DNA of 64,000 nucleotides from Pseudohaliea rubra DSM 19751 (lineage in GTDB: Bacteria; Pseudomonadota; Gammaproteobacteria; Pseudomonadales; Halieaceae). Under the pieces are notes generated by a model that saw only the letters and a program-made list of their open reading frames with translations, was not told the origin of the DNA and searched no databases. Position numbers and translations under genes: made by a program. The stretch covers positions 1-64,000 of the forward strand of contig NZ_KN234751.1 of NCBI RefSeq assembly GCF_000764025.1. Direction: 5' to 3'. Shown here piece by piece: positions 1-64,000 of the stretch (the first letter of the stretch is position 1; the number at the start of each line of letters is the position of its first letter).

Positions 1-1063
1 CGCCCCAGCCCAGCTCGCGCAGCTTCCCCTGGCGGCTCCGGGCCGGCGCCAGGGCCGCCGGCGGCCGCCGGTAGCGCTGCTCGATGCACGTATAGGACAG
101 CCAGGCAAGCGCCAGGGACAGGGCGAGGGTCAGCCACCGGTTGCTGTCCGCATCCGGCCGCGCCAGCTCTAGGTAGACGACTACAGGCCAGTGCCAGAGG
201 TAGAGCGAGTAGGAGACGCGGCCGATGGCCACCAGTGGTGCCCGTGCCAGGAGCCAGCTGACGCCCGTGTCGCTGTCCTTCGTTGCGGCGAGCAGGGCGG
301 CGGTGCCTAGAACCGGCCAGAGCGCATTGCTCCCGGGAAAGGGTGAGGTCTCGTCGAGCAGGACCATGGGCAGGGTGCAGAGCAGCAGGCCGGCGACGCC
401 CAGTGCCCCGGCGCTGCCGCGGTGCGCCCGGAGCTTACCGCCATAGCGACCGAGGAGCACACCCGCGAGCAGCTCCCAGGCCCGCCCCGGAAGCAGGTAG
501 AAGGAGGAACTGCTGTCGATCGTCATCAGGCTGACGTTGACCAGAAAAGAGATCAGCAGCAGTGCCGCCAGGAGCAGCCACGGCCTGCGCAGCCGGGCAC
601 TGACAAGCAGTAGCGCGGGCAGCAACAGGTAGAACTGCTCCTCGACGCCCAGGGACCAGGTGTGCAGCAGCGGTTCCGTGGCGATATCGAGGCCGAAATA
701 GCTGGTCGCACTCTCCCAGAAATAGATATTGGGGACCAACAGCAGCACGCTCAGTGTCGCCTGCGCCAGGCGCAGGAGCTCGCCGGGAAGGAGCAGGAAA
801 TAGCCGGCGACGAGGGTGACCGCCAGCATGGCCAGCATGGCCGGCAGCAGGCGCCGGGCGCGGCGCGCGTAGAAGCGCCGGACGCTGAAGCGCCCCCCGG
901 CGATATCGCGGGAGACGATCGTTCCCAGCAGGTATCCGGAAATGACAAAGAAAATATCGACCCCGACGTAGCCGCCCGGTAGCCAGGCGAAGCCGGCATG
1001 GAACAGCACGATGGGCAGGACGGCGAGGGCCCGCAGGCCGTCGATCTCCGGCCGGTACGCCAT
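1..1063 (-). CDS. Acyltransferase family 3 (OafA/YrhL type), truncated by the window edge
   Basis: This is an integral membrane acyltransferase of the OafA/YrhL family, which moves acetyl or similar acyl groups onto surface glycans, lipids or other carriers. The gene reads on the minus strand from an ATG at 1063 and runs off the left edge, so the C-terminus is missing. The first residues (MAYRPEIDGLRALAVLP) carry the family R-x10-H motif at R11 and H22. GVDIFFVISGYL and HTWSLGVEEQFYLL are also typical, and long hydrophobic segments follow. It lies 56 bp downstream of lnt on the same strand and could be read through from that operon, but the two genes are not otherwise linked in function. The acceptor substrate cannot be told from sequence. 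Confidence 0.9.
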   Translation of the reverse strand, partial: MAYRPEIDGLRALAVLPIVLFHAGFAWLPGGYVGVDIFFVISGYLLGTIVSRDIAGGRFSVRRFYARRARRLLPAMLAMLAVTLVAGYFLLLPGELLRLAQATLSVLLLVPNIYFWESATSYFGLDIATEPLLHTWSLGVEEQFYLLLPALLLVSARLRRPWLLLAALLLISFLVNVSLMTIDSSSSFYLLPGRAWELLAGVLLGRYGGKLRAHRGSAGALGVAGLLLCTLPMVLLDETSPFPGSNALWPVLGTAALLAATKDSDTGVSWLLARAPLVAIGRVSYSLYLWHWPVVVYLELARPDADSNRWLTLALSLALAWLSYTCIEQRYRRPPAALAPARSRQGKLRELGWG

Positions 1064-1064
1064 G

Positions 1065-1110
1065 GCGCCCCTTGAGTCGGGCGCCCCTGAGCCGGGTGCC
1101 CCTGAGCCGG
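1065..1110. repeat. Three tandem copies of a 15-16 bp GC-rich unit between lnt and the acyltransferase gene
   Basis: Three adjacent copies of a unit like GCGCCCCTGAGCCGG lie at 1065-1080 (16 bp), 1081-1095 and 1096-1110, with the start of a fourth after 1111. They fill nearly the whole gap between the lnt stop and the acyltransferase start. They may change copy number by slippage and alter the spacing upstream of the acyltransferase gene. No function is evident. Confidence 0.7.
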
Positions 1111-1119
1111 GCGCCCCGT

Positions 1120-2643
1120 TCACCGGGCCCGCCAGGCTGTCAGGGCCAGCAGCTTCAAGAGCAGTAGCGTGACCAGGCAGGCGATGATGATCGGCAGGGA
1201 GCCGAAGCTGGTAAAAGGCGTGTGGCCAAGCATGGAGCGGGCATCGCCCACCAGCGTGGCCTCTTCGAACTGTGCCGTGCGCGCGAGCACCCGACCGCGG
1301 TGGTCGATGATGGCGCTGACGCCGTTGTTGGTCCCCCGGAGCAGGTAGCGACCGTTCTCCAGCGCTCGCATGCGGGCCATTTCCAGATGCTGCAGGGGGC
1401 CGATGGATGCCCCGAACCAGCTATCGTTACTGATCGTTACCAGCAGGTCCGCCCTGCGCGCGCCCCGGGCCACCAGCCCCGGGTAGACGATCTCGTAGCA
1501 GATGAAGGGCGCTGCGCGGTAGCTGCCGGCGCGCAGCGCGTCCTGGCCCGCGGGGCCGCGACTGAAGTTCGACATGGGCAGGTCGAAGAAGGCGATCAGT
1601 CCCCGCAGCCATCGCTCCAGGGGCACGTATTCGCCGAAGGGCACCAGCCGCTGCTTGTGGTAGAGCCCGGACCCCTGGCCGAGGGCGAGGATACTGTTAT
1701 GGTAGACCCCGGCCTCGGGGGCCGTGGGAATGCCGGTGATCAGGGTGCTGTCGGCGAGCCGCGCGCGGCGGTCGATGGGGTCGAGGAACGCACGCGCGTC
1801 GCGATAGAGACGGGGAATCGCCGATTCCGGCCAGAGGACGATGTCGTGTTCGAGCTGCGGCCCGATGGCAGTCTCATAACGGTGCAGGATGTCGCGGTAA
1901 TAGCGCCGGTCCCATTTCTCCTTCTGGGGAATGTTGGGCTGGTAGAGGGCGACCGAGATCGGCAGCTCACTCGCCGGTGCCACCCAGTCGACCTGTTCGA
2001 GCATCCGTCCGCCGCCCCAGAGCACGACGAGGAGGGTGCTGTAGACGAGCAGGGCTATGGGCCGGCGGCTGCGCCAGGCCAGAAACAGGCAGCTGGCCGT
2101 GAGCGCTACAGCAAAAGACACGCCGTAGACGCCGGCGACCGGCGCCCAGCCGGCGAGCCAGCTATCCAGGTGGGCATAGCCGAGGAAAAGCCAGGGGAAA
2201 CCCGTGAGCAGCCAGCTGCGCAGCCCCTCGAAGAGCACCCAGAGGGCGGGAAAGCCGAGCAGCATGCCCCCGGGCAGCGGGCGGATCCAGGCGGCGTAGG
2301 CCGCCGCAAAGGCCGCTGGCAGGAGCGCCAGGCCGGCACAGAAGAAGACTGTCAGCAGCGCCGCCAGGGGCACTGGCGCTGCTCCGTGGACGTGGATGCT
2401 GACATAGACCCAGGAGGCACCGGTGCCGAAGAGTCCGGCGCCGAAGAGCCAGCCGCGCAAAGCACCGAGGCGCGGGCTGCAGGTGCATAGGCTGTAGCCC
2501 AGGAGAGCGACCCCCGCGATGCCCGTGGGCCAAAGGCCGAACGGTGCGAAGGACAGCGTGAGCAGCGCGCCGGCGATGGGCATGAGCACGCTCATCCAGT
2601 GCGCAGGCTCGCGCCGGGCGCCGCTGGCGGTGGTGCGGGGCAA
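1120..2643 (-). CDS. lnt: Apolipoprotein N-acyltransferase
   Basis: Lnt transfers the third acyl chain from phospholipid to the N-terminal cysteine of outer-membrane lipoproteins, at the periplasmic face of the inner membrane. The 507-residue protein has about six N-terminal membrane segments (roughly 17-215) followed by a nitrilase-like domain. The catalytic triad is visible as E273 (VLWPESAIP), K330 (YHKQRLVPFGEYVP) and C382 (PFICYEIVYP), matching E267-K335-C387 of E. coli, and a hydrophobic tail anchors the end. The start given is a TTG two bases after the corC stop; it gives an N-terminus about as long as that of E. coli Lnt. An ATG at 2595 is an alternative. It is the last core gene of the miaB-ybeZ-ybeY-corC-lnt operon. 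Confidence 0.95.
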   Translation of the reverse strand: MPRTTASGARREPAHWMSVLMPIAGALLTLSFAPFGLWPTGIAGVALLGYSLCTCSPRLGALRGWLFGAGLFGTGASWVYVSIHVHGAAPVPLAALLTVFFCAGLALLPAAFAAAYAAWIRPLPGGMLLGFPALWVLFEGLRSWLLTGFPWLFLGYAHLDSWLAGWAPVAGVYGVSFAVALTASCLFLAWRSRRPIALLVYSTLLVVLWGGGRMLEQVDWVAPASELPISVALYQPNIPQKEKWDRRYYRDILHRYETAIGPQLEHDIVLWPESAIPRLYRDARAFLDPIDRRARLADSTLITGIPTAPEAGVYHNSILALGQGSGLYHKQRLVPFGEYVPLERWLRGLIAFFDLPMSNFSRGPAGQDALRAGSYRAAPFICYEIVYPGLVARGARRADLLVTISNDSWFGASIGPLQHLEMARMRALENGRYLLRGTNNGVSAIIDHRGRVLARTAQFEEATLVGDARSMLGHTPFTSFGSLPIIIACLVTLLLLKLLALTAWRAR

Positions 2644-2645
2644 AC

Positions 2646-3491
2646 TCAGTCGTCCACGGGCCGCATGCGCAGGCTGTGGATCTTGCGCTGGTCTGCGTTG
2701 ATGACCTTGAACTCGAAGCTGCCCACCTGCGTGGTCTCATTGCGGGCAGGCATGTGACCGAAGGCGTGGATGACCAGGCCGCCGATGGTGTCGAACTCCT
2801 CGTCGCTGAAGCCGGCCTCGAAATACTCGTTGAAGTCTTCGATGGGGGTCAGCGCCTTGATGAAATACTCGTCGTCACCGATGCGACGGATGAACTGGTC
2901 CTCTTCGACATCGGTTTCGTCCTCGATCTCGCCGACGATCTCCTCGAGCACGTCCTCGATGGTCACCAGCCCGGCAACGCCGCCGTATTCATCGATGACG
3001 ATCGCCATGTGGTTCCGGTTCTGGCGGAACTCCCGCAGCAGCACGTTGAGACGCTTGCTCTCGGGAACCACCACCGTCGGTCGCAGCAGGTCACGGATGT
3101 CGAAAGTATCGGTCTCCTTGCGCAGGATCTGCGGCAGAAGATCCTTCACCAGCAGGATGCCGAGCACGTCATCGGGGTTGTCGCCGATGACCGGATAGCG
3201 GGAATGTGCTGAGCGGATGATCTGCGGCAGGATCTCCTCGAGGCTGCTCTCGGCCTTGATCACCACCATCTGGGCTCGGGGAATCATGATATCCCGGGCC
3301 TGCATGTCGCTCACCTGCATGGCGCCTTCGATGATGCTGCGTGCGTCCTCGTCGATCACCTCGTTCTCGGCGGCGACGCTGAGTACGTCCTCGAGGTCCT
3401 GCCGACTGCGTGGCTCCGAAGAAAATAGCTGGCCGATTTTGTTGAGCCAGGAGCGCTCGTCTCCGTCCTGGCCGGTGCGGTCATCACTCAC
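2646..3491 (-). CDS. corC: CorC/YbeX family CBS-domain protein
   Basis: This is a 281-residue cytoplasmic protein of the CorC/YbeX family, linked in enterobacteria to Mg2+/Co2+ efflux and to ribosome homeostasis with YbeY. Two CBS domains occupy roughly residues 65-190 (DIMIPRAQMVVIK and, near the second, NHMAIVIDEYGGVAGLVT), and a CorC_HlyC transporter-associated domain fills the C-terminus. I chose the GTG at 3491 (MSDDRTGQDGDERSW) because it overlaps the end of ybeY by 8 bp and gives the usual family length. The frame stays open further upstream, but that stretch is the shadow of ybeY. Gene order ybeY-corC-lnt is the conserved gammaproteobacterial one. Confidence 0.93.
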   Translation of the reverse strand: MSDDRTGQDGDERSWLNKIGQLFSSEPRSRQDLEDVLSVAAENEVIDEDARSIIEGAMQVSDMQARDIMIPRAQMVVIKAESSLEEILPQIIRSAHSRYPVIGDNPDDVLGILLVKDLLPQILRKETDTFDIRDLLRPTVVVPESKRLNVLLREFRQNRNHMAIVIDEYGGVAGLVTIEDVLEEIVGEIEDETDVEEDQFIRRIGDDEYFIKALTPIEDFNEYFEAGFSDEEFDTIGGLVIHAFGHMPARNETTQVGSFEFKVINADQRKIHSLRMRPVDD

Positions 3492-3969
3492 AGTGCAGGT
3501 ATTCCTCCGCGGCTTCGCCGCCGTAGGGACAAGGCAGCCCCAGGCTGCCGAGGATTTCGGTTTCAAGGGCCTCCATGGCGACGGCTTCCTCCGTCGCCTG
3601 GTGATCATAGCCGAGCAGGTGCAGCGTGCCATGAACCGCTAGGTGCGCCCAGTGTGCCGCCGGTGCCTTACCCTGTTCCCGGGCCTCGCGTGCGACCAGC
3701 GGAGCGCAGAGAACGACATCGCCGAGGAGCGGAAGATCCAGGCCGGGCGGTAGGTCGGCGGGGAAGGACAGGACATTGGTCGGGCCGCTGCGGCCACGGA
3801 AGCGCTCATTCAGCGCCGCCATCTCGGCGTCGTCGACCACCCGCAGGGCGAGCTCCGAAGCGCCATCGCGCCCGGCGCCGGCCAGCGCGGCACCGATCCA
3901 GCGCTCGAAGTCTTCTTTCTCGGGCACGGACGCCTCACAGGCCTGCTGTACCACGAGGTCGAGCGTCAT
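3484..3969 (-). CDS. ybeY: Endoribonuclease YbeY (16S rRNA maturation)
   Basis: YbeY is a single-domain zinc-dependent endoribonuclease used in 16S rRNA 3'-end maturation and ribosome quality control. The signature HGTLHLLGYDH, with the three zinc-binding histidines, sits near residue 120 of 161. The ATG at 3969 (MTLDLVVQQ) is chosen because its ATGA overlaps the ybeZ stop, as in the usual translationally coupled arrangement, and because the length fits the family. The C-terminus overlaps the corC start by 8 bp. Confidence 0.95.
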   Translation of the reverse strand: MTLDLVVQQACEASVPEKEDFERWIGAALAGAGRDGASELALRVVDDAEMAALNERFRGRSGPTNVLSFPADLPPGLDLPLLGDVVLCAPLVAREAREQGKAPAAHWAHLAVHGTLHLLGYDHQATEEAVAMEALETEILGSLGLPCPYGGEAAEEYLHCE

Positions 3970-5066
3970 GATCGGCGGCTGTTTTCCAGGCTGGTTGCGC
4001 GGTCGTCGTGCGCGTCGTAGGCCTCTACGATGCGCTGTACCAGCGGATGACGCACCACATCGCCATTGGCGAACCACGTGAAGCCGATGCCGTCGACACC
4101 CTCGAGGATCTTCGCCACGTGGGTGAGCCCGGACTGCGCGCCCCGGGGCAGGTCGATCTGGGTCGCGTCCCCGGTAATCACCGCCGTGGAGCCGAAACCA
4201 ATGCGGGTCAGGAACATCTTCATCTGTTCGCGGGTGGTGTTCTGCGCCTCGTCGAGAATGATGAAGGAGCCATTCAGGGTGCGGCCGCGCATGAAAGCGA
4301 GCGGCGCCACTTCGATGATGCTGCGTTCGATGTACTTGTTCACTGTCTCGAAGCCGAGCATCTCGTAGAGGGCGTCGTAGAGCGGGCGCAGGTAGGGGTC
4401 GATCTTCTGCGCCAGGTCGCCGGGCAGGTAGCCGAGTTTCTCGCCGGCCTCCACAGCCGGACGCACGAGGAGAATGCGGCGCACCCGCTCCTCGAGCAAT
4501 GCCTCCACCGCGCAGGCTACGGCGAGGTAGGTTTTGCCCGTGCCTGCGGGGCCGATGCCGAAGTTGACGTCACACTGCTTGATGCTGCGCACGTAACCCT
4601 GCTGGTTTCTCCCCCGGGGCTTGATCGAGCCGCGGCGGGTGCGGATCACCTGCAGCGGTTCCACCGCGGAGTCGTCGCCGGCTTCCCGCGCGGTGCCGTC
4701 CCGGGCCTCGAGGCCGGCCTGCTGCAGCTGCAGATGCAGGGACTCGGGGGTCAGCGCCACGCCCTGGCAGATCTCGCCATAGAGATGCTCCAGCAGGTCT
4801 GCGGCGCTCTGCGTCGCAGGCTCCGGCCCGGTCACCAGGAACTGATTGCCTCGCGCGGCAATACGAACGCCCAGCCGGTCTTCGATCTGGCGCAGGTGCG
4901 CGTCGAGCTGGCCGGAGAGCATGGCCAGGTGGCGGGCGTCGTCAGGTTCCAGGGTGAGGCTGAATTCTACCGCCTCGTCATGTGGGGTTTCGTCGGTCAA
5001 GGTGTCCGGTGCGGCAGCTGCCGTTGCATGAGTATCTGAGAATAACGGGGATTCGCCGGCCGTCAA
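3966..5066 (-). CDS. ybeZ: PhoH-like ATPase YbeZ
   Basis: This is a cytoplasmic PhoH-family P-loop ATPase that works with YbeY in RNA metabolism. The 366-residue protein has an N-terminal KH-like region (about 35-100: [16 protein letters not shown]), a linker, then the PhoH ATPase with Walker [16 protein letters not shown] and Walker [13 protein letters not shown]. The proposed start is a TTG at 5066 that overlaps the miaB stop (TTGA). No ATG lies near the expected N-terminus, so the exact start is less certain than the gene. It is coupled to ybeY by an ATGA overlap. Confidence 0.93.
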
Positions 5067-6415
5067 CCTGCGGATGCGGCCGCGGCGGTGGCGGGCAGGG
5101 CGCCGCGGAGCGAGTTCGGCAGCGCCTCCTCGATCCGCACCTGGACGAACTGGCCGATCAGCGCGTGGTCTGTACAGGCGAAATTCACCACGCGGTTGTT
5201 TTCTGTGCGGCCCTGGAGCTGCCCCGGATCCTTTTTTGAGACACCGCTCACCAGGATTGTCTGTGTGCTGCCCACCATGCGCCGGCTGATTGCCTGCGCC
5301 TCCTGGTTGATGCGCGCCTGCAGGATATGCAGTCGTCGCTTTTTGGTTTCCTCGTCGGTGTCGTCACGCAGCTCGGCCGCCGGGGTACCCGGTCGGGCGC
5401 TGTAGACGAAACTGAAGGACGTATCGAAGCCGATCTCTTCTACCAGTTTCATGGTGGCCGCGAAGTCCGCCTCGGTCTCACCGGGAAAGCCGATGATGAA
5501 GTCAGAAGAAATGCTGATGTCCGGCCGCAGCCTGCGCAGCCGGCGGAGCTTTGCCTTGTATTCCAGTACCGTATGGCCGCGCTTCATGGCGGCCAGCACC
5601 CGGTCCGAGCCGCTCTGCACCGGCAGGTGCAGGTGGTCCACCAGCGCCGGGATTTCGGCGTAGCAGTCGATGAGCGCGTCGGAGAACTCCACCGGATGCG
5701 AGGTGGTGTAGCGGATCCGGTCGATGCCCGGCACCTGGGCTACGAAATGCAGCAGCTCGGCGAAATCGACGATCTCCCCGAGGTGACTCTCGCCCCGGTA
5801 GGCGTTCACGTTCTGGCCGAGAAGGGTTACCTCGCGCACGCCGCCGGCGGCGAGCTGGCTGACCTCGAGGATGACATCGTCGAGGGGTCGGGATACCTCT
5901 TCGCCGCGGGTGTAGGGCACCACGCAAAAAGTGCAGTATTTGCTGCAACCTTCCATGATGGATACAAAGGCCGTCGGTCCGTCGACCCGCGGTTCGGGCA
6001 GCCGGTCGAATTTCTCGATCTCGGGGAAGCTGACATCGACCACCAGGGTACCGCCGGGGCCGCGCTGCTCCATCATCTCCGGTAGCCGGTGCAGGGTCTG
6101 GGGACCGAAGACGAGGTCAACGTAGGGTGCCCGCCGGCCGATCTCGGCCCCTTCCTGGCTGGCCACGCAGCCGCCGACGCCGATGACGAGGCCGGGGTTC
6201 CTCTCTTTCAGGTGTTTCCAGCGGCCGAGCTGGTGGAACACTTTCTCCTGCGCTTTTTCGCGGATGGAGCAGGTGTTCAGCAGCAGCACGTCGGCCTCTT
6301 CCGGGTCGTCCGTGGGCACGAGGCCATGGCTCTCGCGCAGCAGGTCCTGCATGCGCGCCGAGTCATACTCGTTCATCTGGCAACCGTGCGTCTTGACGTA
6401 CAGTTTTCTGGCCAC
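5063..6415 (-). CDS. miaB: tRNA-2-methylthio-N6-dimethylallyladenosine synthase
   Basis: MiaB is a radical-SAM methylthiotransferase that converts i6A37 to ms2i6A37 in tRNAs reading UNN codons. The N-terminal MTTase domain supplies three cluster ligands, C12 (HGCQMN), C49 (NTCSIRE) and C83 (GGCVAS). The radical-SAM motif CSKYCTFC gives C157, C161 and C164, and a C-terminal TRAM domain spans about 375-440. The length of 450 is normal. It begins at a GTG (6413-6415) and is the first gene of the five-gene minus-strand operon, so the promoter should lie between 6416 and about 6600. Confidence 0.96.
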
Positions 6416-6647
6416 GTGGAATCCCCGGGCGATGCCCTGTGCTCCTGTAGATCAAAAGGCCGCGCAGTATACCGGTGCCGGCCGGCCAAACCTAGGGTCG
6501 ATGGTTTTTGCCGTTTTTGGTGGTACCATGATCTACCGTTCGCGGACGGGGGGCTGTGATTGCGCGCTGTCGGCGTATGCTGCCCCGCGGCACCCTTCAC
6601 GATCTCCAGGTACGGCTTACGTTCACGGCACTTTCGCGAAACTGTTT

Positions 6648-6686
6648 CAGGAAACCATCTCAGGAAACTATCTCAGGAAACCATGG
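6648..6686 (+). repeat. Triplicated 13-bp repeat carrying the Shine-Dalgarno of the DUF1820 gene
   Basis: Three back-to-back 13-mers, CAGGAAACCATCT (6648-6660), CAGGAAACTATCT (6661-6673) and CAGGAAACCATGG (6674-6686), lie directly upstream of the next gene. Each holds an AGGAAA Shine-Dalgarno-like core. The third copy differs at its end so that CCATCT becomes CCATGG, which creates the ATG at 6683. The true ribosome-binding site and two decoy or standby copies therefore sit in phase, 13 bp apart. Confidence 0.8.
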
Positions 6687-7024
6687 CGCAGCAACCGGTG
6701 TACAAGGTCATTTTCCAGAACGGCAGTGAGGTCGTTGAGGTCTATGCCCGGCAGATTTACCAGAGTGACCTGTGGGGCTTTATCGAGATCGAGGAGTTTG
6801 TTTTCGGCGAACGGTCGCAGCTGCTGGTGGACCCGAGCGAGGAAAAACTTAAGAACACCTTCAGTGGTGTGAAGCGCAGCTATATTCCGCTTCACTCGGT
6901 GCTTCGTATCGACGAAGTTGATAAAGAAGGTACCGGCAAGATCTCTGAGGCCAAACCCCGCGGCAACGTCGCCGCCTTCCCCTTTCCCCCGAATCATCCC
7001 GGGCAGCACGGGCCTGAGGACTGA
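6683..7024 (+). CDS. DUF1820 family protein
   Basis: This is a 113-residue soluble protein of the gammaproteobacterial DUF1820 family; its biochemical role is unknown. The opening QPVYKVIFQNGSEVVEVYAR and the middle LWGFIEIEEFVFGE are the conserved parts. The tail after about residue 95 is proline-rich and likely disordered. The ATG at 6683 is chosen because it follows an AGGAAA ribosome-binding site and starts the conserved block. The gene stands alone, diverging from miaB, with about 265 bp between them for both promoters. Confidence 0.88.
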   Translation: MAQQPVYKVIFQNGSEVVEVYARQIYQSDLWGFIEIEEFVFGERSQLLVDPSEEKLKNTFSGVKRSYIPLHSVLRIDEVDKEGTGKISEAKPRGNVAAFPFPPNHPGQHGPED

Positions 7025-7058
7025 GCGGGATAGCGATGGCGTTCTGGAGGATGACCCT

Positions 7059-8420
7059 GTGAACGAAACGATACTGATTGAGAACGGTACCATCCTCGAC
7101 GGCAACGGGGCGCCGCCGGTGCAGGGCAGTGTGCTGATCCGCGGCGGTAAGATCGTTGCCGTGGGTGCCGGCGCCGGTCCCGGGCCCGGGCCGGAGGCCG
7201 TCCGGCGGATCGACGCCACCGGTCAGACCGTCATGCCCGGCCTCATCGACGCTCATTGTCATCTGTCCTTTGATGATGCGGGCTCCAACGCGGAGATTTT
7301 TCACCAGCGTCGCGATGCGCTGTCCGCGCTGGTCGCAGCCTACAATGCGAAGAAACTGTTGCGCGCGGGGGTGACCGGGTTCCTGGATCCGGACTCAACC
7401 TTCGAAAATATGCTCGACCTGCGCGATGCTATCGAGGCAGGCGTTACCGCTGGGCCGAGAATGGCTTGCGGGGCCTATGCTCTGATCACGGGCGTTGGCG
7501 GTACTGCAGGACGGCTGATCGCCGACGAGGGGGTGACCGGTTATTACAAGGTGGTCAACAGCCGCGATGAGATTGTCCGCGAGGTCAGGCGCCAGGTGAA
7601 GATCGGTGTCGACTGGATCAAGGTGCACGTCACCGGGATCATTCCCCGGCAGGCACAGCGGGGTGAGGTTTGCGTCTGGACCGCTGACGAATTGAAATTG
7701 CTGTGCGACACCGCACATGACCTTAACACGCCCGTGATGGGGCATTGTCGTGGCGCAGACGCAACGAAGCTCGCAGCAGAGACCGGCTTCGATCTGATCT
7801 TCCACGCGACGGGAATGGATGACGCGGCCCTTCAGGCGGTCATCGACCGGAAGGTGCCGCTGGCGCCGGCGTTCACGCTCCAGGCGAATATCGTTGATTA
7901 CGGAGACCGGCTGGGGACCGACCGGGAGCTCGTGGCGCTCTTTGAGCGCGAGATTACAGACTCCGCTGATACCATAAAGGCTGCCTACCGGGCGGGCGTG
8001 CCCCTGCTGTGCGGCTCCGAATCGGGCTTTTCTCTGGTGCCCTACGGTGACTGGCACTGGAAGGAGCTGGAAGTGTTTGTCCGGTACTTCGACATGAGCC
8101 CTCTGGAGGCGATCCGCTGCGCTACGGCCGAAGGTGCGCGCGCCCTGCGCATGGAAGGCCGGGTGGGCCAGCTCACGCCCGGTTTCGAGGCCGATATCCT
8201 TTGCGTGCAGGGACGCGTGGACCGGGATCTGTCGCTGCTGGGCGACAGCGACAATATCAGACGCGTTTTTCTCGCCGGTGTCGAGCAGGACCTGACGCCA
8301 CTGCCTCCCCGAAAGCCTATTCCGGGCTGGCGCCTTGCCGGCATGGGCAGCATGCTGACCCGAGAGGTTGCCCTGAGGGGCCCGCAGGCCGAGCCCTTTA
8401 CCGTTGAGGAGCTGCACTGA
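7059..8420 (+). CDS. Metal-dependent amidohydrolase (imidazolonepropionase/prolidase-like)
   Basis: This is a 453-residue cytoplasmic amidohydrolase-superfamily enzyme with a TIM barrel and flanking beta-sandwich, likely hydrolysing a C-N or cyclic amide bond. Metal ligands are seen at DAHCHLS (H66, H68), the bridging lysine in DWIKVHVTG, and the histidines in MGHCRG and FHATGMDD. Where relatives have GTDSG, this protein has GSESG, so the usual catalytic Asp appears replaced by Glu. The GTG at 7059 is preferred because GGAGG lies 8 bp upstream and the domain starts at once (NETILIENGTILDG). It converges on the Dabb gene and stands at the edge of the catabolic island. The substrate is unknown. 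Confidence 0.85.
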   Translation: MNETILIENGTILDGNGAPPVQGSVLIRGGKIVAVGAGAGPGPGPEAVRRIDATGQTVMPGLIDAHCHLSFDDAGSNAEIFHQRRDALSALVAAYNAKKLLRAGVTGFLDPDSTFENMLDLRDAIEAGVTAGPRMACGAYALITGVGGTAGRLIADEGVTGYYKVVNSRDEIVREVRRQVKIGVDWIKVHVTGIIPRQAQRGEVCVWTADELKLLCDTAHDLNTPVMGHCRGADATKLAAETGFDLIFHATGMDDAALQAVIDRKVPLAPAFTLQANIVDYGDRLGTDRELVALFEREITDSADTIKAAYRAGVPLLCGSESGFSLVPYGDWHWKELEVFVRYFDMSPLEAIRCATAEGARALRMEGRVGQLTPGFEADILCVQGRVDRDLSLLGDSDNIRRVFLAGVEQDLTPLPPRKPIPGWRLAGMGSMLTREVALRGPQAEPFTVEELH

Positions 8421-8453
8421 GAGAGTCGTCGCTGCAGCCGGCAACGGCGAGGA

Positions 8454-8750
8454 TCATGAGCCAGCGTCGACAAAATCCAGGGCGAGCACATCGCAATGCA
8501 CGCGCAGTAGCGAGCCCAAAGCGACATGCTCTGGATGCTCCAGATAGGTCCGCAGGGCTTCTCTGTCCGCCAAAGTCACGATGATGCCGTGACTATAGCC
8601 CTGAGCCCGGTCGGTGATGTTGTCGCCGGCCTTGATGGAGACCACGCCGGGAACCTCATCCGCCAAGGCCCGCACCCTGGCGAGCAGCAGCGCCATCTGC
8701 GACGGGGACGTGCCGTCGCGCGCCCTGAGCCAGACAAGATGATATAGCAT
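8454..8750 (-). CDS. Dabb-domain (stress-responsive alpha/beta-barrel) protein
   Basis: This is a 98-residue dimeric alpha-beta barrel protein. It opens MLYHLVWLRARDG, and the later SHGIIVTLADREALRTYLEH and HPEHVALGSLLR are the Dabb (Pfam) hallmarks. Family members include small monooxygenases, cyclases and stress proteins, so an enzymatic step in the island's pathway is possible but not shown. It lies 10 bp after the molybdopterin subunit gene on the same strand and is probably the third gene of that operon. Confidence 0.85.
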   Translation of the reverse strand: MLYHLVWLRARDGTSPSQMALLLARVRALADEVPGVVSIKAGDNITDRAQGYSHGIIVTLADREALRTYLEHPEHVALGSLLRVHCDVLALDFVDAGS

Positions 8751-8760
8751 TCGCTTTGCC

Positions 8761-10953
8761 TCAACTCAGCTGCAGGCCGTGGTGCCTGATCGGCAGGCGC
8801 CGGATGCGGCGCCCCGTGGCGGCAAACAGGGCATTGAGAACCGCTGGCGCCGTGGGCGCCAGGGCCTGTTCGCCGACGCCGGTGGGCACTTCCTGGCTGT
8901 CGATGATATGCACCTCGATCCGAGGCATCTGGTTGAGGCGCAGCACCGGGTAATCGTGGTAATTGCTCTGCAGGATACGCCCTCGCTCGAGGACGATCTC
9001 TTCGCCGGCGACGGCGGATAATCCCATCGCGATGCCCCCCTGCAACTGTGCCTCGATGTTCAGCGGGTTGACGGCGAAGCCGCAATCGACGACGCAGACG
9101 ACGCGCTCGACCCGGTAGTTGCCGTCGTCAGTACTGACCTCCGCCACTTGCGCGATGGGCGTCACGGAGTAGACCCGCGCCGCTACGCCTCGCCCCCAGC
9201 CTTCGGGCAGGGGCGCATCCCAGTCGCTCTTTTCCCGCAGCATGGCGAGCACAGCGCTCATACGCGCGTTGCCCCGGGCGAGATGCTGGCGCACGTCGAA
9301 GGAGTCGCGACCGCCGGCGTAGGCGAGCTCGTCGAGGAAGCATTCATAGGCGACGCCGGTATGCGAGTGCCCGACGGAGCGCCACTCCTGGGGCGCCACG
9401 CCGACCTTGGGCGGGTTGTGCGTCTCCACCCGATGGTTGGGGATCGCATAGGAAGTACCGTAGGAAAACACGCCGAAGGGTTCCTGCAGACAGCCATCGA
9501 GGGAGTAGATATCCATGCCGTCGACCATGTACGCGGGATCATGCTTTGTATGCTGCATGATCGACTGGCCGACGACGGTCTGATGCCAGGCGAGGGGCAT
9601 GCCGTCGTCATCCACGGTGCCGCGCAGCTTGTGCACAAAGAGTGGTCTGTAGAAGCCGCTGCGAACGTCTTCTTCTCGCGACCAGATCACCTGCACAGGG
9701 ACGGACTCGCCACGGGCGACCTCTACGGCCTCGATGGTGAAGTCCGCGGTCTTGCTCGAGCGCCGCCCGAAGCTTCCGCCCATGAGGGGGCGGTGAATGG
9801 TCACGGCCTGTTGCGGAAGGCCGAGGAGGGCGGCTACCCGCTCCTGGTCGTTACTCTGGTACTGGGTGCCGGACCAGATCTCGCAGCGGTCCGTCTCGAC
9901 GCGCGCCGTGGCGTTCATCGGTTCCAGGGTGACGTGGGCGAGATAGGGCAGTTCATAGACGGCCTCCAGGGGTTTCTGAACGGCCGCCAGGACGCTGAGG
10001 CTGTCGCCGATATCCTCGGCGAGCATGCCTGGTTTGTCGGCCAGGACCCGGTACTCCTCGAAGAAGCCTTCGGAAGAAAGGCCCGTATTCGGCCCCTCGT
10101 CCCAGGTCACGGTGAGCGCGTCGCGGCCCTTGCGGGCTGACCAGTAATTGGTCGCGAGCACGGCGACGCCGTTGCTGATGGCCTTGGCCTTGACGACCCC
10201 GGGCACCTTCAGAGTCTCGCTGTCTTCGAAAGACTGCGGGCGCCCGCCGTAGGCTGGGGAGCGGAGGATAGATGCGTAAAGCATGCCCGGCAGCTTGATA
10301 TCGATCCCGAAGCGCGCTTCTCCCGTGACCTTGGAGCGGCCTTCGAAGCGGCGCCGGTCGCGGCCCAGCACCGTGAAGTCCGCCGGTGTTTTCAAGGTCA
10401 CGGACTCGCGCAGCGGGATGTTCCGCGCCTGCGCGACGGCGACGAGCTCACCATAGCCGGCCTGCCGGTCGCCTGCGCGGACCACGCCGACCTGCGCCGT
10501 GACCTGTTCCGGGGGAACGTCCCACTCGGCGGCGGCGGCGTCCATCAGCATGGCCTTCGCCTGGGCTCCGGCGGTGCGCAGCGGCTCCCAGAGACTGAAG
10601 ACGGTAATGCTGCCGGCGGTCAGGTATTCACCGAAGACCGGAGAGTAATACTCGGGCCGGGTCGGTGCCGCTTCGAGGCGGATGGATTCCCACGGCACCT
10701 CGAGCTCTTCCGCCACCAGCATGGGGATGATCGTGTAGGCCCCGTTACCGAACTCCGAGTGGTTTGCGAGGATCGTGACCGTACCGTCAGTATCGATGCG
10801 AAGGAAGGCATTGACCTGCAGGGGCGCCTCGGCGCGCGCGGCGCGGCTGCCGCTGCCTCCCGGCAGGGCGAAACCGACGAGGAGAGCGGCGGCACCGCTG
10901 CTCTTGAGAAAAGCGCGGCGGCTCAAGCTGCCGATGTTCGTTGTGTCAGCCAT
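8761..10953 (-). CDS. Molybdopterin-binding subunit of a xanthine-oxidase-family hydroxylase (IorB-like), Tat-exported
   Basis: This is the large catalytic subunit (730 residues) of a two-component molybdenum hydroxylase like isoquinoline 1-oxidoreductase IorB. Such enzymes insert a water-derived oxygen next to a ring nitrogen or oxidise an aldehyde. A twin-arginine signal ([10 protein letters not shown], residues 11-20, then a hydrophobic stretch and a small-residue cleavage zone) shows export to the periplasm. The Mo-pterin region is visible as GGSFGRRSS, and the active-site glutamate lies in [11 protein letters not shown] near the C-terminus. The gene overlaps the upstream iron-sulfur subunit by 8 bp. 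No cytochrome c subunit is adjacent; a c-type cytochrome fusion occurs later in the island. The substrate is unknown. Confidence 0.9.
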
Positions 10954-11422
10954 GGTCGCCTCCCGCCGTCCTGTGGCTCGCGGCGAGCTTTACCGCTTCG
11001 CGGATGCGCTGGTAGGTGCCGCAGCGGCAGAGATTACCCGCCATTGCCGCATCGATTGCCGCGTCGTCAGGGGCCGGGTTCTGCTCAAGGAGCAGCGTCG
11101 CCGCCATGATCTGTCCTGACTGGCAGTAGCCGCATTGCGCCACGTCCAGCTCGAGCCAGGCTTGCTGTACGGGGTTGAGCTCACCGCTCGCGGCCAGAGA
11201 CTCGATGGTCTGCACCTGGGCGTCGCCGACGTCGCCGAGGGGGAGGCTGCAGGCGCGTACTGGCCGCCCGTTCAGGCTGACGGTGCAGGCCCCGCACAGG
11301 CCCATGCCACAGCCGAACTTGGTGCCTGTCAGCGACAGGAAATCGCGGAGAACCCACAGCAGCGGCGTATCCGCTTCCGCGTCCACTTCGTGCCGGGTCC
11401 CATTAATCATAACGCGGTACAT
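10946..11422 (-). CDS. [2Fe-2S] subunit of a molybdenum hydroxylase (IorA-like)
   Basis: This is the 158-residue iron-sulfur subunit that passes electrons from the molybdopterin subunit. The plant-ferredoxin-type cluster ligands are C38, C43, C46 and C58 ([18 protein letters not shown]). The second cluster is held by C97, C100 (QCGYCQSGQ) and C132, C134 ([11 protein letters not shown]). It has no signal of its own, so it would be carried out with the Tat-bearing partner, as known for IorAB-like enzymes. The ATG at 11422 follows a strong GGGGGAGGTG ribosome-binding site. It heads the minus-strand operon, divergent from the GntR regulator. Confidence 0.93.
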
Positions 11423-11524
11423 AGCACCTCCCCCGGGCGGGCCTGCCCCTTGGCCGCGGCGTGGTGGTGATGCGCCGTACAGCAGTTGTGGTCACCTTGC
11501 ATACATTTTTACCTTTTATTGAAT

Positions 11525-11550
11525 GCACTCTACATAGTAGTGTAGTGTAG
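11525..11550. promoter_or_regulatory. Candidate operator (imperfect inverted repeat) in the divergent promoter region
   Basis: In the 210-bp divergent gap (11423-11632), a perfect CTACA (11530-11534) pairs with TGTAG (11541-11545) across six bases. Extending the arms to ten bases (11525-11534, 11541-11550) keeps eight pairs. The surrounding 11497-11550 is clearly more A+T rich than its flanks. The position suits binding by the adjacent GntR regulator to control both operons; this is inference. Confidence 0.4.
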
Positions 11551-11632
11551 TGCGTGCGGTATGGCACGGAAAACGGCAGCACAGCTTCATCGCCCGACAT
11601 AGCAATAACGAACAGGGATAAAGAGGCGCGGC

Positions 11633-12361
11633 GTGACATCGAGGTCTTCACCGACCCAGGCAGAGCTCGTGAGGCTCGGTCTCGAGCGGGACATCTTCAG
11701 CGGCAGGCTGGCGCCGGGCGCCACGCTCAATGAGTCGCATATCGCTGAGGCGTACGAGGTCTCGCGCACGCCGGTGCGCGAGGCGATCAGTGCCCTCGTG
11801 CGCGCAGGCCTGATCACCAAGCAGGCGCAGCGGCGTGCTGTCGTGACGCCCCTGAATGTCGAGAAGCTGCTGGAGCTCTTCGAGGCGCTGGCGGAGCTTG
11901 AGGGCATTGCTGCGAGGCTCGCTGCGGAACGCATGAGCCGGCCGGAAAAAGAGGCTCTGCTCGATCTGCACCGGCGCGCCCAGGCCGTCGTCGACGGGGA
12001 GCCGAATACCTACTCCGACCTCGGGCGAGAGTTTCACCGGGACATCCTCAAGGGCTGCAAGAACAGCGCGCTGATCCAGGCGACGGCTGCGCTGGCGACC
12101 CGCGTGAATCCGTTTCGCCGTTTTCAGGTGCTGGCTCCGGACCGGATCCGCACCAACCAGTCCGATCACGAGCGCATCGTTCGCGCCATTGTCGACGGCG
12201 ACGGAACACGCGCCGGTGCGGCTCTGCGTCAGCATACGAGCGACCAGGGCGACATGCTCGTGCGCTTCATCGCCCTGCACAAGGTGAGCTACTCCGATAC
12301 CTCCACCCAGGGCCGTCCCGCCAGTGCCGCTGGCTATGGCACGCAATCCGGAGATCGATGA
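11633..12361 (+). CDS. GntR family transcriptional regulator, FCD subfamily
   Basis: This is a 242-residue DNA-binding regulator. The N-terminal winged helix-turn-helix (about 8-75; AEAYEVSRTPVREAI is the recognition region) is joined to an all-helical FCD ligand domain. Candidate metal-binding histidines lie in REFHRDIL, SDHERIV and LRQHTSD. FCD regulators usually respond to small organic acids or related pathway metabolites. It starts with GTG at 11633 behind AAAGAGG, and its stop overlaps the first P450 gene (ATGA). Regulator and pathway enzymes are thus cotranscribed and translationally coupled, which suggests autoregulation from the divergent region upstream. Confidence 0.93.
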   Translation: MTSRSSPTQAELVRLGLERDIFSGRLAPGATLNESHIAEAYEVSRTPVREAISALVRAGLITKQAQRRAVVTPLNVEKLLELFEALAELEGIAARLAAERMSRPEKEALLDLHRRAQAVVDGEPNTYSDLGREFHRDILKGCKNSALIQATAALATRVNPFRRFQVLAPDRIRTNQSDHERIVRAIVDGDGTRAGAALRQHTSDQGDMLVRFIALHKVSYSDTSTQGRPASAAGYGTQSGDR

Positions 12362-13581
12362 TGACTGACTATCGCGTTGACAGCTTCCAGGCGGCCGCGC
12401 GCACGCTGCGCAACATGGACCTGCGACAGGCGCTTTATGACGAGGGCGGCATCCTCATGGAGCGGGTCCTCGTCAACCTGCATGGCGATGAGCACCGCAA
12501 CCGGCGAGCTGTGGAGAGCCAGCTCTTCCGCAAGAACTTCTTCCGCCTTTACGAGAGTGAGATCTTTCCGGCATTGCTGGAGGAAACCCTCGACCAGTTT
12601 CTCGTCGAAGATGCGCTTGATCTAAAAGCTCTCGGCTACCGCATCATGGTGCACGTGTCCCTTGCCTTCGCGGGTATTGATCGTGTCGACAGCAGCGTTG
12701 AGGAGGCTGATACGCTGCATCGGCTGCTCATCCATCTGGGGCAGGCCGCCACGATCGGCCAGTATCATGGCGATCGTGCCGGGATCATGCAGGAAATTCT
12801 CTCCGCCATGGAAGAGTTCGACCGGCGCTTCTTTCAGCCCTCGCGGGCTCGCCGGGTGTCGCTGCTCGAGCGCTTTGCCGATGGCAGTCTCGAAGAGGCG
12901 GAACTGCCACGGGATATCCTGACGGTGCTACTCATGAATGATGACATGGTGCAGCTGCCGGACGAGATCCTCATGAAGGAGGTGGCGTTTTTTTACCTCG
13001 CCGCCTCCCACACTTCCGTGCATTCGCTGGTGCATGCGACCAACGAGCTCTTCACCTGGTTTCGGGCGCGCGGCGGCTCGCCACAAGAGCTCCTTGCTGA
13101 GCCCCGCATCCTGCAGCGGTTTGTCCACGAGAGCCTGCGCCTGCATCCATCCAGCCCCGAATCCTGGCGTCGAGCCACCTGTCCGCTCGAGGTGCCTGGT
13201 CAGGGTGAGGTCGCTGAGGGCAGCAAGGTGGTCATCGACCTGCAGCGGGCGAATCGCGATCGCAGCGTCTTCGGTAATGATGCCGATTGTTTCAATCCCT
13301 ACCGCGAACGGCCGCCACAGGTGAGCCCGGCGGGTCTGTCCTTCGGCGGTGGGATGCACGTGTGCCTCGGCATGAACCTGGTCGCCGGCACGATCCTGCG
13401 CAGCGATGACCAGTACGATCCCGAGAACCATCAGTACGGGACGCTGGCAATTATCATCGGCGAACTGCTGGGGCGGGGTATGCGCCCGGACCCGGAACGG
13501 CCGCCGCGAAAGATCGAGGCCTCCGAGAGGGACGTCTGGGCCGAGTACCCGGTGCGCTTTGACGGCGCGAGCGCCGCATGA
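12358..13581 (+). CDS. Cytochrome P450 (first of a tandem pair)
   Basis: This is a 407-residue soluble bacterial P450. The heme-thiolate motif LSFGGGMHVCLG puts the cysteine at C336, and the K-helix ExxR is HESLRLHP (E258-R261). The I-helix reads AASHTS (215-220), so the acid usually found before the threonine is His218. After the heme motif, a polar insertion of about 15 residues (SDDQYDPENHQYG) interrupts the expected L-helix. It aligns end to end with the next gene, including the position of the cysteine. Both ends overlap neighbours by ATGA. Electrons probably come from the ferredoxin at 17014; no ferredoxin reductase is present in the window. Confidence 0.92.
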   Translation: MMTDYRVDSFQAAARTLRNMDLRQALYDEGGILMERVLVNLHGDEHRNRRAVESQLFRKNFFRLYESEIFPALLEETLDQFLVEDALDLKALGYRIMVHVSLAFAGIDRVDSSVEEADTLHRLLIHLGQAATIGQYHGDRAGIMQEILSAMEEFDRRFFQPSRARRVSLLERFADGSLEEAELPRDILTVLLMNDDMVQLPDEILMKEVAFFYLAASHTSVHSLVHATNELFTWFRARGGSPQELLAEPRILQRFVHESLRLHPSSPESWRRATCPLEVPGQGEVAEGSKVVIDLQRANRDRSVFGNDADCFNPYRERPPQVSPAGLSFGGGMHVCLGMNLVAGTILRSDDQYDPENHQYGTLAIIIGELLGRGMRPDPERPPRKIEASERDVWAEYPVRFDGASAA

Positions 13582-14792
13582 TGGGAGAGTCCGCCACCCT
13601 CAACCGCTACGAGGCCGCTTTCGAGGCGCTTTGTGACCGGCGCTTGCGCCAATCCATGTACGGTGAGTGCGACGTACTGATGGGCGACGTGCTCCTGACA
13701 CTGCACGGGGAGGCGCACACGGCGCGGCGCTCCATGGAACTGAAGCTTTTCCGCCGCAATTTCATCCATTATTACGAACGTGAGGTCTACCCCGGCATCG
13801 TTCGGGAGACCCTCGCCCCTTTCCTCGCGTCGGGCGGCATGGACCTGCCGGAGTTCGGTTTCCGCGTGAACATCAACCTCTCGGCGAGCATAGCGGGCGT
13901 TGACCGCGAGCAGTCGGCCGAGGAGACCGAGGCGCTCCTCGCACTCGTCCGCAAGTTCAGCGAGGGCGCCACCCTTTTCCACTCCACCCGCGACAAGGCG
14001 GAAGTGGTTGATGAAGTGGCCGCGGCCATGGCGGTTTTCGACGAGCGCTTCTTTCAACGCTCCCTCGCTCGCCGTGAGGCGCTGCTCACCGAGCACGCCG
14101 CCGGCCGTCTTGCCGAGGAGGATCTGCCAAGGGATGTGCTCACGGTGCTCCTCGCCAACCGCGAAGCCCAGGGCCTCTCCCTCGAGACGATCCGCCGTGA
14201 GGTGGCCTTCTTCATGCAGGCTGCTTCCCACAGCACGGCCAACGCCATGGTGCACGCCTTCCATGAGATCATCAGCTGGTGCCGTGAGCATCCGCAGGAC
14301 GCAGAGCGCCTTGCAACGGATGTGCTCTTTCTGCAGCGCTGCGTCCACGAGAGTCTCCGCCTGCATCCGGCGAGTCCCGTGGCCTGGCGCACCACCACCT
14401 GCCCCTTCGCTTTGCCCACGGGCACAGACGTGGCAGAGGGTGACAGTGTCGTCATCGACCTGGCGGCGGCGAATCAGGACCCGGCTATTTTTGGCGCCGA
14501 CGCGGACCGCTACAACCCGCACCGCACCGTGGCTGAAAGGAAGCCGCCCTATGCCCTGACGTTCGGTGTCGGCCTTCATACCTGCTTCGGTCGCGAGCTC
14601 GCCGGCGGCTCGCTGCCCACTGCGGCCACTGTCGCGGAGGAACACCCCATCGGCACGGTGACCAACCTGCTGAAGACCCTGTTCGAGCACGGTGCCGCGC
14701 CGGATCCGAAGCACCCGCCGGTACCGGACCCGGACACGGAGCGCGCTAACTGGAAGCGCTACCCTGTGCTGTTTATGAGGACACCCGCATGA
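13578..14792 (+). CDS. Cytochrome P450 (second of a tandem pair)
   Basis: This 404-residue P450 is paralogous to its upstream neighbour. The heme motif LTFGVGLHTCFG again has the cysteine at residue 336, and ExxR is HESLRLHP (E258-R261). The I-helix reads AASHST (215-220), also with His218 in the acid position. It differs from the first copy through much of its length, so the duplication is old and the two probably act on different positions or intermediates. It is coupled by four-base overlaps to the P450 before and the SDR after it. Confidence 0.92.
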   Translation: MMGESATLNRYEAAFEALCDRRLRQSMYGECDVLMGDVLLTLHGEAHTARRSMELKLFRRNFIHYYEREVYPGIVRETLAPFLASGGMDLPEFGFRVNINLSASIAGVDREQSAEETEALLALVRKFSEGATLFHSTRDKAEVVDEVAAAMAVFDERFFQRSLARREALLTEHAAGRLAEEDLPRDVLTVLLANREAQGLSLETIRREVAFFMQAASHSTANAMVHAFHEIISWCREHPQDAERLATDVLFLQRCVHESLRLHPASPVAWRTTTCPFALPTGTDVAEGDSVVIDLAAANQDPAIFGADADRYNPHRTVAERKPPYALTFGVGLHTCFGRELAGGSLPTAATVAEEHPIGTVTNLLKTLFEHGAAPDPKHPPVPDPDTERANWKRYPVLFMRTPA

Positions 14793-15529
14793 GAAGTGCC
14801 TTGGTCACGGGCGGCGGCAGCGGCCTTGGCGCCGATATTGTGCGCGCTCTCGCTGCAGCCGGCTATCGTGTCGGTATTCTCGATCGCGATCCGGGGTCCG
14901 CGCGGGCGGTGGCGGACGGCATCGCCGATGCCGTTGCCCTCGCGGCGGACGTCGCCGACGCTGATGCCCTGGCCGCGGCGCTCGCGGACTTCGGGGCGGC
15001 GCCGGACCTGCTCGTCAACAACGCTGGCATCGTCCGCTTTGGTGCCCTTGAGGAGCAATCCCCCGAGGATTATGCCGCCACTGTGAATGTGAACTTCCTG
15101 GGCAGCTGCCTGTGCGCTCGCGCCGTTGCGCCCGGCATGCTCGAGCGCGGGTCCGGTCATATCATCAACATCACGTCCGTCAACGGGGTGCATCCGGCGC
15201 CTGGCATCGGTCTCTACGGGGGCACCAAGGCCGCGATGGCCTGTATGACTCAGGCTATGGCCCTCGAATGGGGGCCGCGCGGCGTGCGGGCCAACGCTAT
15301 CGCGCCGGGCTTCATCGACGCCGGCATGTCCAGGCCCATCTACGAAAATCCGCAGGCCCGTGCCGTGCGTTCCGGAGGTGTACCTCTGCGTCGCCTCGGT
15401 GAAGCGGCGGATATCGCTCATGCGGTCCTGTTCCTCGACTCAGAGCAGGCGGCCTACATCAACGGCCACGAACTCGTCGTCGACGGTGGTGTCATTAACA
15501 GCGTGCTCGCGCAGCTGCCGCGCTCCTAG
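14789..15529 (+). CDS. Short-chain dehydrogenase/reductase
   Basis: This is a 246-residue classical SDR with a Rossmann fold. The cofactor motif is TGGGSGLG near residue 7, NNAG is at about residue 72, and the active-site YxxxK is YGGTK. An Asp (LDRD) at the end of the second strand favours NAD+ over NADP+. It probably oxidises an alcohol formed by one of the adjacent P450s. It is translationally coupled to the second P450 (ATGA overlap). Confidence 0.92.
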   Translation: MRSALVTGGGSGLGADIVRALAAAGYRVGILDRDPGSARAVADGIADAVALAADVADADALAAALADFGAAPDLLVNNAGIVRFGALEEQSPEDYAATVNVNFLGSCLCARAVAPGMLERGSGHIINITSVNGVHPAPGIGLYGGTKAAMACMTQAMALEWGPRGVRANAIAPGFIDAGMSRPIYENPQARAVRSGGVPLRRLGEAADIAHAVLFLDSEQAAYINGHELVVDGGVINSVLAQLPRS

Positions 15530-15536
15530 GAAGATC

Positions 15537-16232
15537 ATGGACCGTAACCTCATTATCAGCGGCGGCATCTCCCACGATTTTGCAGACACGTCGAGGGCGA
15601 TCGCGGCGCTTCTTGCGCCTCTGGGCATTCAGTCAATTATCAGCGACGACCCGGAAGCGGCGCTTTCGCAACTCGACGCCGGCAGCTTCGCCATGGTCAC
15701 GGTGAATGCGCTGCGCTGGCCCATGGAGGGTGAGAAGTACGATCACTGGCGCGATGAGTGGGCCTTCTCCCTGTCGCCGGCGGGACGAACAGCCCTGACG
15801 GGGTTTGTCGAGGGAGGCGGTGGCCTCCTGGGTCTGCACACGGCGGCTATCTGCTTCGGGGATTGGGCGGGCTGGTGTCAGCTGCTCGGCGGAGCCTGGC
15901 GCTGGGGGCAGTCCTGGCACCCCCCGCTGGCGCCCGTGTCCGCCAGGCCTACGGTGGGCGGCGCTGCGGAGGGCCTTGAAGCATTTACCGTCGTGGATGA
16001 GCGCTATTCGGCGCTGGCCCTCGCCGATGGCATCGAAACGCTCCTTGTCGCTGACGATGAGGAGGGCAGGCCACAGCCGCTCGCCTGGCGCCACTGCGTA
16101 GGCGCAGGTCGCGCCGCCTGCGATCTGCTCGGTCACGACGCAGCCTCCCTGGCCGTGCCGGGGCATGCCCGCACCGTGCGCAGCCTTGCCCTGTGGGTGC
16201 TGGGGCGCACCGTAGAGGAGGTGGCGGCATGA
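15537..16232 (+). CDS. ThuA-like (class I glutamine-amidotransferase-fold) protein
   Basis: This is a 231-residue protein of the ThuA/trehalose-utilisation superfamily, a flavodoxin-like fold related to class I glutamine amidotransferases. The diagnostic stretch is GGGGLLGLHTAAICFGDW, followed by LLGGAW. The nucleophilic elbow of true amidotransferases is not conserved. In sugar-catabolic bacteria, ThuA proteins act on oxidised sugars, but members occur in many catabolic clusters with unknown roles. The ATG at 15537 follows the SDR stop by 7 bp, and its end overlaps the next SDR by ATGA. Confidence 0.78.
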   Translation: MDRNLIISGGISHDFADTSRAIAALLAPLGIQSIISDDPEAALSQLDAGSFAMVTVNALRWPMEGEKYDHWRDEWAFSLSPAGRTALTGFVEGGGGLLGLHTAAICFGDWAGWCQLLGGAWRWGQSWHPPLAPVSARPTVGGAAEGLEAFTVVDERYSALALADGIETLLVADDEEGRPQPLAWRHCVGAGRAACDLLGHDAASLAVPGHARTVRSLALWVLGRTVEEVAA

Positions 16233-16990
16233 GCAAGCTCGCCGGCAAGTCTATTCTCCTTACCGGAGGGGGCTCGGGCCTTGGCCGCGGTGCCGCGGCC
16301 TTTTTCGCCGAGGCCGGCGCGCTGGTGACGATCTGCGGGCGTAGAAGCGAGCGCATTGAAGCCGTTGCCCGGCAGATTGGTGACCGTTGTCGTGGCGTCG
16401 CGGCGGATATCACCCGGGCAGCGGATCGCGAGGCGCTGGTTGCCGCAGCCCTGGAACACGGCGGTGGCCTCGATGCCCTCGTCAATAATGCCGGCAATAT
16501 GTATCGGGGGCCGGTGGAGACCCTCGACGAAGACAGGCTCCTCGATCTGTTCCATGGCAATGTCGTGGCGGCGATGATGCTTACCGGTCTGTGCACGGAG
16601 GCCCTGGCGGCGCGTCGTGGGGCGGTTATTTTCGTCGGCTCCGTGCACACGCGTCGTGCCTTTCCCGGCGTTTCTCCCTATGCGGCCAGCAAAGGCGCTG
16701 TCGAAGCGCTGTCCCGGGTGCTGGCCGCCGAGCTGGGGGAGCGGCAGATCCGCGTCAACTGCGTACTGCCCGGTGCCGTTTATACAGAGATCAACCAGCG
16801 GGCCGGGCTCCTGGACGACGAGTCAGCACGGCAGCGCCTTGAGAGCATTGCACCGCTGCACGCCCTCGGGCGCATCGGTACGGAGCGTGATATTGCCGAG
16901 GCCATGGCCTATTTGATCGGCTCTGACTGGACCACCGGCGCGACCCTTGAAGTTGACGGGGGCCTTGGTCTTGGCCTCACACGCGATTGA
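16229..16990 (+). CDS. Short-chain dehydrogenase/reductase
   Basis: This is a 253-residue classical SDR. It has TGGGSGLG at about residue 12, CGRR at the end of strand 2 (an Arg that favours NADP(H)), NNAGNMYRG, and the catalytic YAASKGAVEAL. The ATG at 16229 overlaps the ThuA stop. The different cofactor preference from the SDR at 14789 suggests that it runs a different redox step in the same pathway; this is inferred from single residues. Confidence 0.92.
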   Translation: MSKLAGKSILLTGGGSGLGRGAAAFFAEAGALVTICGRRSERIEAVARQIGDRCRGVAADITRAADREALVAAALEHGGGLDALVNNAGNMYRGPVETLDEDRLLDLFHGNVVAAMMLTGLCTEALAARRGAVIFVGSVHTRRAFPGVSPYAASKGAVEALSRVLAAELGERQIRVNCVLPGAVYTEINQRAGLLDDESARQRLESIAPLHALGRIGTERDIAEAMAYLIGSDWTTGATLEVDGGLGLGLTRD

Positions 16991-17013
16991 TTAACTGACA
17001 GGGAAGGGAAGAC

Positions 17014-17349
17014 ATGGCGGCAACTGACACCATGACTGTGCAGGTAGTGACCCGCGAGGGTCAGCAGCTCCGGGTTCCTCTCGAGGAGGGCCACGCGACG
17101 CTCATGCACGCCCTCTATGATGCGGATATCGGCGTGGAAGCAAGCTGTGGAGGTTGCGCAGCCTGTGCCACCTGCCACGTGCTGATAGATGAAGCCTGGG
17201 TTGACCGGTTGCCGCCGCGGCGCCCTGAAGAGGACACACTCCTTCGCTTCCAGGCGCATTTCGACCCGCGTCGCTCGCGGCTGTCCTGCCAGCTGGACGT
17301 CGAGCCTGCGCTCGATGGTCTCGTCTGCGCTATCGCACCGGAGGAGTAG
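17014..17349 (+). CDS. [2Fe-2S] ferredoxin, adrenodoxin/putidaredoxin type
   Basis: This is a 111-residue ferredoxin with ligands in the C-x5-C-x2-C-x37-C pattern: C45, C51, C54 (CGGCAACATCHV) and C92 (LSCQL). This spacing is that of P450-serving ferredoxins such as putidaredoxin. C48 is an extra, non-ligand cysteine. A very strong purine-rich site (AGGGAAGGGAAG) precedes the ATG at 17014, consistent with a need for more ferredoxin than enzyme. It is the likely electron donor to the two P450s; the matching reductase must be encoded elsewhere. Confidence 0.93.
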   Translation: MAATDTMTVQVVTREGQQLRVPLEEGHATLMHALYDADIGVEASCGGCAACATCHVLIDEAWVDRLPPRRPEEDTLLRFQAHFDPRRSRLSCQLDVEPALDGLVCAIAPEE

Positions 17350-17352
17350 GTC

Positions 17353-18141
17353 ATGGATCTGGGGCTCAGGGATGTGCCGGTGCTGGTGGCAGCGGCGAGT
17401 CGCGGCATCGGTCGGGAAGTCGCCCGTCAGTTTCTCCTGGAGGGCGCAAGGGTCGCGATTTTCGCCCGCGACGAAGCTGCGGTGCAGGAAGCTGCGGACG
17501 CGCTCGCGGCGGAGACGGGCGGTGAAGTTCACGCCTTCAGTGCAGATGTTACCGACGCGGCTGAGCTGGAGCGTGTCTACCGGGCAGCGGTGGCCGCTAT
17601 CGGCGCGCCTGGGGTGCTGGTCAATAATGCCGGCGGACCCCCCGCGGCACCGCACGATGAACTCGGGGATGCAGCCTGGATGGCGGCCTTTGAGCTGACC
17701 TTGCTGTCTGTGGTGCGCCTCACCCGCCTCGCCCTACCCGCGATGCGGCAGGCGGGTGGAGGTCGCATCGTGAATATCTCCTCTGTTTCTGTGCGCCAGC
17801 CTCTGGACAACATGATGCTCTCCAACAGCCTGCGTCTAGGCGTCGCCGGTTGGGCCAAGACCCTCGCCGATGAGGTCGCCGCGGACGGTATTCTCGTTAA
17901 TACCGTATGCCCGGGCTGGACGGCGACAGACCGGGTAGCGCAGCTCCTCGAGGCGCGTGGCGCGGCGCTGGGCAGCGACCCGGCGGAACTTCGCAAAGCT
18001 ATCGAGAGTCGTATTCCGCTAGGCCGGCTTGCGGCTCCCGCTGAGATCGCCGCGGCCGTGCTGTTCCTCGCTTCCCGCGCCGCGAGTTACATCACCGGCA
18101 CCCAGCTGCTTGTGGACGGCGGTTATGCCAGGGCGCTCTGA
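17353..18141 (+). CDS. Atypical SDR-family protein lacking the YxxxK catalytic pair
   Basis: This is a 262-residue Rossmann-fold SDR with AAASRGIGR as cofactor loop and NNAGGPP. At the place where YxxxK is expected it reads LSNSLRLG, so Tyr is Ser and Lys is Arg. Serine-rich SDRs with this motif form a known atypical subgroup often labelled 3-oxoacyl-ACP reductase-like. They may use another catalytic arrangement or act on acyl-CoA-type substrates. The C-terminal LLVDGGYARAL is normal. It starts 3 bp after the ferredoxin stop and overlaps the next gene. Confidence 0.88.
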   Translation: MDLGLRDVPVLVAAASRGIGREVARQFLLEGARVAIFARDEAAVQEAADALAAETGGEVHAFSADVTDAAELERVYRAAVAAIGAPGVLVNNAGGPPAAPHDELGDAAWMAAFELTLLSVVRLTRLALPAMRQAGGGRIVNISSVSVRQPLDNMMLSNSLRLGVAGWAKTLADEVAADGILVNTVCPGWTATDRVAQLLEARGAALGSDPAELRKAIESRIPLGRLAAPAEIAAAVLFLASRAASYITGTQLLVDGGYARAL

Positions 18142-19165
18142 CGGCGCGGCTCTCGCTCGCAGCCGGGCCGCCGTGGCCAGTGCCGGCGTGATTGATGTCC
18201 ATGCGCATGTGGTGCTTGCCGATACTCTGGGCGCGGCAGGCGCTTTCGGCCCGGAGCTCGGCCGTGACGGAGAGGGGAGTCCGTGGTTCCGCATCGGCGA
18301 CTACCATCTCCATGGTGTGCGCTACGAGGGCAGCCCGTTCATGGATCCCGCGCTGCGCATCGAGGCCATGGACCGGGCCGGCATTGATCTGCAGGTGCTG
18401 TCGCCGAATCCGCTCACCTACTTTCACTTCATCCCGGTGGCGGAAGCCACGGCGTTCTGCCGGCGGCACAATGATGCCCTCGCGGCGCTCATCGACGCGT
18501 ATCCGGACCGGCTGGCCGGTTTCGCCGCAGTGCCGATCCAGGACACGGCGGCTGCCTGCGAGGAAACGGAGCGCGCGGTGCGCGAGCTAGGTCTCCTCGG
18601 CCCCTACATCGGTACGGATGTCGGCCGGCACCTCAACGACGCCGGCCTTGACCCCTTTTACGAGACCGTTGCCGCCCTCGATGTGCCTCTGTTCATCCAC
18701 CCGGCTCCGGCGGGTATCGATGGGCCGCCGGGGGACGCGAATCTGCGGCAGTTCGACCTCGATATCATCACCGGTTTTGCCGCCCAGGAAGCCATCGCGG
18801 TAGCGACGCTTATCTACGGCGGCGTCCTCGAGCGGCATCCCCGTCTCGATATCTGCCTCAGTCACGCCGGTGGCGCCACGCCGGCGCTTATCGGCCGCCT
18901 CGAGGCGGCCTGCATGAAGCGGCCCTGGGCGCCTCCACAGCTGCGCCACGAGGGGGCGTTCCGGAACAGCCTGCGGCGGCTCTGGTTTGACGCCCACGTG
19001 CACGACGCGCGTGTGGCAGCGCTGGTGGTGGAGCTTGTGGGTATGGATCATCTGGTCCTCGGTACCAATTTTGCAGGCTGGGATCAGGGGGAGATCACTT
19101 TCCTGGGTGAGCGCGCGGTGGCGCTCGGTGCTAACGCCAGGCGACTTCTCAGGGCAGCCGCATGA
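18125..19165 (+). CDS. Amidohydrolase 2 (ACMSD-like decarboxylase/hydrolase)
   Basis: This is a 346-residue TIM-barrel enzyme of the amidohydrolase-2 family, which includes ACMSD, gamma-resorcylate decarboxylase and other non-oxidative decarboxylases and ring-fission hydrolases. The metal motif is VIDVHAHVV (H26, H28). Further ligands are expected in FIHPAPAG and LSHAGGATPAL. The usual GTD near the C-terminus is GTNFAGWD here, an Asp-to-Asn change. The ATG at 18125 overlaps the SDR end by 17 bp; GTG codons at 18173 and 18188 are alternative starts just before the first motif. It would suit a late step on a ring-opened or carboxylated intermediate. Confidence 0.85.
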   Translation: MPGRSDGAALARSRAAVASAGVIDVHAHVVLADTLGAAGAFGPELGRDGEGSPWFRIGDYHLHGVRYEGSPFMDPALRIEAMDRAGIDLQVLSPNPLTYFHFIPVAEATAFCRRHNDALAALIDAYPDRLAGFAAVPIQDTAAACEETERAVRELGLLGPYIGTDVGRHLNDAGLDPFYETVAALDVPLFIHPAPAGIDGPPGDANLRQFDLDIITGFAAQEAIAVATLIYGGVLERHPRLDICLSHAGGATPALIGRLEAACMKRPWAPPQLRHEGAFRNSLRRLWFDAHVHDARVAALVVELVGMDHLVLGTNFAGWDQGEITFLGERAVALGANARRLLRAAA

Positions 19166-20391
19166 CCGGTAGCGCCGATCGCTCCGAACTGGCGGCGCGC
19201 TGGCCGCTCATCCCGGCGGCCTGCATCGGCGTGATCTGCAGCGCGTTTGTGCTGCCCTATTACACCGTCGGCGCGCTGCTCGTGCCTGTGACCGAAGAGT
19301 TCGGCTGGTCCCGGGCCCAGTTCCAGGCTGCAATCCTGTTCAGCTCGGGCCTGGGCGCCCTGACGTCTCCCCTGGTCGGCTGGCTCAATGACCGTTACGG
19401 CTCCCGGCGTGTGGCGCTGCCCGCCATGGTAGGCGTCGGCCTGGGTTTTCTGCTCGCCTCCACCATGGACGGGCGACTCTGGACGCTGTTCGTTGCCTAC
19501 GGCGCCATGGCCTTGCTCGGCGCCGGCACGATCCCGGTGACCTGGACCCGCGCCATCGCCAACAGTTTTTCCCGTCACCGGGGCATGGCCCTCGGCCTCG
19601 CCCTGACCGGGACGGGCGTCTGCGCAGCCATTGCGCCACACTACGCGGTTTTCCTTGCCGACAACTTCGGCTGGCGCAGTGCCTATATCGGTCTGGCGCT
19701 GTTGCCCCTGCTCATTGGCCTGCCGGTCCTTCTTGTGCTTTTCAAGCCCCGTGAGGCCGGTGATCCCGATGACGCTGGCAACAGCGTGCTGCTCACCGGC
19801 ATGACCCTGGGCGAGGCCGTCCGAGGCTACCGCTTCTGGCTGATTCTCGTATCGATCCTGTTCGCCTACATGGGTTTCTCGGGGATTGGTCCCAACCTCC
19901 TGCCCTCGATGACCGACGATGGCTTCAGCCGTGAGCAGGCGGCCGGTATCCAGAGCATCTTCGGCTTGTCCATCATCATCGGCCGCGTTGTCGTCGGGTT
20001 TCTCATCGACCGGCTCTGGGCACCGGGAGTCGCCGCCGCGTGCCTGGTGCTGCCGGCGGTTGGCGCAATGCTCTTCCATGGCGAGCAGTCCTTGCTGGCG
20101 GCGCAGCTGGCGAGCTTCTTTATCGGCTTTGCAGCCGGTGCGGAACTGGATCTCATGGCGTTTCTTGTCGCCCGTTACTTTGGCCTGCTGCATTACGCGA
20201 AGATCTACGCGGTGCTTTACGCCACCCTCGCGATCTGCTCCGGCACGGCGCCGATGCTGTTCGCGTTCGCCTATGACCTGACGGCCTCCTACGACTTCGG
20301 CTTTCTGGTCGCAACCGGACTGTTCCTGGTTTCCGCAACCGTTGTGCTTTCCCTGGGGAGCTATCCGAAAGCCTATGCTGATGCACACTGA
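19162..20391 (+). CDS. MFS transporter (monocarboxylate/oxalate-formate antiporter-like)
   Basis: This is a 409-residue inner-membrane carrier with twelve predicted helices. The loop 2-3 signature is GWLNDRYGSRRV. The overall pattern (WSRAQFQAAILF in TM1-2, a long central loop near residue 205) resembles monocarboxylate-porter-like MFS proteins. It overlaps the amidohydrolase stop by ATGA and is the last gene of the coupled chain. It is the likely inner-membrane importer for the substrate of the pathway, working with the TonB receptor that follows. Confidence 0.9.
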   Translation: MTGSADRSELAARWPLIPAACIGVICSAFVLPYYTVGALLVPVTEEFGWSRAQFQAAILFSSGLGALTSPLVGWLNDRYGSRRVALPAMVGVGLGFLLASTMDGRLWTLFVAYGAMALLGAGTIPVTWTRAIANSFSRHRGMALGLALTGTGVCAAIAPHYAVFLADNFGWRSAYIGLALLPLLIGLPVLLVLFKPREAGDPDDAGNSVLLTGMTLGEAVRGYRFWLILVSILFAYMGFSGIGPNLLPSMTDDGFSREQAAGIQSIFGLSIIIGRVVVGFLIDRLWAPGVAAACLVLPAVGAMLFHGEQSLLAAQLASFFIGFAAGAELDLMAFLVARYFGLLHYAKIYAVLYATLAICSGTAPMLFAFAYDLTASYDFGFLVATGLFLVSATVVLSLGSYPKAYADAH

Positions 20392-20501
20392 CAACCCTGA
20401 CCGTTCCCGGAGCGTTTCGGGCGCTGATCGGGGCGCCAGCCCCTCACCGCATGCTGGACGCGGTGAAAACTATCCCAATTACAATAAGTGAGGATGCAGT
20501 A

Positions 20502-22838
20502 ATGAAAATAACAAACCGCACCACCGCTCTCTGCGCGGCTCTCACCGCTATGTCGCTGAACGCCGAAGCGCAGAACACGCGACAGCGTGCCACCGCTCTC
20601 GAGGAGGTGATTGTCACGGCGCAGAAGCGCGAAGAATCAAAGCAGGACGTCGGCATCTCAGTGAGTGCTCTTGATGCCGCGGCCCTCGAGCGGACCTTCG
20701 CCCGCGATATCCAGGAAATCGAGTCCCTGTCGCCCAATATGATCATCGATCCTATCTTCGGCGTGAATACGGCCGCGATCTCCATCCGCGGCATGCAGCT
20801 CAATGACGGCGAGAAATCCTTCGATCCGGCCGTGGCGGTATATCTCGACGGTGTCTACCTTGCGACGACGACCGGCGCGTTGTTACACCTGTGGGACGCC
20901 AGCTCCGTGGAGGTCCTGCGCGGTCCGCAGGGAAGTCTCTTCGGTCGCAACACCATCGGCGGTCTGGTGCACATCCAGCGCGCCGATCCCACGGGCGAAT
21001 GGGGCGGGAAGGTGGCGTACACCTATGGTCGCTTTGATCAGAATGACTACAAGGCGATGCTGAACTTTCCCTCCATCCTCAATGACACGCTGGCTACCAA
21101 GATCAGCGTGATACGCAAGGACGGCGGATCCTACTTCGACAACGAGGTCAGGGGAGGCGTGGACGGCCATATCGATTTCTGGGGGGTGACGGGTACCGCA
21201 CTCTGGCAGCCCTCCGATGACTTCGAGGCCCGGCTCATCTACGAGTGGAACGAGGACAAGACCGATAACCTGCCCATCACTGGGCTGGCCGTCGAGGGCG
21301 ATGTGCTGTCTTTCGTTCCCGGTGGCCTCGGCCGTCGTCCGGAGGATACCGGCTACCACAGGAATTCCCGCATCGTCGCCGAAAACCCCGGTCGCCTTGA
21401 GACCGATGCGCTGACGTTGAACGCCAGCTGGGCCCTGGGTGAGGTGCATCATCTTGAGACCATCATCGGCTGGCGTCAGTCCGACGAGTTCGTCCGTACG
21501 GATTACGATGCAGTTACACCGGAACTGTTCTGGGTATTCCGTCCCCAGGAGCTGGAGCAGACCAGCGTTGAGCTGCGCTGGCATATGGATACAGAGCGCT
21601 TCAAGACGGTGCTGGGTGCCTTCTGGTGGGACAGCGAATATTCCCTCCGGCAGACCAACGTGTCGCCGCTGTTCTTCGGCACCGATGACTTCGAAGCAAG
21701 GCCCTTCTTCGACCAGAAGACGGAGTCCTACGCGATCTTCGGTCAGCTCGACTACAACCTGACGGACAAGCTGATGCTGACCGTCGGCGGGCGCTGGCTT
21801 GAGGAGGAGAAGACCGCCTGCGGCGCTTCCCAGCTTGCTGCCGGCGGTCAGGTGCTCCCCGGTGCCACTGCCTTCGGTGAACCCGGCTACGGCTTCTGCG
21901 GCGATCCTGCGTTCATCCTCGAGACCGATTATGTGGACGTCAACGGCACCCAGCAGCAGGTGCAGGGTAGCGAGACCTGGTCGGAGTTCACGCCCAAGGT
22001 CGCCCTTACCTATGAAATTCCCCAGGGCATTGTCTACGCCAGCTACTCGGAGGGTTTCCGCTCCGGGGGGTTCAATGGTCGCGCCTCCAACGGCGTGACC
22101 TTCGGCCCCTACGATCCTGAGAAGGTGGAGTCCTACGAGCTGGGGATCAAGACCGACTGGCTTGAAGACCGCCTGCGCGTCAACGCCACTCTCTTCGTCA
22201 CCGATTATCAGGACAAGCAGGAGGACGTCGTTTTCCCCGATCCGAACCTGGTGACGGTGACGCTGGTACAGAACGCTGCCTCCGCCAGCATCAACGGCTT
22301 TGAACTGGAGGTCAGTGCCGTACCTGTCGACGGGCTCACGCTGTCCGGAAACTTCGGTTACCTGGATGCGCAGTTCGACGAATGGATGGTCCCCGGCCTC
22401 AATGGCCAGCCCGTGGACAAGTCGGACTTTGAGCTGCGCCGTGCACCGGAGTTTACCGCTGCCCTCAATGCCGTCTACGAGCACCAGCTCGGCAATGGCG
22501 ACTTCCTCATTTTCACCGCCAACTATGCGTGGAAGGATGACTATTACGTCAACGCCAACTCGGTCACGACGCACAACGAGATCTGGGGGCGTCCGGTCGG
22601 TCGCAATGACGCTTTCGGCCTTCTCGACCTGTCTATCAACTACGAGAACGAGAACTGGCGCGCATCGATTTTCGGGAAGAACGTCACCGGAGAGGATTAC
22701 TTCCTGCACGTTCTGGACGTCGGCTACAACTTCAATGGCGGCCCTGGCGGGGAACCCATTCCCCTTCCCGGGCTCTGGACCTACGGCACCATCAACTCGC
22801 CGCCGGTCTATGGCTTCGAGCTTCAGTACAGCTTCTAG
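20502..22838 (+). CDS. TonB-dependent receptor (catabolic island)
   Basis: This is a 778-residue outer-membrane beta-barrel receptor. A signal peptide (about 1-22, ending NAEAQ) precedes a TonB-box-like LEEVIVTAQKR, then the plug domain (about 40-160; VEVLRGPQGSLFGRNTIGG) and the barrel, which ends in an aromatic residue (YGFELQYSF). It is of the type used by proteobacteria for large or hydrophobic organic substrates as well as siderophores. Its placement between the MFS carrier and the periplasmic dehydrogenase argues for the pathway substrate rather than iron. The start follows GAGG by 8 bp. A 110-bp gap after the MFS gene may hold its own promoter. Confidence 0.93.
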   Translation: MKITNRTTALCAALTAMSLNAEAQNTRQRATALEEVIVTAQKREESKQDVGISVSALDAAALERTFARDIQEIESLSPNMIIDPIFGVNTAAISIRGMQLNDGEKSFDPAVAVYLDGVYLATTTGALLHLWDASSVEVLRGPQGSLFGRNTIGGLVHIQRADPTGEWGGKVAYTYGRFDQNDYKAMLNFPSILNDTLATKISVIRKDGGSYFDNEVRGGVDGHIDFWGVTGTALWQPSDDFEARLIYEWNEDKTDNLPITGLAVEGDVLSFVPGGLGRRPEDTGYHRNSRIVAENPGRLETDALTLNASWALGEVHHLETIIGWRQSDEFVRTDYDAVTPELFWVFRPQELEQTSVELRWHMDTERFKTVLGAFWWDSEYSLRQTNVSPLFFGTDDFEARPFFDQKTESYAIFGQLDYNLTDKLMLTVGGRWLEEEKTACGASQLAAGGQVLPGATAFGEPGYGFCGDPAFILETDYVDVNGTQQQVQGSETWSEFTPKVALTYEIPQGIVYASYSEGFRSGGFNGRASNGVTFGPYDPEKVESYELGIKTDWLEDRLRVNATLFVTDYQDKQEDVVFPDPNLVTVTLVQNAASASINGFELEVSAVPVDGLTLSGNFGYLDAQFDEWMVPGLNGQPVDKSDFELRRAPEFTAALNAVYEHQLGNGDFLIFTANYAWKDDYYVNANSVTTHNEIWGRPVGRNDAFGLLDLSINYENENWRASIFGKNVTGEDYFLHVLDVGYNFNGGPGGEPIPLPGLWTYGTINSPPVYGFELQYSF

Positions 22839-22868
22839 GAGACCCGGAGGCGGTTGCAGGAGACAACT

Positions 22869-24815
22869 ATGAAAACGATCGATCATGGCACTGCCCGTCG
22901 GGTGGCGCCGCTTGCCCGTGTCGGGGCGGCGCTGCTGTGGATGCTGGGCTGCATCGCAGGCAGCAGCGCAGTGGCTGCGGACCGCCTGACATCCACGGAT
23001 GACTTCCAGACGGCGAGCGTCGAACTCGGTGAGCGGAGCGCGCTGCCCGGGGCCGGGCTCTTCGCCCGTGCCTGCGGCGCCTGTCACTACGGCGGCGTTT
23101 ACAAGGCACCGCATTTTTCCTGGCTCGAGCTGATGCCGCCGCGCACCCTCTATCACGCCATGACCAAGGGAGTCATGGCGAGCCAGGCCGCTGAGCTCAG
23201 CGAGGCCGAAAAGGTGCAGGTCGTGGAGTACCTGACGCAGAAGCCCTTCGACCCGGCCGCAGTGGCCGCCGCGCCATCGCTGCCCCGATGCAGCGCGGAG
23301 GCCGCTGTGTTCGATCGCGGAGAGCCTTTTCACCCTGTGACTCCGGGCCACGACACGCGTCGTTACCTGCCGTCAGCGGTTGCCGGGCTGTCCGCTTCAG
23401 AACTGCCGTCTCTGGAGTTGAAGTGGGCCTTCGCCTTTCCCGGGGCTACCCGCGCCCGCTCGCAACCAACGGCGGGTATGGGGGCGATCTTCGTGGGCAG
23501 CCAGGACGGCACCGTCTATGCCTTCGATGTCGAGACCGGCTGTGTGCGCTGGACGTTCCAGGCCGCCGCGGAAGTGCGCACGGGGGTGGTTCTAGATCGG
23601 CGCGGCGCGGATGACGCACTCCTCTTCTTCGGCGACATCATCGCCAACTTCTATGCGGTCGATGCCCTGACCGGCGACCTGCGCTGGAAACAGCGCGTCG
23701 ACGAGCATCCCAGCGCGACCCTGACGGCGACCCCGGCGGTCCATGCGGACCGCGTCTATGTGCCTGTGTCGTCCCTTGAGGTCGTCGCGGCCGCGGATGC
23801 TGAGTACCCCTGCTGCAGCTTCCGTGGCAAAGTGCTGGCCCTGGATCGCGCCACGGGAAGCCCGCAGTGGACCGCTCATGCGATTGAGGAGGAGCCCGCG
23901 GTAACCGGTGAGACGCCGGTGGGTACGGCGGTGCTGTCGCCGTCCGGCGCGCCGGTCTGGACAACGCCTACGGTCATTCCGGAGCTCGGCCTCCTGGTGT
24001 TCGGCACCGGGGAAAACTATTCCTCGCCCGCCGATGGTAACAGCGATGCGATTGTCGCCGTTGATCTCGCCAGCGGTGAGCGGCGCTGGGTGCATCAGGT
24101 TACGCCCAATGACGCCTGGAACGTGGCCTGCATGATGGCCGACAACCCCAATTGTCCCGAAGAGGACGGGCCCGACTATGACCAGGGCTCCAGCGTGCTT
24201 TGGCTCGGTGCCGGGGGTCCGAAGATTCTCGTGGCGGGCCACAAGAGTGGTCACGTGACGGGGCATGATCCTCGGGACGGTCGGGAACTGTGGCGCGTTG
24301 CCATTGGTCGCGGCAGTATCCAGGGTGGCGTCCATTTTGGCATGGCGGCGGAGGGTGCGGTGGTCTATGCCCCCGTTAACGACATGAACAATACGCGCAA
24401 CGGTGATGTCCTTGATCCCGCTCTCGCTCGACCGGGAATGCATGCGGTGGATGCGCGCACGGGCGAGCTGCTCTGGAGTCGCGTCAACCCCGATCAGTGC
24501 GGCGACGACCGCCCCTTCTGCGATCCGGGCATCTCCGCCGCCGTGACGGCGATCCCGGGCGCCGTGCTGGCCGGGCACCTTGACGGGGTGCTGCGAGCCT
24601 ACGACCGGGCCAGCGGCGAATTGCTCTGGCACTATGACACCACGCAGGCGGTGACCGGCACGAACGGTGAGACAGCCCGGGGCGGCGGCATGAGCGGCGG
24701 CGCCGGCGCCTTCGTCTACCGGGGCCATGTCATCGCCAACTCGGGTTACGGCCTTTACTACCACGAACCCGGTAACGCGCTGCTGGTCTTCGCGCCAGCG
24801 AGCAAGGACCGTTAG
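22869..24815 (+). CDS. Cytochrome c-PQQ beta-propeller dehydrogenase (polyvinyl-alcohol-dehydrogenase-like)
   Basis: This is a 648-residue periplasmic protein. A signal peptide (about 1-37) precedes a cytochrome c domain with CGACH (C69, C72, H73) and a candidate axial M103. An eight-bladed PQQ propeller follows (DGTVYAFDVETGCVRW and DAIVAVDLASGERRWV are typical blades). The order, cytochrome first and propeller second, is that of polyvinyl alcohol dehydrogenase rather than of methanol dehydrogenases. It would oxidise an alcohol group in the periplasm and pass electrons to the respiratory chain. It starts 30 bp after the receptor, probably in the same transcript. Confidence 0.87.
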   Translation: MKTIDHGTARRVAPLARVGAALLWMLGCIAGSSAVAADRLTSTDDFQTASVELGERSALPGAGLFARACGACHYGGVYKAPHFSWLELMPPRTLYHAMTKGVMASQAAELSEAEKVQVVEYLTQKPFDPAAVAAAPSLPRCSAEAAVFDRGEPFHPVTPGHDTRRYLPSAVAGLSASELPSLELKWAFAFPGATRARSQPTAGMGAIFVGSQDGTVYAFDVETGCVRWTFQAAAEVRTGVVLDRRGADDALLFFGDIIANFYAVDALTGDLRWKQRVDEHPSATLTATPAVHADRVYVPVSSLEVVAAADAEYPCCSFRGKVLALDRATGSPQWTAHAIEEEPAVTGETPVGTAVLSPSGAPVWTTPTVIPELGLLVFGTGENYSSPADGNSDAIVAVDLASGERRWVHQVTPNDAWNVACMMADNPNCPEEDGPDYDQGSSVLWLGAGGPKILVAGHKSGHVTGHDPRDGRELWRVAIGRGSIQGGVHFGMAAEGAVVYAPVNDMNNTRNGDVLDPALARPGMHAVDARTGELLWSRVNPDQCGDDRPFCDPGISAAVTAIPGAVLAGHLDGVLRAYDRASGELLWHYDTTQAVTGTNGETARGGGMSGGAGAFVYRGHVIANSGYGLYYHEPGNALLVFAPASKDR

Positions 24816-24819
24816 GCGT

Positions 24820-24848
24820 GGGGCGCCCGCTGGGTGCTCGGGCGCCCC
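24820..24848. terminator. Hairpin at the end of the catabolic island
   Basis: A perfect 10-bp stem, GGGGCGCCCG (24820-24829) with CGGGCGCCCC (24839-24848), encloses a 9-nt loop just after the dehydrogenase stop. There is no T-run after it, so it is not a classic intrinsic terminator. It could block 3' exonucleases or assist Rho-dependent ending. Confidence 0.6.
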
Positions 24849-24953
24849 GGATGCCGACAGATCGTCGCCCCAGGCGGTGCTGACTTTTCTGCGCCCGCCT
24901 TGAAATCCCGTCCTCCGGCCCCACCATAACCTCGTTGCGAGTCGGGGGTCGTC

Positions 24954-27365
24954 ATGAGCTCACAGGTGGACGGGAAAGCGGAAAACTACAGCCAGTCGGC
25001 GCCTGCGGTGGCGGACGAGGTCCTCCCCGATACCATCCACCTGATGCCCGTGCCGAACCGGCCTTTCTTCCCCGGGCAGGTGCAGCCCGTGGCGATCAAT
25101 CCCGACGAGTGGGGCGATACCCTCAAGGCCATGAATCGCAGCGGCAGCGCCGTTGTTGGCCTGGCTTTTGTGCCCGGCGTTGCGCCGGGCGATGCCGAGG
25201 CGCGGCAATTTCCGGAGATCGGCTGCGCCGTGCGCCTGCACAAACCGCAGTCCATGGCGGAAAATCCGGCGCACTTCGTCGCGCAGGGGCTCAAGCGCTT
25301 CCGCATCGTGCGCTGGCTCACCGACAAGGCTCCGTGGCTGGTGCAGGTCGAGTACCCGCGCAGCCAGGGGGATCGGGAAAGCGACGAGATCAAGGCCTAC
25401 GCCATGGCCCTGATCAAGGCGATCAAGGAACTGCTGCCGCTGAACCCCCTGTACGGCGAAGAGCTCAAGCAGTATCTCGCCAACTTCAACCCGAACCAGC
25501 CGAGTCTGCTGGCGGATTTCTCCGCGGCGCTGACCACTGCCACCGGGGATGACCTGCAGGAGATCCTCGAGACGCTGCCGCTGCAGTCGCGCATGGAGAA
25601 AGTGCTCGGCTTGCTCAAGCGCGAGCGTGAGGTGGCGGAGCTGCAGGGCAGGATCACCCAGCAGGTCAACGAGAAGGTATCGACGCAGCAGCGGGAGTTT
25701 TTCCTGCGCGAACAGCTCAAGGTCATCCAGAAAGAGCTGGGCATCTCCAAGGATGACCGCACTTCGGACGCGGAGCTGTTCCGGGAGCGTCTCGAGGCGC
25801 TGTCGCCGCCCGAGCCGGTGGCCCGTCGCATCGAGGACGAGCTGCACAAGCTCGGGGTGCTCGAACCCGGGTCGCCGGAATACGGGGTGACCCGCAACTA
25901 CCTGGACTGGGCGACCAGCGTGCCCTGGGGCGTGTGCTCGGCGGATCAGCTGGACCTTGCCCATGCCACCGAGGTGCTGGATGCAGAACACGATGGTCTG
26001 GAGGATGTGAAGGCGCGGATTCTCGAATTTCTCGCCGTGGGCGCCTTTCGCGGCCGCATCGCCGGTTCCATTCTCCTGCTCGTTGGCCCGCCGGGAGTCG
26101 GCAAGACCAGTATCGGCCGCTCCGTGGCTCAGGCGCTGGGCCGGGCGTTCTACCGCTTCAGCCTCGGTGGCATGCGCGACGAGGCGGAGATCAAAGGGCA
26201 CCGGCGCACCTACATCGGCGCCATGCCAGGCAAGTTCGTACAGGCGCTGAAAGAGGTGAAGGTCGCCAACCCGGTGATCATGCTCGATGAGATCGACAAG
26301 ATCGGCGCCTCCTATCAGGGGGATCCCGCCTCGGCACTGCTCGAGGTCCTCGACCCGGAGCAGAACACGGATTTTCTGGACCATTACCTTGATCTGCGCG
26401 TGGACCTGTCGCAGGTGCTGTTCATCTGCACCGCGAACCAGCTTGACACCATTCCCGGCCCGCTGCTGGACCGCATGGAAGTACTGCGCCTGGCGGGCTA
26501 TGTGGCGGAGGAAAAGCTGGCCATTGCGAAGCACCACCTGTGGCCCAAGCAGCTCGAGCGCCACGGTCTGCCGGCGGAGCAGCTGAAGATCAACGATGCG
26601 GCGCTCAAAGTCGTCATCGAGTCCTACTGCCGCGAGGCAGGGGTGCGCAACCTGGAAAAGCAGCTCGCGCGGATCATGCGTAAGAGCATTCGCAAGCTCA
26701 TGGATGGCGACCGTTCGGCAAAGCTGCGCGTGGGCAAGAAAGATATCGAAGACCTGCTCGGCAAGCCCGTCTACACCCAGGAGCGCCCGCAGCGCGGCGT
26801 CGGTGTCGTCACCGGGCTGGCCTGGACGGCCATGGGCGGCGCGACACTGGCTATCGAGTCGTCGCAGGTGCACACGCTGAACCGGGGCTTCAAGCTCACC
26901 GGCAAGCTCGGTGATGTGATGAAGGAGTCGGCGGAGATCGCCTACAGCTACGTGGTGGCGCACCTGAAGGACTACGGCTGCGACCGGGATTTCTTCGACA
27001 TGGCCCAGGTGCATCTGCATGTGCCCGAGGGCGCGACGCCGAAGGACGGCCCCAGCGCCGGCATTACCATGGCCACGGCTCTGGTGTCCCTTGCCCGCCG
27101 CGAGCGCATCCGCCGGCCCCTGGCCATGACCGGGGAGCTCACGCTGACCGGCCAGGTGCTGGCCGTGGGCGGCATCCGCGAAAAGCTTATCGCCGCGCGG
27201 CGCAGCCGTATCTTCGAGGTGATCCTGCCGCAGGCGAACAAGCGCGACTACGAGGAGCTGCCGGACTTTCTGCGCGAGGGCATGACCGCCCATTTCGCGC
27301 GCAGCTACCGGGAGGTCTTCGAGTACGTGTTCACCGGGCACCGCCGGGACGGCGCCCTGCACTAA
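24954..27365 (+). CDS. lon: Lon-family ATP-dependent serine protease
   Basis: This is an 803-residue cytoplasmic AAA+ protease. An N-terminal substrate-binding domain (about 20-215) and coiled coil precede the AAA+ module with Walker [10 protein letters not shown] and Walker [11 protein letters not shown]. The protease domain has the Ser-Lys dyad S701 (KDGPSAG) and K744 (REKLIAARR), the same 43-residue spacing as E. coli S679/K722. It stands alone rather than beside clpX or hupB, and its N-domain is divergent, so it may be a second Lon paralogue rather than the main one. The start follows GGGGG by 6 bp. Confidence 0.93.
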
Positions 27366-27377
27366 TGCCCGGGCCTC

Positions 27378-28115
27378 TTAGCCGCCGGGCCGGATGGCGT
27401 GCGGGAGCATCTCGGCGTAGATCGCCTCTGCTTCCGCGCACAGGGCCTCGTACGGGGCGGGCAGCGGCGGGAGCGGCTGGTCCGGCGCCGGTGCCGCGAA
27501 GCCTGTCGAGGCTTCCACCGCCGCGTACCAGTGTGGCGCCCAGACACCGTCGCTGGCCCGGGGGCCGGCCGGCCAGGTCAGCATGCGCCCACTGAAGGCG
27601 ATGCCCAGACGGTCGCACAGCTGGCGCAGGACACTCCCCGGATCCTGCAGCGTGAGCGCCGAGTCGATGACCGGCGGCACGGCGCCGAGGCGCTCCCGGA
27701 CCCGGCGGAACAGGGTGAGCTGCTGCGGAAAGCCGACCTCCTCAAGGCTGAAGTCCGGCCGGATGCGCGCGTAGGAGGCGAGGATCCGGCGCGGTTCGCG
27801 GATCAGGAAACAGTTCTCGAGTCCGTCGGTGAAGGCCAGATCCATGGACGGCAGCAGGTGCTGGGTCATGTGCTTCTGGTAGAACACGCTGGCGCCGCCG
27901 CGCTCTCCATGGACCAGGTCTTCGGCGACCACGCGCCAGTCCGCAGGCTGAGTGGCGATGATGGCCTCCCGGGCCGGGTGGTCCAGCCCCGTTTCCAGCA
28001 GGTAGGCCGCGTAGAAGGGTTCGTCGATGACTGTGCAGTCGGCCCGGTTTTCGAAGGCCCGCAGCATGGCCGTGCTGATATTGCGCGGTCCGGACCACAT
28101 GGCAATGCGACGCAC
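27378..28115 (-). CDS. Sulfotransferase-family protein
   Basis: This is a 245-residue protein with a P-loop-like phosphosulfate-binding start (MWSGPRNISTAML) and the downstream ENCFLIREPRRILASY that resembles the 3'-phosphate-binding part of PAPS sulfotransferases. Family members of this short type are common in marine bacteria and their acceptors are unknown. It starts with GTG 5 bp after the class IV aminotransferase stop, so the two genes form an operon. The 3' end converges on lon with only 12 bp between. Confidence 0.72.
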   Translation of the reverse strand: MRRIAMWSGPRNISTAMLRAFENRADCTVIDEPFYAAYLLETGLDHPAREAIIATQPADWRVVAEDLVHGERGGASVFYQKHMTQHLLPSMDLAFTDGLENCFLIREPRRILASYARIRPDFSLEEVGFPQQLTLFRRVRERLGAVPPVIDSALTLQDPGSVLRQLCDRLGIAFSGRMLTWPAGPRASDGVWAPHWYAAVEASTGFAAPAPDQPLPPLPAPYEALCAEAEAIYAEMLPHAIRPGG

Positions 28116-28120
28116 GGCGC

Positions 28121-29062
28121 TCAGCCCGCCCGCGGATGGTCGGCGCCGGGACCGTCGATGTAGCGCGCTACCCGGTCCCGGTAGCCCTGGCGCAGGCGCG
28201 TGATGAACGGATGCTGGCCGCTGCCGTCGCCAATGCTGCGTCCGTCCACCTCGCGCACGGGCACCAGGCCGGCGAAGGTGCCGGTGACGAAGGCCTCCCG
28301 GGCGTTGTAGACGTCGTTCAGGGTGAAGTTTTTCTCCCGCGCCGGGATGCCGAGTTCCCGGGCGACCTGCAGCACTTTCTCCCGGGTGATGCCGTCGAGG
28401 CAGTAATCGCCCGTAGAGGTCCAGAGCTCCTCTCGGCGCACGATGAAAAAGTGCGTCGAGTTGCAGGTGGCGACGAAGCCGTGTGGATCGAGCATGAGCG
28501 CCTCGTCATGGCCGGCCTTGGCGGCCTGGATGCAGGCGGTGATGCAGTTCAGCTTGGAGTGGGTGTTGAGCGTCGGGTCCTGCACGTCCGAGTAGCCCCG
28601 GCGTACGTGTACGGTAAACAGGCGGACGCCCCGGTCCACGGTCTCCGGCAGCGGATCCTTGTACTCGGGAATGATCACCACCGTCGGCGGCGTCACGGTC
28701 ATGCGCGGATCCTGATAGGGCGTGGCCTTGACCCCGCGCGACACCATGAGGCGGATGTGCACGCCATCCTGCATGCCATTGGCGGCGAGCACCGCATAGA
28801 GGCGGCGGGTGAGGGTGTCGCGATCGAAATCCGGCGCGAAATCCAGGGTTTTCATGCCCTCGAAGAGCCGCTCGAGGTGCCGCTCCAGGAACAGTATGGT
28901 AGCGCGTTCCACGCGCAGACCCTCCCAGACCCCGTCGCCGAGGATGAAGCCCGAATCGAAGACGGAGACCGTGGCCCGGGCCCGTGGGAGCAGTTCGCCG
29001 TTGATGTCGATAAGGATGTCGGCGTTACGGGGGTCGTCGACGTAGTCGTGGGTACCTTTCAT
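28121..29062 (-). CDS. Class IV (branched-chain / D-amino-acid type) aminotransferase
   Basis: This is a 313-residue PLP enzyme of fold type IV, the group of IlvE, D-alanine aminotransferase and aminodeoxychorismate lyase. The Schiff-base lysine lies in LNTHSKLNC, and the PLP phosphate region in [31 protein letters not shown] is the conserved N-terminal motif. Class IV enzymes share these marks, so the amino acid cannot be fixed from sequence. Its tight pairing with a sulfotransferase-like gene suggests a dedicated product rather than housekeeping leucine synthesis. Confidence 0.85.
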
Positions 29063-29175
29063 GGGGGAAGCTCCGGCGCTGGGGAAACCGCCGATTATCA
29101 GCCCTGGCCGACAGCGCTGCCAAGGGGACCCCGTGCTACCATGGCGCGACGCAGTGCCATGACCATCCGACAGCA

Positions 29176-29910
29176 GTGAGCGACGCCCGCGACAGGCTCT
29201 TCGCCGATCCCCTCGGGGAGACGGCGCCTTTCACCTTCGACCGCGACGTGGCCCGGGTTTTCCCGGACATGATCCGCCGTTCCGTGCCCGGCTACCCGAC
29301 CGTGGTGGCGCTGTCCGGGCTCCTCGCTGCGCGCTTCGCCAGCGCCGGCAGCACCCTCTACGATCTAGGCTGCTCCCTCGGCGCCTCAACGCTGGCCATG
29401 CGCCGGCACATCGAGGCCGAGGGCTGTCGCATCGTTGCCGTGGACAACTCCCCGGCGATGCTCGAGCGCTGCCGCGAGGTGATCGAAGCCGACGGCCACC
29501 CCACGCCGGTGGAACTACGCGAGGGCGATATCCGCGAGGTGCCTATCGAGGACGCCTCCATGGTTGTGCTGAACTACACGCTGCAGTTCATTCCCCTGGC
29601 CGATCGGGAGCCGCTCCTCGCGCGGATCGCCACCGGACTGCGGCCCGGTGGCGTGCTTGTGCTGTCGGAAAAAGTAACCCTGGCCGATCCGGCCCTCGAG
29701 GCGCTTAACATCGACCTGCATCATCAGTTCAAGCGCGCCAATGGCTACTCGGCACTCGAAGTCGCGCAGAAGCGCAGCGCCCTGGAGAATGTGCTCCTGC
29801 CGGAGACCCTCGACGTACACCGGGCACGCTGCCACGCCGCCGGTTTCGCTTCCTGCGATGTCTGGTTCCAGTGCTTCAACTTCGCTTCCCTGGTGGCGCT
29901 GAAGCGATGA
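29176..29910 (+). CDS. cmoA: Carboxy-S-adenosyl-L-methionine synthase
   Basis: CmoA makes carboxy-SAM from SAM and prephenate. The 244-residue protein has the Rossmann SAM motif [15 protein letters not shown] and the later [10 protein letters not shown], both standard for CmoA. It starts with GTG at 29176. Its TGA overlaps the ATG of cmoB (ATGA), giving coupled synthesis of the two enzymes that build cmo5U34 in tRNA anticodons. Confidence 0.95.
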
Positions 29911-30878
29911 ACGTTGCTGCGCTGGCCGAGCGCTGGGCAGGAGGGCCGCTGGCGCCCTGGGCGTCGCTGCTGCGCGAGCAGGTTGCCGAGGGCCTGTCCC
30001 CGGCGCGCCACGGCGATCTGCCGCGCTGGCAGGCGGCGCTGGATGCGCTGCCGGACATCGCCACGGCCACTGTGCACCTGGATCGGAGCCGCGTCGGCGC
30101 GGACCCGGTGGCGCCTCTTGCTCCGGCGACGGCGGAGCAGCTGCGCGAAGCACTCCAGGGGCTGCATCCCTGGCGCAAGGGGCCTTATGAGCTCTTTGGG
30201 GTGCATGTCGATACGGAATGGCGCTCGGACTGGAAGTGGGACCGGCTCGCCGGCGGCCTGACGTCGCTCGCGGGCCGGCGTGTGCTCGATGTGGGGTGCG
30301 GCAACGGCTACCACTGCTGGCGCATGCGCGGGGCCGGGGCTATGGAAGTGGTGGGCATAGACCCCAGCCCGCTCTTCGTGCTCCAGTTTCAGGCTCTGCA
30401 GCGCTACCTGCGTGACGAGGCAGTGAGCGTGCTGCCGCTGCCCCTGGAAGCTCTGCCGCGGCCCCTGCCGGCTTTCGATACGGTGTTCTCCATGGGTGTT
30501 CTCTACCACCGCCGCTCGCCGCTGGATCATCTCCTGGCGTTACGCGACTGCCTGCGACCCGGCGGAGAGCTGGTGCTGGAGACCCTTATCATCGACGGTG
30601 GGGCGGGGATGACCCTGGTGCCGCAGGGGCGCTATGCGCGCATGGGCAATGTCTGGTTCCTGCCGACCTGCGCTACGCTCCTCGACTGGCTTGCCAAGGT
30701 GAAGTTCCGCGATGCGCGGGTGGTGGATGTGAGCACAACCAGCACGAAAGAGCAGCGGCGCACTGCCTGGATGCGCTCCCAATCGCTGGCGGACTTCCTC
30801 GACCCGAAGGACCCGGGTCTGACGATTGAGGGCTACCCTGCACCGCGCCGTGCCGTGGTGGTCGCGAGCGCGCCCTGA
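29907..30878 (+). CDS. cmoB: tRNA U34 carboxymethyltransferase
   Basis: CmoB uses carboxy-SAM to turn ho5U34 into cmo5U34, widening wobble decoding. The 323-residue protein has the SAM-binding [15 protein letters not shown] at about residue 125, GIDPSPLF, and the family's [15 protein letters not shown]. An N-terminal helical region of about 100 residues is present. The ATG at 29907 overlaps the cmoA stop. Confidence 0.95.
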
Positions 30879-30892
30879 GCCCCGGTGGGGGT

Positions 30893-31111
30893 TCAGTTGG
30901 CGCTGCGGATGGCGAGGTGCTCGTCCCCGGTGCGGCGCCGCTTGATTTTTGTCTGCAGGGCCGCGAAGTGACCGTCGCACTCGGCAACGGTTTCGCGCCT
31001 GCCGCCGCGGCGGAATTTGATGCTTTTAAGGAAGGCAACGAGGCTCTTGCGGTTCTCCTCGTTGACCGGGACTTCTGGCCTGTCATTTTTCCGGGTGATT
31101 GCGTTTGCCAT
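30893..31111 (-). CDS. Small basic hypothetical protein
   Basis: This is a 72-residue, highly charged, lysine- and arginine-rich protein (AITRKNDRPEVPVNEE, then SLVAFLKSIKF, then a basic tail). I do not recognise a family. Codon use resembles real genes of the window, with G/C third positions and no rare codons. An AT-rich stretch upstream (31127-31145) could serve as a promoter. The ATG at 31111 is preferred; an in-frame GTG at 31126 would add five residues. No obvious ribosome-binding site supports either start. It may instead be a chance frame in a gap. Confidence 0.45.
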   Translation of the reverse strand: MANAITRKNDRPEVPVNEENRKSLVAFLKSIKFRRGGRRETVAECDGHFAALQTKIKRRRTGDEHLAIRSAN

Positions 31112-31236
31112 GGCGGAAAACTTCACAGTGGGTATTTAATTAGAACTGTAACGCAGCCAAGGCAGGAACTTGCGTAAAAACTGCGCAGCTTTGCTGTGAC
31201 ATTGTGACAGTTGCTGCCTGCGGGTTGCCCCGGGGT

Positions 31237-32163
31237 TCAGGTCGCCCTGAGGAAGGCTTCGATGGCTGCCCGCTCCGGCACGCTACCCTGGGCGCCGGGG
31301 CGCTGCACGGACAGGGCGGCACCGGCCTGGGCGAAGGGAATGGCCTCCCCAAGGGGGCTGCCCTCGGCCAGGGCCGCCGCAAGGCAGCCGTTGAAGACAT
31401 CTCCGGCGGCGGTGCTGTCCACTGCGTTGACGGCGAAGGCCGGGAAGGCCTGCTGCACGCCCGCGATGCCTGCGACCGACAGGAAGACCCCGTGGGTCCC
31501 CCGCGTTATCAGCACTGCGGCAAGGCCCCGCCGGTGGAGGACGTCGGCCGCCGCTGCGGCGCTGCCGTCGTCGCTTACCGCGATACCGGTCAGCAGCTCC
31601 GCTTCGCTTTCGTTCGGGGTCAGCAGGTCTACAAGGGCAAAGAGCTCCACCGGCAGCGGTTGCGCCGGTGCCGGGTTGAGTACCGTGTGGCAGCCGGCTG
31701 CCCGGGCCCGCGTCAGCGCCGCCTGCACTGTGGCGAGCGGTGTCTCGAGCTGCAGGAGCACAACATTGCCGGCGCGGAAGCTGGCGGCGACGGTATCGAG
31801 GTCTTCGGGAGCCAGGCGCGCGTTGGCGCCGGGCGCCACGGCGATGCAGTTTTCTCCGCGCTCGTCCACGAGGATCTGCGCCACGCCGGAGGGGCTCTCC
31901 GGATCGACGATGCAGGGTGTGGTATCGATGGCGGCGGCGCTGAGGTCTGCCAGGGCCCGGCGCCCGAAGTCATCGTCCCCGATGCGCCCCAGGAAGACCA
32001 CCGCGCCGCCGGCCCGGGCGGCAGCCAGGGCCTGGTTGGCGCCCTTGCCGCCTCCGTTTACCGAGAACGTGCCGCCAAGGACCGTTTCCCCGGGCCGGGG
32101 CAGTACCGGAACGCGGATGACCATATCGGTGTTGGATGAGCCGATGACGACAATGCGGGACAC
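31237..32163 (-). CDS. rbsK: Ribokinase (PfkB-family sugar kinase)
   Basis: This is a 308-residue cytoplasmic PfkB-family kinase. The N-terminal GSSNTDMVIRVP and VNGGGKGANQALAAARAG are the ribokinase sugar-binding signature. The C-terminal VDSTAAGDVFNG is the anion hole with the catalytic Asp, in a slight variant of DTTGAGD. The GTG at 32163 is chosen because GGAGG lies upstream and the conserved fold begins at once. No ribose transporter or other pentose gene is nearby, so a different nucleoside or sugar substrate is possible. Confidence 0.85.
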   Translation of the reverse strand: MSRIVVIGSSNTDMVIRVPVLPRPGETVLGGTFSVNGGGKGANQALAAARAGGAVVFLGRIGDDDFGRRALADLSAAAIDTTPCIVDPESPSGVAQILVDERGENCIAVAPGANARLAPEDLDTVAASFRAGNVVLLQLETPLATVQAALTRARAAGCHTVLNPAPAQPLPVELFALVDLLTPNESEAELLTGIAVSDDGSAAAAADVLHRRGLAAVLITRGTHGVFLSVAGIAGVQQAFPAFAVNAVDSTAAGDVFNGCLAAALAEGSPLGEAIPFAQAGAALSVQRPGAQGSVPERAAIEAFLRAT

Positions 32164-32309
32164 GCTGAACCTCCAGAGCGGGGGCGGCGCTGGGCAGGCG
32201 TCGCCGGAGTACGCTATTCTTTGCTGCGAAACGCCGGGGCGCAATCCCGCCCCGCCCGCGCACCGCCTGCCGGTGTCGCGCACAGACCCGGCCAGACAAG
32301 GAAGCTGAC

Positions 32310-33500
32310 ATGCTGCACACCCTGGAGCGCCTCCCGGACGATCCCATCCTCGGCCTTGCGGCGGCCTGCCGCGCGGACCCTAACCCCGACAAGGTCGATC
32401 TCACCGTCGGCATCTACATGGATGAAGACGGCGTCTGTCCGGTCTTCGGTGCCATCCGCGACGCACAGCGCGCGCTGGTCGAGGAAGAAACCAGCAAGGC
32501 CTATCTCCCGCCGGCCGGTGATCCGGATTTCAACACGGGCATGCGTGCGCTGGTCTTCGGCGGTGACAGCGGTGCCCTCGCAGACGGTCGCGTGTCTTCC
32601 CTGGCGGCCCCGGGTGGCTGCGGTGCCCTGCGCATTGGTGCCGAGATCGCCCGGGTGGCCTCGCCGGAGGCGAAGGTCTGGGTATCCGACCCCACCTGGC
32701 CGGTGCATATGCCCCTTATTGGCAGCGTGGGTCTCGAGTTCGAGAAGTACCGCTACTACGATGCCCCCAGCCACGGGGTGGACTTCGACGGCATGGTCGA
32801 GGACCTCAAGCGGGCGAAGAGCGGGGATCTGGTGCTGCTTCACGGCTGCTGTCACAACCCCTGTGGCGCAGATCTCACCCTGGAGCAGTGGGGCGTGATT
32901 GCCGAGCTGGCCGAGCGCCAGGGTTTTCTGCCTTTCATCGACATTGCCTACCAGGGCCTCGGTGACGGTCTGGAGGCGGATGCCGCCGGACTGCGGCTGC
33001 TCGCTGAGCGGCTGCCGGAGATGATCGTCGCTGCGTCCTGCTCGAAGAACATGGGACTCTACCGGGAGCGGACGGGGATTGCGCAGTTCCTCTGCCGGGA
33101 CGCCGGCAATGCCGAAGCGATCCTCAGCCAGGCCAAGGTTGCAGCCCGGCGCATCTACTCCATGCCCCCGGCGCACGGTGCCCTGCTCGCCGGCCGGGTC
33201 CTCGCGGCCCCGGCCCTGGAAGCTGCCTGGCGCGATGAACTGCACACCATGTGCCTGCGCATCAACGGCCTGCGCGAAGCGCTGGTGGAGAAGCTTGAGG
33301 CAACCACCGGCCGCGACTTCGCCTTCATCCGCCGGGAGAAAGGCATGTTCTCCTTCCTCGGCCTCAGCGAGGAACAGACGCGGCGGCTGCGCGAAGAGTA
33401 CAGCGTGTATATGCTCGGCTCGTCGCGCATCAACGTCGCCGGCATCAACGCCGCTAATATCGACTACGTCGCCGACGCGGTGGCCAGGGTCATCGCCTGA
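32310..33500 (+). CDS. Class I aminotransferase (aspartate/aromatic type)
   Basis: This is a 396-residue PLP enzyme of the AspC/TyrB subfamily. It shows DKVDLTVGIYMDEDG near the start, the HGCCHNPCG motif with the PLP-contacting Asn, DIAYQGLGDGLEAD, and the Schiff-base lysine in AASCSKNMGLYRERTG. Proteobacterial relatives transaminate aspartate and aromatic amino acids. It diverges from the ribokinase gene and stands alone. Confidence 0.9.
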   Translation: MLHTLERLPDDPILGLAAACRADPNPDKVDLTVGIYMDEDGVCPVFGAIRDAQRALVEEETSKAYLPPAGDPDFNTGMRALVFGGDSGALADGRVSSLAAPGGCGALRIGAEIARVASPEAKVWVSDPTWPVHMPLIGSVGLEFEKYRYYDAPSHGVDFDGMVEDLKRAKSGDLVLLHGCCHNPCGADLTLEQWGVIAELAERQGFLPFIDIAYQGLGDGLEADAAGLRLLAERLPEMIVAASCSKNMGLYRERTGIAQFLCRDAGNAEAILSQAKVAARRIYSMPPAHGALLAGRVLAAPALEAAWRDELHTMCLRINGLREALVEKLEATTGRDFAFIRREKGMFSFLGLSEEQTRRLREEYSVYMLGSSRINVAGINAANIDYVADAVARVIA

Positions 33501-33571
33501 GGAGTTGAGCCAGCGGTCCGCCGGCTCCCTGCGTGTTGTTGGGGCGCGCCGGTGCCGGTGCTGCGCCTCCG

Positions 33572-35494
33572 CTAGCCGTCGGTCCGTGCCTCAAGCTCTG
33601 CCCAGCGCTCCACGGCAGCTTCGAGGGTAGCCTGGAGCTCGCTGAACTCGGCCAGCGTTGCCTGCACGGCTTCTGCATCCCCCTGGTAGAAGTCCGGCGC
33701 CGTCGTGAGCGCCTCGAGCTCTCCCTGTCGTGCCTCCAGGTCCTCGATACGGGCGGGCAGTTCCGCCAGTTCCCGCTGTTCCCGGTAGCTGAGTTTCTTT
33801 TGCGCAGGCCGGGACGTCGGTGACGCTGCCGGCGCTGTGGTCTCGCCGGGGGCATCCCCTGCGGGCCGGGTTTCACCGCTGTCATTTCCCGGTGCCCGCG
33901 CTGCAAGGAGTCCACCGCCCCGGGCCTCCCAGTTACTGTAGCCGCCGGCCTGCTCGTCGATGGTACCGTCGCCGGGCAGCACCAGCAGGCTGGTCACCAC
34001 GTTGTCCATGAAGGCGCGGTCGTGGCTCACCAGCAGGACCGTTCCCTCAAAGGCCAGCAGGATTTCCTCGAGGAGCTCCAGGGTCTCGATATCCAGGTCG
34101 TTGGTGGGCTCGTCGAGGACCAGCACATTGGCCGGCCTGAGGAACAGGCGGGCCAGCACCGCCCGGTTCTGCTCGCCGCCCGAGAGCGCCTTTACCGGTG
34201 TCCGGATGCGCTCGGGCGTGAACAGGAAGTCGCCGAGGTAGGAGATGGCGTGCTTGCGCCGCCCGTTCACCTCGATGAATTCCCGGCCGGCGCAGATGTT
34301 GTCGATGAGGTTCTTCTCCGGGTCGAGCTCCGAGCGCAGCTGGTCTGCGTAAGCGACCTCCAGGCGGGTGCCCCGCTGTATGACCCCGCTGTCCGGCTCG
34401 AGCTCGCCCAGGATCACCTTGACCAGCGTGGACTTGCCGGCACCGTTGGCGCCGACGATGCCGATACGGTCGCCGCGCTGGATGATCAGCGACTGGTGGT
34501 CGAGGATCAGCCGTTCCCCCCGGTGCAGGGTTACGTCGCGGAGCTCGGCGACAATGCGTCCGCCGGCCTCCGCCTCGCCGATGCTGAAGCTTGCGCGGCC
34601 GACGGCGGCGCGGCGTTCGGCGCGCTCCCGGCGCAGCTGCTGGAGAGCCCGCACCCGGCCTTCGTTGCGGGTGCGCCGGGCCTTGATACCCTGGCGGATC
34701 CACGCTTCTTCTTCGGCGAGCTTGCGGTCCTGCCTGGCGTCGGCGCGGGCCTCGGCGGCCGCTTCCTGCTCCCGGTGGGCGAGGAAGCCGCGGTAGTCAC
34801 CGTCCCAGGTAGAGAGGTGCCCCCGGTCCAGCTCGGCGATGCGGTTCACGGTCGCCTGGAGGAAGCGTCGGTCGTGGGTAATCAGCACCAGCGCCCCGCC
34901 GTACTGGGCGACCTGGGCCTCCAGCCAGGCGATCGCTGGAATATCCAGGTGGTTGGTGGGCTCGTCCAGGAGCAGGATGTCCGGTTCGCCGACCAGGGCG
35001 CGGCCGAGGGCGACGCGCCGGCGCCAGCCGCCGGAGAGGTCGGCCAGTGCCTGGTCCGCGGGGAGTTCAAGGCGGCTGAGGACCGTTTCCACCCGCTGCT
35101 GCAGTCGCCAGCCGTCGGCGGCTTCCAGGTTCTGCTGGGCGACGGCCAGAGCCTCCAGGTCTGCCCCTGCGCCGGCCTGGGCAAGCCGGTGGTAGCGCGA
35201 GAGCAGTTCGCCGACCTCCGCGAGGCCGCTGGCGACAGCGTCGTAGACGGTTACCGCATCGCCCGGCGGCAGCGCTTGCGATAGCCGTGCGAGACGCGTT
35301 CCCGGGCGCAGCCAGCGGTTCCCGGCGTCCGGTTCCTGTTCACCGGCCAGGACCTTGAGCAGGGAGGTTTTGCCGGCACCGTTGCGACCGAGGAGTCCCA
35401 GCCGGTCTCCCTTGCGCAGGGTGAGATCGACCTGGTCGAGAAGCACGTGGGTGCCGAAGGCAAGGCTGGCCTGGTCGAGGCGGAGCAGTTCCAT
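33572..35494 (-). CDS. uup: ABC-F family ATPase Uup
   Basis: This is a 640-residue soluble protein with two fused ABC ATPase domains and no membrane segment. Walker A motifs are GRNGAGKTS and GANGAGKST. Signatures are LSGGW and LSGGEQ, and Walker B motifs are LLLDEPTNHLD and LVLDEPTNDLD. A C-terminal coiled-coil domain (KKLSYREQRELAELP onward) identifies Uup within ABC-F; Uup acts on ribosomes and influences transposon excision and replication-fork intermediates. The ATG at 35494 opens the first ABC domain (MELLRLDQASLAFG). Confidence 0.94.
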   Translation of the reverse strand: MELLRLDQASLAFGTHVLLDQVDLTLRKGDRLGLLGRNGAGKTSLLKVLAGEQEPDAGNRWLRPGTRLARLSQALPPGDAVTVYDAVASGLAEVGELLSRYHRLAQAGAGADLEALAVAQQNLEAADGWRLQQRVETVLSRLELPADQALADLSGGWRRRVALGRALVGEPDILLLDEPTNHLDIPAIAWLEAQVAQYGGALVLITHDRRFLQATVNRIAELDRGHLSTWDGDYRGFLAHREQEAAAEARADARQDRKLAEEEAWIRQGIKARRTRNEGRVRALQQLRRERAERRAAVGRASFSIGEAEAGGRIVAELRDVTLHRGERLILDHQSLIIQRGDRIGIVGANGAGKSTLVKVILGELEPDSGVIQRGTRLEVAYADQLRSELDPEKNLIDNICAGREFIEVNGRRKHAISYLGDFLFTPERIRTPVKALSGGEQNRAVLARLFLRPANVLVLDEPTNDLDIETLELLEEILLAFEGTVLLVSHDRAFMDNVVTSLLVLPGDGTIDEQAGGYSNWEARGGGLLAARAPGNDSGETRPAGDAPGETTAPAASPTSRPAQKKLSYREQRELAELPARIEDLEARQGELEALTTAPDFYQGDAEAVQATLAEFSELQATLEAAVERWAELEARTDG

Positions 35495-35712
35495 GAGGCG
35501 CGGGTCCAGTGGTGGCGGGCGCTGCATTCTACGGCAGCGCCCGGCCTCACCGCCAACGGTGCTGGCTGCCGGACCGCTGCTGTGCGATATTTGGACAGCG
35601 GCAAAAGCAAAAATAACCGCAAACAATCAGAAACCGACAGTAACCAATTGCACAGCGAAAAAACGCGGTGGCGCAGCCATCACTGTTCGCAGGCGATGGA
35701 AGGAAAGAACCG

Positions 35713-37659
35713 ATGGAAGCGCCCCTCTGGAAACCCTCGCTGGAACGGATTGCCGGCGCGCGAGTGAGCGCCTTTCGCGAATTCCTGGCCACGCGCGGTG
35801 AGCTCGCCGCGGCCAGCTATAGCGATCTGCACCGCTGGTCCGTCGAAGCGCCGGAGGCCTTCTGGTCGGCCCTCTGGGATTTCGCCGGTGTGCTCGGGGA
35901 GCCGGGAGAAGCGGTGCTGCTGGACGGTGAGCGCTTTCCCGGCGCGCGCTGGTTTCCCGGCGCCCGGTTGAACTTTGCCGAGAACCTGCTCCGGCACCGC
36001 GGGCCGCAGGCGGCCATCGTCGCCCTGCTGGAGAACGGCGAGCGCCGGGTCCTGTCCCGGGATGAGTTGTATCGCGAGGTGGCAGCCCTGGCCGCTGCGC
36101 TGCGGCGGGCCGGCGTGGGTCCCGGGGATCGCGTTGCCGGTTTTCTGCCCAACGTGCCGGAGGCCCTCATCGCCATGCTCGCGGCGGCAAGCCTTGGCGC
36201 CCTGTGGACATCCTGCTCCCCGGACTTCGGCGTGGGCGGTGTCCTGGACCGCTTCGGGCAGCTGCGTCCGAAGGTGCTGTTTGTCGCCGACGGTTATTAC
36301 TACGACGGCAAGACCATTGATTGCCTGCCCCGGGTCGCGAAGATCGCCGCAGCCATCGACGGCATTGAGCAACTCGTTGTCGTGCCCGTACTCGGGTCGG
36401 CGGATCCCGCCGCCGTCGTGCCCGGTGCCCTTCGCTGGATGGACTTCTGCGAAGCGACAGCGGACGCTATCGCCTTTGAGCGCCTGCCCTTTGACCATCC
36501 GCTTTATGCACTTTATTCCTCCGGTACCACCGGCGTGCCCAAGTGCATCTTGCACGGCGCCGGGGGGACGCTGCTGCAGCACCTGAAAGAGCATCAGCTG
36601 CACACAGACCTCCGGGACGGTGATGTTTTTTTCTATTTCACGACCTGTGGCTGGATGATGTGGAACTGGCTCGCGTCCGGGCTCGCCAGCGGCGCCACGC
36701 TGGTGCTCTACGACGGCTCGCCTTTCGCTGACGAGGGACGGGCGCTTCTCGACGCGATCGATCGCGAGAGCATCACCGTCTTTGGTACCAGCGCTAAGTA
36801 CATCGCCGCCCTGGAGAAGGCGGGCCATCGCCCGCGGGAAAGCCACGATCTCAGCTCTCTGCGCACGATCCTCTCGACCGGCTCGCCGCTGTCGCCGGAG
36901 CACTACGACTACGTGTACCGTGACTTCAAGGCGGAAGTCTGCCTGGCATCGATTTCCGGCGGCACCGATATCGTGTCCTGCTTTGTCGGCGGTTCTCCGG
37001 TGCTGCCGGTCTACCGCGGCGAGATCCAGGCCCCGGGTCTGGGTATGGCCGTTGCGGTCTGGAACGATGACGGCGAGCCGGTGCAGGGCGAGAAGGGCGA
37101 GCTGGTGTGTACCCGGCCCTTTCCCTCGTGCCCCCTGGGCTTCTGGAACGATCCCGACGGCAGCCGTTTCCGCGCCGCCTATTTTGACCGCTGGCCCGGC
37201 GTCTGGGCCCACGGTGACTATGCCGAAGTCACTGCGCACGGCGGGTTCATCATCCACGGCCGCTCCGATGCGGTGCTCAACCCCGGCGGCGTACGTATCG
37301 GCACGGCGGAGATCTACCGCCAGGTCGAGCGCGTGGAGGAGGTGCTCGACAGCGTGGTCATCGGCCAGCGGCAGGGTGACGACGTGCGCGTGGTGCTTTT
37401 CCTGGTCCTGCGGGAGGGGGTCGCCCTCGATGAGGCCCTGGGCGCGCGCATCCGCCACGTGATCCGGGACAACGCGACCCCGCGCCACGTACCGGCAAAG
37501 ATCCTCGCAGTACCGGATATCCCGCGCACGATCAGCGGCAAGGTGGCGGAGCTTGCGGTGCGCAGCGCCGTACATGGCGAACCGGTGAAGAACACCGATG
37601 CCCTCGCCAACCCCGAGTCCCTGGCGGCCTTCCGCGACCGCCCGGAGCTTGCTGACTGA
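35713..37659 (+). CDS. Acetoacetate-CoA ligase
   Basis: This is a 648-residue acyl-adenylate-forming enzyme that activates acetoacetate for ketone-body and polyhydroxybutyrate carbon. The AMP-binding motif is [18 protein letters not shown], and [14 protein letters not shown] is typical of acetoacetyl-CoA synthetases. The catalytic lysine lies near the C-terminus ([14 protein letters not shown]). The ATG at 35713 follows AGGAAAG and gives the usual family length. It diverges from uup; the 35580-35670 stretch between them is A+T rich and probably holds the promoters. Confidence 0.93.
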
Positions 37660-37733
37660 GCGCCGGGCGGAGGCCGGTCACCGCCGGAATTTTCCGCTAT
37701 CATTGCGGCCCCGCAGGCCGTGATTCCGACCGC

Positions 37734-38786
37734 ATGAACACCGCAGCTTCCTACGCTCCCCGCTACGATCGCCAGGTGGGACTCTGGCTCGCCGCCTGTG
37801 CCGCGGTTATCTTCGGCATGATTCTCCTCGGTGGTGTAACCCGGCTCACCGAGTCGGGGCTATCGATGGTGGAGTGGCGTCCGCTCATGGGCATCATCCC
37901 GCCCCTCTCCGAGGGCGAGTGGCAGTCGGTCTTTGACAAGTACCGGCAGTTCCCGGAGTACCGTCTGGTCAACTACGGCATGACCCTGCACGAGTTCAAG
38001 GTCATCTTCATGTATGAGTACCTGCACCGGGTGCTCGGGCGCCTGATCGGGTTGCTCTTCTTCATTCCTCTGGTCTATTTCGCTCTCCGCCAGCGCATCC
38101 GCCCCGGACTCCTGCCCAAGCTGCTGCTGCTGTTCGTGCTCGGCGGCTGCCAGGGGCTGCTGGGCTGGTACATGGTGCAGTCAGGGCTTGTGGACCGGCC
38201 GGATGTGAGCCAGTACCGGCTCACGGCACACTTCGGCCTGGCGGTGATCATCTACGGCTTCATGCTCTGGCTGGTGCTCGACCTGCTGGCACCGCCGGCG
38301 GGGACGCGGCGGTCCGTCCTGGCACCCTGGGCTCTCGGTTTTGTGCTGCTGGTCTACCTGATGATGCTGTCCGGGGGGTTTGTTGCGGGCACGAATGCCG
38401 GTTTCTCCTACAACACCTGGCCGCTCATGGGACCGACCTTCATTCCCGAAGGGCTCTACCGCACGGACCCGGCCTGGCTCGCCGCCTTTGAGGACGTGGT
38501 CACAATCCAGTTCAACCACCGGATCTTCGCTTACCTGCTCACGGCTCTGGTGCTCGCCCTCGCTGTGGCTGTGCTGCGGCGGGAGCCGGCCGCGCGCGTA
38601 CGCCGGGGCGCCTGGCTGCTGCTTGCGGCGCTGCTGCTGCAGGTCGTGCTCGGTATCAGCACGTTGCTGCTGCACGTGCCGGTTCCCCTTGCGGCGGCGC
38701 ACCAGGGCGGGGCGGTGTTGCTGCTGTCCTGCGCCCTGTTCCTGGCCCACGGCCTGCGGCGTCTGCCGGCTGGTGGGCTTCCCTAG
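37734..38786 (+). CDS. ctaA: Heme A synthase (COX15/CtaA type 2)
   Basis: This is a 350-residue inner-membrane heme A synthase with about eight helices in two pseudo-repeats. GGVTRLTESGLSMVEW, the heme-ligand histidines in YEYLHRVLGR and QFNHRIFAY, and LTAHFGLAVI are characteristic of the alphaproteobacterial/mitochondrial-like type. It supplies heme A to an aa3 oxidase encoded elsewhere, since no cox genes lie here. Its TAG stop is shared with the stop of the convergent regulator gene (CTAG). Confidence 0.94.
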   Translation: MNTAASYAPRYDRQVGLWLAACAAVIFGMILLGGVTRLTESGLSMVEWRPLMGIIPPLSEGEWQSVFDKYRQFPEYRLVNYGMTLHEFKVIFMYEYLHRVLGRLIGLLFFIPLVYFALRQRIRPGLLPKLLLLFVLGGCQGLLGWYMVQSGLVDRPDVSQYRLTAHFGLAVIIYGFMLWLVLDLLAPPAGTRRSVLAPWALGFVLLVYLMMLSGGFVAGTNAGFSYNTWPLMGPTFIPEGLYRTDPAWLAAFEDVVTIQFNHRIFAYLLTALVLALAVAVLRREPAARVRRGAWLLLAALLLQVVLGISTLLLHVPVPLAAAHQGGAVLLLSCALFLAHGLRRLPAGGLP

Positions 38787-39358
38787 CCGGAGTAGGTGAC
38801 CACGAGATAGCCCCGCAGCGGCTCCGCACTGCTGTTGACGATGCTGTGGTCCACATCGGCGCGGTAGTGGGCGGTGTCGCCGGCCAGTAGCGGACAGCGG
38901 TCGCTGCCGGCACGCACCTCGGCGCTGCCGCCGGCCACTGTGAACAGCTCCCGGGTCCCTTCGTAGTGGGCGCCGCTGGCCAGGCGTGCGCCTGGCTGCA
39001 GGATGATTTCATAGAATTCCACAGCCTTTTCCTGGTGCAGCGGGGACAGCGTGCGGATGCTGCACTCCTCGTCGCCTCGAAAGCGCATGCCGGGGTCATC
39101 ACCGCGGATGCGCTCGATAACGGCGCTGGCGTTCGGGTCATCGACGAGTTCACCGATGGTGATACCGAAGGCCTGGGCAATGCGGTAGGTCACTGCGAGC
39201 GTCGGGTTGGCCCGGCCCCGCTCGATCTGGCTGAGCATGGAGCGGCTTACGCCGGACGCGGCAGCGAGCTGCTCGAGGGTGAAGCGGTGCTTCTGGCGCA
39301 GGGTTGTCACGCGTTCGCAGAGCAGCTTGCTGGCGGGGTCGCCGGGGACGCTGGGCAT
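38783..39358 (-). CDS. XRE-family regulator with C-terminal cupin domain
   Basis: This is a 191-residue regulator. The helix-turn-helix spans about 15-70 (TLEQLAAASGVSRSMLSQIE) and a cupin sensor fills about 95-190 (GARLASGAHYEGTRELF, then CPLLAGDTAHYRADVDHSI). XRE-cupin proteins such as PuuR-like regulators bind small metabolites in the cupin barrel. It converges on ctaA with a 4-bp overlap and diverges from the small gene at 39469. No target is obvious. Confidence 0.9.
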   Translation of the reverse strand: MPSVPGDPASKLLCERVTTLRQKHRFTLEQLAAASGVSRSMLSQIERGRANPTLAVTYRIAQAFGITIGELVDDPNASAVIERIRGDDPGMRFRGDEECSIRTLSPLHQEKAVEFYEIILQPGARLASGAHYEGTRELFTVAGGSAEVRAGSDRCPLLAGDTAHYRADVDHSIVNSSAEPLRGYLVVTYSG

Positions 39359-39468
39359 GGCGGGGGCTTCCTCCCGAGGCCGGAGTCAGCCGCAGAGTCT
39401 ACCATCCGCCGGCCCTTGCCCGGACCGCCCCGCCAGTGCATCATTGCCCGGTCCGCGAGGGGATACCC

Positions 39469-39798
39469 ATGCCATTCGTCAAGCGTAATGCCGAGGGCAC
39501 AATCGTCGCCGCCAGTCAGCGGGAGGAGGGGGATTGCGCCGAAGAGATCAGCGAGACCGAACTGCTGGCGTCAGGTTTTCTCGACCGTCTTGCCGGGGTC
39601 GAGGGCCGCGAGGGTCGGCACCTGGCCGGCACGGATCTCGAGCTGGTTCGGGTCATCGAGGACGTTGTCGACCTCCTGGTGGAGAAGGGCGTCATCCTGT
39701 TCACGGAGCTGCCCGAGTCGGCGCAGAAGAAAGTCCTGGCAAGGCAGCAGCTGCGCAGCCGCATCGGCGGCAGCCTGAATCTCCTCGGCGACGACTGA
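39469..39798 (+). CDS. Small conserved protein (tryptophan-synthase-beta-like, as named in databases)
   Basis: This is a 109-residue soluble protein. It opens MPFVKRNAEGTIVAASQ, has a helical, acidic middle (LELVRVIEDVVDLLVEKGVI) and ends SLNLLGDD. Gammaproteobacterial relatives carry the misleading name 'tryptophan synthase subunit beta like'; it has no PLP fold. The ATG at 39469 follows a purine-rich GCGAGGGG. Its function is unknown. It converges on lapD with a 12-bp gap. Confidence 0.8.
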   Translation: MPFVKRNAEGTIVAASQREEGDCAEEISETELLASGFLDRLAGVEGREGRHLAGTDLELVRVIEDVVDLLVEKGVILFTELPESAQKKVLARQQLRSRIGGSLNLLGDD

Positions 39799-39810
39799 AC
39801 GGCCGCTGCG

Positions 39811-41718
39811 TCAGTCAGCCGTCAGTCTCACACCGGGCCCCCCGACTGCATCCACCCCGAGGGCTTCCAGCGCCCGCCACTGAGCTCGGTTCTCTACGCC
39901 TTCTGCGATCACCGTGACGCCCACGGCGTGCACCAGGGTGCTCAGCGTGCGCAGCAGGTTCTGATTGGTATCGTCGCTGTCGATATCACGGACGAAGACC
40001 GCATCGAGCTTCACATAATCGATTCCCACGTCGTGGAGCTGGCCGAGGTCCGCCAGGCGCCGGCCGACCCGGTCCATGCCGGTCTGCATCCCGTGCCGGT
40101 GCGCGACGGCGCAGAGCCGCCGGAAACTCGGCATATGGTGGTAGGCGGCGTTCTCTGCGACTTCGATGGCGAGCTGCCCGGCCGTGTTAGCGGCGGCGGC
40201 CCGGCGGTCCAGCCACCCCGGGAAATCGTCGTCGGCGAGGGCGGCACTGGAAAGATTCACCGCCAGGCGCTCGCCGTTCTCGGCGGCGAGACGCAAGGCC
40301 AGATCGACGACCCGCCGGTCCAGCTCCCCGGCGAGCTGCAGCCGGTTGATCCAGGGCAGGAACTGCGCCGCAGGGCGGAGCTCGGCGCCCTCGCGCAGAC
40401 GGACCAGAGCCTCTCGATGCAGTACGGCGCCTCCGTGCTCGAGCACCGGGAAGGTGACGAGGGCGAAGCCCTCGCCGGCGAAGGCCGCTGCAAGGGTGGT
40501 GCGCCATCGCTCCAGCTGCTCCCGCACGGGCGTAGTCGTGCCGCGCTGGGCCAGGACGATTTCGCCGCTGCCCCCGCGCTCCGCGCCCTGCAACGCTGCG
40601 TCGACGGCGGTGAGCAGGTCGCCAGGGCGGTCGCCGGGCTGGTACTCGCCACAGGATACGGGGATCTCGGGGAGCTGAACGTCGTGGGTGGTGAAGGCTG
40701 CGGTGAGCACATCCTGCAGCTGCGCACCTACCGCCTGCGGGTCTTCAGCGCCGGGCGCCAGCAGGGCGATATCGGAGCCGTTCAAGCGTCCGCAGGACCA
40801 GTCCCGGTCCCGGCAGAGCGTGTTCAGGTTGCGCCCGGCACTGGCCAGCACCGCATCGAGCACCTGGCGCCCGTAGGCCTGGTTGTAGCGGGTGAGCTCG
40901 GTCAGCCGGCCGATGCAGAAGCTGCCGGTGGCGCCGGCGTCGTCACTGGCCAGGGTGCCTGCGAGCTGGGTATTGAAGGCGCTCCGGTCCAGGATTCCTG
41001 TAACGGGGTCCGCAGTGGTCGCGCGCTGCAGCTGCTCAAGGCGTTCGCCCTCGCTTGCCAGCATGGCGCGGACACGGGCGGAGAGTCGGTTCATGGCGGC
41101 CACTAGCTCGCGGAACTCCCGCGTATGCGGCTCCTTCAGGGTGACAAAACGGCGCTCGCCGATCGCGCTCGCCTGGCCGACCACTCCCGCGAGCGGTGCA
41201 AGCAGTCGTCGCAGAAGCAGGGAGCCAACGGCGCCGGTAGCCAGGGCGGTCAGGAAGAAGGCCAGGGCCTGGTTCCAGGTTGTCTGCCAAAGCTCATCAT
41301 AGGCAAAGCGTGCATGGCTGCGCACCTCGAGCGTACCCGCCTGACTCCAGCCGCGCTGGACCGTGGCAACGCCCGGGGGGGCCGCGATGGGCAGCAGCTT
41401 CGTGAACCACGCCGGCGCGCCGGCGCCGTCGCTACCGTCCCGCCGCTCGAGGATCACCGCTCCGTCCGGCCCCGTCAGTCGGATGAGCTCATAAAAGCCC
41501 GTGTCGAACTGCGCCGCGAGGGTCAGCTCCATGAGTACCGGGTCCGCGTCCTGCTGGGTCAGAGAAATCGCCAGTGCGGTCGCGTTGTCGGAGTTCTTGA
41601 TGGCGAGCTGCTGTTCCAGATAGCGCTTCGCAGACACACTGCTCAGCGCCACGCTGACACAGAATACCAGCGTGAGCAGGAAAACAATCGCCAGCCAAAG
41701 CTGTTTGTAGAGGGACAT
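39811..41718 (-). CDS. lapD: LapD-like c-di-GMP receptor (degenerate GGDEF-EAL)
   Basis: This is a 635-residue inner-membrane receptor. A first helix (8-28) and a second (150-168) bracket a periplasmic LapD/MoxY sensor, which has a Trp (RGWSQAG, W124) like the one LapD uses to hold LapG. HAMP (about 170-225), GGDEF and EAL domains follow. The GGDEF site reads RLNGSD (311-316). The EAL domain keeps EAL (436-438) and VKLD, but the DDFG catalytic motif is MDRVG and the terminal QGY region is lost. It should therefore bind but not make or cleave c-di-GMP. It lies 23 bp after lapG in the same operon. Confidence 0.92.
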   Translation of the reverse strand: MSLYKQLWLAIVFLLTLVFCVSVALSSVSAKRYLEQQLAIKNSDNATALAISLTQQDADPVLMELTLAAQFDTGFYELIRLTGPDGAVILERRDGSDGAGAPAWFTKLLPIAAPPGVATVQRGWSQAGTLEVRSHARFAYDELWQTTWNQALAFFLTALATGAVGSLLLRRLLAPLAGVVGQASAIGERRFVTLKEPHTREFRELVAAMNRLSARVRAMLASEGERLEQLQRATTADPVTGILDRSAFNTQLAGTLASDDAGATGSFCIGRLTELTRYNQAYGRQVLDAVLASAGRNLNTLCRDRDWSCGRLNGSDIALLAPGAEDPQAVGAQLQDVLTAAFTTHDVQLPEIPVSCGEYQPGDRPGDLLTAVDAALQGAERGGSGEIVLAQRGTTTPVREQLERWRTTLAAAFAGEGFALVTFPVLEHGGAVLHREALVRLREGAELRPAAQFLPWINRLQLAGELDRRVVDLALRLAAENGERLAVNLSSAALADDDFPGWLDRRAAAANTAGQLAIEVAENAAYHHMPSFRRLCAVAHRHGMQTGMDRVGRRLADLGQLHDVGIDYVKLDAVFVRDIDSDDTNQNLLRTLSTLVHAVGVTVIAEGVENRAQWRALEALGVDAVGGPGVRLTAD

Positions 41719-41741
41719 GGATGAACTCCCAGTCTGCCCGG

Positions 41742-42413
41742 TCAGTGTAAACCCTCCTCCTGCATCCGTCGCAGGAGATCCCGCCAGCGGGACAGGCGTG
41801 CCGTGGGGTTACGGCTCGCCGGGGCGGCCTTGTCGCCGACCCAGATCCCGGCGGTATTGAAGCCGAAAACCGGGGTCAGGTCTGTGCGCCGGGAAGCGGG
41901 CAGCACATAGGCGGCGAGGTTGTCGAGAATCAGTGGATCCGCGCCGGGGCGCGGGTAGTAGGCGAGGACCATGTGGGCCTGGGGGCTGCCGCCGCCCACA
42001 GGTCTGGCGCGGACGTAGGTAATGCGCAGGGCTTCCACAGGAACGCCAAGCTCAAGCAGGCTCACGTACTTGGCGATACTGAAGTCTTCGCAATCCGCAG
42101 CGCCGCGGGAGAAAGCTTCCATGGGGGTTGCCCAGTAGTCTTCCTGGCCCCAGATTGTCTGGTCGTCGCGCCAGGTGAGCTGCACGTTGAAGAAGCGATT
42201 GACCCCGTCGAGCTGGTCCGCTACCGGCTTGCCCGCCAGAGCCTCGAGAGCATCCTGCCATTGAGCGACGCGCGCGGCGGTATCGCTGCCGTAGCGCTCC
42301 CGGGCTGTGGCGAGGAGCTGCTCGCGATTTGCAAATCGCGATTCTGCGAGCAGGGCGGCCAGCAGCAGGAGCAGCGCCGCGACACCCCTTCCTGACCAGG
42401 AGCGGCGGATCAC
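41742..42413 (-). CDS. lapG: LapG-like periplasmic cysteine protease
   Basis: This is a 223-residue bacterial transglutaminase-like cysteine protease. An N-terminal hydrophobic segment (about 10-23) exports it. The catalytic triad is C108 (GAADCEDFSIAKY), H147 (QAHMVLAYY) and D164 (LILDNL), as in Pseudomonas LapG (C-H-D). It would cleave the N-terminal retention module of a type I-secreted adhesin when LapD releases it at low c-di-GMP. It starts with GTG at 42413. No adhesin gene with a TAAG-type LapG site is in this window. Confidence 0.93.
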   Translation of the reverse strand: MIRRSWSGRGVAALLLLLAALLAESRFANREQLLATARERYGSDTAARVAQWQDALEALAGKPVADQLDGVNRFFNVQLTWRDDQTIWGQEDYWATPMEAFSRGAADCEDFSIAKYVSLLELGVPVEALRITYVRARPVGGGSPQAHMVLAYYPRPGADPLILDNLAAYVLPASRRTDLTPVFGFNTAGIWVGDKAAPASRNPTARLSRWRDLLRRMQEEGLH

Positions 42414-42919
42414 GGGCCCATGCCGGCACTGAGTGGCGTTGCTAGCATGGGTAGACTAAGCTCCGTCGCACAGGAGGATATTTCACACTGTTGATGTTCC
42501 TTGTTAATAGCTGGACTGTCTCGGGAATGGAGCGCAGGGGTCGCAAAAGTGTGACTCAGTGCAAAGAAGCAAAAAAAAGTGCTTGCTGCAAGTGGCGCTG
42601 AGCGCTTTACTGCTTACTTGTCGTGGCGATATGCATCGCCAACTGCAAAGATTAGGTTCGAGTGTGCCTTGCAGCGTGCAGGCAAACAGGTGAGATAAAC
42701 AGGCGCTGGTAACGAGGTAATTGTGCGGGTGTGCGTTGCAGGGTGCACTCGGCGATCAGAGCGGTTTTGAAAAGGCGTTTTGAGAACAACGCGAAATATA
42801 ACACGGAAAAGGGGTGCTCGGGGGACAGGTCGTCATGGCCAGTGGACCTGCGTGTTCGCCCTCGTTCAGCTTAGCAACCGGACGCCGGTCGTGCGCGACA
42901 GCGTTCTAAGGATACAGCC
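42414..42919. promoter_or_regulatory. 506-bp divergent promoter region between lapG and the TolC-OmpA gene
   Basis: No convincing coding frame is present. The stretch is richer in A+T than its flanks and holds several structures. There are two 19-bp direct repeats (42662-42680 and 42729-42747, 17 of 19 identical) and a GGCGAT/ATCGCC hairpin at 42625-42640. An A-run lies near 42570. The long leader and repeats suggest regulated expression of the secretion channel. I could not match a known riboswitch. Confidence 0.55.
42662..42747. repeat. Pair of 19-bp direct repeats upstream of the TolC-OmpA gene
   Basis: GTGTGCCTTGCAGCGTGCA (42662-42680) and GTGTGCGTTGCAGGGTGCA (42729-42747) differ at two positions and have a start-to-start distance of 67 bp. 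Such spaced direct repeats fit a regulator-binding site pair. Which regulator is unknown. Confidence 0.6.
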
Positions 42920-44803
42920 ATGAGCCAGTTACAGCATCACGCGAAACGACTCCTCTGCGCCGCAATCGGTATTGCCCTTGCCGGGCAGGCGGTGGCCCAG
43001 GACGTTCCCACGGATTTCCGTTCGGCCGTAAATCAGGCCGTGAACAGCAACCCCCGGGTCACCGCGGAATACTACAACTTCGAAGCGTCCCGGGAGTCCG
43101 AGCGGGCGGCCCGCGGTGGCTATCTGCCGAGTGTCGATCTGTCCTCGGAGATCGGTCGTGAACAGCGCGACACCCCGCTCGTGGATCTCGGCAGTTACAC
43201 GCGTGACGCGACCCGCTTCACGGTGACACAGATGCTCTTCGACGGCTTCGAGACACGGAATACGGTCGCAACCCGTAATTTCGAAAAGCTATCCCAGTAC
43301 TACAACCTGCGCAGCATTTCCGAGGCAGTGGGCCTCGAGGCGGCCCAGGCCTACCTCGACACGCTGCGCTTCCAGCAGCTGGTGACCTTCGCCGAGGACA
43401 ATTATGTCTATCACCGGCAGATCTACAATCGCATCCAGGAGCGGGCGAGCGGCGGTGTCAGCCAGGGCGTGGACCTGCAGCAGGCCGAGGCGCGTATCGC
43501 GCTCGCCGAGTCCAACCTGGTCACAGAGCTTCAGAACCTGCACGACGTCCGGGCGCGCTACCAGCGCGTGATCGGCGACCTGCCCGCTGAGGGCCTGTCC
43601 ATGCCGACCCTGCCCGACGCGCTGATCCCGGCGCTTCGCGGCGCGGCGCTCGATGTGGCCTACAGCCGCAGTCCTGTGATCAACGCGGCGATCGAGAACC
43701 TGCGCGCCAGCCAGGAGTTCCTCAATGCGCGCAATGCGCCGTTCATGCCCCGCATCGACCTGCGTTACCGCAACGAGGTGGAGCACGACACCGACGGCTT
43801 CGACGGCACCTATGATGAGGAGGCCATCGAGCTGGTAATGAACTACAACCTGTTCCGCGGCGGCTCCGACAGTGCCCGCAAGCGCGAAGCCTACGCGCTT
43901 TATAATGCGGCCATGGAAGAGCGCAAGCAGGCCTGCATCAACGTCCGCCAGGAAACGATGATCGCCTTCAACGACATCCAGGCCCTCACCGAGCAGGTCC
44001 AGCTCCTGGAGCGCAACCTTGCCTCCCAGGATCAGACGCGCCGCGCCTACCAGGACCAGTTCGACATTGGTCAGCGGACGCTCCTCGATCTCCTCGACAG
44101 CCAGAACGAGTTCTTCGACACCCAGCGGGCCTACATCACGGCGCAGACCAATCTTATTGCCGCCCGCGCCGAGACGCTGGCCAATATGGGCCTGCTGCTG
44201 GCTGCCCTCGAGCTCGACGGGCTGAATGCCGAGCAGATCGAGGCGCTCAAACTCGACTTCAGCCGTGACCCGGATGACGAGAATGCCCAGCCGCTCTGTC
44301 CGCCGGAGCCGCCGCCGGGCATCGACATCGACCGAGCGTCGCTGTTCGACCGCCTCGACAAGCGCGCGGCCAACGGTGGCGGTGCTACCGAGGAGTCCAA
44401 AGCTGCGCTTGCCGCCATGGCGTCCGGCAGCTCCACTTTCGTGCCTGCCGGCAGCAACATGTACGAGGCCGAGGTGGACGTGACTTTTGCCATCGACTCC
44501 GCCGAGATCACCTCTGAGTTCGACGAGGAGATCCGGCGCGCCGGCGCTTTCCTGCGCGAACACCCGGACGTAGAAGCCATCATCGAGGGCCATACCTGCA
44601 ACATGGGTGAAGAGTCCTACAACGAGTGGCTCTCCCAGCAGCGGGCCGACGCGGTACGCAGTAAGCTCGTGGAGGACTACGGCGTCGATCCGGCGCAGGT
44701 GGTGGCCGTGGGTCGCGGTGAGGGTGCCCCCAAGGCGGACAACAGCACTGCCGAGGGCCGGGAGCGCAACCGCCGCGTGGAGATCGTCCTCAGCGCCAAC
44801 TGA
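42920..44803 (+). CDS. Outer-membrane channel of the TolC/LapE family fused to an OmpA C-terminal domain
   Basis: This 627-residue protein has a signal peptide (1-27, cleaved near AVAQ), a TolC/OEP domain (about 30-430) and a Pro/acidic linker (about 455-510). An OmpA-like peptidoglycan-binding domain (about 515-627) follows. The TolC part resembles type I secretion partners such as LapE/AggA (AQAYLDTLRFQQLV, RTLLDLLDSQNEFF). The OmpA part keeps YNEWLSQQRADAVR with its Arg, but where OmpA/Pal have GHTD it reads GHTC. Fusing the channel to a wall anchor would tie the exporter to peptidoglycan. It diverges from lapG, and the Lap ABC and adaptor genes are absent here, so the pairing with LapDG is by position. 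Confidence 0.92.
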   Translation: MSQLQHHAKRLLCAAIGIALAGQAVAQDVPTDFRSAVNQAVNSNPRVTAEYYNFEASRESERAARGGYLPSVDLSSEIGREQRDTPLVDLGSYTRDATRFTVTQMLFDGFETRNTVATRNFEKLSQYYNLRSISEAVGLEAAQAYLDTLRFQQLVTFAEDNYVYHRQIYNRIQERASGGVSQGVDLQQAEARIALAESNLVTELQNLHDVRARYQRVIGDLPAEGLSMPTLPDALIPALRGAALDVAYSRSPVINAAIENLRASQEFLNARNAPFMPRIDLRYRNEVEHDTDGFDGTYDEEAIELVMNYNLFRGGSDSARKREAYALYNAAMEERKQACINVRQETMIAFNDIQALTEQVQLLERNLASQDQTRRAYQDQFDIGQRTLLDLLDSQNEFFDTQRAYITAQTNLIAARAETLANMGLLLAALELDGLNAEQIEALKLDFSRDPDDENAQPLCPPEPPPGIDIDRASLFDRLDKRAANGGGATEESKAALAAMASGSSTFVPAGSNMYEAEVDVTFAIDSAEITSEFDEEIRRAGAFLREHPDVEAIIEGHTCNMGEESYNEWLSQQRADAVRSKLVEDYGVDPAQVVAVGRGEGAPKADNSTAEGRERNRRVEIVLSAN

Positions 44804-44880
44804 GCGACGCTGCGGGGCCGGCTGGGTATTTTCCTCTCCGGCAAGACCCGGTAGTGAGAGCAGGGCAGTGTGAATTGTCG

Positions 44881-44953
44881 GGGTGAGGACGGGATAGTTC
44901 TCTCAGTCGCTCCCCGTTACGCGTTTGGTGAGAGAACTATCCCGCCCTCACCC
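44881..44953. repeat. Long hairpin A: 25-bp inverted repeat with 23-nt loop
   Basis: Arms 44881-44905 and 44929-44953 match at 24 of 25 positions; the outer parts read GGGTGAGGACGGG and CCCGCCCTCACCC. The inner arms and loop (44904-44930) are repeated in inverted orientation inside the next hairpin (45024-45050, 24 of 27). It lies 77 bp after the TolC-OmpA stop. Confidence 0.85.
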
Positions 44954-44988
44954 CTTGCGCCTCGCGTTCTTCCGGCATGGTCGAGTTT

Positions 44989-45077
44989 CCCGGGCGGTAG
45001 GAGCGGCTGCGGTCGCATGCCCCCACCAAGCGTGTATCGGGGAGCGACTGGGGCCATGCGACCGCAGCCGCCCCGGG
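44989..45077. repeat. Long hairpin B (REP-like), loop complementary to hairpin A
   Basis: A perfect 17-bp inverted repeat, GCGGCTGCGGTCGCATG (45003-45019) with its complement at 45055-45071, is extended inward by CCCC/GGGG and outward by CCCGGGCGG/CCGCCCCGGG. The 5' side includes GTAGGAGCGGCTGC, which recalls the GTAG-headed REP elements of Pseudomonas and Stenotrophomonas. The loop region 45024-45050 is the reverse complement of 44904-44930 with three mismatches. Two hairpins with unrelated stems therefore share one loop sequence in opposite orientation. Confidence 0.8.
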
Positions 45078-45091
45078 ATCAGATGAACCAG

Positions 45092-45124
45092 AAAAAAGCC
45101 CGCTATGATGAAGCGGGCTTTTTT
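45092..45124. terminator. Strong bidirectional intrinsic terminator
   Basis: A perfect 13-bp inverted repeat, AAAAAAGCCCGCT (45092-45104) and AGCGGGCTTTTTT (45112-45124), encloses a 7-nt loop. The GC stem has an A-run on one side and a T-run on the other, so it works on both strands. It serves the TolC-OmpA gene on the plus strand and the convergent TonB receptor on the minus strand. Confidence 0.93.
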
Positions 45125-45141
45125 CCTTCCATCTTCCGCTG

Positions 45142-47673
45142 TCAGAAGCGCGCGGTAAGCCTCGCGCCCCAGATCTGGCCCTCCTCGAGGTACTGGGCGT
45201 GCGAGCCCACCAGCACCGGGATGTCGAAGCTCTGCATGAATACCTCCTCGTCGAAGATATTCCGCCCATAGGCCATGAGCTCCCACCAGTCGCCGCGCAG
45301 CCCCAGGCGCAGGTTGACCTTGGTGTAGGAGTCGATAACGTCGAGCGGGTCATTGTCGCCCGCTGAATTGAACGCATCCCGGTAATTCGCTTCGCCGCTC
45401 ATGAAGAATTCCATGTCGCCGATCGGGCGCACGTAATCAAAGAGGAAAGAGGCGCTGTAGTCCGAGGCATAGAGCGTCGGCTCGCCGGACAGATCGTTCT
45501 CGCTTACGCCGATGGGGCTGCCACAGAACGGGTCGGCGTCGATCTGGATTGCAGTGCACGGACCGTCAGCGAAATCGTCATAAGTGGCATCCAGCCAGGC
45601 GAAGTTCAGGCCCAGGCGCAGCGCGTCCGTGGCCTGCCACATACTATCGACCTCAAGGCCGAGGACCTCTGAGCTCGCGGCGTTCTTTACGTTGAAGCCG
45701 AGGCCCTCGAACACGGCGGTCTGCAGATCGCTGTACTCCGTGTAGAAAAGAGCCCAGTTGAAGCGCATGGCGCCGTCAAGCAGCGTGTGTTTGCCGCCGA
45801 GCTCGTAGGCGTCCACCTCTTCGTCGTCGAACTCGAAGTCGTTGTTCGGCAGCGTGGGGTCATAGCAGCCGGTCACATCCACAGTGAAGTCCGGATTCGG
45901 TGCGCAAGGGAAGGCACCCTGGTCGAGGCCCCCCGGTTCGCCGTCATCGGCGGCGGTGAAGCCGCCGCTCTTGAAGCCCTGGGAGAAGCTTGCGTAGAGC
46001 ATGGAGTCCTGGCCGACGTCCCACTGCAGGTTGAAGGAGGGCAGGAGGGCGTCTGTCTCCCGGTCCTCGTCATAGTCGTAGGCATAGGCGTTGAAACTCG
46101 TGGCCTGAATCAGGCCGAGAAAGTAACTGTCGCTCGGCGCCCCCAGCCCGGTGTTACTGTCCGAGAGAAACTGTCTGCTGAGGACATCCTTCGTCTCTTC
46201 CGTATAGCGCACCCCTACGGTGAGGCGCAGCTTGTCAGTGAAATTGAAGGTGCCCTGACCGAAGAGAGCCCAGGATTCAGATTCGAGCTGATAGAAGCGA
46301 TTGCGGGCCACCTGGTTCGGGCTGTAGGCCCCGTCGGTCTGCACAGCCAGGAGGTTCTGCGGCAGTGCTGCCGGCGGGATTGCGCCGCCGCTGAGCGCGT
46401 TCGACAGGAACTGCGGGAACAGTCCGTCGAAGTTCGTGTCGAGGGTTACCCGCCGGTCGAAGTCAAGGTCCGAGGTGTCGTAGTAGAAGCCGGCAACATA
46501 GTCGAAGAACTCGCCGCCCGGCGAAGTGATGCGAAACTCCTGGCTCCACTGCTCGAAACGCTGATCATCGTCCCGGTGGATGAACTGCAGGGGCAGCCAG
46601 TCGACGTCAGCGCCATCGACGTAGCGGTACTCGGAGTAGCCGGTTACGGAGGTGAGCGTGTGCCCCCCGACGTTCCAGTTCACTGTAAGTGCGGCGTTGT
46701 CGATGTCGTTCTCGCTGCTGTCGGGATTGATGCCGATACCGGGCCCATCTGCCCGGGACTGGCCGTAGCCGTTATCCTTGAAAATGGTGAATTCCTGCTG
46801 GGTGATGTCGCCGTAGTCGGGGAAGAACATGTCCATGATCGAGTAGGCGGTGTCGGCGAAGGCAGAGCGGTTGGGTACAAACGCATCGCGCTGCTGGGCA
46901 TCCAGGAAGATCTTGCCCGTGGTGGTGGCGCCTACGCGCTCGTAGTCGGAATTACTGTATTTAAAGTTGATGTCCAGATCGTCCGTGGGCTGCCAGGCCA
47001 GCGTGAGCCGATAGGTGAGCTCGTCGATCTGGCCCTCACTGTCGCCGAGGAGGCTGTTGCGTGCGTAGCCATCGGTTTCCCGAGCCTTGAAGGCGAGGCG
47101 GGCGGCGAGCGTGTCGGTGAGGGCGCCGCTGAGGTAGCCCTCGTAGAGCTCGCCCTCGTTTGATTCAAAGGAGGCGGCGAGCTGACCGTTGAACTCCTCG
47201 CCCATATCCGGAGACGCGCTGGTGATGTTGATCGCCCCTGCCACGGTATTGCGACCGAAGAGCGTTCCCTGAGGACCGCGCAGCACTTCCACCCGCTCGA
47301 CGTCCAGGAAGGCAGCGCGGTACTGGCGACCGCGGCCCATGTAGACGCCATCGATATACATGCCCACGGACTGCTCAAAGCCCTGATTGTTGCCGGAGCC
47401 GACGCCCCGCATGTAGATATTGGTGTTTACCGGCGCATCAGCAATATGCAGGTTGGGTACGTAGTCGGCAAGGGCCGCCATGTTCGGGATGCCTGCATCC
47501 TGGATCTGCTGACCCTGGATGGCGGATACGGAGATGGGTACGTCCTGCAGGCTTTCGGCGCGCTTCTGCGCCGTAACGATGACTTCTTCGAGTTGCTGGG
47601 CGCCGGCGATGGGCGCGGCGAGGGAAACGGACAGAGCCGCTGCGAGCGGCACTTTGCGGAAAGGCGCAGCCAT
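45142..47673 (-). CDS. TonB-dependent receptor
   Basis: This is an 843-residue outer-membrane receptor. A signal peptide (about 1-25) leads to LEEVIVTAQKRAESL (TonB box and start of plug), then VEVLRGPQGTLFGRNTVAG in the plug and a long barrel ending in LTARF. It has the size and motifs of proteobacterial receptors for complex organics. The ATG at 47673 follows AGGGG. It lies 139 bp downstream of the amidase on the same strand, so receptor and amidase may share a substrate; there is no further evidence for which. Confidence 0.93.
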   Translation of the reverse strand: MAAPFRKVPLAAALSVSLAAPIAGAQQLEEVIVTAQKRAESLQDVPISVSAIQGQQIQDAGIPNMAALADYVPNLHIADAPVNTNIYMRGVGSGNNQGFEQSVGMYIDGVYMGRGRQYRAAFLDVERVEVLRGPQGTLFGRNTVAGAINITSASPDMGEEFNGQLAASFESNEGELYEGYLSGALTDTLAARLAFKARETDGYARNSLLGDSEGQIDELTYRLTLAWQPTDDLDINFKYSNSDYERVGATTTGKIFLDAQQRDAFVPNRSAFADTAYSIMDMFFPDYGDITQQEFTIFKDNGYGQSRADGPGIGINPDSSENDIDNAALTVNWNVGGHTLTSVTGYSEYRYVDGADVDWLPLQFIHRDDDQRFEQWSQEFRITSPGGEFFDYVAGFYYDTSDLDFDRRVTLDTNFDGLFPQFLSNALSGGAIPPAALPQNLLAVQTDGAYSPNQVARNRFYQLESESWALFGQGTFNFTDKLRLTVGVRYTEETKDVLSRQFLSDSNTGLGAPSDSYFLGLIQATSFNAYAYDYDEDRETDALLPSFNLQWDVGQDSMLYASFSQGFKSGGFTAADDGEPGGLDQGAFPCAPNPDFTVDVTGCYDPTLPNNDFEFDDEEVDAYELGGKHTLLDGAMRFNWALFYTEYSDLQTAVFEGLGFNVKNAASSEVLGLEVDSMWQATDALRLGLNFAWLDATYDDFADGPCTAIQIDADPFCGSPIGVSENDLSGEPTLYASDYSASFLFDYVRPIGDMEFFMSGEANYRDAFNSAGDNDPLDVIDSYTKVNLRLGLRGDWWELMAYGRNIFDEEVFMQSFDIPVLVGSHAQYLEEGQIWGARLTARF

Positions 47674-47812
47674 AAATCACCCCTTTGATCTTTTATAGTT
47701 AGAAGGCAGCCCTGCAGGCGGGTAACCGGCCTGGCTTTTCTCGATAGTAATGCAGCGCCTCATCAGGAAACAAGGCCGCGCGAGCGGGCCTGGTTCCGGG
47801 AGCGCGGGAGGC

Positions 47813-49279
47813 TCAGCCCGCGTAGCCCGGCGGCGGTACGAAGGCGCGGTGGTGCTGCTCGAGGAGTGCTGCCACAGCGAGGGCCGTGCGGTCGCCAAGG
47901 TAGGGGCCGGCGATCTGGCAGCCGACGGGGAGACCGTCGTCGGTGATGCCGAGCGGTACGGCGGTGGCCGGCAGATAGGCGTTCAGGGTCAGCCCCGCCC
48001 AGCGCAGGATCTCCGTGTAGGGTCGCGCCTGCCCGTCGACCTCCAGGGTGCGCGCCTGCATGGGCTCGCTGTGGTCGTGGGGGAAGGCCGGGACGTGTGC
48101 GCAGGGGCACAGCAGCACATCGAAGTCTTTGAAGAAGTCCGCCCAGGCGCGGCGTGTGCGCTGTCGCCGCTCGTCTTCGCGCAGCCAATCGCGATGCGAC
48201 AGGGCGATCCCGCGCAGCTGCAAGAGCGGTTCACTCATGTCCTCGGGGGCCGCGGCGGCGACGGCTGCGGCGGCCTGTTCCCGCACCGCCGCCGGCATGT
48301 CCGCGCCGAGGATGGAGAGCATGAGCATGGTGTAGTTTTCGTGGTTCGCCTGCGCATCGAAGGCCGGCCTCGCTTCCCGGTCTACCTGCGCGCCGAGCTC
48401 CTCGAGGGTCTCGGCCGCAGCGAGTATGTGCGCCCGCACCGCTGGATGCACGGGACAGAAGGGATCATCGGCCCATACGGCCACCCGCAGTTCGCCAGGT
48501 TCCCGGAAGCGTGCCGGTGCCAGGGCCGGCGCGCCGGCGCAGGGACCGGCGATCGACGCTGCGGGCCCGAGGAGCAGCGCCAGGGCCTGCTCCAGGTCCG
48601 CGACGCTGGTGGCCAGCGGGCCGGCGACGGAGAGATCCGGTTCGCGCAGCAATCCCTCGGCGGGCGGGATGTGGCCGAGGAGGCTGATCAGGCCGTAACT
48701 CGACTTGTGACCGAACACGCCGTTGAAGTGGCTCGGCGTGCGGATAGAACCACCGATGTCGGAGCCGAGCTCCAGGGGCGTCAGCCCGGCGGCGAGGGCC
48801 GCCGCTGCGCCGCCGGAGGAGCCGCCGCAGGTGCGGTTTTTGGCCCAGGGATTGTTGGTCGTCCCGTAGACGTCGTTGTAGCTCTGCAGGTCTGCGCTCA
48901 TGAACGGCACGTTGGTCTTACCGAGGAGGATCGCCCCGGCGTCGAGGTACCGCTGCACGGCTACGGCGTTTTCTGCCGCAGTCCTGCCCGCTCGCTCTGC
49001 GATACCGGCGACCGTTGGCAGATCCCCGGTTGCAAAGGCATCCTTGATGGTGAGTGGCACCCCGTGCAGGGCACCCCAGTCTTCACCGCGCGCAGCGGCG
49101 GCGTCTGCTTCCCGCGCCCGCTGCCGCGCGGCCTCCGGGTTCACCGCAATCACCGCGTTGAGCGCGCCGTTATGGGTGTCGATGCGCCCGAGAAAGAATT
49201 CCACGGCGTCCACGGCGCTGGCGCGACCAGCCTTGATGTCGCCGGCAAGGGCGAAGGCGCTTCGGTAGAGAAAGCTCAC
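47813..49279 (-). CDS. Amidase (amidase-signature family)
   Basis: This is a 488-residue amidase with the Ser-cisSer-Lys triad K79 (LTIKDAF), S154 (CGGSSGG) and S178 (GSDIGGSIRTP). The 24-residue spacing of the two serines is the standard one. Members hydrolyse many amides and are not specific by sequence. It lacks neighbouring gatC/gatB genes, so it is not the GatA subunit. No signal peptide is seen, so it should be cytoplasmic. The GTG start at 49279 follows AGGAG. Confidence 0.9.
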   Translation of the reverse strand: MSFLYRSAFALAGDIKAGRASAVDAVEFFLGRIDTHNGALNAVIAVNPEAARQRAREADAAAARGEDWGALHGVPLTIKDAFATGDLPTVAGIAERAGRTAAENAVAVQRYLDAGAILLGKTNVPFMSADLQSYNDVYGTTNNPWAKNRTCGGSSGGAAAALAAGLTPLELGSDIGGSIRTPSHFNGVFGHKSSYGLISLLGHIPPAEGLLREPDLSVAGPLATSVADLEQALALLLGPAASIAGPCAGAPALAPARFREPGELRVAVWADDPFCPVHPAVRAHILAAAETLEELGAQVDREARPAFDAQANHENYTMLMLSILGADMPAAVREQAAAAVAAAAPEDMSEPLLQLRGIALSHRDWLREDERRQRTRRAWADFFKDFDVLLCPCAHVPAFPHDHSEPMQARTLEVDGQARPYTEILRWAGLTLNAYLPATAVPLGITDDGLPVGCQIAGPYLGDRTALAVAALLEQHHRAFVPPPGYAG

Positions 49280-49420
49280 GGCATGCTCCTGTTGCCACTG
49301 ACGGGGGCATCATAGCAGGGCGCCCGGCGCCATCGCGGCGGTGTTTGCTGTCACGGAAAATTCACAAAAACACGGTTGCGCGTCACCTCCCTGTCACTCT
49401 CCGTCGTTAGCCTTGGTCCC

Positions 49421-49936
49421 ATGAGCGTGCTCAAAGACATCCAGGTGCTTGACCGCCGGCTCCTCCTCCTCCTCGGGCAGTCGCAGAGCTGGCTGGCGCA
49501 GAACGCCCGTCGCGTTTCGCGCACAGCCGACGGCCATCTCTATGTGATCCTGCCGCTTCTGCTGTCCATGGCAGGCGACGCCGGTGACCGGCTGCTGCTG
49601 GCCACGGCCCTGGCCTTCGCGGCGGAGCGACCGGTCTACTGGGTGCTCAAGAACTCGCTCCGGCGCAGGCGGCCGGCGCAGGCCCTGCCGGGTTTTACAA
49701 GCACGATCATCGCCTCCGACGAATTCAGCTTTCCCTCGGGGCATACCTCGGCGGCTTTTCTCTTCAGCACGCTTCTCTGCCTGCAGTTCGGGCCCCTGGC
49801 GCTGCCGGTCTACGGCTGGGCCATGGCTGTGGGCATGTCGCGCGTTTATCTCGGCGTGCACTTCCCCACGGATACCCTGGTCGGCGCCGCACTCGGCATG
49901 AGCCTCGCCCTCGCGGTCACGGCTTCACTCACCTGA
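49421..49936 (+). CDS. PAP2-family membrane phosphatase
   Basis: This is a 171-residue integral membrane phosphatase of the PAP2/undecaprenyl-pyrophosphatase superfamily. All three catalytic motifs are present: KNSLRRRRP, PSGHTSAA, and SRVYLGVHFPTD. It probably dephosphorylates a lipid phosphate on the periplasmic side. The ATG at 49421 is preferred over an upstream in-frame start because the protein then begins at the first family residues. It sits 18 bp before a glycosyltransferase, and together they suggest lipid-linked glycan work. Confidence 0.88.
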   Translation: MSVLKDIQVLDRRLLLLLGQSQSWLAQNARRVSRTADGHLYVILPLLLSMAGDAGDRLLLATALAFAAERPVYWVLKNSLRRRRPAQALPGFTSTIIASDEFSFPSGHTSAAFLFSTLLCLQFGPLALPVYGWAMAVGMSRVYLGVHFPTDTLVGAALGMSLALAVTASLT

Positions 49937-49954
49937 GCGGCGAGGAGCAGCGGC

Positions 49955-51046
49955 GTGCGCATTCTTTACGGCGTCCAGGGTACGGGAAATGGCCACCTGA
50001 GCCGGGCCCGTGCCATGGCGAGAGCCTTTGCCGGGCGCGGTGTCACGGTCGATTATCTGTTCAGCGGCAGGCCCCGGGCAGGGTTTTTCGCCATGGGCTG
50101 TTTTGGCGACTTCCAGTGGCGCCGCGGGCTGACCTTCGTCAGCGAGGCGGGCCGCGTGAGCTACCTGAAGACAGTCCTCGGCAATGACTACCCCGCCTTC
50201 CTCCGGGATGTACGCGCGCTCGACGTTGCCCCCTACGACATCATTCTCAGCGACTTCGAGCCGGTGACCGCCTGGGCCGGGTGGCTTCGACGCAAGGTGG
50301 TGGTGAGCCTCGGGCACCAGCCGGCTTTCGACTACCGGGTTCCCATGGACCGGCGAGATCTGCGGGCGCTTGCGGTGATGCGTCTCTTCGCGCCGGGGAC
50401 TGTGCGCATCGGCATGCACTGGGCACCCTTCGGGGCGCCGCTTTTGCCGCCGCTCGTTGATCTGGATCCGGCGCCGCCCCGGCGACGACGGGGCAAGATT
50501 CTCGTCTATCTGCCTTTCGAGGATCCTGGGGCGGTCAGTGCTCTGCTGCGGCCCTTTCTTGCCCACGAGTTCTTCGTCTATGCCCCGGGCTCGGAATACC
50601 GGGACGAGGGCAATCTGCACCTGCGGCCCACTTCCCTCGAAGGCTTCCGCCGCGACCTGGCCGACTGCGATGGCGTCATCGGCAACGCGGGTTTTGAGCT
50701 GGCCAGCGAGTGCCTCGCCCTCGGTAAACGTCTCCTTGTGAAGCCCCAGGGACGGCAGATGGAGCAGGCGTCGAATGCGCTGGCGCTGCATCAGCTTGGT
50801 TACGGGGCGTGCATGGAGCGGTTGGACGCGCGCCGTATCGGCGACTGGCTGGACAGCGGCAGCCCGCCACCGCGGCTGCATTTCCCTGATGTGGCCGGCG
50901 CGCTGGTGGACTGGCTCCTCGCCGGCGATTACCGGGGGCACGCGCTCTCGGCTCTCAGCGACCGGCTCTGGAACGGTGTGCGCCTGGAGCGGGTCGCCGA
51001 AAGCGTGAGCCCGGCCCCCGCACAGTCTCTGGCGCTGACGGCCTAG
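49955..51046 (+). CDS. Glycosyltransferase of the MJ1255/VC2487 family
   Basis: This is a 363-residue GT-B-like protein. It opens MRILYGVQGTGNGHLSRA, the nucleotide-sugar-binding start shared with the MJ1255/VC2487 group, and has GNAGFELASECLALGKRLL in the C-terminal domain, where UDP-sugar binding lies in MurG-like enzymes. The substrate is unknown. The GTG at 49955 follows GAGGAG and lies in the same transcript as the PAP2 phosphatase. Confidence 0.85.
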   Translation: MRILYGVQGTGNGHLSRARAMARAFAGRGVTVDYLFSGRPRAGFFAMGCFGDFQWRRGLTFVSEAGRVSYLKTVLGNDYPAFLRDVRALDVAPYDIILSDFEPVTAWAGWLRRKVVVSLGHQPAFDYRVPMDRRDLRALAVMRLFAPGTVRIGMHWAPFGAPLLPPLVDLDPAPPRRRRGKILVYLPFEDPGAVSALLRPFLAHEFFVYAPGSEYRDEGNLHLRPTSLEGFRRDLADCDGVIGNAGFELASECLALGKRLLVKPQGRQMEQASNALALHQLGYGACMERLDARRIGDWLDSGSPPPRLHFPDVAGALVDWLLAGDYRGHALSALSDRLWNGVRLERVAESVSPAPAQSLALTA

Positions 51047-51135
51047 CCGCTCTACGCAGGGTTCCTGCATCGGCCCATGCGCAGGCCGGCACAGTTTATC
51101 CGGACCCCGTCGATCCAGGGCCGCAGCGCTGGGCT

Positions 51136-53112
51136 TCAGCGCATGGTGTGCAGAAACTGCAGGTGATTCTCGTACTGGCCGAGCACGTCGTGGGTAATCT
51201 GTGCGCGGGTCCAGCCCATAATGCAGTAGTCCTGGCCGCCCTCGGCAAGGTGGACCTCTGCGCGGTAGAATTTGTCCTCGTCGCCCAGTTCTTCAAGGGC
51301 CTTGCCGGCGATGACGTCGCCCGGTAACGCATGGGCGCGGCAGCGAACCTCGTAGACGAAATCCGTCTCCTCTCCGTGGTAGGCCTCCAGACGCACGGCA
51401 CCGCGGCTGCCGATATCGTTGAACACCCGGGCCTCGATGTCGTGGCCCGCCAGCTCCCCGGCGAACTCGCGCAGCGCCGGCAGTACGTTCTCGCGCATGA
51501 AGCTGTGCACAGTGCGGTCACCGGGGTAGTTGAGCAGGTTGTCGAGGCGCGTGCGCCAGTCGCCAGGGTTGGCCAGCAGTGGCGAAACGCTCTGGGTATC
51601 GCGCTTGGTGACATCCAGGTGCAGAGCGCGGCCGAAGCCCCAGATCGCACCGAGGAGGGCCACGGAGAAGGGCAGGGCGCTGGCGATGGCCGCTGTCTGC
51701 AGCGAGGCCAGGCCGCCGGCCAGGAGCAGCACGGTGGCGATCAGGCCAATGATGACGGTCCAGAAGATGCGCTGGGGCCAGGGAGTATCGTCGCGGCCCT
51801 TGGCGGCGAGCATGTTCAGCACCATGGCGCCGGAGTCGGCGGAGGTGACGAAGAACACGACCACCATGAGCAGGGAAATGGTCGATAGCACCGTTGGCAT
51901 GGGTAGGTACTCGAGAAAACGGAACAGCGCGATTGCATTGTTCTCCTGCACCGCATCCGCCAGCGCCGTCTGGCCGCCGTGGAGGATCAGCTCGATGGCG
52001 CTGTTGCCGAAAATCCCCATCCACAGCAGGGTGAAGCCACAGGGCACGAGCATGGCGCCGAGAATGAATTCCCGGATGGTCCGCCCGCGGGAGATGCGCG
52101 CAATGAACAGACCGACAAAGGGGGACCACGACAGCCACCAGCCCCAGTAGAAGATTGTCCAGCCGCCGAGCCAGTCCGTGGGGTCGTAGGCATACAGGTT
52201 GAAGGTATAGCTGACGAGGTCACTGACGTAGCTGCCGAGGTTCTCGATGGTGCCCTGGAGTACGACGACCGTCGGCCCCGCCAGAAGCACCCCGATCAGG
52301 AGGAGGATGGCAAGCACGATGTTGATCTCGGAAAGGCGCTTGATACCCGCGTCCAGGCCGAGGACCACCGATATGGTCGCCAGCAGCATTGTGCCGACGA
52401 TCAGAGCGACCTGTATGCCCGGGGAGATCGGTAGGCCGACCAGATAGTTCAGGCCGCTGTTGATCTGCAGCACGCCCAGGCCGAGGCTGGTGGCGACGCC
52501 GCAAGTGGTGCAGACGATGGCAAAGATATCGACGATGGCGCCCGGCGTACCGTAGATGCGCTCGCCGATGAGCGGGTAAAACGCCGAGCGCAGCGTCAGC
52601 GGCAGGCTGTGGCGGTAGGCGAAGTAGGCCAGCACGAGGGCGACGATGGCGTAGATGGACCAGGCGTGCACGCCCCAGTGGAAAAAGGTGAGTTTCATGG
52701 CCTGAGCGGCGGCATCGCTACCGCCCCCTTCGCCGTGGGGGGGCTGCAGATAGTGCATCACCGGCTCCGCCACACCGTAGAACATGAGACCGATACCCAT
52801 CCCGGCGGCGAACAGCATGGCAAACCAGGAGCTGTAGCTGTAGGCGGGTTCCGAATGGTCCGGGCCCAGCTTGATGTCGCCGTAGCGGGACAGGCCGAAA
52901 ACGATTACGGCGACCAGGATGATGGCGACCACCAGCACGTAGTACCAGCTGCCGTAGTGGACAATCGCATCCTGCATGGTCTGGAAGACGGCGTTACTGG
53001 CGTTCGGCGCAAAGCCTGCGATAAGCACCAGCAGCACGAGGATTGCGGTTGCGGGCCAGAAGACGCTGTGATCGACGACCAGCCATGGCTTCCGTTCGGG
53101 CGCTTGCTGCAT
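51136..53112 (-). CDS. BCCT-family transporter (BetT-like choline/betaine carrier)
   Basis: This is a 658-residue Na+- or H+-coupled carrier with twelve helices. The substrate-path motif GMGIGLMFYGVAEP and the Trp box TIFYWGWWLSWSPFVG identify BCCT. A cytoplasmic C-terminal extension of about 160 residues (from TQSVSPLLANPGDW) is as in BetT, where it senses osmotic stress. It imports choline, glycine betaine or a related trimethylammonium compound, consistent with a saline habitat. No bet oxidation genes are nearby. Confidence 0.92.
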   Translation of the reverse strand: MQQAPERKPWLVVDHSVFWPATAILVLLVLIAGFAPNASNAVFQTMQDAIVHYGSWYYVLVVAIILVAVIVFGLSRYGDIKLGPDHSEPAYSYSSWFAMLFAAGMGIGLMFYGVAEPVMHYLQPPHGEGGGSDAAAQAMKLTFFHWGVHAWSIYAIVALVLAYFAYRHSLPLTLRSAFYPLIGERIYGTPGAIVDIFAIVCTTCGVATSLGLGVLQINSGLNYLVGLPISPGIQVALIVGTMLLATISVVLGLDAGIKRLSEINIVLAILLLIGVLLAGPTVVVLQGTIENLGSYVSDLVSYTFNLYAYDPTDWLGGWTIFYWGWWLSWSPFVGLFIARISRGRTIREFILGAMLVPCGFTLLWMGIFGNSAIELILHGGQTALADAVQENNAIALFRFLEYLPMPTVLSTISLLMVVVFFVTSADSGAMVLNMLAAKGRDDTPWPQRIFWTVIIGLIATVLLLAGGLASLQTAAIASALPFSVALLGAIWGFGRALHLDVTKRDTQSVSPLLANPGDWRTRLDNLLNYPGDRTVHSFMRENVLPALREFAGELAGHDIEARVFNDIGSRGAVRLEAYHGEETDFVYEVRCRAHALPGDVIAGKALEELGDEDKFYRAEVHLAEGGQDYCIMGWTRAQITHDVLGQYENHLQFLHTMR

Positions 53113-53481
53113 GGGTCTCTCCCTTGTGATGCCCTGCTCCGATTACTTTGCTTTCTCAGCAAACAGGGGCTCCCGAGGGCGTCTTCTGGCATCGCCCCGG
53201 TGTAAATCCCGGCGCAGTATAACGCAGCCGAAAGTAAAAGCTTTGGCCAATAATGATTGTGGTTTTATCAAAAATCGCATATTGCGTTCTAATTCTGTCA
53301 AAACGCTTATTTTTGTTGATATTTACTTCGATTGCTCATCGCTGTGGTATTGGCAAAATGCTTTGGCCTATAATTGTCGCTGACCAAAAGTAATATCCGT
53401 CAACAATAAGCCGGCGGCACGCCAGTTCAGAACGGCCGCAGCGGGTACTCGTACGTTTTCATCCTATCGGAGGGACAACCC
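53113..53481. promoter_or_regulatory. AT-rich promoter island between the BCCT transporter and a TonB receptor
   Basis: The 369-bp gap has no gene. From 53220 to 53400 it is far richer in A+T than the rest of the window. The sequence GCTTTGGCC[A/T]ATAAT occurs twice in direct orientation, at 53240-53254 and 53360-53374, 14 of 15 identical. The second copy contains a perfect TATAAT (53369-53374). The repeat may be a regulator site overlapping the promoter of the downstream receptor. A clear -35 at the ideal distance is not visible. Confidence 0.55.
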
Positions 53482-56088
53482 ATGGCACGACTGCCTTTAT
53501 TCAACCGCAAGGCGCTTAGCCGCGCCGTCCTCTCGGCTGTGGCCGGCGGCACCATCGCCAGCGGCGCCCAGGCTCAGCTGGAGGAGGTTATCGTCACCGC
53601 GACCAAGCGCGCAGCGAGCACCCAGGACATCCCGCTCTCGGTTCAGGCGCTCGGGCAGGACAGCCTCGAGCAGATGGGTGTGGGCAACTTCGAGGACTAC
53701 CTCATCCAGCTGCCCGGCGTCACCGCCGGCGGCAGCGGTCCCGGTCAGAACACCATCTATATTCGCGGCATTGCCTCCACCACGCCGAACCTCACCACCG
53801 CCGGCGTTGCCGGCCTGTCGCCCAATGTCGCTTTCTATCTCGACGAGCAGCCGCTGGCCCAGCCCGGCCGGAACCTTGATGTGTACGCCGCGGATATCAA
53901 CCGCGTGGAGGTCCTTGCCGGCCCCCAGGGCACGCTCTTCGGTGCCAGCTCCCAGGCCGGCACGGTGCGCCTGATCACGAACAAGCCTGACTTTACCGGC
54001 ACCTATGGCCGCCTCAAGGCCGGCACCTCCTGGACCAAGGGCGGTGAGATGAGCAACAACGTCGAGGGGATGTTCAACCTGCCCGTGTCCGACAAGCTCG
54101 CGCTGCGCGGGGTGGTCTACACGGATAACATGGGCGGCTATGTCGACAACGTCCCGGGAACGCTCACCGCGCGTGAGAGTGCCCGTTTCCGGCCTGCCGG
54201 TACCGTGCGTGCCAATGGCGTGGCCGTGAGCGATCGCCGTGCCGGCTCCCAGTCCACCTCGGACCTGTCGGGCGTTACTTTCCTTGAGGCCGATAACGGC
54301 AATCTCGCCGAGGAAGACTTCAACGACGTTGCCTATAATGGCTTTCGGCTTTCCGGTGTCTACCTGATCAACGAGAATTGGGATCTGACGGTCTCGCACA
54401 TGCAGCAGGAGCTGGATGCCGATGGCGTTTTCTATTCCGATGGAGATCTCGACGACTACGAGGTGACCCGCTTTACCGAGGACAGCCTCGAGGACAGCTT
54501 CCACAACACGGCGTGGACGCTGAAGGGTCGCATCGGTGAGCTTGAGGCGCTCTACACCGGTGCCTTCACCGGTCGCGAGACGGATCAGCTTGTGGACTAT
54601 TCGGATTATCTGTTCGTCGGCGAGTACCTGCCTTATTATATCTGCGATAGCTCCGTGAGCTACCCGGGGGACGCCGCCCCGGCCGGTACCTGCCAGCCGC
54701 CGGACCTGCAGGTGAACTCCATCACGGACACCCAGGTCTGGACTCACGAGGTGCGCTTCAATACACCGGAAGACCGCCGCCTGCGCGCGACTTTCGGCGG
54801 CTTCTACAGCGATCTGCAGATCGAGGAACGTAATGACTTCGTTTACCCGGGCTCCGCGGTAGTCGACGGCTACGGCGTGCAGACGGGCTTCTCGCCCAAC
54901 TTCCCGTTCACCACGGGCTTTACGTCGGATCCGGGCCCCTTCCCGTCGGGCACGATTTTCCGCAACGACGTCAAGCGTACCGATGAGCAGTTCGGCTTCT
55001 TCGGTGAAGCGACCTATGACCTCAGTGATACCCTGGCGCTCACCGTTGGCGCCCGCTATTACGACATCGAGGTGGATCTCGAGGGCGGTGCAAACTCGTC
55101 GTTCTGTAACCTTTTCCAGCCCGACTCCAACTCCTTCGGCACGGATATTTCCGACCTCTACAACGGCGACGATCAGATTACCTTCCGCGGTACCTGCGAC
55201 CCCGCTCAGCAGCTGACCTACACGCCGGATAACATCGACGAGGCGCCGGCTCAGGTCGCCAATGCGCTGCAGAATGCGCCGGACGTGGCCCAGACCGACG
55301 GCGTGATCGGCAAGCTCTCCCTGTCCTGGACGCCGACCATGAACCAGCTCTGGTTCGTGACCGTGTCCGAAGGCTTCCGCCCCGGCCTGCTCAATCGGCC
55401 GGGCGGCGCCAATGGGCCGGGCGACTACACGGTCCCCTTTGCCCTCGATACGGATGAGGTCACCAACTACGAGCTCGGCTGGAAGCTCGATCTCGCAGAC
55501 CAGACCCTGCGTTTCAACGGCAGCCTGTTCTTCATCGACGTCGAGGACCTGCAGACGACGATCTTCGATCCGAGCATCGTCAACCTGTTCTTCTCCGACA
55601 ACGCGGCCAACGCCGAGATCCTCGGCATGGAAGGCACCGTCACCTGGGCCCCGGCCTCGATCCCGGGCCTGACCGTCAGCGGCGCCTTCTCCATCCTTGA
55701 TACGGAGATCACGGACATCCTGACGCCCACAGATGATGTTCGGGAAGGCGATTCGCTGGCCTTCGCGCCGGAGTTCCAGGGCAACCTGCGGGCCCGTTAC
55801 GAGTGGGATCTGGAAAACGGCATGCGCGCGCATTTCATGCCGCACCTTGCGTACTCCGACAAGGCCTACAGCGACATCATCACCATCAACCGGCAGGAGC
55901 TGGATTCCTGGTTGCTGGCAGGTGTCACCGCCGGCGTCAGCACCAGCAGCTGGATGGCAGAACTGTTCGTGGATAACCTCACGGACGAGGCAGCGGAGTT
56001 GTCCATGAACTTCGTCAACGACCGCAACCGCCCGACCCTGGCCCGTCCGCTCACTGCCGGTATACGCTTCAGCTACGACTTCCAGTGA
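53482..56088 (+). CDS. TonB-dependent receptor
   Basis: This is an 868-residue outer-membrane receptor. A signal peptide (about 1-33, ending GAQAQ) precedes LEEVIVTATKRAAS, the plug (VEVLAGPQGTLFGASSQAG) and a long barrel ending in IRFSYDFQ. Large extracellular loops contain cysteine pairs (YICDSSV and AGTCQPP). It starts behind GGAGGGAC and the AT-rich region described above. A TPR-sulfotransferase follows after 31 bp. Confidence 0.93.
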   Translation: MARLPLFNRKALSRAVLSAVAGGTIASGAQAQLEEVIVTATKRAASTQDIPLSVQALGQDSLEQMGVGNFEDYLIQLPGVTAGGSGPGQNTIYIRGIASTTPNLTTAGVAGLSPNVAFYLDEQPLAQPGRNLDVYAADINRVEVLAGPQGTLFGASSQAGTVRLITNKPDFTGTYGRLKAGTSWTKGGEMSNNVEGMFNLPVSDKLALRGVVYTDNMGGYVDNVPGTLTARESARFRPAGTVRANGVAVSDRRAGSQSTSDLSGVTFLEADNGNLAEEDFNDVAYNGFRLSGVYLINENWDLTVSHMQQELDADGVFYSDGDLDDYEVTRFTEDSLEDSFHNTAWTLKGRIGELEALYTGAFTGRETDQLVDYSDYLFVGEYLPYYICDSSVSYPGDAAPAGTCQPPDLQVNSITDTQVWTHEVRFNTPEDRRLRATFGGFYSDLQIEERNDFVYPGSAVVDGYGVQTGFSPNFPFTTGFTSDPGPFPSGTIFRNDVKRTDEQFGFFGEATYDLSDTLALTVGARYYDIEVDLEGGANSSFCNLFQPDSNSFGTDISDLYNGDDQITFRGTCDPAQQLTYTPDNIDEAPAQVANALQNAPDVAQTDGVIGKLSLSWTPTMNQLWFVTVSEGFRPGLLNRPGGANGPGDYTVPFALDTDEVTNYELGWKLDLADQTLRFNGSLFFIDVEDLQTTIFDPSIVNLFFSDNAANAEILGMEGTVTWAPASIPGLTVSGAFSILDTEITDILTPTDDVREGDSLAFAPEFQGNLRARYEWDLENGMRAHFMPHLAYSDKAYSDIITINRQELDSWLLAGVTAGVSTSSWMAELFVDNLTDEAAELSMNFVNDRNRPTLARPLTAGIRFSYDFQ

Positions 56089-56119
56089 CGCCACCGCGAG
56101 TGGCAACGGGGCCGTCCCG

Positions 56120-58102
56120 GTGACGGAAAGCACGGCGCCGCCCGAACGGGCGGCGGTACAGGCAAGGATGCGCGCCGGCAATTTTGCCGGCGCGTTGTCG
56201 TTGCTTGCTTCCGGCATTGCGCATGGCTCTGTCGAGGCCCTGTACCTGGCTGCGGTCTGCCACCGTTTTCTCCGCGCCTTCGACGATGCGCGCAGCTGTC
56301 TTGATCGGGTGCTTGCCGCGGAGCCGGAGCACGGCCACGCGCTGCAGGAGCTCGGCCATCTCTGTCGCGACCGCGGCGAGACCGATGCTGCCCTGCACGC
56401 CTATGCAGAAGCCTGCCGGGTGAACCCCTCCCTGGAAGCCAGCCTCCGCGGGCAGCTTGCGATCCTCGAGGCCCGCGATGAGCGCGCGGCCGCATCCGCA
56501 GTGGCGGCCCAGCTCGAGCGGCTGCAGGCGCTGCCGCGGCCGCTGGTGGCAGTCACGGATCTTCTCGCCCGCGGCCGCGTGCTCAAGGCCGAGACGCTCT
56601 GCCGGCGTTTCCTCCGGGAAAGGCCCCGGCATGTGGAGGGTATGCGCCTGCTGGCGGAGATCGGCGTCCGCCTGGGTGCTCTGGAAGAGTCGGAGTTTCT
56701 CCTCGAGAGCGCGGCGACCTTCGAGCCCGGCAACCTGCCTGCCCGCATCGACTATGTGCGCGTGCTCGGTCGCCGGCAGAAGTTCGCCCGGGCCCGGGAG
56801 GAGGCCGGTCGGCTCCTGGCGGAACACCCGGATAACGTCCAGCTCCGCTCCCTGCACGCGGTGGAATGCCTTAAGGCGGGTGCCTATGAGGATGCTCTTG
56901 CCGGTTTTTCCGCGGTGCTTGAGCAACTGCCCGCGGACCCGGTTACCCACACCTCCCGGGGTCATGCACTGAAGACCTGTGGTGCCTACGACGAGGCGGT
57001 CGGCGCCTACCGCGCGGCGCTTGCCAGCCGGGAGCGCCACGGGGAGGCCTGGTATTCCCTCGCGAATCTGAAGACCTACCGCTTTGACGAGGGCGAAGTC
57101 GCTGCCATGGCGAGGGTGCTCGAGACTCCCGGCCTGGGTGCGGCGGACCGGGTCTACCTGTCCTTCGCCCTCGGCAAGGCCTTTGAGGATCGCAAGGCCT
57201 ACGCGCGCTCCTTCCGGCACTACGCCGAAGGCAATCGTGTGAAGAAAGCAGCGGGCCGCTACGATGCGGAGGTCATGACCCGGGAGCTGGCGGCGCAGCG
57301 CGAGTGCTGCGATCGCGCGCTCTTCGAGACCCGGGAGGGCTCGGGCTGCGGGGCGCCCGACCCGATTTTTATCGTCGGCATGCCCCGCGCCGGCAGTACG
57401 CTCCTTGAGCAGATCCTGTCATCCCACAGCCAGATCGATGGCACTCAGGAGCTGCCGAACATCCTGGCGCTCAGTCAGCAGCTCCGACGCCGGGAGGTGG
57501 CCGGGGCGACGCCGGGCTACCCGGGGGTGCTGCGCGTGCTCGATGACGCCTCCCTTGAGGCGCTGGGTGAGCGCTTCCTTCAGGAAACACAGATCCACCG
57601 CCAGGGCGCACCGCGCTTCATCGACAAGATGCCGAACAATTTCCGGCACATCGGTCTCATCCACCTGATCCTGCCGCAGGCGCGCATCATTGACGCGCGT
57701 CGCGAGCCGATGGCCTGCTGCTTCAGCAACTTCAAGCAGCTGTTCGCCGAGGGGCAGGAGTTCAGCTACGACCTCGGCGACACCGGGCGTTACTACCGCG
57801 AGTATGTGGAACTCATGGACCACTGGGATGCGGTGCTCCCGGGAAAGGTGCTGCGCGTGCAGCACGAGGATCTGCTCGACGATCTGGAGGGGCAGGTGCG
57901 GCGCATGCTCGACTTCCTCGGCCTGGCCTTCGAGCCCGCCTGCCTGCGCTATTGGGAGACGGAGCGCGCCGTGCGCACGCCAAGCTCGGAGCAGGTCCGC
58001 CAGCCGATCTTCCGCAGCGCACAGGAACAGTGGCACAATTACGCCCCCTGGCTACAACCCCTGCGCGATGCGCTCGGAGAGCGCCTGGCGCCGGGGGCCT
58101 GA
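56120..58102 (+). CDS. TPR-repeat sulfotransferase
   Basis: This is a 660-residue protein with tandem TPR-like helical repeats over about 1-400 and a C-terminal sulfotransferase domain. The PAPS phosphosulfate loop is IVGMPRAGSTLLEQILSSHS (about 418-437), and the 3'-phosphate region includes IIDARREPMACCFSNFK. TPR-sulfotransferases are frequent in marine proteobacteria, often beside TonB receptors; their acceptors are unknown. It starts with GTG 31 bp after the receptor gene and ends 6 bp before marR. Confidence 0.88.
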   Translation: MTESTAPPERAAVQARMRAGNFAGALSLLASGIAHGSVEALYLAAVCHRFLRAFDDARSCLDRVLAAEPEHGHALQELGHLCRDRGETDAALHAYAEACRVNPSLEASLRGQLAILEARDERAAASAVAAQLERLQALPRPLVAVTDLLARGRVLKAETLCRRFLRERPRHVEGMRLLAEIGVRLGALEESEFLLESAATFEPGNLPARIDYVRVLGRRQKFARAREEAGRLLAEHPDNVQLRSLHAVECLKAGAYEDALAGFSAVLEQLPADPVTHTSRGHALKTCGAYDEAVGAYRAALASRERHGEAWYSLANLKTYRFDEGEVAAMARVLETPGLGAADRVYLSFALGKAFEDRKAYARSFRHYAEGNRVKKAAGRYDAEVMTRELAAQRECCDRALFETREGSGCGAPDPIFIVGMPRAGSTLLEQILSSHSQIDGTQELPNILALSQQLRRREVAGATPGYPGVLRVLDDASLEALGERFLQETQIHRQGAPRFIDKMPNNFRHIGLIHLILPQARIIDARREPMACCFSNFKQLFAEGQEFSYDLGDTGRYYREYVELMDHWDAVLPGKVLRVQHEDLLDDLEGQVRRMLDFLGLAFEPACLRYWETERAVRTPSSEQVRQPIFRSAQEQWHNYAPWLQPLRDALGERLAPGA

Positions 58103-58108
58103 GGTTCC

Positions 58109-58609
58109 GTGGCGGGACGCCAAGACGCAAGGATCATGGCCGAACTGGAAGACGAAGTGCTGGTATCGCTGCGACGCATCATGCGCGCGACGAGTATTCA
58201 TTCGAGGAAGCTTGGCAAGGTCATGGGCCTTACCACGCCGCAGCTTGTGGTGATCAGGGCCATCGGCGAGGAAGGTTTGCCGACCGCCAGCGATATCGCG
58301 CGCGCGGTCAGTCTCAGCCAGGCCACCGTAACCACCATCCTCAATCGCCTTGAGGACAAGCAGCTGCTCACCCGGGAACGCAGCGTCGTCGACCGGCGCC
58401 GGGTCAAGGTGCAGCTCACGGATCTTGGCAAGCAGGTACTCCGCGAGGCGCCCATGCCGCTGCAGGAAAGCTTCTCGGCGCGCTTCTCCGTGCTGCCGCG
58501 CTGGGAGCAGCATCAGATCGTCTCCGCCCTTGAGCGGGTGGCGACGATGATGGATGCAGAGGAGCTGGATGCGGCCCCGCTGCTGGCCAGTGGCGACGAG
58601 GTGGTCTAG
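58109..58609 (+). CDS. MarR-family transcriptional regulator
   Basis: This is a 166-residue winged-helix regulator. The recognition part is SLSQATVTTILNRLEDK and the wing VVDRRRVKVQLTDLG. MarR proteins often repress neighbouring efflux genes and release DNA on binding small aromatic ligands. The GTG at 58109 has GAGG upstream; an ATG at 58136 would give a shorter N-terminus. It lies 77 bp before the exporter operon, which it most likely controls. Confidence 0.9.
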   Translation: MAGRQDARIMAELEDEVLVSLRRIMRATSIHSRKLGKVMGLTTPQLVVIRAIGEEGLPTASDIARAVSLSQATVTTILNRLEDKQLLTRERSVVDRRRVKVQLTDLGKQVLREAPMPLQESFSARFSVLPRWEQHQIVSALERVATMMDAEELDAAPLLASGDEVV

Positions 58610-58686
58610 GGATTTTTTTCGGTGCCGGGCATCCCCCGGTGGCGGCTCGACGTATACTGGACAACCCCCTGGCTAGAACTCCGACG

Positions 58687-60453
58687 ATGGCAGAGTCCCC
58701 CACCGCCGATAAGCGCTCGCTGATAACGCTGTTTCGCTATTTTGTCCTTATCCTTGGCCCTGAGCATCGTTTCTACACGCTCACGATCCTCTATGGCATC
58801 GGTATCAGCGTGCTCTCCGTGGCGACGCCGGTGTCGGTGCAGATGCTGGTCAACAGCGTCGCTGCCACCGGTCTGCCGACGCCGCTCATCGTGCTGGCCC
58901 TGTCGCTCTTCGGTCTTCTGCTTATTGCCGGCGCGCTGCGGGCGCTGCGCATCTACGTCATGGATGTGTTCGGCCGGCGCTTCTACGCGCGGCTTGTGTC
59001 GGAGATTTCCCTGCGGGCCCTCTATGCGCGGAACCCCCACTTCGAGGACAACCAAAAGGGACCGCTCTTCAACCGGTACTTCGATATCATTCAGGTCATG
59101 ATCCGGATGCCTGACATCCTGATCGGCGGCTTCACAATCATCCTGCAGGCCGCCGCCGGCTTTGTCCTGACGTCGTTCTACCACCCGTTCCTGCTGGTCT
59201 TCAATCTGGTGATTGTTGCGCTGCTCTGGCTGGTGTGGCTCATCTGGGGGCCGCGGGCGATCCGCTCCGCGGTGGAGCTGTCGCACCGAAAGCACGTCAC
59301 GGCCGCCTTCCTGGAGGGACTAGGCAAGTCGAATGGCTTCTTCAAGAGTGCGCGCCATATCGACGACGCGCTCGAGCGCACGGACCAGGTCACCGGAGCA
59401 TACATCGAGCAGCACCGACATCTGTTCCGCCAGCATTTCTCGCAGACCCTGTGCTTCCTGTTCATCTACGCCGCAGGCAGCGCCGCCCTACTCGGGCTCG
59501 GCGGCTGGCTGGTCATCGAGGGACAGCTCTCCCTCGGTCAGCTCGTGGCGGCGGAGCTGGTGCTGTCCGTAGTTCTCTACGGCATTTCCCAGCTCGGTAT
59601 TTATCTCAACTATTTCTATTATCTGTGCGCCGCGGTGGATGAGCTTTCGCTGTTCATGCAGGTAGAGCAGGAGCGGCCGGAGGAGCCCCTGCATCGCCTG
59701 GCCCTCGACGCCCGCCTCGACTTCGTTGCCGTGCGCACCGCTTTCCGTGGTATCACGGTAGCGCTGGACTGTCGCATCCCGGCCGGTGCCCGGGTTTGCG
59801 CCTACGCCGGCAGCCACCTCGCCCAGCGTCTCTTTACGGAGCTCCTGAAGTGCCACGAGGCGCCGGAAAACGGCTACATCGCCCTCGGCGATCAGGATCT
59901 CCGCTCCCTGAAGGTCCACGAGGCCCGGCAGGAGATCATCGTCCTCGATCGGCCCTCGGCAGTCGAAACGGATATTCGTGACTACCTGCGCCTGAGTGCC
60001 GACGATGAACACGCTATGGACGTCATGACCGCCATACGTGCGGTAGGTCTGGAGCGGTCGATCACGGAACTTGCCAACGGCCTCGATACCCCTCTGGTTG
60101 CGACCGGCTGGCCACTGTCGATCACCGAGACCATGCAACTGAAACTGGCGGCAGCGCTTATCGCCTGCCCCCGGGTGCTGGTGCTATCGCAGGTCTATGA
60201 CGCCGTGCCTGAGGGGCACCTCAAGGCGTCGCTTGATCTGCTGCAGGCACGCGCGGGGACCACGGTGATCTACTTCACCAACAAGCACACGGATTTCAGC
60301 TTCACCGCCTGGCTTCACCTGGGCCGCGACGAGCAGCAGCTTTTCGATAGCTACGAGCGCCTCTGTGATGCAATGGGTTTCGAACGACTCACCCTGCGGG
60401 AGCCCGTCGAGGGCCACGGCATGGAGTCCAGCGGTACCCGGGAGGGCGTGTAG
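58687..60453 (+). CDS. ABC-exporter-like protein with a degenerate, apparently ATPase-dead nucleotide-binding domain
   Basis: This 588-residue inner-membrane protein has the layout of a type I ABC exporter: six helices over about 20-320, then an ABC-like domain. That domain aligns through its whole length, but the key residues are gone. The Walker A place reads YAGSHLAQR (373-381). The Q-loop Gln is D421, and the signature is LSITE (478-482). Walker B is VLVLSQ with Ser and Gln in place of the Asp-Glu pair (501-502), the D-loop is DAVP, and the H-loop His is N532. The fold is recognisable from IPAGARVCAYAGS, NGLDTPL and KLAAALIACPRVLVL. The adaptor gene starts right after the stop. It may pair with another NBD or act as a scaffold. 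Confidence 0.88.
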   Translation: MAESPTADKRSLITLFRYFVLILGPEHRFYTLTILYGIGISVLSVATPVSVQMLVNSVAATGLPTPLIVLALSLFGLLLIAGALRALRIYVMDVFGRRFYARLVSEISLRALYARNPHFEDNQKGPLFNRYFDIIQVMIRMPDILIGGFTIILQAAAGFVLTSFYHPFLLVFNLVIVALLWLVWLIWGPRAIRSAVELSHRKHVTAAFLEGLGKSNGFFKSARHIDDALERTDQVTGAYIEQHRHLFRQHFSQTLCFLFIYAAGSAALLGLGGWLVIEGQLSLGQLVAAELVLSVVLYGISQLGIYLNYFYYLCAAVDELSLFMQVEQERPEEPLHRLALDARLDFVAVRTAFRGITVALDCRIPAGARVCAYAGSHLAQRLFTELLKCHEAPENGYIALGDQDLRSLKVHEARQEIIVLDRPSAVETDIRDYLRLSADDEHAMDVMTAIRAVGLERSITELANGLDTPLVATGWPLSITETMQLKLAAALIACPRVLVLSQVYDAVPEGHLKASLDLLQARAGTTVIYFTNKHTDFSFTAWLHLGRDEQQLFDSYERLCDAMGFERLTLREPVEGHGMESSGTREGV

Positions 60454-61491
60454 ATGCCCTACTTCGACGTCCACGGCGCCAAGTTCACGACCCTCAACGG
60501 CATCCGCACGCCACGGGTGGCGCGGGCGATCGGCTTCAGCCTGGTGCTCTTCATCGCTGGGATTATCCTGTTCCTCGCCTTGGTGCCCTGGGTGCAGACG
60601 GCGAGCGGGCCGGGCAAGATCACTGCGCTCAATCCCAATGACCGTCTCCAGGAAATCAACGCGCTGGTTTCCGGCCGCATTGAGCAGTGGTACGTCCGCG
60701 ACGGCAGCCGGGTCAAGGTGGGTGACCCCATCGTTCGCATCGTTGACAACGACCCACAGCTCCTCGAGCGACTGCGAAGCGAGCGGCAGCAGGTGGTCGC
60801 CAACCTGAGCGCCGCGGAAACTGCGCTGGAGATCGCCGAGATCGATCGCCGGCGCATGGAGGAATTGTTCGAGCAGGGGCTCGCGGCGCGCCGGGAGTTC
60901 GAGCAGGCAAGGATTCGTGTCGAGGAACTGCGTTCGCGCGTTGCCCAGGCCGCGGCGGAGGTGAGTCGTGTCGACGTAAAACTCTCCCGTCAATCGGTGC
61001 AGATTGTGCGTGCGCCCCGGGATGGCACAATCCTGCGGGTCAACGCCGGTGATACCGCGACCTTCGTTTCTATGGGGCAGGTCGTGGCTACCTTCGTGCC
61101 GGATAACGTCGAGCGCGCCCTGGAGCTCTATATCGACGGGCGGGATGTTGCCATCGTCCGGGTCGGTGCGCCGGTGCGCATTCAGTTCGAGGGCTGGCCG
61201 GTGATCCAGATCAGCGGTTGGCCGTCGAAGGCCGTGGGCACCTTCGCCGGTCGGGTGGTGGCCATCGATGCCTCGGCCGAGGCCAATGGCCGCTTCCGTA
61301 TCCTCGTGGAGGAGGACAAGAACTGGAAGGATCCCTGGCCCGCAGCGAGTTTCGTGCGTTTCGGTTCCAAGGCCCGGGGCTGGGTGCTGCTCGATACGGT
61401 ACCCGTAGGCTTCGAGATCTGGCGACAGCTGAACAACTTCCCGCCCAACTTCCCGACGGGCGGGCAATCGCCGGCGGGCGGGGGGGCGTGA
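60454..61491 (+). CDS. HlyD-family periplasmic adaptor (membrane fusion protein)
   Basis: This is a 345-residue adaptor anchored by one helix (about 27-48). A split lipoyl domain (SGRIEQWYVRDGSRVKVGDP and VRAPRDGTILRVNAG) flanks an alpha-helical hairpin (about 105-185). A beta-barrel domain follows (VGAPVRIQFEGWPV). It is shorter than HlyD itself. It would link the upstream membrane protein to the TolC channel encoded next. The ATG abuts the preceding stop and its own stop overlaps the next start (TGATG), so the three genes are tightly coupled. Confidence 0.93.
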   Translation: MPYFDVHGAKFTTLNGIRTPRVARAIGFSLVLFIAGIILFLALVPWVQTASGPGKITALNPNDRLQEINALVSGRIEQWYVRDGSRVKVGDPIVRIVDNDPQLLERLRSERQQVVANLSAAETALEIAEIDRRRMEELFEQGLAARREFEQARIRVEELRSRVAQAAAEVSRVDVKLSRQSVQIVRAPRDGTILRVNAGDTATFVSMGQVVATFVPDNVERALELYIDGRDVAIVRVGAPVRIQFEGWPVIQISGWPSKAVGTFAGRVVAIDASAEANGRFRILVEEDKNWKDPWPAASFVRFGSKARGWVLLDTVPVGFEIWRQLNNFPPNFPTGGQSPAGGGA

Positions 61492-62915
61492 TGCGCTTCT
61501 GGTTCTCCATCCTGCTGCTGGGCCTGGTGGCAGGCGCCTCTGCCGCTGAGGAGGACCTTGCCACGCCGCTTGCGCCGGAGGAGGTGCTGGCCGCCTCCGG
61601 CAAGCACTTTCCCGGCATTCTCAAGGCCATCGCCGAGCGCCGGGCCGCCGAGGGCCAGGTGACCGAGGCCCTCGGTGCTTTTGACCTCCTTTTCAAGGGC
61701 GACAGCACCACCTGGGCCGACGGTTACTACGACGGGCGCTATGCCGAGGGCGGCGTTAGCCGCGCGCTGCGACCCCTCGGTGCCGAGCTCTACAGCAAGT
61801 ACAGCCTCTCCCGGGGCGATTTCCCCATTTACCAGGACGAGCAATTCACCAACGAGGGTGGCGACCTCAAGCTCGGTGTGCTGTTCAGCCTGCTGCGGGA
61901 CCGGGATATCGATGAGCGCCGCTTTCGCGAACGTGACAGCCGCCTCGCCCTGCAGCAGGCCGATCTGGAGGTCCTGCTCACCCGCGTGGGTGTGCAGCAG
62001 CAGGCGCTTGTGGCGTATTGGGAATGGGTCGCGGCCGGGCAGCAGCTGGAGATTTACGAAAACCTTCTGGCCATCGCCCTGGAGCGGGAGCAGGGCCTGG
62101 AGCGGCAGGTAAAGGCCGGACGCCGGGCCGAGATTTTCCTCACCGAGAATGCCCAGAACATCACACGCCGCCGCACCCTGGTGACTACCGCAGAGCGAGA
62201 CTTCCGTCGGGCCGGTAACCGGCTCGCTTTCTTTCTGCGCGATGACCGGGGCCTGCCCCTCGTGCCGGATCCGGCCAGGCTGCCGCGCCCGGAGGTAGCC
62301 ACGCCGCGGGAGAGCGCAGCCGTGCCGCCCCTGGACATCCCCATGACCCTCGAACGAAGGCCGGAGCTGCGGATTCTGCAGACAGCCATGCAGCGCGCGC
62401 TGCGCACGGTGGAGCTGTCGGAAAATGCACTGCTGCCCCAGCTTGACCTGAACCTCGAACTGTCCCAGCCCTTCGGCGACCTGGGTGAGGGCGGTGTGTC
62501 CCGGGACGAGACCGACACCATTGTCGGCCTGACCTTCTCCGTGCCTCTCGAGCGCCGTGCGGCGCGCGGCAAATTGTCTCAGGCCGAGGCCCGGCTCGCG
62601 GCGCTGCGCGCTGAGCGCCGGCGCCTTGAGGACCAGGTGGAAATCGAGCTGCGCAATATTCTGCTCGAGCTCAATATTGCCGTGCGTCTTATGGCGCTCG
62701 CGGCGCTCGAGGTGGATCAGTCCGAGACCATGCGGCGGGCCGAGGTGGCGCGCTTCGAGAGCGGCGCCAGTGATTTTTTCCTCGTCAACATCCGCGAGGA
62801 AACCGCGGCTGACGCCCGGGTGCGCTATTTCGATGCCTATCGCCGGACGCGCATAGCCCGGGCGAATTACGACGCCGCAACCGTGAACCTCGGGCGGCTG
62901 GGAATTACTGACTGA
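61491..62915 (+). CDS. TolC-family outer-membrane channel
   Basis: This is a 474-residue outer-membrane efflux protein with a signal peptide (1-19, ending ASA). Two OEP repeats are present; helices such as SRLALQQADLEVLLTRVGVQ form the periplasmic tunnel. LDLNLELSQPFGDLG and TFSVPLERRAARGKLSQAEA lie in the second repeat. It completes the tripartite exporter with the adaptor and the degenerate ABC protein, and unlike the channel at 42920 it has no OmpA domain. Confidence 0.92.
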   Translation: MRFWFSILLLGLVAGASAAEEDLATPLAPEEVLAASGKHFPGILKAIAERRAAEGQVTEALGAFDLLFKGDSTTWADGYYDGRYAEGGVSRALRPLGAELYSKYSLSRGDFPIYQDEQFTNEGGDLKLGVLFSLLRDRDIDERRFRERDSRLALQQADLEVLLTRVGVQQQALVAYWEWVAAGQQLEIYENLLAIALEREQGLERQVKAGRRAEIFLTENAQNITRRRTLVTTAERDFRRAGNRLAFFLRDDRGLPLVPDPARLPRPEVATPRESAAVPPLDIPMTLERRPELRILQTAMQRALRTVELSENALLPQLDLNLELSQPFGDLGEGGVSRDETDTIVGLTFSVPLERRAARGKLSQAEARLAALRAERRRLEDQVEIELRNILLELNIAVRLMALAALEVDQSETMRRAEVARFESGASDFFLVNIREETAADARVRYFDAYRRTRIARANYDAATVNLGRLGITD

Positions 62916-63025
62916 TCGCACCGCCCCGGCGCTGCGCGGGATACTAGGCACCGTGCCGCTCCGGGGTCTATGCTAGGGCCTTCGGGGGAGATGAAGCCCC
63001 AAAAACGGTTATCGAGGAGAGCATT

Positions 63026-63781
63026 ATGAAGACCCCGCTCCGCCGCCTTGTACTGCTGCCGCTGTTGCTGGCCCTGGGCGCCTGTTCGAACCTTTCCGAG
63101 CGTGGCTACGAGCGTTGCATTGTCGGCTTTACCGCCGCTGGCGGCGCGGTGGGGGGCGGTGTTTCCGGCGGCTCTGGCGTACTGCCCGGAACGGCGGGCG
63201 GCGCCGCCTTATCCACGCTCTTCTGCGTGGAGGCCGAGCCGCCGCCACCGCCGGCGGATAGCGATGGTGATGGCGTGGCCGAAGGCAGCGATAGCTGCCC
63301 CGGCACCCCTGCCGGTGCGCGTGTCGACGCCCAGGGTTGCGCCCTCGACAGCGATGGCGACGGTGTACCAGATTACCGCGACCGATGCGCCGGCACCCCG
63401 GCCGGGGTGACCGTTGACGATGTCGGATGTCCCGTCAAGGACGAGGTGGTTCTCACCGTGAACGCAGTGAACTTCGCTTTTGACAGCGCCGAGCTGGACG
63501 CAGCCTCCCGACGCGCGCTCGATCGTATCGTCGCGACCGTCAAGGGGCACGGCAGCGTGACCCTCGGCGTCATCGGGCACACGGACAGCTCCGGTCCCGA
63601 GGCCTACAACCAGAGGCTGTCCGAGCGTCGCGCAGGGGCCGTGCGCGAATACCTTGTTTCTCAGGGTGTCGCCCCCGATGCGCTGGTCGCCTCGGGCCGC
63701 GGAGAGGCCGAGCCGGTAGCCGGCAACGACACCCGCGAGGGCCGTGAGCAGAACCGTCGCGTCGAGCTGGTCGTGCAGTGA
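63026..63781 (+). CDS. OmpA-family lipoprotein with thrombospondin type 3 repeats
   Basis: This is a 251-residue outer-membrane lipoprotein. The lipobox is LALGACS (Cys20). A glycine-rich segment (about 40-70) may be membrane-associated. Two calcium-binding thrombospondin type 3 repeats (DSDGDGVAEGSDSCPGTPAG and DSDGDGVPDYRDRCAGTPAG) lead to an OmpA C-terminal domain (about 140-251) with the peptidoglycan-binding residues in GHTDSSG and YNQRLSERRAGAVREYL. It lies 110 bp after tolC and has a GAGGAG ribosome-binding site. Confidence 0.93.
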   Translation: MKTPLRRLVLLPLLLALGACSNLSERGYERCIVGFTAAGGAVGGGVSGGSGVLPGTAGGAALSTLFCVEAEPPPPPADSDGDGVAEGSDSCPGTPAGARVDAQGCALDSDGDGVPDYRDRCAGTPAGVTVDDVGCPVKDEVVLTVNAVNFAFDSAELDAASRRALDRIVATVKGHGSVTLGVIGHTDSSGPEAYNQRLSERRAGAVREYLVSQGVAPDALVASGRGEAEPVAGNDTREGREQNRRVELVVQ

Positions 63782-64000
63782 CGTCGAGGCGGGCTTCTGT
63801 CGCCGCTCGCTGGCGCCTGGCCTGTCTCGCAGCGGCCTTCTCGGCCGGTGTCGTTACGACGGCCGTCGCTGCCGACGACCCCTGGCAGACGGTAGAGCCC
63901 GCAGGGGCTACCCGCTGCGCCGACGGCAGCCCCTATCGCTTCCATGTGCGCCAGGCGGATCCGTCCCGGTTACTGGTTTTCTTCAACGGCGGTGGCGCCT
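63778..64000 (+). CDS. Secreted pectinacetylesterase-like hydrolase, truncated by the window edge
   Basis: This is the N-terminal 74 residues of a gene that runs off the right edge. The GTG at 63778 overlaps the preceding OmpA stop (GTGA). An arginine-rich start and hydrophobic segment (to about residue 31, AVAADD) form a signal peptide. The mature part, CADGSPYRFHVRQ then RLLVFFNGGGA, resembles the start of bacterial pectinacetylesterase-like alpha/beta hydrolases, where FNGGGACW marks the oxyanion loop. The active-site serine is outside the window. Confidence 0.65.
   Translation, partial: MTSRRASVAARWRLACLAAAFSAGVVTTAVAADDPWQTVEPAGATRCADGSPYRFHVRQADPSRLLVFFNGGGA

Follow-up and report, generated by a model that had tools for sequence, protein, structure and literature searches.

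Introduction

Hairpin sites with a conserved loop and an exchangeable stem are found at the rolling-circle origins of CRESS viruses and some plasmids. The iron-responsive element is an RNA hairpin with a fixed loop on a covarying stem, and is read by a protein. Dispersed bacterial palindromes are commonly taken for decaying mobile repeats.

The closest described chromosomal systems are the GTAG REPs, BIMEs and REPINs with their RAYT (TnpA-REP), which are dispersed intergenic hairpins with two-class inverted doublets and a strand-specific ssDNA hairpin logic. The GTAG REPs have stems of 5–13 bp and loops of 2–20 (PMC3733652). The same source describes the TIR repeats of TIRYTs as palindromic terminal repeats longer than REPs, in dispersed families.

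Here, we examine a pair of hairpins in a window, meaning the whole 64,000-nt stretch of DNA analysed, of Pseudohaliea rubra and the family to which they belong. The family resembles the REP systems in the above features, but has a loop of fixed sequence, lacks a RAYT in its own genome and keeps single copies at orthologous sites. It resembles the TIR repeats too, by description rather than by sequence, but its own genome has no Y1 gene. By analogy, it shares the fixed loop and the free stem sequence with the rolling-circle origins, whereas it is chromosomal, many-copy and without a match in viral contigs, phages or plasmids.

Results

The hairpin pair in the window

The loop pattern matches the window at only two places, one on each strand, where shuffles expect none. 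An inverted-repeat search found each of them inside 26-nt arms, at 44880–44905/44929–44954 for hairpin A (96%) and 45000–45025/45049–45074 for hairpin B (92%). The preliminary description had noticed two adjacent hairpins with complementary loops, and both the inverted repeats and the 27-mers were recovered. The two loops are reverse complements with three differences, and their complementarity is a consequence of the same loop being carried in inverted orientation. Kissing between the loops, which the preliminary description had suggested for a transcript, is not the reason for the loop conservation, since single hairpins elsewhere keep the same loop. The parts are as follows.

44880–44903, minus strand: 3′ arm of hairpin A in the sense of the minus strand, the loop-consensus strand; 24-bp stem with 24/24 pairs including one G·T on the minus strand
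44904–44930, minus strand: conserved 27-nt loop of hairpin A, CACCAAACGCGTAACGGGGAGCGACTG on the minus strand (loop-pattern match)
44931–44954, minus strand: 5′ arm of hairpin A in the sense of the minus strand, 'TCTCT' stem class (inverted repeat and pairing)
44955–44999, no strand: middle of the doublet, of low conservation among copies with a mean identity of about 0.5 (copy comparison)
44997–45000, plus strand: GTAG at the foot of hairpin B, present in many GCCCC-class copies of the own genome and not in other lineages
45000–45023, plus strand: 5′ arm of hairpin B, 'GCCCC' stem class (inverted repeat and pairing)
45024–45050, plus strand: conserved 27-nt loop of hairpin B, CACCAAGCGTGTATCGGGGAGCGACTG (loop-pattern match)
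45051–45074, plus strand: 3′ arm of hairpin B, 22/24 Watson-Crick pairs
45091–45125, no strand: separate 14-bp inverted repeat with A/T runs, terminator-like and outside the hairpin family (inverted-repeat search)

The GTAG that was said to head hairpin B is indeed there. RNA folding of a 211-nt stretch with both hairpins gives z = −7.3 against shuffles, and ssDNA folding of the window hairpins gives z = −5.2 to −8.4. Upstream of the pair lies a TolC/OmpA-type open reading frame (42920–44803), whose TolC match falls under the cut-off of that family. A TonB-receptor-like frame, so named by eye, converges from beyond the terminator-like repeat (45142–47673). No T run follows hairpin A or B as an intrinsic terminator of TolC-OmpA would have, and the repeat at 45091–45125 is likely the ordinary intrinsic terminator of the flanking gene.

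One loop on many stems in the own genome

The 27-nt loop pattern, with up to three mismatches allowed, occurs at 68 places in the 3.2-Mb genome and the reversed pattern at none. The core thus belongs to a dispersed genome-wide family, as the preliminary description had thought possible. Read with their flanks, 59 of the 68 instances form at least 18 of 24 Watson-Crick pairs, and 18 of the 68 have perfect stems of 24/24. The remaining nine comprise five with a longer loop (..GACCCggccgggtcaggCTG), two with mixed-class arms, one whose stem is displaced by a single base and one decayed copy. A covariance-model search of the same genome found 76 hairpins.

The stems covary. Among 56 own hairpins, double changes occur at 22 of the 24 pairs, 96.9% of the aligned cells are paired versus 74.2 in the shuffle, and 302 cells are compensatory versus 86.6 in the shuffle and 27–60 in slid alignments.

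Head-to-head doublets combine two stem classes, ..TCTCT and ..GCCCC. Of the 33 sites read, 18 hold a divergent pair and 2 a divergent triple, 11 have a single hairpin, and the remaining two are a convergent and a tandem pair. By heuristic gene calls, the inverted-doublet and intergenic character of the GTAG REP/BIME is present, in that 20 of the 33 sites are a divergent pair or triple and one site lies within a called gene. Among the own doublets, the middle is about 0.5 identical and the loop 0.86, and the highest identity of any two of the 21 is at most 0.87.

Some loops are flipped within their stem, or the arms are exchanged. The longer-loop form with a self-complementary CCCGGCCGGG-like insert is seen at L013, L016, L008, L052 and L040 and also at L086, and the only copy of the same-genus genome G001 is of this form. 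Single hairpins with arms from both stem classes are found in the own genome (L010, L049) and in a Halioglobus MAG (L095, L124, L132), as would result if slippage between the arms had collapsed a doublet.

Patchy spread in other bacteria

A search of 84,980 species with an exact 23-base degenerate loop pattern, own-genome records left out, gave 73 stretches. The carriers are one Halioglobus MAG, L. concretionis, L. antarcticus, other Lysobacter, Luteimonas, Thermomonas and some gammaproteobacterial MAGs. In nearly all of the stretches, the loop caps a stem, and the stem sequences are unrelated. Loop identity between lineages is 0.85–0.95, versus 0.24–0.45 for the stem, and the conserved loop on differing stems, first noticed in the window, holds across the family. 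Two of the 73, one from Ignavibacteriae (L091) and one from Flavobacteriales (L162), lack a stem and were taken as chance.

The stem length varies little. Loop-capped stems are 21–24 bp in Halioglobus, Lysobacter/Luteimonas, Thermomonas and another family of the order. Beyond 24 bp there is an abrupt loss of pairing in the own genome and in three hairpins of G268; the limit is 22 bp in the Thermomonas-like hairpins and 21 in Lysobacter/Luteimonas, and the stem pairs 20–22 are weaker in the Halioglobus group.

Surveys found the hairpin in 4 of 390 order genomes and in 1 of 369 class genomes, the own genome being counted in both. Within the genus of L. concretionis, 7 of 10 genomes carry it, at 4 to 31 copies each. 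One match in the order survey (G121), with three mismatches and 8/24 pairs, was taken as chance. Searches of viral contigs, plasmids and phages gave no loop match, and a phage or plasmid origin was rejected on this ground. An autonomous element was likewise rejected, as the clusters formed by 445 open reading frames from the 73 loci were all ordinary shared families, apart from one syntenic block.

A MITE or insertion element would leave a clean empty site with a target duplication. At icd-clpS of the same-genus G001, the doublet is absent and about 235 bp are missing, the diverged intergenic flanks leaving the ends and any target duplication unset. This absence and the patchy distribution suit a mobile element as well. 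A near-identical copy pair exists in Halioglobus (L105/L126, 0.96). In G018, likewise from the order survey, a longer unit occurs as two tandem copies (L179 1204–1567). There the loop caps a stem of no more than about 8 bp, and a nearby gene looks by eye like that of ribosomal protein L21.

Copies kept at orthologous sites

Within the genus of L. concretionis, 55 hairpins were read in 40 regions of 7 genomes. For 12 orthologous hairpins at 9 loci, in 48 species pairs that are not independent and at sites chosen because both loops were found, the loop is 0.982 identical (23 differences in 1296) and the flanks 0.70. Most copies in this work were collected by loop patterns (2–3 mismatches, or the exact 23-base degenerate pattern), so the loop conservation is partly ascertained and decayed loops are under-seen. 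Among 160 changed stem columns in the orthologs, 64 carry changes in both arms and pair in both orthologs, 56 have a change in one arm and remain paired, and 40 are broken in one ortholog. The 98% loop, the 70% flanks and the compensated stem changes together mean that the copies are kept in place, and what is kept at the individual chromosomal sites is the loop and the pairing. The covariation that the preliminary description proposed to look for is present at the orthologous Lysobacter-type sites as well as in the own genome.

The first and last bases of the 27-mer also covary in this genus, being C..G in 42 and A..T in 13 of the 55 copies. Hence, the stem extends into the 27-mer, which leaves 23–25 nt of loop unpaired.

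Conserved sites include hslV-xerC and rnpB-rsmI. At the rnpB-rsmI site, the hairpin is intact in 5 genomes. No remnant is found in G797 and G799, the two read of five further genomes (G796, G798 and G063 were left out). The interval of G799 (L240) holds an ordinary GTAG REP pair where the relatives have the fixed-loop hairpin, and the loop is absent there. At pabB-pabC, named by eye, the arms of 8 Thermomonas-type loci are homologous, and the loop has the direction of the genes in 4 of them and the opposite direction in the other 4.

Strand bias of the pairing defects

The pairing defects were scored on the strand with 5′-CACCAAGCG. In 157 hairpins, selected by a filter that had counted G·T as paired, they are G·T or T·G in 153 cases versus A·C or C·A in 21, about 7:1. 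The G·T to A·C count is 144:16 in a set chosen by Watson-Crick pairs alone (at least 14/20; 154 hairpins) and 186:41 without any filter (171 hairpins), while the shuffled-arm control gives about 1.2–1.4 to 1. Per hairpin, G·T is in excess in 97 and A·C in 4. The excess is present in every lineage and both stem classes, and the 55 hairpins of the ortholog set give 67:5. Transitions in the flanks, as a control, show no strand bias (C/T 396, A/G 371).

By heuristic gene calls, the count relative to tandem neighbours is 23:3 for sense and 26:1 for antisense loop strands. The wobbles are tolerated on the 5′-CACCAAGCG strand of each hairpin, independently of the neighbouring gene direction. In the window, the sole stem defect of hairpin A, behind the 24 of 25 pairs counted in the preliminary description, is A·C in the TolC-OmpA mRNA strand and a G·T wobble on the opposite, antisense strand. 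A cruciform or a corrected palindrome treats the two strands alike and an mRNA structure depends on the gene direction, so neither fits the bias. It therefore speaks against a structure at an mRNA 3′ end, against correction of palindromes and against a symmetric site in DNA.

Discussion

The nearly frozen loop and a stem that is free as long as it pairs point to a factor that reads the loop. We give about an even chance to the reading that the family is a strand-specific hairpin, probably in ssDNA, whose loop is read by a putative loop-binding factor. Each hairpin has a nearly invariant loop of 23–27 nt on a stem of about two helical turns, of any sequence that pairs. The working form would be the CACCAAGCG strand folded on itself, most likely as ssDNA exposed in replication, recombination or strong supercoiling. 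A sequence-specific factor would then read the loop, with the stem as only a holder or a ruler because its sequence is free and its length range narrow. A doublet has one hairpin per strand, so that either strand could present the site. Binding might then serve priming, loading, nicking, topology or mobilisation.

The family is probably more than a decayed repeat and probably works like a loop-defined single-stranded site. Unlike the usual decaying repeats, single copies here are held by selection on the loop and the pairing. A wider proposal, which we hold tentatively and at somewhat under an even chance, is a chromosomal ssDNA-hairpin code. It would consist of rare, horizontally patchy sites with a fixed loop on a sequence-free two-turn stem, read by a putative protein wherever the strand becomes single-stranded. 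The sites would be multiplied to 30–70 copies in some lineages and, in others, be a few that are conserved in place across species.

The hairpin may instead be made as RNA, in its own or antisense transcripts, with the loop binding a protein or another RNA. The covariation and the wobble tolerance resemble RNA families and copies lie near highly expressed genes, but we consider this reading rather unlikely. The wobble bias is as strong for antisense as for sense loop strands, the hairpins of a doublet sit on opposite strands, and the pabB-pabC loop points equally often with and against the genes. A conserved block on the head side of the hairpin, a hint of an own promoter, was not found. Rfam gave 23 matches at E up to 1 for the window stretch, all below the gathering threshold, and no match up to E 0.01 for five other loci. 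The complementarity of the loop to E. coli rRNA (rrnB) is no better than that of shuffled loops. The narrower suggestion of a structured RNA at the 3′ end of the TolC-OmpA mRNA is not supported, as the family adjoins all kinds of genes and the G·T follows the loop strand rather than the transcribed strand. Likewise, the orientation-independent wobble bias and the both-strand placement speak against an mRNA element like the iron-responsive element. ssDNA is favoured over RNA because of the gene-direction independence, the two-strand doublets and the lack of a conserved block beside the hairpin, although ssDNA and an RNA from its own promoter look alike in these data because G·T and G·U are the same in a genome.

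The preliminary description had also considered a mobile REP/BIME family, and the doublet form is indeed BIME/REPIN-like. That the hairpins are a GTAG REP/BIME (REPIN) family mobilised by a RAYT, now or formerly, is improbable. The head-to-head doublets with two stem classes, the GTAG in one class, the intergenic sites and the patchy distribution would suit it, and a strand-specific hairpin is what a Y1 enzyme would want. However, PF01797 (Y1_Tnp) was not found in G001 or in the own genome, which is 98.8% complete in 86 contigs so that a Y1 gene in a gap is possible. Among 17 other carriers tested, 9 have a Y1 gene and 8 have none, and the 1.5-kb flanks of the 11 Y1 genes found in other carriers are without a loop copy. 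The GT[AG]G foot, present in hairpin B and many GCCCC-class copies of the own genome, is not common to the other lineages. Copies are held at orthologous sites and no two of the 21 own doublets exceed 0.87 identity. The 21–24 bp stem and the 23–27 nt loop are also outside the ranges quoted above for GTAG REPs (PMC3733652).

Two further readings are very improbable. Long palindromes without function, kept perfect by template switching (quasi-palindrome correction), would agree with the many perfect stems (18 of 68) and with the flipped loops and exchanged arms; this disfavoured reading gives no cause for G·T over A·C on one strand or for a 98% loop beside 70% flanks. A double-stranded operator or recombination core located in a palindrome by chance has slight credit as well. 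The loop is long enough for one, but such a site would need no stem, and yet the stem covaries, has a fixed length range and carries strand-biased defects.

The tests made do not place the hairpins in any named family. The exact loop strings returned 0 papers in a body of literature with few subscription papers, and text searches there, over listings and abstracts and in passages of PMC3733652, PMC2817692 and PMC6006769, found nothing on a fixed-loop hairpin family. The fixed-loop family is thus probably undescribed.

The ssDNA-hairpin reading predicts a loop-binding factor. Moreover, the wobble bias reveals the folding strand from sequence alone, and we offer the G·T/A·C ratio as a general test that tells strand-specific ssDNA or RNA hairpins from cruciforms and corrected palindromes.

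As to the neighbouring genes, copies often adjoin translation or RNA genes (L004, L006, L013, L020; L086, L094, L112, L138, L144, L157). Among the own flanking proteins scanned (30 of 64 listed), three are ribosomal (L13, L17, S1) and one is PNPase. Of 17 other loci, 6 have a ribosomal, IF3 or rpoC gene, read by eye, beside the hairpin. In two lineages, hairpins flank the gene for RNase P RNA close to rsmI (L018 1026–1741; L208 115–630), downstream of it in the own genome and on its rsmI side in the Lysobacter genus. The copy at L005 adjoins a BchE-type gene of bacteriochlorophyll synthesis, which suggests a phototrophic host.
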